DNA of 30,655 nt from a virus, in IMG/VR virus record IMGVR_UViG_3300044815_000082, positions 1 to 30,655 of that record; one strand, 5' to 3'. The position numbers were made by a program, and so were the translations under genes. Positions within the stretch are counted from its first letter, which is position 1, and the number at the start of each line of letters is the position of its first letter. The notes below the pieces were generated by a model. That model was not told the origin of the DNA, made no database searches, and saw only the letters and a program-made list of their open reading frames with translations. This document shows positions 1 through 30,655 of the stretch, one piece after another.

Positions 1-43
1 GGATATGGTCAGTATCCCAACCCTATTCTGGCGAACCAGTTTT

Positions 44-70
44 CGGCTCTAAGCGGAGCCGGAGGTTTTT
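44..70 (+). terminator. Possible intrinsic terminator
   Basis: CGGCTC (44-49) pairs with GAGCCG (56-61) around a 6-nt loop, and a run of five T follows at 66-70 on the plus strand. The four-base gap between stem and T-run makes it imperfect. It would end a rightward gene located left of the window. Confidence 0.3.
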
Positions 71-98
71 AGTAGTCTCACGGGTTTGACCCCGTCAA
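69..98 (-). promoter_or_regulatory. Candidate leftward sigma-70-type promoter
   Basis: Minus strand: TTGACG (98-93), 18-nt spacer, TACTAA (74-69). It shares the GGTTGAC -35 context seen at the clearer promoters in this window. The -10 match is weak. Confidence 0.35.
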
Positions 99-327
99 CC
101 AACGATGCCTCTCACCGTAGCTCATTTAACATCGGAGCAGACGGACCTGTCATGATTTTTCAGAGGCCGTCTTGCGACGTGATCTGTTCATGACACCTCA
201 CATTCCAACAGGACGAACCTTGATGGTTTATACGAGGTAGTTCCTTTGATTACTCTCTCCCAATTGGCCTTTTCAGGTTTCTTGGGGGTCTTGGTTGGCC
301 GAAGCCGCTCGTGACCGGAACAATCTC

Positions 328-356
328 TTTATAGCCAGACCCCGTTTGTGACACAA
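328..356 (-). promoter_or_regulatory. Candidate leftward sigma-70-type promoter
   Basis: Minus strand: TTGTGT (356-351), 17-nt spacer, TATAAA (333-328). It would start leftward transcription near 321, into the gene-free region. Confidence 0.4.
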
Positions 357-419
357 CGACAAAGATTTGTGGATAACCGTTTTGTTTGGGTTGACGCGTC
401 GCCTAGCTCGTTGCAGCGG

Positions 420-674
420 TCAATCGCCGTCCCACATCGTGATCTTCGTCCGAGCATCCCGGATCGCGACACCCATGCACTCGGCCAGTTCCGGCCACAG
501 GCGCGCGTCAAGGTACTCTGCCTGCCAGATGGTCAGATCGCCTTCCCACGTCAGCTTGGCGTGAAGGTCCGGCTCATTGCCCATCCAGTCCTCGTGCTGG
601 TAGATCATGATTTCGACGGCGTGACATTCGGCGCAAGCAGCATCTAAATAGCGCTCTTGAAGTATGTAGATCAT
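420..674 (-). CDS. Hypothetical protein, 84 aa
   Basis: Function not recognised. It is a small acidic protein rich in Trp, Glu and Asp, with two cysteines in an ACAEC cluster near residue 15. It is the last gene of the leftward group before the gene-free edge. It is back-to-back with the rightward gene at 702, whose late promoter lies between them. No membrane segment is visible. It is taken as real because the frame is open, its direction fits the surrounding genes, and no better frame competes. Confidence 0.55.
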   Translation of the reverse strand: MIYILQERYLDAACAECHAVEIMIYQHEDWMGNEPDLHAKLTWEGDLTIWQAEYLDARLWPELAECMGVAIRDARTKITMWDGD

Positions 675-689
675 GCCTCAAAGATATAG

Positions 690-697
690 GATAAATA
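690..697 (+). promoter_or_regulatory. T4-type late promoter, leaderless gene
   Basis: GATAAATA matches the T4 late consensus TATAAATA except at the first base. If its last A is -6, as in T4 late promoters, transcription starts at about 703, on the ATG at 702. No ribosome-binding site lies before that ATG. Confidence 0.55.
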
Positions 698-701
698 TTC
701 C

Positions 702-998
702 ATGGACAATATTTTTGATGAACTGACCCGCGTGAACGAAGACAACATTGGTTGGGTTCGTAAGCTGACGGGTCGTGCCAAAGATATTCCAGTGCAGTAC
801 TTGGAAAAGACACCGACCAAGTTGACCGTTCGGATTGGCCAAAAAACCTACGTCATCACGCGCACGTCAGATATTCAGAATCCTCGCACCAAGCAATTCT
901 CGTACCTATGGACTGCCCGAACCGACAAGGGCCAGTCAATGGGTATCGAGCACTCCGACATTAATGATGTGATCAAGGCCTTGAAGGCTCGCGGATAG
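702..998 (+). CDS. Hypothetical protein, 98 aa
   Basis: Function not recognised. The product is a soluble basic protein (first residues MDNIFDELTRV). A central strand-rich part contains YVITRTSD, and a C-terminal helix ends in KALKARG. The ATG sits six bases after a late-promoter octamer and has no Shine-Dalgarno sequence, so the mRNA may be leaderless. The 3' end overlaps the convergent membrane-protein gene (936-1490) by 63 bp. Confidence 0.6.
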   Translation: MDNIFDELTRVNEDNIGWVRKLTGRAKDIPVQYLEKTPTKLTVRIGQKTYVITRTSDIQNPRTKQFSYLWTARTDKGQSMGIEHSDINDVIKALKARG

Positions 999-1490
999 TT
1001 TCCGCCGGAGCCAACGGCCAAGGGCCGCGTCCCACTTCATCCACACGCTGCGCTTGATGAACAGGCCAAGGACTACCAGCACGTTGATGGCGAGGAAAAT
1101 CATGTTCTCAACAAGGTGATAGGCGTACTTGCTGATGATCTTCCCATCCGTCATCAGGTACGGAATGTGGAAAAACAGTGACCCGACCGTCAGGGTCATA
1201 ATGGAACGCATCCAGATGGATGATTCCTTGTAGGTCGTTCGAACGAGAATCAGGACTCCGGCCGTGACCGCATCCAGATAGGGATATGACAGGTCATTGG
1301 AAGTCGGTTGATCCACCATAATGAAAGTGGCGTTCGACCAAATCCAACTGATGACGAGCAAGAGGGCGATGCAGAACTGAGCGCCCACGATTTTCCCACG
1401 CCGGAGACGAAAAATCCCCGTCAGAACCAAAACCGTGATACACAACACCCCGTAAGAGATGGCGGTATAGCTGAATTTCTCCGAAAGCAT
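936..1490 (-). CDS. Predicted membrane protein, 184 aa
   Basis: No family recognised. The sequence shows about five hydrophobic segments, near residues 12-27, 38-57, 70-85, 95-112 and 125-147. A basic C-terminal tail (RWLRRKL) probably faces the cytoplasm. It follows the 72-aa gene by 17 bp in the same direction, so they are probably co-transcribed. The C-terminal 20 or so residues are encoded opposite the end of the rightward gene at 702. A role in the host inner membrane, such as superinfection exclusion, is possible, but nothing in the sequence shows it. Confidence 0.6.
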   Translation of the reverse strand: MLSEKFSYTAISYGVLCITVLVLTGIFRLRRGKIVGAQFCIALLLVISWIWSNATFIMVDQPTSNDLSYPYLDAVTAGVLILVRTTYKESSIWMRSIMTLTVGSLFFHIPYLMTDGKIISKYAYHLVENMIFLAINVLVVLGLFIKRSVWMKWDAALGRWLRRKLSASLQGLDHIINVGVLDTH

Positions 1491-1507
1491 CGCCCCCCGC
1501 TGTGCTG

Positions 1508-1726
1508 TTATTTTTCCGTGCCACCCGCGAATGTGGTGACGGGAACGCTGAAGAACGTGGACAGCATGGTGCTGACCGTGCTCAGATGTTGGTGCATGGC
1601 TGCTTCAGCAGCGACCACGGCATCTTTCTCCGGCCCATCCGGCAGAGCGGCAATTGCTGCCACAAGATTCGTTACCGAATCCTTGACGACGTGGGCGTGC
1701 TTGGAACCTTTTTCGATGATGCTCAT
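1508..1726 (-). CDS. Hypothetical protein, 72 aa
   Basis: Not recognised. It is a short, mostly helical, Ala/Val-rich protein (starts MSIIEKGSKHAHVVKD). A GAGGG ribosome-binding site lies seven bases before the ATG. A sigma-70-type promoter with a 12-bp palindrome (1763-1790) lies just upstream. It is probably the first gene of a two-gene unit with the membrane protein at 936-1490. Confidence 0.55.
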   Translation of the reverse strand: MSIIEKGSKHAHVVKDSVTNLVAAIAALPDGPEKDAVVAAEAAMHQHLSTVSTMLSTFFSVPVTTFAGGTEK

Positions 1727-1762
1727 GATACTACCCTCAGGCCCAAAAAGCGGGCGGCGAGG

Positions 1763-1790
1763 TCTATATCATGGCACCGTTAACGGTAAA
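1763..1790 (-). promoter_or_regulatory. Promoter with overlapping perfect palindrome
   Basis: Minus strand: TTTACC (1790-1785), 16-nt spacer, TATAGA (1768-1763). A perfect 12-bp palindrome, ACCGTTAACGGT (1776-1787), covers the -35 half and part of the spacer. That is a typical position for a repressor operator. The regulator is unknown. Confidence 0.45.
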
Positions 1791-1820
1791 GCTGGAATCG
1801 ACGTTTTAGTTGACGGTCGA

Positions 1821-1988
1821 TCAAAGTCGTCGTGGAGGCGGCCTGCTGATCGTCTTCGTTTCGGCCACGATTTGGGCGGCCCGGATGCGGGCGTAGCCTT
1901 CGATGACGGCGACGGCAATCGCGTCCGAAACGTCGCCCCGGATGTAGAGCGCGACTTCGCGGATTTCGTCGAAAATCTTCTTGTCCAT
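1821..1988 (-). CDS. Hypothetical protein, 55 aa
   Basis: Not recognised. The chosen ATG gives a product starting MDKKIFDEIREVALYI: a short helical, Ala-rich protein with a basic tail. An AAGGA ribosome-binding site precedes the ATG, and the upstream gene ends four bases before it. The reading frame stays open further upstream, but that part overlaps the zinc-ribbon gene in another frame and looks non-coding. Confidence 0.5.
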   Translation of the reverse strand: MDKKIFDEIREVALYIRGDVSDAIAVAVIEGYARIRAAQIVAETKTISRPPPRRL

Positions 1989-1992
1989 GGAT

Positions 1993-2181
1993 TTATCCTT
2001 TTTTCTTGAGTGGTCTGAACTTGGTGCAATCGCACTTGTCGCCGTCGCCTTCGACGCTGTTGATGCAGTCGAATCCTCCGGCGATGTGAACGCCGAGCGT
2101 GTGGCCACACTTGCACAGCCGCTCGAAGTCCTGATCGAAGGCGTACTGGCCCGTCACCGGATCGCGAGCGCGCTTAGGCAC
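1993..2181 (-). CDS. Small Cys/His zinc-ribbon-like protein, 62 aa
   Basis: The cysteine and histidine spacing (C23, C25, H27, H32, C39, C50, C52; motif CKCGHTLGVH then CDCTKFRP) looks like a small zinc-binding fold. Similar Cys-X-Cys-Gly-His proteins are common in phages, but their role is not known to me. The start is GTG at 2181. It overlaps the end of the upstream gene by 8 bp, which favours coupled translation. The tail is strongly basic (KKKG). Confidence 0.55.
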   Translation of the reverse strand: MPKRARDPVTGQYAFDQDFERLCKCGHTLGVHIAGGFDCINSVEGDGDKCDCTKFRPLKKKG

Positions 2182-2530
2182 TGGGAGGCCACGCGGTGGT
2201 CGGGAACTTACTGACGAAGACGTAGTCTTTGTCGGGTTTCACCGTGGTCGGCTTCCAGTAATGGGCATCGACCTCGGCGGGGTTGGTGGTGTGGTAGGCG
2301 CTCCACGCCGGACCACCGAACGCTCTATCCCACCACACGTCGAGCGTGAAGAACGTGATCACGCCGGTCGCGGATTCCCAGTGCTCGATGACGTATTCGT
2401 TGCCGCCGTCCCGGTCGCACTCGGTCTCGCCCGACCAGATTTCCATGATTTCCTTGGCCACGTCCTTGGGGGCGTGGTCGAAGGCGATCCAGCCTTGCGA
2501 CGGGTGTCGGTGGTCGAAAATCTTGTCCAT
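2174..2530 (-). CDS. Hypothetical protein, 118 aa
   Basis: Not recognised. It is an acidic, aromatic-rich soluble protein (many Trp, His and Asp; starts MDKIFDHRHPSQGW). The ATG at 2530 lies 2 bp after the stop of the 201-aa gene, with GGTG just before it. The first residues resemble those of the genes at 702 (MDNIF) and 1988 (MDKKIF). This may reflect shared translation-start preferences rather than homology. Confidence 0.55.
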   Translation of the reverse strand: MDKIFDHRHPSQGWIAFDHAPKDVAKEIMEIWSGETECDRDGGNEYVIEHWESATGVITFFTLDVWWDRAFGGPAWSAYHTTNPAEVDAHYWKPTTVKPDKDYVFVSKFPTTAWPPSA

Positions 2531-2532
2531 GG

Positions 2533-3138
2533 TCACACCTTCGCCGATTGGCGGTCGGTGTAGGCCTTGTCCCGGCCCTCGATCTTGACCGAGCGCTTGG
2601 GGCCGACCTTGCACTGACCGCGCAGTTGTTCGTTCAGGAACGCCAGACGATCCCGGCTCTCTTCCTCGATCAGAACCGAAGTCGCGGAGCAGGTCTTGGT
2701 CAGCTTGCGAACCAACGGATCATCCGAATTGGGAACCCTCATCACGGGCTCACCCTTGCGAGCGTAACGGTCGTAGCGGTCGCTCGACGCGATCAGCGCG
2801 TAGGCGATGTCGGCGGCGTTGCGCAGCGTCGTCTCGTCCACGGTCGGGGTCTCGGACTTGGACGCATAGACCACATCGACGATGCGCTCACCGCTGGGTG
2901 CGGTGTTCTGAATCGTGAAGATTTCCAGTTCGCGTTTGTTGAGCACGAAGACATGCTTGGACAGGACGGACAGGTCCAAGTCCTCGGCGGCGACGCGGAT
3001 CATCATCCGCCGCGCGCCGATGGACATTTGCAGGATTTCGATGCCGAGAATGACTTCGACAGCATAGCGAATGCTGATCTGCTCGCCTTGCGGCACCGCG
3101 ATCATCGCATCCAGCAGTTCGTCGAAATTAACCCGCAC
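2533..3138 (-). CDS. Hypothetical protein, 201 aa
   Basis: Not recognised. The product is a mixed alpha/beta protein of ordinary composition with a basic C-terminus. The start is GTG at 3138, supported by a perfect AGGAGG seven bases upstream. It is the first gene of a leftward run (2533-3138, 2174-2530, 1993-2181, 1821-1988). A weak TTGCAT/TACCGT promoter pair lies upstream of the start. Confidence 0.6.
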   Translation of the reverse strand: MRVNFDELLDAMIAVPQGEQISIRYAVEVILGIEILQMSIGARRMMIRVAAEDLDLSVLSKHVFVLNKRELEIFTIQNTAPSGERIVDVVYASKSETPTVDETTLRNAADIAYALIASSDRYDRYARKGEPVMRVPNSDDPLVRKLTKTCSATSVLIEEESRDRLAFLNEQLRGQCKVGPKRSVKIEGRDKAYTDRQSAKV

Positions 3139-3201
3139 GAAAAAGCCTCCTGTTGAACCAGAACGGTATCACATTACTACCAGAATGCAAGCAGTATTTG
3201 T

Positions 3202-3585
3202 CTATAGTGCAGCGACCTTGTCGAGTTCTTCCTGCATTTGACTGATGAGTTTGTTTTCTTCCGCGATGATATCGTTGGTGAACGCGATCAGCCGAAACTT
3301 GGCTTGCTTGGCGTGCTCGAAATCACGGAAGATTTTGTGGATCAGGCCGCCGACAGCGACTTTTTGGTCGGAGTTGACGAAGTTGGTGGTCTCGTTGCGG
3401 TCGCCAAACGAATAGTAGAGCTTGGACGTGATGCTTTCCATCATGTCCGAATAGTCATCGACGCGAGCGATGGTCCAATTCGTCAGAGGCCGCGTGCCGT
3501 CGTTGCTGTAGCCACGGATCAGCAAGACGAACTTGCCTTCGACATCGTCCCACTTGGGACGGGTACCGTTGGAGTACATCAACAT
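3202..3585 (-). CDS. Hypothetical protein, 127 aa
   Basis: Not recognised. It appears to be a soluble alpha/beta protein with a C-terminal helical stretch rich in Glu/Lys/Gln that could form a short coiled coil (about residues 100-125). The start overlaps the previous stop as TGATG, so translation is probably coupled to the 142-aa gene. Confidence 0.55.
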   Translation of the reverse strand: MLMYSNGTRPKWDDVEGKFVLLIRGYSNDGTRPLTNWTIARVDDYSDMMESITSKLYYSFGDRNETTNFVNSDQKVAVGGLIHKIFRDFEHAKQAKFRLIAFTNDIIAEENKLISQMQEELDKVAAL

Positions 3586-4013
3586 CAGGCTTGTCCTTCC
3601 AGCAGTTTGGCCACTTCCTCGTACAGCTTCACGAAGCCGACGCGGGCGACGACATAGGCATCCACACCATCCACGAGGAAAATGTCGCCGATCATCGACG
3701 AGCGCCGACCTTCGGCGAGATAGATGCTCTTGGCCGGATCGAACAGGAATTCATCAACGATGTCGGCTTCGCACCACGATTCGTCGATGTTCTGGGTGTT
3801 CCGATAGGTCGTGTCCAAGCACGACGTATTGAGGACGGCGACCGGCAAGTAGTTGGCCGGGATCGCGAGGCCCGAGAACAGCCGTGCAATGACATCCTCG
3901 GCGTTGGCGACCGATTGCAGTTCGCCTTCCACGTAGTGATAGCAGGCCGAGAACATCGCATCGTCGATGACGCGGGTTTGGTTCAGGCGCTGGTAGAACA
4001 CTTTGGTGGTCAT
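3585..4013 (-). CDS. Hypothetical protein, 142 aa
   Basis: Not recognised. The ATG at 4013 (MTTKVFYQRLNQ) is chosen, with AGGGA upstream. An in-frame ATG at 4046 is possible but sits inside the likely promoter. It is the first gene of a two-gene unit with 3202-3585. A TTGACT promoter at 4045-4072 is placed to drive it. Confidence 0.55.
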   Translation of the reverse strand: MTTKVFYQRLNQTRVIDDAMFSACYHYVEGELQSVANAEDVIARLFSGLAIPANYLPVAVLNTSCLDTTYRNTQNIDESWCEADIVDEFLFDPAKSIYLAEGRRSSMIGDIFLVDGVDAYVVARVGFVKLYEEVAKLLEGQA

Positions 4014-4044
4014 TGCGAAACAGGTCCCTTGAAATTCATGAGGC

Positions 4045-4072
4045 ATTCTCTCACAAATTTTCAGGTAGTCAA
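4045..4072 (-). promoter_or_regulatory. Leftward sigma-70-type promoter
   Basis: Minus strand: TTGACT (4072-4067), 16-nt spacer, GAGAAT (4050-4045). It is back-to-back with the late promoter at 4080-4087. Confidence 0.45.
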
Positions 4073-4079
4073 GCGATAT

Positions 4080-4087
4080 TCTAAATA
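4080..4087 (+). promoter_or_regulatory. T4-type late promoter, leaderless gene
   Basis: TCTAAATA is the octamer. With its last A at -6, transcription would start exactly on the A of the ATG at 4093. No Shine-Dalgarno sequence is present. Confidence 0.55.
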
Positions 4088-4092
4088 TAGGC

Positions 4093-4449
4093 ATGGAAAA
4101 TAGCCAACAATTTTACCGCAGTCATCCTCAAATGCGTATGAGCGTTTACGCCGACCTGTTCGGGATCGATGCGGTTGCATTCCCGTGGGAGGGCGGCGCT
4201 GGAGCGTTGCTGGACGTTTCCAAGCTCAACAAACGTTTCAACGACCGAGACTTGGTGGAAGACCGCGTCATGCAGTTGATGAAGGTCGCCCTGAAGCATC
4301 CGAACGCTCTAACGGCGTTTCTCGTGGTCGCATCCAAGAATGGTAAACGAAACTTGTATCGTCTTGATAACGATGCTAAGTCTTGGAAATTAGATGCGAA
4401 AAATATTGCCCACGTTATTTCAGCCGCCGCGAGCGGAGAGCGATTGTAA
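4093..4449 (+). CDS. Hypothetical protein, 118 aa
   Basis: Not recognised. It is a small basic alpha/beta protein (starts MENSQQFYRSHPQMRM). It is the first of three rightward genes (4093-4449, 4449-4973, 4970-5743) joined by TAATG and ATGA overlaps, so they form one operon behind the late promoter at 4080. The start codon coincides with the predicted transcription start. Confidence 0.6.
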   Translation: MENSQQFYRSHPQMRMSVYADLFGIDAVAFPWEGGAGALLDVSKLNKRFNDRDLVEDRVMQLMKVALKHPNALTAFLVVASKNGKRNLYRLDNDAKSWKLDAKNIAHVISAAASGERL

Positions 4450-4973
4450 TGGCCCATTTGCCGCCCGAATCCGCCACCCTAGAGGGCAAGTTGCCTGCGC
4501 GGGTGCGTCGGAAGCTGTTCGCCCATAAAACCGCTCCTGAGGGCTCCAGAGTGGCCGTGCGGCTCAATCTGAACGTCAAGCTCGGAGACATTCACATCCA
4601 GACCGTCCATGCCTCTGGGAAGCCCACGGCTCGCGCTCTGGGCTACGGCATCGCCGTGACCGTCCGAGATGCCGAGTTCTTCGTAAATCAGGCTACGCGG
4701 GCTGAGATCGCTTCAGGACGATCCCACAAGCAACCCATGGCGGCGGTGGTCGGAAATCTTATCCATTGCCCTCCGAGCCTCGAAGGTGTCCCACTCCGGT
4801 TCAATCCGAAGACTTCGCATCTGTTCGTCCGTGTTGATGACGGTCGGGCTGTGAGATTCGTTGAAGAAGCGACCATCTTCGACACCCGCGTCTATGCGCG
4901 CGGCGGGATTAAATACTGGGGCGCCGATGCGCCTGAGCCAGTGGAGGGCATCGAGACCGATGCGCGCGGATGA
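4449..4973 (+). CDS. Hypothetical protein, 174 aa
   Basis: Not recognised. The start overlaps the previous stop as TAATG. The product is a basic, beta-rich protein (RVRRKLFAHK near residue 20, then NLNVKLGDIHIQTVHASG) that could bind nucleic acid or be structural; that is a guess. It is translated between the 118-aa protein and the zincin-like protein, so a shared late function is likely. Confidence 0.6.
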   Translation: MAHLPPESATLEGKLPARVRRKLFAHKTAPEGSRVAVRLNLNVKLGDIHIQTVHASGKPTARALGYGIAVTVRDAEFFVNQATRAEIASGRSHKQPMAAVVGNLIHCPPSLEGVPLRFNPKTSHLFVRVDDGRAVRFVEEATIFDTRVYARGGIKYWGADAPEPVEGIETDARG

Positions 4974-5743
4974 TCCTAGACCAACTTTTTGAAGATGCGA
5001 ATGACGATCTGGGCGCGGAAGACCGTGCGCAGCAAATCGCTCAGAATTTTCTGAAATGGGTGGCTGTCGCGAACGAAGAGCAGACCATCGGCGAACTCAT
5101 GCAATCTCGTCAGTTCGCGCAACAAGATGGTCGGATCGACATCCAGTATTACGCCAACGGCTTGCAGTTCAATTCACCGCGTTGGATCAACATGGGCTTT
5201 GCATACCGCCCCGGTGGCGGGGGTGGATCGTCGGCCTATATCAGCGTCGAAGAGGCTGGCGGCCGGAACGCATACTTTGTCATGGTCGTTCTGGACTATG
5301 ACCCCAAGGATCAGGTCGATATCGTCTACAAACTGAAATGGTCACAGGTTCTGCAAGAACTGGTTCACGAACTGACCCATTACATGGATCGCCGTCGCCA
5401 AAAAGCAATGATACCTCCCGAGAGTTCGGAGGATCGATACAAGTATTTCAACAGCCCGCTAGAGGTGAATGCGTTCTATCAGCAGGGTGTTCACAATGTG
5501 GTCGAGGATATTCTGACCGACGTGCGGCGCAAGACCTTCGATCCGACTTTCGTCGAGACTTACGAGGCGTTCAACAAACGATATCGCCGCTGTTTCTCGC
5601 AGAACTACCTCGCATACCTGTTTCCTCTGAACAAGAGGCGGTTTGAGGCAAGGTTTTACGGGTTGTGGCAGGCGATACGAGATCGGGTCAACGGCCAAAC
5701 ATTACGCGGCCTAGAGCCTGTAGGACTCCCGGCTGGCGAATGA
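4970..5743 (+). CDS. Zincin-like metallopeptidase-type protein, 257 aa
   Basis: Residues 133-137 are HELTH, a match to the HExxH zinc motif of gluzincin/metzincin peptidases, at the end of a hydrophobic helix (VLQELVHELTHYMD). A downstream glutamate in NSPLEVNAFY (E165) is well placed as a third zinc ligand. A glycine-rich loop (PGGGGGSS) occurs near residue 81. There is no signal peptide or membrane segment, so it would act in the cell or in the virion. The ATG overlaps the previous stop as ATGA. Its place in a late operon suggests a virion-assembly or cell-wall role, but the substrate is unknown. The last 56 bp overlap a convergent 37-aa gene. Confidence 0.6.
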   Translation: MILDQLFEDANDDLGAEDRAQQIAQNFLKWVAVANEEQTIGELMQSRQFAQQDGRIDIQYYANGLQFNSPRWINMGFAYRPGGGGGSSAYISVEEAGGRNAYFVMVVLDYDPKDQVDIVYKLKWSQVLQELVHELTHYMDRRRQKAMIPPESSEDRYKYFNSPLEVNAFYQQGVHNVVEDILTDVRRKTFDPTFVETYEAFNKRYRRCFSQNYLAYLFPLNKRRFEARFYGLWQAIRDRVNGQTLRGLEPVGLPAGE

Positions 5744-5801
5744 TAGTGCTTGCTCCGATGAACAGAGCAACGACGATTACAGTACCAACGATGTATCCCA
5801 T
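5688..5801 (-). CDS. Single-pass membrane peptide, 37 aa
   Basis: The gene is short. An AGGGAG ribosome-binding site lies seven bases before the ATG at 5801. Residues 3-21 form one strongly hydrophobic segment (YIVGTVIVVALFIGASTII), followed by a basic tail ending in GR. The tail part is encoded opposite the end of the zincin-like gene. It is the last gene of the leftward operon running from the GcrA-like gene. Its function is unknown; small single-pass peptides in phages include holin-type and inhibitor proteins, but nothing specific is visible. Confidence 0.6.
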   Translation of the reverse strand: MGYIVGTVIVVALFIGASTIIRQPGVLQALGRVMFGR

Positions 5802-5838
5802 GTGTTTACTCCCTACTGTGAAACGCCGGTTTTCCGGT

Positions 5839-6279
5839 CTATTTCATATGCGGATGAATATAGTTCTCGACTGGTAAAATGGGTTCACCCATTACCTTAC
5901 TTAGATAGTAAAACCGTTCGAGATATTTTGCAAATTCTTTTCGTTCGTTGGCGAACATGTCAAGACGGTATTGGTTAACGAAAATCGCCATTTCGGTAAG
6001 ATTCGTCGTCATCCAAACCACGCGGTGCGAGCCCTTGGCGGCGTTGGTGAACCACGCTAGTTCGTGATAGTTCTCGAAGTGCAGGATGAACTTGTCGGCA
6101 TAGACCGTGTCTTCCTGCGTCAACCGGTCGAACACCAATGGCAGGAGTTTCAGATCGTCGAACTCGCTGTATTTGCCGTCCGCTCTCGACCGGTGGATCA
6201 CGTACACGATGTCGCCCCGCATCAGGCCCTTGGGGTCAAACGGGTGGTCCGGATCGCACCAAATCGAATGGAGAGCCAT
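5839..6279 (-). CDS. Hypothetical protein, 146 aa
   Basis: Not recognised. It is a soluble alpha/beta protein rich in aromatic residues (starts MALHSIWCDPDHPFD), with an internal MRGDIVYVIHRSR strand pattern. The ATG at 6279 overlaps the stop of the 75-aa gene by one base (TGATG), which indicates translational coupling in the GcrA/YqeY operon. Confidence 0.6.
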   Translation of the reverse strand: MALHSIWCDPDHPFDPKGLMRGDIVYVIHRSRADGKYSEFDDLKLLPLVFDRLTQEDTVYADKFILHFENYHELAWFTNAAKGSHRVVWMTTNLTEMAIFVNQYRLDMFANERKEFAKYLERFYYLSKVMGEPILPVENYIHPHMK

Positions 6280-6506
6280 CAGGACAGAGCCGACTCGATG
6301 ATTTCGGCCCAGCGCTGGACGATCTCGACCTTGATGTCGTCGTCGAACCCGTCGAATTCCTGTCTCAGGCCGCCCCGATCCATCACATCACGATAGATGC
6401 CGACCGTGGCCCGAGCCACTGGGCTATCGTCAAGGCCTTTCAGGGCTTCGATGACGGCGTAGACATCGTTCGGGTTTTCTTCGAAGATTTTGCTGATGAG
6501 GCTCAT
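6279..6506 (-). CDS. Hypothetical protein, 75 aa
   Basis: Not recognised. The product is a small acidic, mostly helical protein (starts MSLISKIFEENPNDVYAVIE) with no cysteines. Its start overlaps the end of the 128-aa membrane-anchored gene by 4 bp (ATGA). It sits in the middle of the operon that starts with the GcrA-like gene. Confidence 0.6.
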   Translation of the reverse strand: MSLISKIFEENPNDVYAVIEALKGLDDSPVARATVGIYRDVMDRGGLRQEFDGFDDDIKVEIVQRWAEIIESALS

Positions 6507-6889
6507 GGGAATTCTGCTGTGACGTAGGGGACGAAAGTGATGACGCGGGTCGGCACGCTGTAGGATTCAGCGTGTTCCTTGGCGAATTGCTCGGCTTTTT
6601 CCAGAACGTTTGGCCAGCGCACGAACTCGTGCTCCTTGCTGACGGTCAGGTCGTACCACGCCTGATCTTTGGAGTTGAAAACCTGAGGCTTGGCCATCAG
6701 GTAACGAACAGCCGGACGATCATTCTCGGAGACCTCACCCGTAAGGATGTGGCCTCCGATTGTGATGACGAGGTTGGGGCGATCCGTGGAGCGCTTGGCC
6801 TTGTCGGTAAGCCAGTTCAGGTAGAACAATACGAGCATGAACACGGCGGCGCCGATGATCAGACACCAGTTGACGAACTCGGTGTCCAT
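6503..6889 (-). CDS. N-terminally membrane-anchored protein, 128 aa
   Basis: No family recognised. A single hydrophobic segment at about residues 8-26 (WCLIIGAAVFMLVLFYLNW) is followed by a basic stretch (DKAKRSTDR) and then a soluble domain of about 95 residues. By the positive-inside rule the soluble domain is probably cytoplasmic. It lies 5 bp downstream of the YqeY-like gene. Confidence 0.6.
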   Translation of the reverse strand: MDTEFVNWCLIIGAAVFMLVLFYLNWLTDKAKRSTDRPNLVITIGGHILTGEVSENDRPAVRYLMAKPQVFNSKDQAWYDLTVSKEHEFVRWPNVLEKAEQFAKEHAESYSVPTRVITFVPYVTAEFP

Positions 6890-6894
6890 CGCGA

Positions 6895-7554
6895 TCAGCC
6901 CTTGGCGAGCGTGCTGGCGGCCCGAGCATCATACAGACCTTTGTAGTCGGTCTGGAGATGCTTCATGATGGCGCCGACGTTCGCGCCCGGCTCGGCCGCA
7001 CGGAAGTTGCTGATGATCTCGGTCAACTCGCCTTCGGTCAGTTGCTTGGGAAGGAAATCGGTGAGGATTTCGATCTCGTGCTGGATCACCTCGGCCTTGT
7101 CCGTTTCGCCACGCTCAAGGTGAACCGTGAGGTTGCCGCGAGCGTTCTTGACGAACTTGCCGACCATGTCGAGAACCTGTTCCTCGGACGGGAGCCAGTC
7201 CTTGTTGAACTGCGTCGCCAGCCGGTCAGTCTCGATCTCCAGCTTACCCTTCGGCCAGCCTTCGGCGCCCGCCAGTTCGGTCACCTTGGTGATCTTTCCG
7301 TCGAGGGTTTCGGAATCCCAGCCTTCAGCCTTCGCGTCTTTCTTCAGGACGGAGATGGCCTTGTCCAGCTTGCCCGGTTCCCATTTCTCGGCGGCGGCCA
7401 GTTGATTGGCCTTCTTCACACCTTCGGCGTACAGGGTCGAGGCGATGCCGGTGGTGACCTCGGTGATCAGGGTCATCAGAAGCGTCGCCTTGACCGCGTT
7501 GCGGTCCTTGCGAGCTTTGAGTTGGGCGGCCTTGATATCGACGAGCAGGGACAT
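6895..7554 (-). CDS. YqeY-like protein (GatB/YqeY domain), 219 aa
   Basis: The N-terminus (MSLLVDIKAAQLKARKDRNA) and the C-terminal two thirds (EIEILTDFLPKQLTEGELTE, then ANVGAIMKHLQTDYKG) match the pattern of YqeY proteins. These are related to the tRNA-binding tail of GatB in the tRNA-dependent amidotransferase. Typical YqeY proteins are about 150 aa; this one has an insertion of about 80 residues (roughly 38-115) rich in Lys, Ala and Trp. It lies just downstream of the GcrA-like gene with its own GG-rich ribosome-binding site. A role in tRNA handling would fit the four synthetases in the window, but YqeY function is poorly defined even in bacteria. Confidence 0.7.
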   Translation of the reverse strand: MSLLVDIKAAQLKARKDRNAVKATLLMTLITEVTTGIASTLYAEGVKKANQLAAAEKWEPGKLDKAISVLKKDAKAEGWDSETLDGKITKVTELAGAEGWPKGKLEIETDRLATQFNKDWLPSEEQVLDMVGKFVKNARGNLTVHLERGETDKAEVIQHEIEILTDFLPKQLTEGELTEIISNFRAAEPGANVGAIMKHLQTDYKGLYDARAASTLAKG

Positions 7555-7567
7555 CCCTGAAACCTTT

Positions 7568-7813
7568 CTACTTTTTCATCGAAGCGTGCCGCAAATTCAG
7601 CGCGCTTGCTTTGCCGACTACGGCATTTTTCGTGCAGCCTAGGCGCTTGGCGATCAACGAAGTGTTGATGCCGTCAGCGTACATCCGAATCAGAATGTCC
7701 ACGCGCTCCGGAGCTTCAGTCCAGAACGTCGAAGGCGGTTTCTTGACCGGTTCGCTGTCCCAATCATAGCGGCCAACTGGATCGTCCCAATCAGCATATT
7801 TCACGCGCGCCAT
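7568..7813 (-). CDS. GcrA-family DNA-binding protein, short form, 81 aa
   Basis: Residues about 32-75 contain the GcrA helix-turn-helix pattern: WTEAPERVDILIRMYADG, SLIAKRLGCTKNAVVGK, then ALNLRH. In Caulobacter, GcrA is a cell-cycle regulator of about 170 aa. It binds CcrM-methylated GANTC sites through this N-terminal domain and the housekeeping sigma factor through its C-terminal domain. Here the DNA-binding part is at the C-terminus behind a 30-residue extension, and the sigma-interaction domain is absent. The phage protein may compete with host GcrA or recruit a different partner. The ATG at 7813 is preceded by GGGAG. The promoter at 7827-7856 would leave only about seven leader bases. 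Confidence 0.75.
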   Translation of the reverse strand: MARVKYADWDDPVGRYDWDSEPVKKPPSTFWTEAPERVDILIRMYADGINTSLIAKRLGCTKNAVVGKASALNLRHASMKK

Positions 7814-7826
7814 GCTACTCCCGCTC

Positions 7827-7856
7827 AACCTACAACCATTTTATGGATTTCGTCAA
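7827..7856 (-). promoter_or_regulatory. Leftward sigma-70-type promoter of the gcrA-like operon
   Basis: Minus strand: TTGACG (7856-7851) in GGTTGAC context, 18-nt spacer, TAGGTT (7832-7827). The predicted start near 7820 is only about seven bases before the ATG. Confidence 0.55.
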
Positions 7857-7862
7857 CCAGAA

Positions 7863-9152
7863 TTACACGTTGTGGTACCAGTCGAGGTAGATCGGGTCGC
7901 GGCAGGCTTCTTGGAGAGCCAAGATTTCGAACTCGACCATCCGGGTATAGGGTTTGTCACCGAATTTCCGAACCGTGATCGTCTCATCTTCCTGATCGCG
8001 AGGACCGACCGCCACGATGAACGGCGTGTGCATCAGACTGTGCTCTTTGACTTTCTGGGAGACGTTCTCGTCCCGGATGTCGAGCTTCACACGGATGCCG
8101 CTGTTGCGCATCGCCTTGGCGACATCGGTTGCATACTGGACGGTTTGTGGCTTGATCGACATGACCACCACTTGCACCGGAGCCAGCCAGATCGGCAGCT
8201 TGCCTTCGTAGTGCTCCAGCAGGATGCCGATGAAACGTTCGAACGATCCGAGGATTGCCCGGTGCAGCATCACCGGATGCTTCTTGGTCCCATCATCGGC
8301 CGCGTAGAACGCCCAGAGTTTCTTGGGGAGCACGAAATCCATCTGGATCGTTCCGCACTGCCATCGCCGACCTTTGTTGTCGGTCAAGGCGAATTCCAGC
8401 TTGGGGCCGTAGAAGGCGCCTTCACCGGGTTGCAGCTTGTAGGTCAGTCCAGCGGCGGCGACGGCTTCCGCCAGCGCCGCTTCAGCCTTATCCCACGTCT
8501 CGTCGTCCCCAGCCCGGTCTTCCGGGCGCGTCGAGAAACCAATCTCGATGTCCTTGAACCCGAAATCTTCGTAGACGCTCATCAGCAGATCACAGAAGGC
8601 CTTGGTTTCGGCCGCCACCTGATCCTCTGTGCAGAAAATGTGCGCGTCGTCCTGCGTGAACTGGCGAACGCGCATGATGCCGTGCAGAGCGCCGGAGGGT
8701 TCGTTGCGGTGGCAGCAGCCGAACTCGGCCATACGCCACGGCAGTTGGCGGTGGCTGACAGTCCCGGCGTTAAAAATCTGGACGTGTCCGGGACAGTTCA
8801 TCGCTTTGAAGGCGTACTCCGGGATGACGATGTCATCACCTTCAACGATCATGCTCTCACCGATCCGACGATCCGGAAGTTGGTCGAGATCGCCCGTCAG
8901 GAACATGTTGTCGCGATAGTGCTCCCAATGGCCAGAAGCCTCGAACAGGCCCTTGGTGTACAGTTGCGGAGTCTTCACCTCGCCGTAGCCAGCCTTATCC
9001 AGCTTGGCCCGGATGTAGTTCTCGATGGTTCGGAACAGGGTATGCCCGCGTTCATGCCAGAACACCGAGCCAGCGGCTTCTTCCTGCATGTGGAACAGAT
9101 CGAGTTCACGACCGATGCGACGATGGTCGTGGATGGCGAGTTCTTCGGACAT
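7863..9152 (-). CDS. thrS: Threonyl-tRNA synthetase, lacking TGS and editing domains, 429 aa
   Basis: This class II synthetase would charge tRNA-Thr in the cytoplasm. The whole catalytic core is present: RDHRRIG-like start (DHRRIGRELDLFHMQEEA), motif 2 (HRNEPSGALHGIMRVRQFTQ) and motif 3 (LHRAILGSFERFIGI). The three zinc ligands are also present (C120, H171, H297). The HGTP anticodon-binding domain follows from about 324. Bacterial ThrRS is about 640 aa. Here the first 240 or so residues, which hold the TGS domain and the N2 editing domain that removes Ser from tRNA-Thr, are absent. The protein begins cleanly at the core. ATG at 9152 has GAGG upstream; a GTG at 9164 is in frame but overlaps the previous gene. 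Confidence 0.93.
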   Translation of the reverse strand: MSEELAIHDHRRIGRELDLFHMQEEAAGSVFWHERGHTLFRTIENYIRAKLDKAGYGEVKTPQLYTKGLFEASGHWEHYRDNMFLTGDLDQLPDRRIGESMIVEGDDIVIPEYAFKAMNCPGHVQIFNAGTVSHRQLPWRMAEFGCCHRNEPSGALHGIMRVRQFTQDDAHIFCTEDQVAAETKAFCDLLMSVYEDFGFKDIEIGFSTRPEDRAGDDETWDKAEAALAEAVAAAGLTYKLQPGEGAFYGPKLEFALTDNKGRRWQCGTIQMDFVLPKKLWAFYAADDGTKKHPVMLHRAILGSFERFIGILLEHYEGKLPIWLAPVQVVVMSIKPQTVQYATDVAKAMRNSGIRVKLDIRDENVSQKVKEHSLMHTPFIVAVGPRDQEDETITVRKFGDKPYTRMVEFEILALQEACRDPIYLDWYHNV

Positions 9153-9160
9153 TGGAAGCC

Positions 9161-9670
9161 TCACTGAATATTGAGCAGCCGCAGGTCCGTTTCCGGAAGG
9201 CGGATATGTTGAACGCTCTCGTTGACGACGGCTTTCTGAATTTCGAGCAGCCGAGCGTGATTATCGAAGCAGGGATAGGTTTTGAAGGTCGGGTAAGGCC
9301 CGGCTGGAACCTTTCGTTGAGCTTCACTCAGTGCGAACTCACGCGTCACAGTGTAAACCTCGGTCCACGTCCAGAACAAAATCCGGTGTTTGCGCGTGCG
9401 AACCAGCGCGGCCAATTCATCGGCCAGCGTCTCGATCTGCTTGGTGCGCGCCGCTTCGATTTCCTTGAGTTTTTCGTTGTTCTCGGCAACTTCCTTGTTG
9501 GCCTCGTCGCACTGGGTCTTCCAGTGCTCAATACCGTCTTCGATCATCGACAGCAATTTTTCACGGTCGATCTCGGCGGTCACGCCGGGAGCAGGACAAG
9601 AAACCGGGAAGGTTTCGGAGGACCACCCGTAGCCCGTTCCGAGACGGGGATAGCTGTCAAAATAGGTCAT
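9161..9670 (-). CDS. Hypothetical coiled-coil protein, 169 aa
   Basis: Function not recognised. Residues about 30-85 form a Glu/Lys/Ala-rich helix likely to be a coiled coil (ANKEVAENNEKLKEIEAARTK). The C-terminus (VQHIRLPETDLRLLNIQ) resembles that of the upstream 115-aa protein (IGVIHFPEHDIRLFNEYL). The region before it also matches loosely, so the two are probably tandem paralogues. The ATG at 9670 overlaps the upstream stop as TGATG. It lies directly before thrS in one operon. Confidence 0.6.
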   Translation of the reverse strand: MTYFDSYPRLGTGYGWSSETFPVSCPAPGVTAEIDREKLLSMIEDGIEHWKTQCDEANKEVAENNEKLKEIEAARTKQIETLADELAALVRTRKHRILFWTWTEVYTVTREFALSEAQRKVPAGPYPTFKTYPCFDNHARLLEIQKAVVNESVQHIRLPETDLRLLNIQ

Positions 9671-10017
9671 CACAGATACTCGTTGAACAGGCGGATGTCG
9701 TGCTCGGGGAAATGGATCACCCCGATGGTCGGTTTGGAGAACGTCTCCCGCAGTTTTTCGAGCCGTTCGAGCCGATTCCGAACCCTGTGCCATTCGGTGT
9801 AGCAATATGACGGGAACAGGTAGTAGGTGGCTTCGCTCTTGGTCATCAGGCGTTTCCACCAGAGCCAGCCGGTCGTAACGGTCTTCATGACCGTGGCGAT
9901 CTTGTCCTCGCGCTCTTCGGTGAGGAACTTAAACTCGGCGGTCGTCGCCTCGATAGCGCGGTTGATCGCCTGCTCAAAATCGGCGTACTGGATTTCGCCG
10001 ATGGCTTCGTCGGACAT
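9670..10017 (-). CDS. Hypothetical protein, 115 aa, paralogue of next gene
   Basis: Function not recognised. It has a helical N-terminal half, then a Trp/Tyr-rich part (TTGWLWWKRLMTKSEATYY), then a C-terminal motif shared with the 169-aa protein (HFPEHDIRLF versus RLPETDLRLL). It is the first gene of the thrS operon, behind a promoter with an overlapping inverted repeat. Confidence 0.6.
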   Translation of the reverse strand: MSDEAIGEIQYADFEQAINRAIEATTAEFKFLTEEREDKIATVMKTVTTGWLWWKRLMTKSEATYYLFPSYCYTEWHRVRNRLERLEKLRETFSKPTIGVIHFPEHDIRLFNEYL

Positions 10018-10042
10018 GGTAGAGGTTCCCGGTTACAGGTCG

Positions 10043-10071
10043 TTCGTAAAACGGTTTACGAAAATTAGCAA
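10043..10071 (-). promoter_or_regulatory. thrS-operon promoter with inverted-repeat operator
   Basis: Minus strand: TTGCTA (10071-10066), 17-nt spacer, TACGAA (10048-10043). An 8-bp inverted repeat, TTCGTAAA (10043-10050) and TTTACGAA (10055-10062), covers the -10 box and part of the spacer. A bound repressor there would block initiation. The regulator is unknown. Confidence 0.45.
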
Positions 10072-10160
10072 CCGCTTCTCATCGCCGAAAGCTCCCGGTG
10101 ATCGTCAGAGAACGAACCACGTAGTTTTTGACCGTCAGCGGTGCGGGCCGTGGTTTCACG

Positions 10161-10448
10161 TCAATCCACATCTTCGTCTTCCAACCCGGTGATGAAATAA
10201 TCATCCCCGACACGGTTCAGGACGTATTGGATGTCCTCGTAGGAATGAAGGACCATATCCTCCCATTCCATTTCATCAGCCGGACAGGTTGCATGGTATT
10301 TTAGGCCGTCAATAACCACATCCAGTTCGAGAAGAGCTTCGTCTTCGTTCTCACCGGAGACCGATTCTGAGCCGACGATCTCCAAGGATTTGACTAAGGT
10401 CTTGTCCATGGGGTTGGGATACGGGTTGTCGTAGTACAGACCTTCCAT
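10161..10448 (-). CDS. Hypothetical acidic protein, 95 aa
   Basis: Not recognised. It is strongly acidic (ENEDEALLELD in the middle, GLEDEDVD at the end). The ATG overlaps the stop of the methyltransferase gene as TAATG. It is the last gene of the glycan/methylation operon; about 140 bp holding the thrS-operon promoter follow. Confidence 0.6.
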   Translation of the reverse strand: MEGLYYDNPYPNPMDKTLVKSLEIVGSESVSGENEDEALLELDVVIDGLKYHATCPADEMEWEDMVLHSYEDIQYVLNRVGDDYFITGLEDEDVD

Positions 10449-10939
10449 TATGCTTTCTCTCCAACCACCATGAATGAATGGTTCAGATCACGCCCAGAGG
10501 CGAAAACGTTGCAATAGCCATGATCACGCAGCCAGTCGGCGATGATTTCAGCGGTGAACACGTGCAAATGCTTGCGGTTGTTCCACGGCCGCCAGTAGGC
10601 TTGATCATAGTGCGGAAGGTACAGGAACATCGTGCCGCCCAATTTCAGACGGTCATGCCAATGGTCGAGAGCCTTCGTCCAGTCTGGAAGATGCTCAAGG
10701 CAATGACTGGAGAAAATGTAGTCAACTTTCCGGTCGGGAAGGTTGTAGGCCTCGAAACCATCATCGAAATTCAGGTCGATGGGCTGGGCTCCGGGGAAGG
10801 CCCACTCAAGCCGGTTGCAGCCAATATCGAAGCCATCACCCTTGCAGAAATGTTTCGCAAATGGGAAGGCGAATTGCGACGAAAACCCCTGAGCCTGAAA
10901 CTCAGGATACGCCGTCCCTTTGAATTCGATGGTGTTCAT
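10448..10939 (-). CDS. Class I SAM-dependent methyltransferase, 163 aa
   Basis: The protein shows a class I methyltransferase fold of the Methyltransf_11 type. Motif I (GFDIGCNRLEW, about residues 36-46) would bind S-adenosylmethionine. The acidic post-I segment and the motif DYIFSSHCLEHLPDW follow. KLGGTMFLYLPHYD is the motif III strand. The substrate cannot be read from the sequence. Its place directly after a TylF-like sugar O-methyltransferase and a YibB-like protein suggests carbohydrate methylation. ATG at 10939 is chosen because TAGGAACG, which includes the previous stop, provides the ribosome-binding site. Confidence 0.75.
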   Translation of the reverse strand: MNTIEFKGTAYPEFQAQGFSSQFAFPFAKHFCKGDGFDIGCNRLEWAFPGAQPIDLNFDDGFEAYNLPDRKVDYIFSSHCLEHLPDWTKALDHWHDRLKLGGTMFLYLPHYDQAYWRPWNNRKHLHVFTAEIIADWLRDHGYCNVFASGRDLNHSFMVVGEKA

Positions 10940-10950
10940 GAAAATCGTTC

Positions 10951-11481
10951 CTAGAAAATGGTGTAGCGTTTGTGATGACCGCACTTAGCGGCGATAGTGT
11001 TTTCCTTGCCGATGAGTTCATCGACGGCCATCTGAGCACCCTTCAGTTCGTAATCGTCGAACCACATGATGCCTCCCTTGACCATACGCGGCCGGAAATA
11101 GTTAATGCAGTCCACATAGCATTGGTATTGGTCCACATCGATGTGAACGAATGCCAGATCGGGCATTGGTACAACGCTATCCGGGAAGAACCCCTTGACA
11201 ACCGTCGCATAGGGAAGCGCATCGCGTACCACCTCGTAGCTAGTGTCGGCGAAATCACCCACCGGATGCTTGTCGAAAATTCCAGACACCGGCATCCCCT
11301 CGAACGTGTCGTAGAGGAAGATTTGACGACCCTGTTTCTCGGCCAGTTCGGTCAGGTACGACGCGCTCCCGCCCTGATAGACACCGACTTCGGCGATGGC
11401 GCCATCAGGCGTGTTTCCAGCAACTTCCACCATCTCGGTGAGGACGCGCTTGTCATGAATCAGGCTTGGTAGATAGGTCAT
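10951..11481 (-). CDS. TylF/MycF-like O-methyltransferase, 176 aa
   Basis: The sequence matches the macrocin O-methyltransferase (TylF) family, whose members methylate sugar hydroxyls using SAM and a divalent metal. IAEVGVYQGGSASYLTELA (about residue 29) is the SAM-binding motif; LAFVHIDVDQYQCYVD and GGIMWFDDYELKGA carry the aspartates expected to hold the metal. The family is usually about 200-250 aa, so this is a short member lacking some N-terminal sequence. The start overlaps the previous stop as ATGA. The likely target is a phage or host surface glycan. Confidence 0.8.
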   Translation of the reverse strand: MTYLPSLIHDKRVLTEMVEVAGNTPDGAIAEVGVYQGGSASYLTELAEKQGRQIFLYDTFEGMPVSGIFDKHPVGDFADTSYEVVRDALPYATVVKGFFPDSVVPMPDLAFVHIDVDQYQCYVDCINYFRPRMVKGGIMWFDDYELKGAQMAVDELIGKENTIAAKCGHHKRYTIF

Positions 11482-12233
11482 TGATTGTCTCCGAGAAATT
11501 TTGAGGCATCCCGAGCGTGAATCAATTTCGACTTACGGTCTCCGTAGTAATGTTTTTGGAACACTTGATTGATGTTCTTGTTGTCCCACCAGATATCGTC
11601 CTCACCTCGTCTAAATTCTTCATTGAAGTCTTCCGGCTTCCAGACGATATAGGTTTCTTTGTTCATCAGGTCAGACAGAATACCAACGCCAGTGAAGCAT
11701 GAAACGAACGGCTTGGTGCTGTTTTTAATGATATAGGCGTTGACCAGCAGCGGTTGGCTGAAATCAAGGAAGTGACAGCCGTCGAGGTGAGAGATGATGT
11801 TCTCACGTCGCCGCGCATCGGTGCGGTGATGCCAGCGGTCGCCAGCGTAGAAACCGGATTTGATCGGCACATCGACGTAAATCGGCGCCTTGATCTCGAA
11901 ATCATCGTCAACCTTGAACTGGATGGTCGGAAAATGATCTCGAATCCAGTTCTCGTAGCGACAGGTCTCGGTCGGCCGCAGGAAGTTGTTCTTGTCTTCT
12001 CGCGTCCAACTGGAGATGGGGATTCCACGATCCTTGCCGTGGCTCTCGCTGATGAATCGCACCTCGTCGAAGATGCCTTGGAACATCAGGAAATCCTTGA
12101 TCCCGGCGAACTTGGCCATGTCATCACGGATCGTAAACGTGATCGGCCCATGGGCTTTGGATAGCCCAGAGAGCACCGGCATCACGTTCAGAAAATCGCC
12201 AAGGTTGGAGGTACAGTCGAGGGAGAGGTTCAT
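11478..12233 (-). CDS. Possible GT9-like glycosyltransferase, 251 aa
   Basis: Assignment is weak. The N-terminus (SLDCTSNLGDFLNVMPVLSG) resembles the start of heptosyltransferase-type (GT9) enzymes, where GD and a following P lie in the first Rossmann strand-helix. The later part (VSCFTGVGILSDLMNKETYI) could be the donor-binding half. It is translationally coupled on both sides (ATGA overlaps) to the YibB-like and TylF-like genes, which supports a shared glycan pathway. It may instead be a family specific to phages. Confidence 0.45.
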   Translation of the reverse strand: MNLSLDCTSNLGDFLNVMPVLSGLSKAHGPITFTIRDDMAKFAGIKDFLMFQGIFDEVRFISESHGKDRGIPISSWTREDKNNFLRPTETCRYENWIRDHFPTIQFKVDDDFEIKAPIYVDVPIKSGFYAGDRWHHRTDARRRENIISHLDGCHFLDFSQPLLVNAYIIKNSTKPFVSCFTGVGILSDLMNKETYIVWKPEDFNEEFRRGEDDIWWDNKNINQVFQKHYYGDRKSKLIHARDASKFLGDNQ

Positions 12234-13060
12234 TGGTCGTTGAAGTCCCGGAAGACGATGAACGCGTCGTTGTAGTCGATGGGGTGAAGCTCGAATTTGT
12301 CTGGAGCGCCGAAGTAGCAGATCAGCCACAGGCTCTGGTCGTCATCGACCACGCCTTGATTGATCAACATCGACAGGCTGTCCTGCATGGCGTTGGCCAG
12401 ATCGCCCCAAAACAATTTGTCGGCGACAATGGCCGCTCCCAAGATGATTGGATCGTTGTTGACGATGGCGTGTGTGACCAACGCGTTCGGATTGTCGGTC
12501 GGGAATGCCTTGGTGTTGAACAGATGGATTTTCGTCGGGTCGAAATCGAATGACCATTTCGTGGCGCCATTCAGAGCGCGCGAATCGCGACAGTATCCGA
12601 AATCAACCCACGCGACCGTGTCGTTCTTGGTGTAGCCGTTTTCAATGGCATCCGCGACGAAGTACGATTTCAGGGACATCACCAGCACGTAGTCTTCCGA
12701 CCAGTACTCCGGGTTCCTGATCTGAGACGGGTTGATCTTGGCCGGGAACGCAGGATCATCCATGACCGCACGGATTTCGGCGCGCCGTTCTGCGTGATCA
12801 TCCAAATCGACCACCACGACCTTGGTTTTGTCGCCGAAGCCCTGTTCGTCGCGCATGCGCTGGATTTGGCCAGCGAACTGGACCGTGGTGTAGATCGTCA
12901 GGTCATTATCAAGTGTAGCGAGGTGAGAGAAACGGTCGATATAGGTATCGGCAGATCGTTCCAGATAATGGGGAAGTGGTCCGCCGCGCTGTTCCATCGC
13001 TTGCGTCCAGTTTCCGCGCCCAATATCAAAGAACGCCGTGACAATAGAAATATCGCTCAT
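12230..13060 (-). CDS. HtrL/YibB (WlaTC)-family protein, 276 aa
   Basis: The N-terminus (SIVTAFFDIGRGNW, then LPHYLERSADTYIDRFSHLA) and VAWVDFGYCRD in the middle match the HtrL/YibB family. Members are encoded in LPS and capsule gene clusters and are thought to be glycosyltransferase-like; their exact reaction is not established. AGGTGGTGA precedes the ATG at 13060 (GTG at 13072 is also in frame). It is the first gene of a six-gene leftward operon behind a T4-type late promoter, so the cassette may be expressed late and modify virion or host surface glycans. Confidence 0.75.
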   Translation of the reverse strand: MSDISIVTAFFDIGRGNWTQAMEQRGGPLPHYLERSADTYIDRFSHLATLDNDLTIYTTVQFAGQIQRMRDEQGFGDKTKVVVVDLDDHAERRAEIRAVMDDPAFPAKINPSQIRNPEYWSEDYVLVMSLKSYFVADAIENGYTKNDTVAWVDFGYCRDSRALNGATKWSFDFDPTKIHLFNTKAFPTDNPNALVTHAIVNNDPIILGAAIVADKLFWGDLANAMQDSLSMLINQGVVDDDQSLWLICYFGAPDKFELHPIDYNDAFIVFRDFNDQ

Positions 13061-13085
13061 AAAATTCACCACCTTTGAATTCAGT

Positions 13086-13093
13086 ATATTTAT
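13086..13093 (-). promoter_or_regulatory. T4-type late promoter of the glycan operon
   Basis: Minus strand GATAAATA, followed by T. The predicted start is near 13080, leaving a 20-nt leader that contains the AGGTGG ribosome-binding site. It is divergent from the late promoter at 13125. Confidence 0.55.
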
Positions 13094-13124
13094 CTATGGA
13101 TTTATTGTCCATTTCAAAAGGAAC

Positions 13125-13132
13125 CGATAAAT
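13125..13132 (+). promoter_or_regulatory. T4-type late promoter of the acidic-protein gene
   Basis: GATAAATA followed by C. The predicted start is near 13138, giving a 20-nt leader with TGGAGA before the ATG at 13158. Confidence 0.55.
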
Positions 13133-13157
13133 ACTGGCACAAATCTGGAGACACAAA

Positions 13158-13481
13158 ATGACTAACCGCAACGAAGACATGCGTCGCTTGCTCGATTCGC
13201 TGAAGCCTTATGAAGTCGAGGCCCAAAAGCAAGAAACCCTGAACGTCTTCGAAACGTTCGCTCAGTGGGGCAAGGTCACGGAAGACGAAGACGTTGAAGA
13301 TGAAACCGATGACGCGGATGCCGACACCACGGCCACCGCCGATGAAGGTGCTGAAGATGCCGAAGACCTGAGCGAAGACACAGAAACCGACTCAGATGAC
13401 GGCGACGACGAGGATTTGGACGAAACCGATCTTGCTGAGAAAATCTCGGAAGCTATCGCGGCTATCAAGCCATCTCGCTAA
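13158..13481 (+). CDS. Highly acidic low-complexity protein, 107 aa
   Basis: Family not recognised. Residues 1-40 look helical, residues 41-95 are almost entirely Asp, Glu, Thr and Ala, and the end (LAEKISEAIAAIKPSR) is an amphipathic helix. The layout of two helices joined by an acidic linker resembles phage prohead-core or scaffold-associated proteins, or a DNA-mimic inhibitor. That is inference from composition only. It is expressed alone from a late promoter next to the neck genes and is followed by a possible terminator. Confidence 0.65.
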   Translation: MTNRNEDMRRLLDSLKPYEVEAQKQETLNVFETFAQWGKVTEDEDVEDETDDADADTTATADEGAEDAEDLSEDTETDSDDGDDEDLDETDLAEKISEAIAAIKPSR

Positions 13482-13484
13482 GGA

Positions 13485-13670
13485 TTAGCGTCCGTACAGA
13501 TATTTCCCATACTGTACGTGGTTTTTGATGACCCAGTTGACTACGGCCTGAAAATCTCCCGGAGAACAGGTCGTAGTCACCTCGGCGAGTTTTGACCCGA
13601 GAAATGACCTTCCATTCTTGGCCTTTTCGTTCAAGCAGGATTTAGCCGATGGTGAACCCGTAGCCTGCAT
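13485..13670 (-). CDS. Possible small protein after gp13 gene, 61 aa
   Basis: The frame overlaps the 3' end of the gp13-like gene by 29 bp and runs to a TAA just before the acidic-protein gene. The sequence (SFLGSKLAEVTTTCSPGDFQ, then a KNHVQYGKYLYGR end) looks protein-like. No Shine-Dalgarno sequence is visible, so it would depend on coupling to gp13 translation. It conflicts in part with the hairpin at 13494-13527. It may be a remnant or chance frame. Confidence 0.35.
   Translation of the reverse strand: MQATGSPSAKSCLNEKAKNGRSFLGSKLAEVTTTCSPGDFQAVVNWVIKNHVQYGKYLYGR
13494..13527 (+). terminator. Intrinsic terminator after acidic-protein gene
   Basis: CGTACAG (13494-13500) pairs with CTGTACG (13513-13519) around a 12-nt loop, followed by TGG and TTTTT. 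It lies 13 bp after the stop of the rightward gene. Confidence 0.45.
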
Positions 13671-14406
13671 GTTGTTCGATGTATTCCTTGATCTCCTGAT
13701 CGAGGTCTTTCAGTTCTTGCAGACCTTCGGATTTCATCTCCGCACCGTTGAGCGAGACACCGCCCTGAGGGCCAGCGAAACCGGCAGGATACTTACCACG
13801 GCCCTGACCGATGACGATTTTGGCGTTGGCAATCGCCGCGCTACGAATCCAGACCTTGGAATAGGTGTCCTTCAGAAGCTCTTCGGTCGGGCGTTGGTTG
13901 TAGACGTGCAGGCCGACCTGCTCACCATACGATCCGAACTTGCGGTGGAAGGTAATTTTCTTGGTCGTGGTGTTCCATGTGAAGGTCACGTCGCGGCCGA
14001 ACATACGGCCGACGAGTTCCTGATACTGCATGGCGAAATCGTAGGTCGCCAGTTGTCCGGCCCCGCCGCCGCCCAGACCACCGGGGTTCTGGATCATGTA
14101 GATATTCTGAGTCATGGCCAGCGAGAACGGGTCGATGGTCGAGCCACCCGAATTGCCGTTGACGCGGCGATAGCACTCGCGCACTTCCTGCACTTCGTCC
14201 GGGAGCGTGTAGGTCGCCACGTCCGGCTGGAGGTCGATGAACAGGAACGATTCTTCCATGGAGTTGTCCGACCGCTGACGATAGCGGTCGATGCTCACTT
14301 CGATGCAATAATCGTAGTCCTCGGGATCGAGTTCGATATCGACCATCGACCCACCAAGAGCAATCTTGATGTCTCTTACAAGACGTTGGTATGCGGTGAG
14401 AGCCAT
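13642..14406 (-). CDS. T4 gp13-like neck protein, 254 aa
   Basis: The pattern matches the neck protein gp13 of T4-like phages, a portal-tail connector component added after DNA packaging. Visible features are VDIELDPEDYDYCIEVSIDR near the N-terminus, then FLFIDLQPDVATYTLPDEVQ, DYFAMQY-like text, and a conserved end with YSKVWIRSAAIANAKIVIG. T4 gp13 is about 309 aa, so this is a somewhat shorter member. ATG at 14406 follows GAGG. It is transcribed leftward from its own late promoter. The gp14-like partner is transcribed rightward from the other side of the same 60-bp gap. Confidence 0.7.
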   Translation of the reverse strand: MALTAYQRLVRDIKIALGGSMVDIELDPEDYDYCIEVSIDRYRQRSDNSMEESFLFIDLQPDVATYTLPDEVQEVRECYRRVNGNSGGSTIDPFSLAMTQNIYMIQNPGGLGGGGAGQLATYDFAMQYQELVGRMFGRDVTFTWNTTTKKITFHRKFGSYGEQVGLHVYNQRPTEELLKDTYSKVWIRSAAIANAKIVIGQGRGKYPAGFAGPQGGVSLNGAEMKSEGLQELKDLDQEIKEYIEQHAGYGFTIG

Positions 14407-14427
14407 TGGAAACCTCGTTGTTTCCAA

Positions 14428-14435
14428 TATTTAGT
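14428..14435 (-). promoter_or_regulatory. T4-type late promoter of the gp13-like gene
   Basis: Minus strand ACTAAATA followed by T. The predicted start is near 14422, giving a 16-nt leader with the GAGG ribosome-binding site. Confidence 0.55.
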
Positions 14436-14452
14436 CGTGCTTTCTTAGATGC

Positions 14453-14460
14453 CATAAATA
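14453..14460 (+). promoter_or_regulatory. T4-type late promoter, leaderless gp14-like gene
   Basis: CATAAATA followed by C. With its last A at -6, +1 is exactly the A of the ATG at 14466. No ribosome-binding site is present. Confidence 0.6.
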
Positions 14461-14465
14461 CACCT

Positions 14466-15554
14466 ATGGCGAAAATCTCTCTTTGGAACGGTGGCCTTAA
14501 AGGCAAAGACTACAAGTTCTTCGATCGCTCGATTTCGGAATACATGTCGATTTCGGGGACGGCGATCTATTGCCATTTGTATGAGGGTATCTACGACCAA
14601 GTCGCGGCCAATGGATCGGTGATGGAGGGCGGGATCACCAGCATCCAAGACCCGGTCTTGCTGGAGAACCGTGACCGCAAGTACTCCGACGTGGTCTACG
14701 AATTGCGCGGCACGTACAACGTCTCTGACCTCGAAGCCAATCTGAGCCAGTTTTCGATGTTCATCGACGACACGATCAAGATCGAGTTCCATCTGAACGA
14801 TATGCTGGCTCGCTGTGGGCGCCGCCTCATTATCGGCGACGTGATCGAACTTCCTCACCTTCGCGACGACAGCATCCCCGGAGCGAGCCCGGAGACCGAG
14901 CCACCGGCCATCAACAAATTCTACGTCATCACGGACGCACATAAGGCCACGGATGGCTATTCGGCGACGTGGTACGGCCACATCTGGGTTATCAAGTGCA
15001 AGCCGATGACGGCCTCGCAAGAGTTCGCCGACATCCTTGGTCAGGAAGCCACCGATCCGTTCGGCCTGCCGACAGGCAACACCATCGGCGACATCATGGA
15101 CACCGGTTCGAACGATCTGGATGTCAATGAACAGGTTCTCGAACTGGCCATCAACAATTTCCGCAAGCGCAACTACGAGACCCAACAGTTCTGGATCAAG
15201 CCCGGCTCGGAACTGGCTGGAGAATACCCGTGGGTGTTTGCTGGGGACGGCATTCCGCCGAACGGTTACGAGAGCCTTGGATCAGGCAAGACCTTCCCCG
15301 AGGGCGCGGCCGTGGGTGACTATTACTTGCGCACCGACTATCGTCCGAGTACGTTGTTCCGTCGCCTCAATATCGGGTGGCAAATTCAAGAAATCAACTA
15401 TCGTGAGCAGGATTGGACTCCTACTCATCGTCTCATGTGGGATTTCGTCAACAACACCGAAGACACCACGTTCAAGGATGGCGACGTTCAGGCTCAACGC
15501 CAAGGCCTGTCGAAGACAGTCACCATCAAGAAGCCGCCGGAGACCGATTTCTAA
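14466..15554 (+). CDS. T4 gp14-like neck protein, 362 aa
   Basis: The central part fits the gp14 neck protein of T4-like phages, which joins head and tail with gp13. Matching stretches are SGTAIYCHLYEG, SQFSMFIDDTIKIEFHLND, GDVIELPHLRDD, and FYVITDAHKATDGYSATWYG. T4 gp14 is about 256 aa. The extra 100 or so residues here are at the C-terminus and hold an aromatic-rich domain (GWQIQEINYREQDWTPTHRL). The start codon coincides with the predicted late transcription start. The next gene begins immediately after the TAA. Confidence 0.65.
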   Translation: MAKISLWNGGLKGKDYKFFDRSISEYMSISGTAIYCHLYEGIYDQVAANGSVMEGGITSIQDPVLLENRDRKYSDVVYELRGTYNVSDLEANLSQFSMFIDDTIKIEFHLNDMLARCGRRLIIGDVIELPHLRDDSIPGASPETEPPAINKFYVITDAHKATDGYSATWYGHIWVIKCKPMTASQEFADILGQEATDPFGLPTGNTIGDIMDTGSNDLDVNEQVLELAINNFRKRNYETQQFWIKPGSELAGEYPWVFAGDGIPPNGYESLGSGKTFPEGAAVGDYYLRTDYRPSTLFRRLNIGWQIQEINYREQDWTPTHRLMWDFVNNTEDTTFKDGDVQAQRQGLSKTVTIKKPPETDF

Positions 15555-16142
15555 ATGCGGGACATCAAGGCCATGATCGATTATCAGGCGAAACGGAACC
15601 CAGTTTTGTGTTCTATGCTTGACAATATCGACGATTACACCAAGGAAGAGATCGAAGCGGAACGCTTTCCGAAGTGGATCAGGTTGCATCTGTTCAGGAT
15701 GAAGGATGATACGGCGTTCCGCGCCCGGTTGGAAGACTCCGGCGTGTTCGACCGTATCGTTCAGACCACGGTTCCGGACACCAACGGACTGGTTTATCAG
15801 TGGACGGGTGCGGATTTCTGGGTGAAGATTTCTGGAAACCGTGGCGACGTGTTCATGCGTTCCGGTGATCTGGTTTTCTACCCGGAAACTGGCGGCATGT
15901 GGATCAACACTTTGTACTCATCGACCATTGACCCGCGCTTGCGCACCGCCCAGCGAATCGGCAAGCGTTCGAAGTCGGAGTACGGCCGAGATTTCCAAGA
16001 TATGCTTCAGGATCGCTATCGGGCTCACAACCTACCGACCATCGATCTGACGGGTTCAGCGCCCTCTGGCGTGGCTCCCGGAGCGAGCGCGAATATGGGC
16101 GTGACCGCGTCCGGGATCGCTTTCCAGATCGGCAGACACTAG
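15555..16142 (+). CDS. Probable virion or tail-related protein, 195 aa
   Basis: No family recognised. The ATG directly follows the stop of the gp14-like gene, so the two are co-expressed late. The N-terminal half is helical and charged; the middle (GLVYQWTGADFWVKISGNRG, MWINTLYSSTID) is beta-rich. The C-terminal 40 residues are low-complexity Gly/Ala/Ser/Pro. The position suggests a structural or assembly role. It ends within a strong bidirectional terminator. Confidence 0.55.
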   Translation: MRDIKAMIDYQAKRNPVLCSMLDNIDDYTKEEIEAERFPKWIRLHLFRMKDDTAFRARLEDSGVFDRIVQTTVPDTNGLVYQWTGADFWVKISGNRGDVFMRSGDLVFYPETGGMWINTLYSSTIDPRLRTAQRIGKRSKSEYGRDFQDMLQDRYRAHNLPTIDLTGSAPSGVAPGASANMGVTASGIAFQIGRH

Positions 16143-16175
16143 AAAGCCCCGCCTTGGGGGCAAGGCGGGGCTTTC
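16142..16175. terminator. Strong bidirectional terminator
   Basis: A 15-bp perfect stem (GAAAGCCCCGCCTTG at 16142-16156 with its complement at 16161-16175) closes a GGGG loop. It separates the rightward neck operon from the leftward GluRS operon and can act on both strands. A 12-nt copy of part of its right arm (GCGGGGCTTTCG) recurs near 16214. Confidence 0.75.
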
Positions 16176-16279
16176 GGTCTATTCGCCCGGCGGCGAGTCG
16201 GGGGATATGCTCAGCGGGGCTTTCGACTTGAAACAGATAGCGCTCAGTTTCCGTATTGTCCACGGATTTCAGACGAAAA

Positions 16280-17659
16280 TCACCCTTTCCCCAGAGCCTT
16301 TTCGAGGCGACGCATCGAATCCCCGTAACCGATGGAAACGAGGCAGATGCCCAAATCGGGAGCCGACTTCATCCCGGTCAGGATGTCGCGCAGCGTCGGA
16401 CCAATGGCGCCCATCGTCCGCGTCTCGCCGTGGACGAAGTCTCTCAGATGCTGGTTGAGGCTATCGACCTCCCAGTCATCCTTGCGGCTGACCAGCAGAT
16501 CGTACAGCCGCTCGTGCCGGGAGAAATTCTCCGGGTCCGACAGCATCAGCGTCGTTTTCTCGCTCAGGCCGTCCGGGAAGACGAGCGCGAACCGAACGGC
16601 CTCGCGTAGGGCGACGATGTTCGGAGCGCCCATCTTCACCAGAGGAATCGTCCGGCGAAGCGTGTTGAGCGTGAAGACGTGCGGGTCGTCACCTTCGAGC
16701 AATTCGATCAGATCGTCGGTCGCCTTGGCGTTGATGTAGTGCTGGTTGACGCTGTCCAATTTCTTGAAGTCGAATCGTGCCGGAGCCTTCACCACATTGC
16801 GAACGTCGAACCACTCGATGGCTTGAGCATCCGAGAAAATCTCATCGTCGCCATGACCCCAGCCCAGACGGGTCAGGTAATTCCGCATGCCTTCCGGCAG
16901 ATAGCCGAGCGCCTTGTACTCGATCACCGAGGTCGCGCCGTGACGCTTCGACAACGGCTTGCCGTCCGGCCCATTGATCAGCGGGATATGCGCGTAGACG
17001 GGCACTTCCCAGCCGAAGGCGTTGTACAGCAAGGTCTGACGACCGGCGTTGTTCAAGTGATCGTCGCCACGGATGACGTGGTTGACGTTCATGTGGTTGT
17101 CATCGACGACCACGGCCAGATTGTAGGTCGGCGTGCTATCCGAGCGCAGGATGATCATGTCGTCGAACACGGAGTTGTCGAACTCGACCCGGCCGCGCAC
17201 GAGATCGTTCACGACGGTCTTGCCATCGAGAGGACCCTTGAACCGGATGGTGAAGGGCGTGTCCACGTTCGGCTTCGGCGCGTACTCGGGATCACGCCAC
17301 GGCGAACGGAACGCCGTCCCCCGCACCTTCTGGGCGACGGTCTCGTCGGCGGTCAGATAGCACTTGTAGGCGTGACCAGCGGCCAGCAGATCGTAGGCGG
17401 CCATCTTGTGCTCATGGTCGCGCTTGCTTTGGAACACGACTGGGCCGTCATGATCGATGCCGAGCCATTGCATGCCCTTGAAGATCGCCGAGACCGACTC
17501 GGGCGTGGAACGCTCACGGTCGGTGTCTTCGATGCGCAGACGGAACACCCCACCCGTATGCTTGGCATACAGGTAGTTGAACAGCGCGGTGCGCGCTCCA
17601 CCGATGTGGAGTTCGCCGGTGGGCGACGGGGCGAAGCGGGTTACGACAGATTTGGTCAT
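16280..17659 (-). CDS. gltX: Glutamyl-tRNA synthetase, 459 aa
   Basis: This full-length class I synthetase would charge tRNA-Glu, and in hosts without GlnRS also tRNA-Gln. The N-terminus RFAPSPTGELHIGGARTALF carries the HIGH motif as HIGG (H18-G21). KPLSKRHGATSVIEY near residue 235 is the KMSKS-equivalent. The C-terminal helical anticodon-binding domain is present and the length matches bacterial enzymes (about 470 aa). The zinc-binding cysteine cluster of the E. coli enzyme is reduced to a single Cys (AYKCYLT). The ATG overlaps the upstream stop as ATGA. It is the last gene of an operon that also carries a peptidyl-tRNA hydrolase. Confidence 0.93.
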   Translation of the reverse strand: MTKSVVTRFAPSPTGELHIGGARTALFNYLYAKHTGGVFRLRIEDTDRERSTPESVSAIFKGMQWLGIDHDGPVVFQSKRDHEHKMAAYDLLAAGHAYKCYLTADETVAQKVRGTAFRSPWRDPEYAPKPNVDTPFTIRFKGPLDGKTVVNDLVRGRVEFDNSVFDDMIILRSDSTPTYNLAVVVDDNHMNVNHVIRGDDHLNNAGRQTLLYNAFGWEVPVYAHIPLINGPDGKPLSKRHGATSVIEYKALGYLPEGMRNYLTRLGWGHGDDEIFSDAQAIEWFDVRNVVKAPARFDFKKLDSVNQHYINAKATDDLIELLEGDDPHVFTLNTLRRTIPLVKMGAPNIVALREAVRFALVFPDGLSEKTTLMLSDPENFSRHERLYDLLVSRKDDWEVDSLNQHLRDFVHGETRTMGAIGPTLRDILTGMKSAPDLGICLVSIGYGDSMRRLEKALGKG

Positions 17660-18195
17660 TTGGCGCTTATAGCCTCTTTCTTCGCCTTACGCAAGCGTTG
17701 TTTCTCCAACTCTACTCGTTCGATCTCGGGAATCATTACTTCCACAAGGAAACGAGCAGCAAGTCCGCAGACATTACCTGTTGGAGCTTTCTCGTGGTCG
17801 TGGACGCTAAGAAGAGTTTTGTAGGTGAGGCGGTTGCCCCGCTCTATCTTCATGTAGAGTTGACCGTATTTCGGCACGTACTCCACTTCGAGCCATGCTG
17901 CGCCAACCTTTTTGGTGTAATGTCGCTCGGATGTCGCTTTCATGCACTGATTGAGCAGGATATCGATATCCGAGGCCGACGTTTCGTAGCCTCGGTAGAA
18001 CCAGTCGATGAACAGGATCGCGAACGTGGTCTCGATGATCAGGTTATCGACCAAGTCCTTGGTGGTCAGACATGGCCGCGAGAAGAACTTGATTTCGGAG
18101 TAATCTTCCGGTGGATGCGCCACAACTTGCCACGTCCCCTCGTCGAGATCGGTCGTGATGATGTTGTTGGTGACGGATTTCCACGGAAAAGGCAT
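17656..18195 (-). CDS. Hypothetical protein, 179 aa
   Basis: Not recognised. The N-terminal 130 residues look alpha/beta (FAILFIDWFYRGYETSASDI). The C-terminus is a long basic helix (ERVELEKQRLRKAKKEAI), suitable for RNA or protein contact. The start overlaps the Pth2 stop as TGATG, and the end overlaps gltX as ATGA. It is therefore translated between two tRNA-related proteins, but its role is unknown. Confidence 0.6.
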   Translation of the reverse strand: MPFPWKSVTNNIITTDLDEGTWQVVAHPPEDYSEIKFFSRPCLTTKDLVDNLIIETTFAILFIDWFYRGYETSASDIDILLNQCMKATSERHYTKKVGAAWLEVEYVPKYGQLYMKIERGNRLTYKTLLSVHDHEKAPTGNVCGLAARFLVEVMIPEIERVELEKQRLRKAKKEAISAK

Positions 18196-18677
18196 CAGAT
18201 TAGCATTTTCTTCTTGCCGAGCGCCGGGTCAGCGTCAGCCTTGGTGATCGGCCCAGCGCCCATGGTGGTTTGGGTCGGACCATTGAACACGGTGCGGCCA
18301 GCGTCGGTGACGACCTCGATCCCTGAGAGGTCTTTCATGCAGGCGGCGATCTCGCGCAGTTCCGATTCGTCGGCGCCCGACAGCACGATCTTGGCGGCGG
18401 CCCCCGAGTATCGGTAACGCAGCGCGGTGATCGGGAAGCGTCGCTCAGCGTTCCAGTACGCATGCAAGAAGGCATGGCCACCTTGGGCGACCATCTTTCC
18501 ACGGTTGCCCTTCATCAGATCGAGGGCTTCTTTGTTGACCACGCAGTACATACGCAATTCGTCGCCCATGGGAGCGACGACGATACGCACATCTTTCTTC
18601 AGCCAGTGACAAGCGATGTCGATGACCGGCGCGGCGAGGATCGCCCACGCCGGAAGCCGGATAACGGTCTGGGTCAC
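18195..18677 (-). CDS. Pth2-family peptidyl-tRNA hydrolase, 160 aa
   Basis: The Pth2 family frees tRNA from stalled peptidyl-tRNA. Family motifs are all visible: GKMVAQGGHAFLHAY (catalytic Lys at 61), KIVLSGADESELREIA, and TDAGRTVFNGPTQTT followed by GAGP (D125, T129). Pth2 is the archaeal/eukaryotic type; most bacteria use the unrelated Pth1. Canonical Pth2 is about 115-120 aa. This one has an N-terminal hydrophobic stretch (LPAWAILAAPVIDIACHWL) that could be a membrane anchor, as in eukaryotic Pth2. The start is GTG at 18677, overlapping the upstream TGA as GTGA. It is co-transcribed with gltX. Confidence 0.75.
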   Translation of the reverse strand: MTQTVIRLPAWAILAAPVIDIACHWLKKDVRIVVAPMGDELRMYCVVNKEALDLMKGNRGKMVAQGGHAFLHAYWNAERRFPITALRYRYSGAAAKIVLSGADESELREIAACMKDLSGIEVVTDAGRTVFNGPTQTTMGAGPITKADADPALGKKKMLI

Positions 18678-18820
18678 GCCTTGTTCATCTTCCTGCGCCG
18701 GAGTTCGCCGCGCACGTCTTCCAGCACGTCGCCGGTGATCGACAGACACGCGGTCTTGAGTTGTTCGTCGGACAGGCTGTCCAGCCAATTTTGGAGACGG
18801 CCTTGCTTGGTGTTCAGCAT
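18674..18820 (-). CDS. Small helical protein, 48 aa
   Basis: An AAGGA ribosome-binding site lies eight bases before the ATG at 18820. The stop overlaps the GTG start of the Pth2 gene as GTGA, which is strong support for both. The product (starts MLNTKQGRLQNWLDSLSDEQ, ends in basic RRRKMNKA) is helical and not recognised. Confidence 0.6.
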   Translation of the reverse strand: MLNTKQGRLQNWLDSLSDEQLKTACLSITGDVLEDVRGELRRRKMNKA

Positions 18821-18844
18821 CGGTTTTTCCTTCGTCAGCATGGG

Positions 18845-19057
18845 TTAGCGGCTAAGTTGGATGGCCAGCGTGGTTTCGATAATCGTCGCGTCGCCGAGAA
18901 CAATTTCGGTACGAGCCGAAACCATTTGGTACGTCCTATCACCGATGGTGATCCGCTTGCCATCACTGGCGGCGAGGAACGCGGCGTACTCGGGAGACAC
19001 CACGACCGTGTTGGTCAGCGCTCCAAAGAACTCGACGCTTACTTTTTCCGAAGCCAT
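18845..19057 (-). CDS. Hypothetical protein, 70 aa
   Basis: Not recognised. It is a small beta-rich protein (MASEKVSVEFFGALTNTVVV). GGAGAGGG precedes the ATG. It is the first gene of the Pth2-gltX operon, 21 nt after the predicted start of the best sigma-70-type promoter in the window. Confidence 0.6.
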   Translation of the reverse strand: MASEKVSVEFFGALTNTVVVSPEYAAFLAASDGKRITIGDRTYQMVSARTEIVLGDATIIETTLAIQLSR

Positions 19058-19084
19058 GTGCCCTCTCCACCGATTGAACCGGCA

Positions 19085-19113
19085 TCTATAAAGACAAAAT
19101 GAGGTATTGTCAA
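19085..19113 (-). promoter_or_regulatory. Strong sigma-70-type promoter of the Pth2-gltX operon
   Basis: Minus strand: TTGACA (19113-19108), 17-nt spacer, TATAGA (19090-19085). The -35 is consensus and the -10 has four of six matches or better. The -35 box overlaps the stop codon of the upstream gene. Confidence 0.75.
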
Positions 19114-19670
19114 CCGATTACTGGTCTTCCCGTGATTCTTTCCACCGCAAACAGTTCTTCGAGCGACAATCTCAGGAAAATGAGGTCCGTGAGGCTCGTG
19201 AGTGCCAGAAGATTGCTCTTGTCGCCACCCAGACGATTGGACGGATGCAGAACTCGACCGATCTTATCGAACGGGAAAGTTTCCTTGTAGTCCTTGATGA
19301 CGATGTACGGATAGTCGTTGTGATCCGCGCGATGCCGAATTGCACGGGCGAAGGTGATCAGTTCCGGCTTACGGGTTTTGTAGCGCGCGAGGTAGCGGTA
19401 ATCCTCCATGGATTCATCATCGTAGATGGTCTCGTCAAACCGCGCGGTTTCGGTGAACGTGATCTGTTGCTCGACCAGAAACGTTTCGGGAAGGTGTTTC
19501 AACACCTCTCGCAGGGCTTTGTAGGACCGATGTTTGCGCTGAGCGGTCGCCAGCGAGCATTTGTACTCAGCACCCTGCGCATCGAAGAATTTCTTCGCGG
19601 TCTGATCCGTGTTCCCCGTCCAGTTCAGGCCGGTGATCGGATCGATGACGCGGTAGACGGTCATTCTCAT
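19110..19670 (-). CDS. Hypothetical protein, 186 aa, paralogue of upstream gene
   Basis: Not recognised. The N-terminus (YRVIDPITGLNWTGNTDQT) aligns with that of the upstream protein (YFALRDPFTGLFVSGIPTQ), and both continue with a basic stretch and a Ser/Arg-Tyr region. They are probably a tandem duplication that has diverged. The start overlaps the upstream stop as ATGA. Confidence 0.6.
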   Translation of the reverse strand: MRMTVYRVIDPITGLNWTGNTDQTAKKFFDAQGAEYKCSLATAQRKHRSYKALREVLKHLPETFLVEQQITFTETARFDETIYDDESMEDYRYLARYKTRKPELITFARAIRHRADHNDYPYIVIKDYKETFPFDKIGRVLHPSNRLGGDKSNLLALTSLTDLIFLRLSLEELFAVERITGRPVIG

Positions 19671-20242
19671 TTGCGGGTGTGTACTTTCTCATCGACGAAG
19701 TTGTAAATGGCCTTGGTGCAGTCGGCCAGTTCGAGGGTCAGCATGATCATGTCTTCCTCGCTATGGGTGGCGATGTACTGCATGCCTTCGTGCGACCAAA
19801 TGCGACATCGGGTTTTGGTGACCATTTCATGCTCACCGCTGATGGCGAACACGTACCGAGGGTGGTAGCCCTTGGATGCCAACTTGGACATGTACGCGAG
19901 AACATCTTCGTCTATGGCGTTGTATTTCGCGTCACGTTTATGGACCATCCTTCCAAATATCTTACCGAAATCAAAGTCGGAGGTTTGGTGGATGGAGATG
20001 GCCTCGGTCACTTCGGTCTGGACGATTTCGAGAATCAACGGAGAATTCGCGTACTCACCCGTGGCCCCACACATCTCGCGGAACATGTAGTAACGCGCTA
20101 TGTGTTGCTCAGCCGCTCCGCGTCTGGACCACCTCGCGCCGGTTTTCGTGAACGTGGTGATGCGTTGAGTCGGAATGCCGGACACGAATAGTCCGGTGAA
20201 TGGGTCGCGCAGAGCGAAATAATGGCGACTCAGGAGCTTCAT
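19667..20242 (-). CDS. Hypothetical protein, 191 aa
   Basis: Not recognised. It shares the DPxTGLxxxGxxTQ N-terminal pattern with the next gene. It is basic early and acidic late. The chosen ATG at 20242 lies about one base after the predicted transcription start of the promoter at 20250-20278, with no Shine-Dalgarno sequence, so the mRNA may be leaderless. The open frame further upstream runs into the promoter and is not counted. Confidence 0.6.
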   Translation of the reverse strand: MKLLSRHYFALRDPFTGLFVSGIPTQRITTFTKTGARWSRRGAAEQHIARYYMFREMCGATGEYANSPLILEIVQTEVTEAISIHQTSDFDFGKIFGRMVHKRDAKYNAIDEDVLAYMSKLASKGYHPRYVFAISGEHEMVTKTRCRIWSHEGMQYIATHSEEDMIMLTLELADCTKAIYNFVDEKVHTRK

Positions 20243-20249
20243 GGCCGCG

Positions 20250-20278
20250 AACCTAAGCGAGCATGAATTTCTGGTCAA
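20250..20278 (-). promoter_or_regulatory. Leftward sigma-70-type promoter, leaderless gene
   Basis: Minus strand: TTGACC (20278-20273) in GGTTGAC context, 17-nt spacer, TAGGTT (20255-20250). The predicted +1 is at about 20243, next to the ATG at 20242. Confidence 0.55.
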
Positions 20279-20306
20279 CCAAAAAGCCCCGGATTTCTCC
20301 GGGGCT
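20279..20306 (-). terminator. Intrinsic terminator after valS
   Basis: On the minus strand AGCCCCGGA and TCCGGGGCT (9-bp stem, 4-nt loop, arms at 20297-20305 and 20284-20292) are followed by TTTT. It lies just past the ValRS stop and abuts the next promoter. Confidence 0.75.
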
Positions 20307-20312
20307 TCATGA

Positions 20313-21862
20313 TCAGAACGTGTCCGTGATCAGCGGAGTATCCGAGTATGTTCCTCGAATGCGTTCAGTGACAAACGGCATGATCGGATGCGCCAGACGA
20401 CAAGCTTTGTCGAGCGCCCACATCATCGTTTGCAAGGCTCCCAAGTCATTCTCGTCGTAGAGACGGCTCTTCGTGGCCTCGATATACCACCCGCAAAGGT
20501 CATCAAAAATGAACCTGCGTAGTTCGTGGGCGGCTTCGTGGTACCGAAGGTATCCATATGCCCCAAGGATTGCTCCAGATGCCGTCTCAGCCCTCTGAAT
20601 CATTTCCGCGTCGTCCGCGTGCAGATCAGAGGGAAGAGCCATCTCCGGCCTTCCTAGGCGGTCGTAGTGACCAAGCGCATACTTGGCTGCATTCCACAGT
20701 TTCGTGCGCATGGCTTTACCGGCTTGGAACTTGTCGTCCCACATCCGCATGTCCTGACCGGGTGTCGCAGCTTCGGCCAGAGCAAAGCGCATGGAGTCGC
20801 AGCCGTAGCGGTCGATGATGTCGAGCGGGTCGATACCGTTGTTGTCCGACTTGCTCATCTTCTTGCCGAACTTGTCGCGAATCAGACCATGCAGGAAGAT
20901 GGTCTTGAACGGCAATTGGTCGGTCAGCAGCAGGCCCATCATCAACATCCGGGCGCACCAGAAAAAGAGGATGTCGTCGGCGGTCTCGATCATTGCGGCC
21001 GGGTAGAACTGCCGCATGTCCTCGGTGTCGTCCGGCCAGCCCAATGTGGCGAAAGGCCACAGAGCCGAACTGAACCACGTGTCGAGGCAACCGCTCTCAC
21101 GCTCCCAGCCTTCGCCGGGAGACTTGTCAGATATGACGAGTTGTGCGCCACTATTGGTCATATCTGACGACTTCCAGATCGGGAGTTTATGTCCCCATCG
21201 GATTTGGCGGCTGATGCACCACGGCTCGATTTTCTCGATGAAATTGCGGAGCGTGCCTTCTTGACCAGCGGGGATAATCTCGATGGCGCCATCGTCCAGT
21301 TCGGCGATCAGGCGTTTGGCCAACGGCTCCATGTCGAGCCACCAATCGCCATCCTTCTGGTAGAGCATCCCAGCGGTTTCACAGCGTTCCATGGCCGTCA
21401 AGACGGCACGCGAGTACCCTTCGTCCAGCGTGAACGTCTCACGGCTCCAGTCGCAACTGGTACCGCAAGAACGAAGCTGTCCGCTGATCGTCGAGCGCAG
21501 GTTCTTCTTGTAGTTTTCGGCGAACGCATCGAACGCGGCCGGATCATCGGGGTTAAGCCCTTCTTCCAGCATCAGCGCGATGATCTTGGTGTTCGTCGCC
21601 ATACCCGCGTGGTCGGTTCCGGGGAGCCACAGGGTGGCATCTCCGATCATCCGGTGATAGCGGGTGGAAATGTCTTGCAGGGTTGCGAAGAGCGCATGAC
21701 CCATATGCAAGATGCCGGTGATATTCGGCGGGGGCATGGGAAGGAAATAAGCAGGACCATTGCCTTGAGGGGCGAATGCACCGCTGGTTTCCCATGCTTG
21801 ATAGATGGAAGATTCTTCGATGCGATGATCGAAGTTCTTCGTTAGTTGCTTACGTCCAACAT
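20313..21862 (-). CDS. valS: Compact valyl-tRNA synthetase without CP1 editing domain; start in another frame
   Basis: This class I synthetase would charge tRNA-Val. From the ATG at 21737 the frame runs 474 aa and shows PPPNITGILHMGHA (HIGH motif), TDHAG, CISRQIRWGHKLPIW, DTWFSSALWPFATLGWP and GKKMSKSDNNG. The CP1 editing domain, about 200 residues between LYQKDGDWW and MEPLAKRLI, is missing, and so is the C-terminal coiled coil; bacterial ValRS is about 880-950 aa. Upstream the same frame encodes a normal ValRS N-terminus (NFDHRIEESSIYQAWETSGA) back to about 21840. However, it has no ATG, GTG or TTG start. The ATG with a good AGGAG site, at 21862, is in another frame and stops after six codons. 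One extra base near 21848-21852, or a -1 shift, would join them into about 516 aa. Confidence 0.88.
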
Positions 21863-21883
21863 GTACCGAGTCTCCTGTTTGTC

Positions 21884-22033
21884 TTAGAATTTGCTGTAGA
21901 GGGTCTTTTCGAAGTACCCGTTGGCCTTAGTCCAACCTTGCGTCAGGACCATCCACGGGAATATCACCGGCATGAAATAGCTGTAGAAGGCGACTTTCGC
22001 CTCTTCAACGAACCATTTCTTGTCGATGACCAT
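21884..22033 (-). CDS. Small protein with hydrophobic centre, 49 aa
   Basis: The short product (starts MVIDKKWFVEEAKVAF) has an aromatic hydrophobic centre (YSYFMPVIFPWMVL), possibly a membrane-associated helix. The ATG lies one base after the predicted transcription start and has no ribosome-binding site. The valS ribosome-binding site begins a few bases after its stop, so the two form one operon. Function unknown. Confidence 0.55.
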   Translation of the reverse strand: MVIDKKWFVEEAKVAFYSYFMPVIFPWMVLTQGWTKANGYFEKTLYSKF

Positions 22034-22039
22034 AGACCA

Positions 22040-22068
22040 TATTTAGTTTGCCAAAAATGCCCAGTCAA
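22040..22068 (-). promoter_or_regulatory. Promoter of the valS operon, hybrid early/late type
   Basis: Minus strand: TTGACT (22068-22063), 17-nt spacer, TAAATA (22045-22040). The -10 is also a late-type CTAAATA. Either sigma reading puts +1 near 22034, next to the ATG at 22033. Confidence 0.6.
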
Positions 22069-22074
22069 TAAATA
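22067..22074 (+). promoter_or_regulatory. Possible rightward late promoter, antisense to galE
   Basis: AATAAATA is the octamer; predicted +1 is at 22080, on an ATG that opens only a 7-codon frame whose stop overlaps a 24-codon frame (MTPDEYLSKVW...) as ATGA. A transcript would run antisense into galE. Confidence 0.35.
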
Positions 22075-22165
22075 TGTGCATGGTGGGCGCATGGTGCTCA
22101 TGACACCGGACGAGTATCTGAGCAAGGTCTGGCCTCTGAAAATCGACGACGTGGCCCCCGTCATC

Positions 22166-23152
22166 CTATTTTGACGACAGATACCATTTGTTGGCGGTTC
22201 GGATCATGTCGGTCAGGCCAAACTTCGGAGCCCAGCCAAGAACGTCCTTGGCCTTGCGGTTGTCGGCCACCAGTTTCATCGGATCACCGGGCCGACGCGG
22301 ACAGTCCATGATCCAGACTTTCTTGCCGGTCTCTTCCTCGACCGCCGAGATCACCTCGCGCACCGAGAATCCCGATCCGCATCCGAGGTTGAAGTGCTCG
22401 TACACCGGCCCCTCGACCGAGAGCAGGCGCTTCATCGCCAAGACATGTGCGTCGGCCAGATCGTTGACGTGAACGTAGTCTCGGATGCAGGTTCCGTCGA
22501 ACGATTCGTAGTCCGTTCCGAACACCTTGAACGGCTTGCCCGTGTGCGCGGCTTCGAGCACCAACGGAATGATGTGGGTTTCGGGATCGTGGCTCTCGCC
22601 GATCCGGCCTTCAGGGTCTGCGCCAGCGGCGTTGAAATACCGCAGGACCGTTGCCTTCATGGTGGAGTGCAGAACGATGTCTTGGATTGCCTGCTCGACC
22701 ATCAACTTGGTGCGGCCGTAAGGATTCACCGGAATTTGAGTGTGGTACTCGTCGATGATCCCGCCACCCTTCGGGTTTCCGAACGTCGCGCAGGTTGAAG
22801 AGAACACGACCGGAATTTCGAATTGTTGTGCCCAGCACAGCACGACCAAGCTGCCACCGACGTTGTTCATGTAGAACCGCGCGGTCTCGGTAAGCGATTC
22901 ACCGACCTCGATATAGCCCGCCAGATGGATGATCGCGCACGGCCGAAGCTTCCCGAGAACGGAGACGACTTCGTCCTCGTTGCGGACGTTCGTCTCGTCG
23001 TAATCTCCCCATTGAATGGCTTCTATCTCGCTGTTCACGCCGTTGTCGATGACGAACGGCTCGAACCCGGCTTCGGCCAGTTTCATGCAGACGTGGGAGC
23101 CGATGTAGCCCGCGCCTCCGGTGACGACGACGATTTTGTTAGGCTGGGACAT
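22166..23152 (-). CDS. galE: UDP-glucose 4-epimerase-like NAD-dependent epimerase, 328 aa
   Basis: The protein interconverts UDP-glucose and UDP-galactose, or a related nucleotide-sugar pair, in the cytoplasm. IVVVTGGAGYIGSHVC (about residues 7-22) is the NAD-binding glycine motif. PYGRTKLMVEQ carries the YxxxK catalytic pair. STCATFGNP supplies the catalytic Ser/Thr, and YFNAAGADPEGRIGE and IRDYVHVNDLADAH are GalE-typical. The length is normal (about 330-340 aa). ATG at 23152 overlaps the end of the upstream gene by 14 bp. It probably feeds sugar donors to the phage's glycan cassette or alters host surface glycans. Confidence 0.92.
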   Translation of the reverse strand: MSQPNKIVVVTGGAGYIGSHVCMKLAEAGFEPFVIDNGVNSEIEAIQWGDYDETNVRNEDEVVSVLGKLRPCAIIHLAGYIEVGESLTETARFYMNNVGGSLVVLCWAQQFEIPVVFSSTCATFGNPKGGGIIDEYHTQIPVNPYGRTKLMVEQAIQDIVLHSTMKATVLRYFNAAGADPEGRIGESHDPETHIIPLVLEAAHTGKPFKVFGTDYESFDGTCIRDYVHVNDLADAHVLAMKRLLSVEGPVYEHFNLGCGSGFSVREVISAVEEETGKKVWIMDCPRRPGDPMKLVADNRKAKDVLGWAPKFGLTDMIRTANKWYLSSK

Positions 23153-23747
23153 TGTACCCGGTGACGGTCTGGAGGTTTGTGTAGATGGTCTCAATCAGGG
23201 CCTGTTCGGCGTACATGATCGAGCGGTCGGTGACGTAGTCACGTCGAGCCTTGTTCCACGCGTGGACGACCTCACCCCGCTCTTCGATGGCGCTCATGTA
23301 GGCCATGCCGGGATTGTGGCCCCACCGAAGCGCCTTCAGGTACGCGTCAATGATTTCGGCTTTGAGGATCAGATCGAAGTGGGCGCCGCCCACGGCGATG
23401 GTTCCGGGCGGCGGCGACAATCTGGCGCCCTCGAAACGCAGGGTGTCGGCATCTCTTCCGAGCAAGCGCATGTATTTGAAGAGTTTTTCTCGGTTCTCTT
23501 CGGAGAGGGTTTGATACCACTTGTCGTCCAAAACCCATCTCCCGAAAATGAACTGATTTTGGCGACTGCTCCACACCGCCCGTCCTGATCGGGGACCTAC
23601 GGGGTGTGGAGCAGACACCGGAAACCTGTTACCCACATACTGATCCACCGCACTAATGCGCCTCACCAGTTCGCGTAACTGGCTGCTACATTCCGCAGAG
23701 GGAGCCATGGGCGGCCGAAACTCAGATTCCGACTGACCGATCTCCAT
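23139..23747 (-). CDS. Hypothetical protein, up to 202 aa, start uncertain
   Basis: Not recognised. The C-terminal 130 residues (from about DDKWYQTLSEENREKLFKYM) look like a normal helical protein with codon use like the neighbours. The first 65 or so codons of the longest frame run through a strong hairpin (23561-23619), use more rare codons (AGG, TTA, CGA), and the ATG at 23747 has a poor ribosome-binding site. A TTG at 23541, seven bases after GGGAG, is an alternative start. If so, the upstream part is a structured leader. The gene overlaps galE. Confidence 0.55.
   Translation of the reverse strand: MEIGQSESEFRPPMAPSAECSSQLRELVRRISAVDQYVGNRFPVSAPHPVGPRSGRAVWSSRQNQFIFGRWVLDDKWYQTLSEENREKLFKYMRLLGRDADTLRFEGARLSPPPGTIAVGGAHFDLILKAEIIDAYLKALRWGHNPGMAYMSAIEERGEVVHAWNKARRDYVTDRSIMYAEQALIETIYTNLQTVTGYNVPA
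23561..23619 (-). repeat. Long inverted repeat (17-bp stem)
   Basis: Arms at 23561-23577 (GGCGACTGCTCCACACC) and 23603-23619 (GGTGTGGAGCAGACACC) pair over 17 positions with one mismatch and one G-T pair on the minus strand. The inner 12 bp are perfect. Inside, further short pairings are possible (CCGT/ACGG or GTCC/GGAC). It is too long to be chance in a coding region and suggests a structured RNA element or protein-binding site upstream of the galE pair. Confidence 0.7.
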
Positions 23748-23765
23748 GAACGCTTAGGACCGTCG

Positions 23766-23830
23766 CCCCGTGTGCGAAGGGGAATTGAACCCCAATACAT
23801 GCAGTCATGACCTCTCGGCAACCAACCACA
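23766..23830 (-). ncRNA. tRNA-like element, probably incomplete
   Basis: On the minus strand CGTGTG and CACACG could form an acceptor-like stem. TTGCCGAGAGGTCA resembles a D-arm, and TGGGGTTCAATTCCCC is a convincing T-arm (GTTCAATTC). Only about 65 nt are present and there is no room for an anticodon arm; the 3' end has no CCA. It may be a decayed tRNA gene or part of a larger tRNA-like RNA. It starts about nine bases after the predicted transcription start of the promoter at 23846-23874. Confidence 0.35.
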
Positions 23831-23845
23831 CGCGTTCACGATCAC

Positions 23846-23874
23846 ACCATAGGGTATTGATCTGGTTTAGTCAA
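23846..23874 (-). promoter_or_regulatory. Leftward sigma-70-type promoter
   Basis: Minus strand: TTGACT (23874-23869) in GGTTGAC context, 17-nt spacer, TATGGT (23851-23846). It would transcribe the tRNA-like element, the hairpin, the 202-aa frame and galE. Confidence 0.6.
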
Positions 23875-23881
23875 CCAGAAT

Positions 23882-25222
23882 TTAGAGCTTGAGGCGCCAG
23901 TATCCGGGATAGTAAAGCTTGTCGATGGCCATCACCCAATCCTCACCGTCCCATTTCATCTGGGTCGCCTTGGCGGTGTTGAGCAGGTAGTAAACCTGCC
24001 CCTCGTTCTCGGACGCTTTGAACGCGGTGCTCCAGTCCGTGCCATCGTACTCGATGATATCACCAGCCCGTGCAGAAATCGCCCCCCACGTTTGGCTGGG
24101 GCCGATGTCGCTGACGATCAGATAGCGGGAGCCGACCGACACCGGCAGACCGGTATTGGGCGTGGTCTTCATCGGGTCGATGACCCCGTCGATAGCATCC
24201 AGAGTGTTGGCCGGAAGCGTCATCGGATTGACTTGCCAGTACAGGACGTTCGGGCGGTTGTCGTCCATTTGCAGTGTGCCCGTGATGCCGCCATCCTGCT
24301 CGATATCATCCTTCAGGATGATCTGGCTGGCCGCTGGGCGGAACGCACCGTAAAGGCTCAGCAGATCAGCCCATGACCACGGGTTGCCATCGTTGTCGTT
24401 CTCCGAACCGTTATCGCCGACAAGGATGATCTCGTCGCCCTGAACAAGGGCTCGGAAATCTCCCGGCGTGGTGATGGTCTGGGACAGCAGAGGTCCGATT
24501 TCATCCGTGATCACGTCGAGAAGCGGTGCTTGGTCACGCAGGTTGGCGACGATCTGTTCGATCAGGATTTGCTGCTTGACCTCGGCCGGAGGCGCCAGCC
24601 AGTACGGCATTTCGAGAACGAACTGCATGATGTCGATCTCGTCGCTTCCCCCGATGGGAATCGTGCGTGTGGACCATGTGATGTCGTCGCGAACCGTGGC
24701 AGTCGTTCCTGCCGACCAGTCGATGGAATTTTCCGAATTCTGGATGTCGAAATACGAGCCAATCGTCATGGCGATTTGTTCGAATAGTTGCAGTTTTTGG
24801 GACAGATTGGTCGTCCAAACGTCCACATTGATCGTCATCAGGAACGGAACAGGCATCAGGCGACGAACCGTATAGCTCTTTCCACGTTCTCCAGTGTATT
24901 CGCCGTTCTGATTGACGGCGCGTTCGACCACCTGAACGGTATCGACGTGGGCAGGGTTGAGACGAGCGCGCGAGTTGCCGTTGATGCTGCTAATGTAGAC
25001 GCAAATCATGGGGGCGCTGTTGAGGGCATTGTCTGATTGGTTACGCATGATTGATGCGACCATGCTGTCGGTTTGTGCCATGTGGCACGGGACAACCTTC
25101 AACGTCGGCGGTTGTCCGGCGCGAGACCCCGTCATGTACTTGAAACCAGAAAACGCTCGGATGAACTGTTCGAGGAATCGATAGGTCTGAGCGTCGTAGA
25201 AATAATCAAGGCCACGAATCAT
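23882..25222 (-). CDS. T4 gp15-like tail sheath stabilizer/completion protein, 446 aa
   Basis: The N-terminal 230 residues follow the gp15 pattern of T4-like phages, the terminator ring at the head-proximal end of the sheath. They include RGLDYFYDAQTYRFLEQFIR at the start, a central VPFLMTINVDVWTTN, LQLFEQIAMTIGSYFD, then an FVLEMPYWLAPPAE ending. T4 gp15 is 272 aa. Here an extra 170-200 residues form a C-terminal beta-rich region with DWSTAF and DWVMAI Asp-Trp repeats and the end GYWRLKL. This may be an added decoration or carbohydrate-binding domain. It is transcribed alone from a late promoter, with GGGAG before the ATG. Confidence 0.65.
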   Translation of the reverse strand: MIRGLDYFYDAQTYRFLEQFIRAFSGFKYMTGSRAGQPPTLKVVPCHMAQTDSMVASIMRNQSDNALNSAPMICVYISSINGNSRARLNPAHVDTVQVVERAVNQNGEYTGERGKSYTVRRLMPVPFLMTINVDVWTTNLSQKLQLFEQIAMTIGSYFDIQNSENSIDWSAGTTATVRDDITWSTRTIPIGGSDEIDIMQFVLEMPYWLAPPAEVKQQILIEQIVANLRDQAPLLDVITDEIGPLLSQTITTPGDFRALVQGDEIILVGDNGSENDNDGNPWSWADLLSLYGAFRPAASQIILKDDIEQDGGITGTLQMDDNRPNVLYWQVNPMTLPANTLDAIDGVIDPMKTTPNTGLPVSVGSRYLIVSDIGPSQTWGAISARAGDIIEYDGTDWSTAFKASENEGQVYYLLNTAKATQMKWDGEDWVMAIDKLYYPGYWRLKL

Positions 25223-25246
25223 CGGAAAACTCCCATAGTATTGGGA

Positions 25247-25254
25247 TATTTATG
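25247..25254 (-). promoter_or_regulatory. T4-type late promoter of the gp15-like gene
   Basis: Minus strand CATAAATA followed by T. Predicted +1 is near 25241; the 19-nt leader contains GGGAG. Confidence 0.6.
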
Positions 25255-25273
25255 ACGATTCGTGGCCCAGTAA

Positions 25274-25909
25274 TTATCCCAGCAAGGCCAGAAGACGGTT
25301 GGTGTACGTCGTGCGCTCTTCAAGACCGTTGTAGCCGCCATTGATCTTCTTGGTGCAGCCCTTGATGTCGCCCGCATCCGCGAAACCGTTCAGTTTCTTG
25401 TCTGACCAGTACAGACAGGCGATCAGCGTGGCGGTTTCCGGTTCGGCCGCTTTCTCGGGGTTCTTGATCAGATCGATGCCGATGCGCTTTCCCATGGACA
25501 GATAGTTGAAATATCCGGTCAGTTGGAAGATGCCACGACCACGGTAGCGAGGACCGTCCCCGACGTTCTTGTTACCGAGGTCAGCGCGCTTGTCGTAGCG
25601 TTGCAGATAGTCGTCGAAGCCGTCGTGGTTCAGGTCTTTACCCGAACCCAGTTCCTGCATGTAGCGGAAGTTGCCGGTTTCGTGGGCCGATTGCGCGATG
25701 AAGAACGCGATGCGCGATCCGGTGGTCACGTCATACTTCGGGAAGTCGGCGGCCATGGCGCGGCCGAGCAGGACCGCTAGTGATCCAACGTCTTTCTTGA
25801 CGGTGTAGTTGATCAGGGCGGTGTAGGTCTTGGGACCGATGTCGCCGTCGAGGGGACCGGGATCGTATCCGGCCGCCTTCAGTTTCGTTTGTACATTGAG
25901 GACGTTCAT
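25274..25909 (-). CDS. Endolysin: peptidoglycan-binding domain plus GH19 lysozyme, 211 aa
   Basis: It degrades peptidoglycan to release virions. Residues 1-45 (VQTKLKAAGYDPGPLDGDIG) are a PG_binding_1 repeat. The rest is a GH19 chitinase/lysozyme-like domain: AQSAHETGNFRYMQELGSG holds the expected catalytic glutamate, and RYRGRGIFQLTGYFNYLSMG is the family signature. No signal peptide is present, so a separate holin is needed; none is adjacent. ATG at 25909 is chosen because CAGGAG lies seven bases upstream; an ATG six bases earlier is too close to that site. It is driven by its own late promoter. Confidence 0.92.
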   Translation of the reverse strand: MNVLNVQTKLKAAGYDPGPLDGDIGPKTYTALINYTVKKDVGSLAVLLGRAMAADFPKYDVTTGSRIAFFIAQSAHETGNFRYMQELGSGKDLNHDGFDDYLQRYDKRADLGNKNVGDGPRYRGRGIFQLTGYFNYLSMGKRIGIDLIKNPEKAAEPETATLIACLYWSDKKLNGFADAGDIKGCTKKINGGYNGLEERTTYTNRLLALLG

Positions 25910-25935
25910 AGCCATTCTCCTGATGAGTATGGCTT

Positions 25936-25943
25936 TATTTATT
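25936..25943 (-). promoter_or_regulatory. T4-type late promoter of the endolysin gene
   Basis: Minus strand AATAAATA. Predicted +1 is near 25930; the 20-nt leader contains CAGGAG. Confidence 0.55.
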
Positions 25944-25946
25944 TGG

Positions 25947-25975
25947 TTGACTGAAACGCCTGCCAGTGGCACACT
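25947..25975 (+). promoter_or_regulatory. Rightward sigma-70-type promoter
   Basis: TTGACT (25947-25952) in GGTTGAC context, 17-nt spacer, CACACT (25970-25975). The -10 is weak. It is divergent from the endolysin late promoter and would serve the gene at 25999. Confidence 0.4.
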
Positions 25976-25998
25976 TCCGTGGTTAACGAGAGTGTACT

Positions 25999-26334
25999 AT
26001 GCCTGACTTGACTCTTCGCCGTCCTCCGTTCCGCATCAAGCTCATCGAGCAGGATGTCGAGAGACTGACCGACAAGTGGGTGATTCAGGAATGGGTTCCG
26101 ACACCGCTCTGGTTTCTCGACAAGGAGAAACACGGGCTCTACATCACGCTGTTTGAGAAAAAGTTTAACAGCCTCGACGGAAAATTCGAATCATCCTACA
26201 AGGTTATCGAAGAGGCCGAAGAAGCTCTGTTGGAAATTCAGCGCGTGCGTCGCGGCCCAGTTCCCCCGCCTCAGACCGTATTCTATTACGACGACAGCGG
26301 CCATCGAGCGAATCTAGCGACCAGCGCCGATTAG
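25999..26334 (+). CDS. Hypothetical protein, 111 aa
   Basis: Not recognised. It is a charged soluble protein with a proline/Arg-rich start (LRRPPFRIKLIEQDVERLTD), an aromatic middle (WVPTPLWFLDKEKHGLYITL), a Glu-rich helix, and a proline linker (RRGPVPPPQTVFYY). GAGAG precedes the ATG. It is the only rightward gene between 16142 and the right edge, and it has an early-type promoter. Confidence 0.6.
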   Translation: MPDLTLRRPPFRIKLIEQDVERLTDKWVIQEWVPTPLWFLDKEKHGLYITLFEKKFNSLDGKFESSYKVIEEAEEALLEIQRVRRGPVPPPQTVFYYDDSGHRANLATSAD

Positions 26335-26381
26335 TTCAAATACACGCCCCGGTGGTCCCGCCAGCGCTCGAACATATGAAT

Positions 26382-26762
26382 TTATTCCTTGGGGAACACG
26401 TCGTATCGGTCGCCGGTACATTTATAGGTGGTGATGTCCTCGACCGTCAGGCCCAGCCGTTTCTTGACCTCGTCGAGTGGCACGAGTGGGGTGATGGCAT
26501 AGTACGGCGGGGAGAAATCTCCGTTGTCCACGGTGATGATCACCTCATCCTCACCGATCCATTTCACGAGATGGGTCGCCATCCGGGTGAAGTCATCATC
26601 CGTGAACGTGGAGAAAGTCAGCACGTCCTCTTTCAGGGATACGGCGACGTGCTCGACCGGCACGCCCGGCGCCAGCCATTCCTCACCCAAGTACCAGTTG
26701 CCTTTGTGAAGCTCGAAGAACTCCGGCTTGTGGAGCTTAACGAGTGTGTAGGTCATGCTCAT
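26382..26762 (-). CDS. Hypothetical protein, 126 aa
   Basis: Not recognised. It is a soluble alpha/beta protein (TYTLVKLHKPEFFELHKGNW). The ATG at 26762 overlaps the previous stop as ATGA (a second ATG at 26756 is possible). It is the last gene of the seven-gene AspRS operon. Confidence 0.6.
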   Translation of the reverse strand: MSMTYTLVKLHKPEFFELHKGNWYLGEEWLAPGVPVEHVAVSLKEDVLTFSTFTDDDFTRMATHLVKWIGEDEVIITVDNGDFSPPYYAITPLVPLDEVKKRLGLTVEDITTYKCTGDRYDVFPKE

Positions 26763-26932
26763 GCGCGTTCATCCGGATATTTGCGGAGAGTTTCGATCTC
26801 GGTCGCCGCCTCGTCAAGAAGATCAGCCAGCCGATCAGGCTTTCCTTCCATCGCCGCCTTGCGACAAGGGATGTTTCGGCGAATTTCGGCTCGCTTGCGC
26901 AGACGGTAGACCAGATCGTTTTCGTCGGTCAT
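26759..26932 (-). CDS. Small helical charged protein, 57 aa
   Basis: Both ends overlap neighbouring genes as ATGA, which strongly supports it although it is short. The product starts MTDENDLVYRLRKRAEIRRN and is rich in Arg, Glu and Asp. It has the look of a short helical DNA- or protein-binding peptide. No family recognised; a similar R-K-x-A helix pattern occurs in many phage small proteins. Confidence 0.65.
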   Translation of the reverse strand: MTDENDLVYRLRKRAEIRRNIPCRKAAMEGKPDRLADLLDEAATEIETLRKYPDERA

Positions 26933-27309
26933 TTGCGTTCATCCGGCGCGCCGCAATAGCAGCAGTGATCATTCACGTGATCCACTACGTCGTCGTAGAC
27001 GCAATAGATTCCCCGGTTCTCGTAGCTGTCGCAGATATGGTAGGAAAGGGATAGATCATCTTGGTCGATGATCTTCTCATCCTCTTCTGCATCTTCCGCC
27101 ACGTCGCGAGGGTGATTCTCGTTCAGGTATTGGGCATGGATCAACCGAAGCAATTCCATGTTTTTCTTGGTGTTCTCGCCCGTCATACTGCTGACGTACA
27201 TGTCCATGCTGAAAACTTCCGAGCGGGTGTACGGCTGTTTACGCAGTTTCATCGGATAGCCCCGATAGCTGGACTTGATCGCCTTGGGTTTGGGAGCAAC
27301 GCGGGGCAT
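26929..27309 (-). CDS. Hypothetical Cys-containing protein, 126 aa
   Basis: Not recognised. It has a basic N-terminus (APKPKAIKSSYRGYPMKLRK), a helical centre with an acidic stretch (DVAEDAEEDEKIIDQDD), and a C-terminal cysteine group (DHCCYCGAPDERK) with further cysteines upstream (ICDSY, YCVYDD). These could bind zinc. The start overlaps the upstream stop as TGATG. Confidence 0.6.
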   Translation of the reverse strand: MPRVAPKPKAIKSSYRGYPMKLRKQPYTRSEVFSMDMYVSSMTGENTKKNMELLRLIHAQYLNENHPRDVAEDAEEDEKIIDQDDLSLSYHICDSYENRGIYCVYDDVVDHVNDHCCYCGAPDERK

Positions 27310-27686
27310 CAGACGACAACCGAAATTTGATTGGGAACGATTTCGTATATGGTCGAGCCGTTGCCCTCGCGGTCGAGACGAAGCGTCATTGACCCGGAAG
27401 TCATGTGCCTACTGATGATCCCGGCAACTTCCATGTCGAAGCATCCCCAGACGAGGGCGTGGTCAGCGTATCCGGAGAACATATCATTCTCGCCCTTGCT
27501 GGTCACGACGGCCTTGCGTTCGGGGTTGGATTTGATGAAACCGACATAAGCCGGGCCGGGCTCACGGATGAATTCGACCAATTCGCCGACGCGAGTGTTG
27601 ATCTCCAAATCCTCGTTGAGATCGTAGACATCATCGAACACCACATCAGCGCTCTTTACGACGGTCAGGGTGTTGTTGGACGGCAT
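27309..27686 (-). CDS. Hypothetical protein, 125 aa
   Basis: Not recognised. It is a beta-rich acidic protein (VVFDDVYDLNEDLEINTRVG). It lies 9 bp after the small membrane protein in the AspRS operon and has a short GAG ribosome-binding site. Confidence 0.6.
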   Translation of the reverse strand: MPSNNTLTVVKSADVVFDDVYDLNEDLEINTRVGELVEFIREPGPAYVGFIKSNPERKAVVTSKGENDMFSGYADHALVWGCFDMEVAGIISRHMTSGSMTLRLDREGNGSTIYEIVPNQISVVV

Positions 27687-27695
27687 TTCGAACTC

Positions 27696-27971
27696 TCAGA
27701 TTTTGGCGAAGGTCATGCAGGCGGACAGGAACATCAGGCCGACGAACCCGATCATGGCCTGCGCGCTCAGCCACGTCCGGTCTGTCTCCTTGGGGATCAC
27801 CCCGAGAATACCGAAGGCCCCGCTGGCGACGCAGAGACCCGCCCCGACGATGTACAGCGTGGTCACCCACCACAGTTGCGGGTGTTGGTACAGTACCAGC
27901 CCTGTTGCCACCGATCCGAGGATGGTGATGAACAGGGTGAAGCCTACCATGAAGAGGTTGAAACCCTTCAT
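27696..27971 (-). CDS. Small membrane protein, three predicted TM segments, 91 aa
   Basis: Hydrophobic segments lie at about residues 7-27, 34-58 and 69-88 (starts [19 protein letters not shown]). The ATG overlaps the AspRS stop as ATGA. The three-segment topology and size fit class I holins, but nothing else identifies it as one and it is far from the endolysin. No family recognised. Confidence 0.65.
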
Positions 27972-29854
27972 GCTTTCAGAGCCGGGCGGATGCCCGATTC
28001 TTTCCACTGTTTCTCGCTGATCTCGCTGGGCGCATTCATCATCAGGTCTTGACCCTGCTGGTTTAGCGGGAAGGCGATGACTTCACGGATCGATTCGGTT
28101 CCGGCCAGCAGCATGACCATGCGGTCGATGCCCGGCGCCAGACCGCCGTGTGGCGGCGCGCCGAACTTGAAAGCGTTGAGCATGCCGCCGAATTTCTCTT
28201 CGACGACTTCGGGACCGTAGCCCGCGATCTCGAACGCTTTCAGCATGATCTCCGGTTTGTGGTTGCGGATGCCGCCCGAGCATAGTTCGACACCGTTCAC
28301 CACCAGATCGTACTGGTAGGCGAGGATGTCGAGCGGGTCTTTCGTCGTCAGCGCTTCCATCTCGCCTTGCGGCATCGAGAAGGGGTTGTGGCTGAAGTCG
28401 ATCTTGCCATCATCGGTTAGTTCGTACATCGGGAAATCGACGATCCAGCACATTTCGAACCGACCTTCGTCGATCAGATCGAGGTCTTGGCCCAGCTTGG
28501 TGCGCGCCGCGCCCGCGACCTTGTAGAACTGGTCGGGGTCACCGGCGAAGAAGAACAGCGCGTCGCCGGATTTCAGCCCAAACTGCGTTCGCAGTTCGTC
28601 CGTGGCAACAACTCCGAGAGCCTTGGCGACCGGCCCAGTCGCCTCGGGGCGCAGGGGGGCCTTCTTGTGGCCACCGATAGCCGGAACATCGTCTTCATGG
28701 GCGGAATCGGTTTGTTCCGGGATCGTCGGTTCGCGCCAAGCGACGTATGCGATCCCGGCGAGGCCTTGATCCTTGCCCCACGAGTCGAGGGCACGCGTGA
28801 ACGAGTTAGCGCCGCCTTTAGGGGCAGGGAGAGCCCAGACGCGGTTCTTCGGGTCGCCCGCGAGGATCGACTTGAAGATGCCGAAGCCTCCGTCGCGGAA
28901 CACGTCGGACACATCCTGCATTTCCAACGGGTTGCGCAGGTCCGGCTTGTCGGAGCCGTATTTCTGAATGCTCTCGCGGTACGGGATGCGAATGAATGGC
29001 CACGACGACACACCGGTCGTGCGCTCCCAGTACGGATAGTCGGCGCCCTTCGCGCCGTCATACGGTTTGCGGAACTTCACGAACGTGTCGTAGATCACCG
29101 GCTCGATGGTCGAGAGAACTTCGTCCTGATCGACGAACGCCATCTCCACATCGAGTTGATAGAACTCGCCCGGCGAGCGGTCGGCGCGCCCCGCTTCGTC
29201 ACGGAAGCACGGGGAAATCTGGAAGTAACGGTCGAAGCCGCTGACCATCAGCAGTTGCTTGAATTGCTGTGGGGCTTGCGGCAGAGCGTAGAACTTTCCC
29301 GGATGCAGGCGCGAGGGCACGAGGAAGTCGCGCGCGCCTTCCGGAGAACTGGCGGTCAGGATTGGAGTCTGGAATTCGGGAAAGCCGCGATCTTCCATCG
29401 TCCGGCGAAGGTGCGAGATGACCTGCGACCGCAACATGATGTTGCTGTGCAACGTCTCGCGCCGCAGATCGAGGTAGCGGTACTTCAGACGAAGTTCTTC
29501 GGGGTAATCGGGTTCGCCGAACACCGGGACCGGCAGGTCGATGGCGTGCGATAGCACCGTGAAATGCTCGACATGAAGCTCGACTTCACCGGTCGAGAGG
29601 TTCGGGTTCACGGTTCCATCGCGGCGGCGCTGAACCGTGCCGGTGACGCTGATGACGCTCTCGCGCTTCAGGTCCGGCAAGGCCGAGAGAATTCCGGTCG
29701 GGTCCACGACCAATTGGGTGATACCGTAGTGGTCGCGCAGGTCGATGAAGGCCAACCCGCCGTGATCCCGGATATTGTGAATCCAGCCAGCCAGTTCATG
29801 CGTTTGCAGGACATGGTCGGTGCGCAATTGCGCGCAGGTCATGGTACGATACAT
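27968..29854 (-). CDS. aspS: Aspartyl-tRNA synthetase, 628 aa
   Basis: This is a full bacterial-type class II enzyme. The N-terminal OB fold binds the anticodon ([20 protein letters not shown]). Motif 2 is [20 protein letters not shown]. An intact GAD insertion domain lies at about residues 295-420, and motif 3 is [15 protein letters not shown]. The His in RDHGG and the Gly in RRDGTVNPN occupy the positions that mark non-discriminating AspRS in bacteria, which also makes Asp-tRNA-Asn for the GatCAB amidotransferase. That is the usual state in Alphaproteobacteria. It heads a seven-gene operon with a clear promoter at 29881-29909. Confidence 0.93.
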
Positions 29855-29880
29855 GGGTCACTCTATCTAAACGGAGTGCT

Positions 29881-29909
29881 TCGATACCGCGTAATTTAAT
29901 TTTCGTCAA
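29881..29909 (-). promoter_or_regulatory. Leftward sigma-70-type promoter of aspS operon
   Basis: Minus strand: TTGACG (29909-29904), 17-nt spacer, TATCGA (29886-29881). Predicted +1 is near 29874, 20 nt before the aspS ATG. Confidence 0.65.
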
Positions 29910-29910
29910 C

Positions 29911-29940
29911 GAAAAAGGGCGGCCCTACGACCGCCCTTCT
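29911..29940 (-). terminator. Intrinsic terminator after 83-aa gene
   Basis: Minus strand: AAGGGCGG and CCGCCCTT (8-bp stem; plus-strand arms 29915-29922 and 29931-29938) followed by TTTTTC. It separates the 83-aa gene from the aspS promoter. Confidence 0.75.
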
Positions 29941-29962
29941 CTAATACTAAACAGGTCAGAAG

Positions 29963-30214
29963 TCAGCCTACGTCCGGGTCATCACCCAGTTCCGAAGGGT
30001 CTACGCCCGCTGCGATTTCCCGAAGAGAAATCTGCTGGGTGTCGGTGAGATAACCGACCCACGGCGGGGCGCCGGGTTCAAGAACGATCTGCGTATGGGT
30101 ACTGGAACTGGTTTCGACCGTGCCGTTTTCGAAGTCAGTTTTGTACGTCGAATAGTTGTTCACGGAGATGGCGATGCGGTGGCCCGAAGGCTCGACGGTT
30201 ACTCTCGTGGTCAT
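29963..30214 (-). CDS. Hypothetical protein, 83 aa
   Basis: Not recognised. It has a beta-rich N-terminal half (TTRVTVEPSGHRIAISVNNY) and an acidic C-terminus (GVDPSELGDDPDVG). The ATG overlaps the upstream stop as ATGA, so it is coupled to the partial gene at the right edge. A terminator follows. Confidence 0.6.
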   Translation of the reverse strand: MTTRVTVEPSGHRIAISVNNYSTYKTDFENGTVETSSSTHTQIVLEPGAPPWVGYLTDTQQISLREIAAGVDPSELGDDPDVG

Positions 30215-30655
30215 TTCTTCTTTCCTTTTTTGCCGACCGTTGCCGTGATGTCCAGCAGGGCCGGAGCATTGGGGACAGCGACTTTGGCGACGTTGGGGGT
30301 GATTTGCAGAACCGGCGACGAGACCGGGGCGGTTGTCGGTTGAGCATTGGCGGCCGGTTGCTCGGTGTACCGAGACTTCAGCATCCGGGCGAAATCACCC
30401 TGATACTGATAGCTGCCGGTGTGGGTCAGCTTCGAGTTGGCATCGGCGTAGACCTTGCCACCAATCCGTTGCCACAGGCGGCAGAAAGCGTAGTCTTCCG
30501 ACAGGTAGCGACCTTCTTCATCGACGAATGTGTCGAAGAAATTGTAGTAGTGGTCATTGATTTTGTTGGCGAGACTTTCCAGACCGACTTGATGGTCTGG
30601 CTTGTACTTCAGGTTCGGGTAGGCTTCCTTCATCCGGTCGAAGACTTCGCGCTTG
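30211..30655 (-). CDS. Partial glycosyltransferase-like protein, C-terminal 147 aa
   Basis: The gene enters from the right edge, so its start is not visible. YLSEDYAFCRLWQRIGGKVY followed by a KLTHTGSYQYQGDF segment matches the end of phage family-2-type glycosyltransferase-like proteins, where SED and a later H are conserved. A Pro/Ala/Thr-rich linker and a lysine-rich tail (GKKGKKK) follow. Its role could be glycan decoration, but the N-terminal donor-binding half is outside the window. Confidence 0.5.
   Translation of the reverse strand, partial: KREVFDRMKEAYPNLKYKPDHQVGLESLANKINDHYYNFFDTFVDEEGRYLSEDYAFCRLWQRIGGKVYADANSKLTHTGSYQYQGDFARMLKSRYTEQPAANAQPTTAPVSSPVLQITPNVAKVAVPNAPALLDITATVGKKGKKK

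Follow-up and report, generated by a model that had tools for sequence, protein, structure and literature searches.

A nearly valine-free valyl-tRNA synthetase without editing domain in a phage clade, and cognate-free synthetases in other huge phages

A 30,655-base IMG/VR virus record, analysed over its whole length and referred to here as the window, encodes a valyl-tRNA synthetase (ValRS) that lacks the CP1 editing domain and contains almost no valine. A scan of other huge phages found synthetases that lack their cognate residue for six specificities besides Val, i.e., Ile, Leu, Asp, Asn, a Phe-like one and probably Arg. We consider it likely that the window gene represents an active phage ValRS which was cut down to a catalytic core and a short anticodon-binding bundle and was purged of valine so that it can be made when Val-tRNA(Val) is scarce; it is probably an emergency ValRS induced by this shortage. 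On balance, we also favor the broader proposal that huge phages possess a kit for emergency tRNA charging, i.e., synthetases free of their own residue that would be switched on by shortage-reading leader peptides and would restart translation after host or defence shut-down of charging. The window clade would cover only valine in this kit, using a leader that acts in translation and has one Val codon. As the ValRS gene is accompanied, in the ORF and profile reading of the window, by genes for ThrRS, GluRS and AspRS and by genes resembling virion genes, we regard the window as part of a large phage.

Table 1. Positions of the ValRS gene, its motifs and its leader in the window
Feature	Position	Strand	Basis or remark
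ValRS ORF, CP1-less and nearly valine-free	20313..21845	-	from CTA at 21845; 510 aa plus stop; Pfam and NCBIfam valS
CP1 junction (cellular ValRS: about 185-240 aa at this place)	21348..21356	-	alignments; beta-hairpin in model
HIGH-type motif HMGH	21696..21707	-	sequence alignment
KMSKS motif	20847..20861	-	sequence alignment
Truncated helical anticodon-binding region	20355..20726	-	partial Pfam Anticodon_1 match; model helices 379-506
Leader ATG TTG GAC GTA AGC AAC TAA (MLDVSN-stop)	21842..21862	-	counterpart in all 11 clade genes
Leader Val codon GTA	21851..21853	-	GTA or GTC in 11 of 11 genes
14-nt frame-breaking insert	21840..21853	-	without it the frame would give M-L-D-K-N-F-D (compare bacterial ...LDKTFDP)
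Shine-Dalgarno-like AGGAG of the leader ATG	21872..21876	-	sequence

The original prediction, that CP1 has been removed from an otherwise intact catalytic core, is borne out by two of the checks it had proposed, as both an alignment and a structure prediction show a ValRS fold without CP1. The Pfam tRNA-synt_1 match is split (profile positions 2-159 and 187-413), and the intervening CP1 part is absent; in the alignment with Thermus ValRS (PDB 1gax) the window ORF stops at residue ~170 and resumes at ~358, i.e., it lacks about residues 171-357, and in alignments with bacterial homologues the CP1 block sits at this gap. A beta-hairpin (residues 170-179) bridges the gap in the predicted structure (pLDDT 91.2, pTM 0.90), which matches 1gax with a Z score of 40.6 and an rmsd of 1.9 A (499/519 residues). 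As this superposition stops at residue 705 of the 862 in Thermus ValRS, the protein has no C-terminal coiled coil, also as predicted. The class Ia catalytic core is present with its HIGH and KMSKS motifs, which had been described as intact, and the valine pocket (P41, N44, D81, W456, I491 and W495; Thermus numbering) is kept as well. Scores for the NCBIfam valS equivalog (528 and 478 bits) were below the curated cut-offs (704 and 612, respectively), which is consistent with the missing domains. As the CP1 domain was not found, we classify the enzyme as a ValRS variant without editing domain; from its sequence it is predicted to be a ValRS-type enzyme that charges tRNA-Val.

No CP1 fragment was found elsewhere in the whole window, which speaks against the relocation of CP1 that the original prediction had considered, and no free CP1 protein was found; ten records gave a single match, located inside a phage IleRS. 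Searches of ten phage records for trans-editing factors (tRNA_SAD, YbaK-type and DTD) were negative. Based on established ValRS biochemistry, mischarging of tRNA-Val with Thr would be expected.

The loss of CP1 is shared by nine phage relatives (51-82% identity), found in records of up to 578 kb, and by the cultured Stenotrophomonas phage RAS14, which has the same architecture; a second record, CM1, gives an identical protein. All phage records other than RAS14 and CM1 are metagenomic. The window ValRS, its relatives and RAS14 form one clade in the tree (support 99/95), with Ka/Ks values of about 0.13-0.17 that indicate purifying selection. An assembly gap as the source of the CP1 gap was rejected, as the loss is fixed across a phage clade with these Ka/Ks values; the clade-wide deletion, the single clade and the Ka/Ks together argue that the enzyme has been selected for function. 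Among the 30 cellular ValRS loci found in a single genome scan, which included some contig fragments that could not be judged, all full-length ones carry CP1. CP1-less ValRS do not appear in the BFVD listing, where absence is uninformative. A specialised tRNA substrate, one of the explanations initially offered for the missing editing domain, is not favored because five ordinary tRNA-Val (anticodons GAC, TAC and CAC; A73 and CCA) are among the 71 tRNA matches of the sister 578-kb phage. The same phage carries two tRNA genes with CTA anticodons, i.e., amber suppressors (L112:10000-10156, G001). Near tRNA genes, five clade-1 genomes contain an ORF of ~180-200 aa with a partial class II core (tRNA-synt_2b; L111 and similar loci). 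Searches for known RNA elements in the window and four relatives found only tRNAs.

With 3 Val among 509 residues (0.6%), the window ORF is near-free, rather than free, of valine. Across the clade, ValRS contain 0 to 4 Val per about 500 residues, as compared to 4.3-8.3% Val in bacterial ValRS (4.2-8.0% in the aligned core alone) and a median of 7-8% in other phage proteins; among 735 phage ORFs of at least 150 codons, the most Val-poor are the ValRS of this clade. In the aligned core, positions at which Val is conserved elsewhere are occupied by Ile, Leu, Ala, Thr, Lys or other residues in the phage ValRS. No depletion of the cognate amino acid is seen in the Thr, Glu and Asp synthetases of the window or in the IleRS of its sister phages, and the purge in the window clade is thus valine-specific. 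The sister-phage IleRS (L090 in G001 and L089 in G007) have a full CP1 and normal Ile content, unlike the ValRS of the same genomes. The window ThrRS (7863-9152, minus strand) lacks the N-terminal editing domain, as do its relatives from other huge phages, one of which (L100, G004) has only 5 Thr in 401 residues. A UDP-glucose 4-epimerase-like gene (22166-23140, minus strand) lies upstream of the ValRS gene.

One could regard the gene as an ordinary streamlined viral ValRS with a composition that arose by drift or as a by-product of genome bias, as reduction is common in these phages, where ThrRS and some LeuRS also lack editing domains. We consider this highly improbable, as two clade members, RAS14 and L010, have 0 Val in 449 and 517 residues, respectively, where about 29-35 would be expected, and as neighboring proteins are normal in Val. 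Moreover, this explanation is contradicted by the scan of other huge phages presented below, in which, for each of seven specificities, it is the cognate residue that is absent.

A second unusual property concerns the start of the gene. The ATG at 21862, which the original prediction had taken as the gene's end coordinate, is out of frame with the ValRS ORF and opens a 6-codon leader. Overall, while the loss of the editing domain was recognized correctly in that prediction, the phage origin, the near absence of valine and this out-of-frame leader were overlooked. In all 11 genes of the clade (i.e., the window gene, nine relatives and RAS14), the leader follows the pattern M-(T/S-x)-[L/W]-[D/E/N]-V-(0-2 residues)-stop, with C as the next base, and the ValRS frame is -1 relative to the leader. 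The main frame starts at the last base of the codon preceding the leader stop, with which it overlaps as ATGA in RAS14 and as CTGA or CTAA in the other genes. The frame is broken by an insert of 8, 14 or 17 nt, always 2 mod 3, that is opened by the Val codon in every gene; its excision would give M-(x-x)-L-D-K-T-F-D, which corresponds to bacterial N-termini such as TLDKTFDP. GTA is the Val codon in 9 of 11 leaders, as compared to 0 of 24 Val codons in the bodies of the ten non-RAS14 ORFs (the RAS14 body has no Val).

A usable start codon in the main frame was found only in RAS14 (the ATG overlapping the leader stop); four genes have an upstream GTG, and the other six have GTT at that place. 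The first in-frame ATG of the window ORF (21737, inside PMPPPN) is too late to represent the start, as the 35 codons before it show a strong third-position excess. Codons past the leader stop likewise show an excess at the third position (73:58:192), which indicates that the main frame is translated right after the leader stop. An assembly error at the start codon was rejected, as the identical frame break occurs in 11 genes. There is no terminator between the leader and the window ValRS gene; the leader overlaps the ORF.

These data are consistent with a leader that reports the supply of Val-tRNA(Val). A ribosome stalled at the leader Val codon may shift to the -1 frame and so produce ValRS, and fast decoding of this codon would lead to the leader stop instead. 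Sensing of Val-tRNA(Val) by a leader would be of use only if shortage increased the synthesis of ValRS. The behavior of ribosomes at hungry codons is established, while no natural starvation-specific example of hungry-codon shifting is known according to a review (PMC5009743). As a slow A site has a greater effect on +1 than on -1 shifts (PMC5009743), a -1 shift at the leader Val codon is somewhat disfavored. No canonical slippery site is seen in the leader, which is a further point against this step; by inspection, no X XXY YYZ site is common to the 11 leaders (RAS14 has G TTA AAC).

Translational coupling alone is a serious rival, which we rate as possible though not probable. According to this explanation, ribosomes finish at the leader stop and reinitiate at the ATGA, CTGA or CTAA overlap, so that ValRS would be made at a low constitutive level and the Val codon would not be a sensor. 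The position at which the main frame opens in 11 of 11 genes agrees with it, and the ATGA overlap of RAS14, where the start is an ATG, suits plain termination-reinitiation. On the other hand, CTA is not an established start codon, and the [L/W]-[D/E/N]-V part of the leader has been kept across proteins that are only 33-35% identical. Moreover, coupling would cut ValRS synthesis when Val-tRNA is short, a poor fit with a Val-free body.

We also scanned huge phages for ORFs lacking a residue, blind to function, and named the hits by Pfam and NCBIfam. A 634-kb record (LR745206) encodes a very divergent CP1-less ValRS without Val (0 of 443 residues) that falls outside the window clade in the tree; its two relatives also lack Val (0 of 442 and 0 of 445 residues), and a third CP1-less ValRS lineage, from a 508-kb record, has 0 Val in 509 residues. 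LR745206 also encodes an IleRS with 0 Ile in 735 residues (64 expected) and four further proteins that each lack their cognate residue entirely: AspRS (Asp), AsnRS (Asn), a PheS-like protein (Phe) and an ArgRS-like protein (Arg), the last with a weak assignment (3e-10). The Phe-free PheS-like protein (L226:9321-10397) matches NCBIfam SrmL, a PheS-related ligase, far better than pheS. Further hits were a CP1-less LeuRS with 0 Leu in 508 residues (LR756501) and, in G009, an IleRS without Ile and an AsnRS without Asn. The two Ile-free IleRS outside LR745206 have 0 Ile in 738 and 742 residues, the latter being in the 508-kb record. Complete absence of the cognate residue spans proteins of 359-742 residues. 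The remaining hits below 1e-9 were long, compositionally odd or antisense ORFs, and weaker depletion occurred in short unassigned ORFs.

As an alternative explanation for the purge, an enzyme without editing that mischarges tRNA-Val with Thr might have lost its valines to avoid corrupting itself. While CP1 loss and Val depletion coincide in all three phage ValRS lineages, we find this self-protection improbable. The cognate-free phage IleRS keep a CP1-sized insertion, which argues that freedom from the cognate residue is independent of the loss of proofreading; the purge is just as complete in AspRS, AsnRS and the ArgRS-like protein, all of which are without a comparable editing domain. Conversely, a CP1-less LeuRS (L099) is not Leu-free.

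Most cognate-free genes in these other phages are preceded by a short ORF rich in the same residue and by a terminator-like hairpin ~30-70 nt before the start. Such leaders were found for IleRS (MNFNTIIIIRYSIPWSIPIG, MRSTCIIIIHRLTPWIFQW and MNFNSIIIIRKSTPWYKPIG), AspRS (MKNIRLNDDRFLLTNCKADW), AsnRS-ArgRS (MKTMTINNRNRLTDII), AsnRS (MKSLSINNNNHNRKP), the PheRS-like gene (MNTNTTFNFFFSHKMV) and ValRS (MKTINLNNLVVVNVSV, MNNKSENNLVVVTDIVKMLV, MKSIFALNTVIVTTRV and MKHINSNNVVVVNRNPVC), with runs that include IIII, FFF, NNNN, VVV and DD. Each of the four Val-free ValRS genes outside the window clade is preceded by a leader rich in Val and by a terminator-like hairpin. The T tail of the hairpin that follows MNNKSENNLVVVTDIVKMLV is poor, and this hairpin did not receive a terminator call. 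The cognate residue ranked 1-3 of 20 in all nine leaders tested (single-leader p-values were modest), and a search of terminator-preceded genes in which leaders were chosen blind to composition recovered identical peptides at eight of the genes. At the LR745206 ValRS gene, which has a leader and a 13-bp terminator, the 1:2, 2:3 and 3:4 hairpins of classical attenuation are predicted; the 2:3 pairing is -12.8 kcal at this gene and weaker in several others. The alternative pairing between region 2 and the terminator arm is clear for this gene (matched by 0 of 500 shuffles) and for the PheRS-like gene (3 of 500). This anatomy (i.e., leader, terminator and antiterminator) leads us to predict that the LR745206 ValRS gene is controlled by leader-peptide transcription attenuation.

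No cognate-rich leader was found for the Leu-free LeuRS (LR756501), and none for an AsnRS with 1 Asn in the 508-kb phage. A 421-aa LeuRS-like ORF (L282, G011) with no room for CP1 has an LLLL leader (MITTMNTNLLLLADS) and a terminator-like hairpin, and contains 20 Leu. Since the Leu-free LeuRS is leaderless and the LeuRS with the LLLL leader is not Leu-free, leader and purge are not always paired. An ORF that looks like a glutamine synthetase lies behind a terminator-like hairpin in LR756501, a 735-kb phage (L242, near 13282).

Overall, we envisage that Val-tRNA(Val) could become scarce, for example when the host is shut off, during starvation or when charged tRNA is removed by a defence. A ValRS without Val could then still be translated, and its synthesis may be raised by attenuation in LR745206 and its kin and by the leader Val codon in the window clade. 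The CP1-less enzyme would make some Thr-tRNA(Val), which may be tolerated or cleared by host ValRS, the likely proofreader if there is any; the loss of CP1 is best regarded as one aspect of the reduction.

Huge phages encode up to 15 synthetases each, and the parts of the report covered here do not mention synthetase composition (Al-Shayeb 2020, PMC7162821). We found no report of CP1-less phage ValRS or of cognate-free synthetases in the literature searched, which covered few subscription journals. Translation of a synthetase normally needs the very charged tRNA that the enzyme makes, and the fact that enzymes as long as 742 residues have lost every cognate residue shows strong selection against this dependence. 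This suggests that single charged tRNA species become exhausted during phage infection, makes the purpose of huge-phage synthetases testable and raises the possibility that viral synthetase genes are controlled by leaders. The natural enzymes, both cognate-free and editing-free, could serve research on mistranslation and translation systems, and their simple sequence signature may help to spot such kits elsewhere.

With bacterial ValRS (Thermus, PDB 1gax/1ivs) the window enzyme shares the fold, the HIGH and KMSKS motifs, the valine pocket and the helical anticodon-binding bundle; it differs in lacking CP1 and the C-terminal coiled coil, in its valine content of 0.6% and in its out-of-frame leader. 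The LeuRS of Mycoplasma mobile (PDB 3ziu) belongs to class I and is naturally devoid of CP1 (PMC3834818). It was a Foldseek hit, and differs from the window ValRS in specificity and in its cellular origin. In attenuation of bacterial operons (of the ilv, his, trp and pheST type), a leader rich in the regulated amino acid is followed by a terminator. LR745206, G009, G010 and G011 resemble these operons in their cognate-rich leaders and terminator-like hairpins; unlike in bacteria, the genes are those of viruses, the enzymes lack the sensed residue, and control in the window clade, which has no terminator, would be translational. Expression of RF2 (prfB) requires a +1 programmed frameshift with an early in-frame stop as sensor. 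The window-clade leaders are similar to prfB in that a short ORF has an early stop followed by C, the main product lies in another frame and the gene encodes a translation component, while the shift would be -1 rather than +1, there is no slippery run, and the putative sensor is a Val codon rather than a stop. Finally, biosynthetic enzymes show a mild bias against the residue they supply. The phage synthetases show the same avoidance, carried to complete absence over 359-742 residues.
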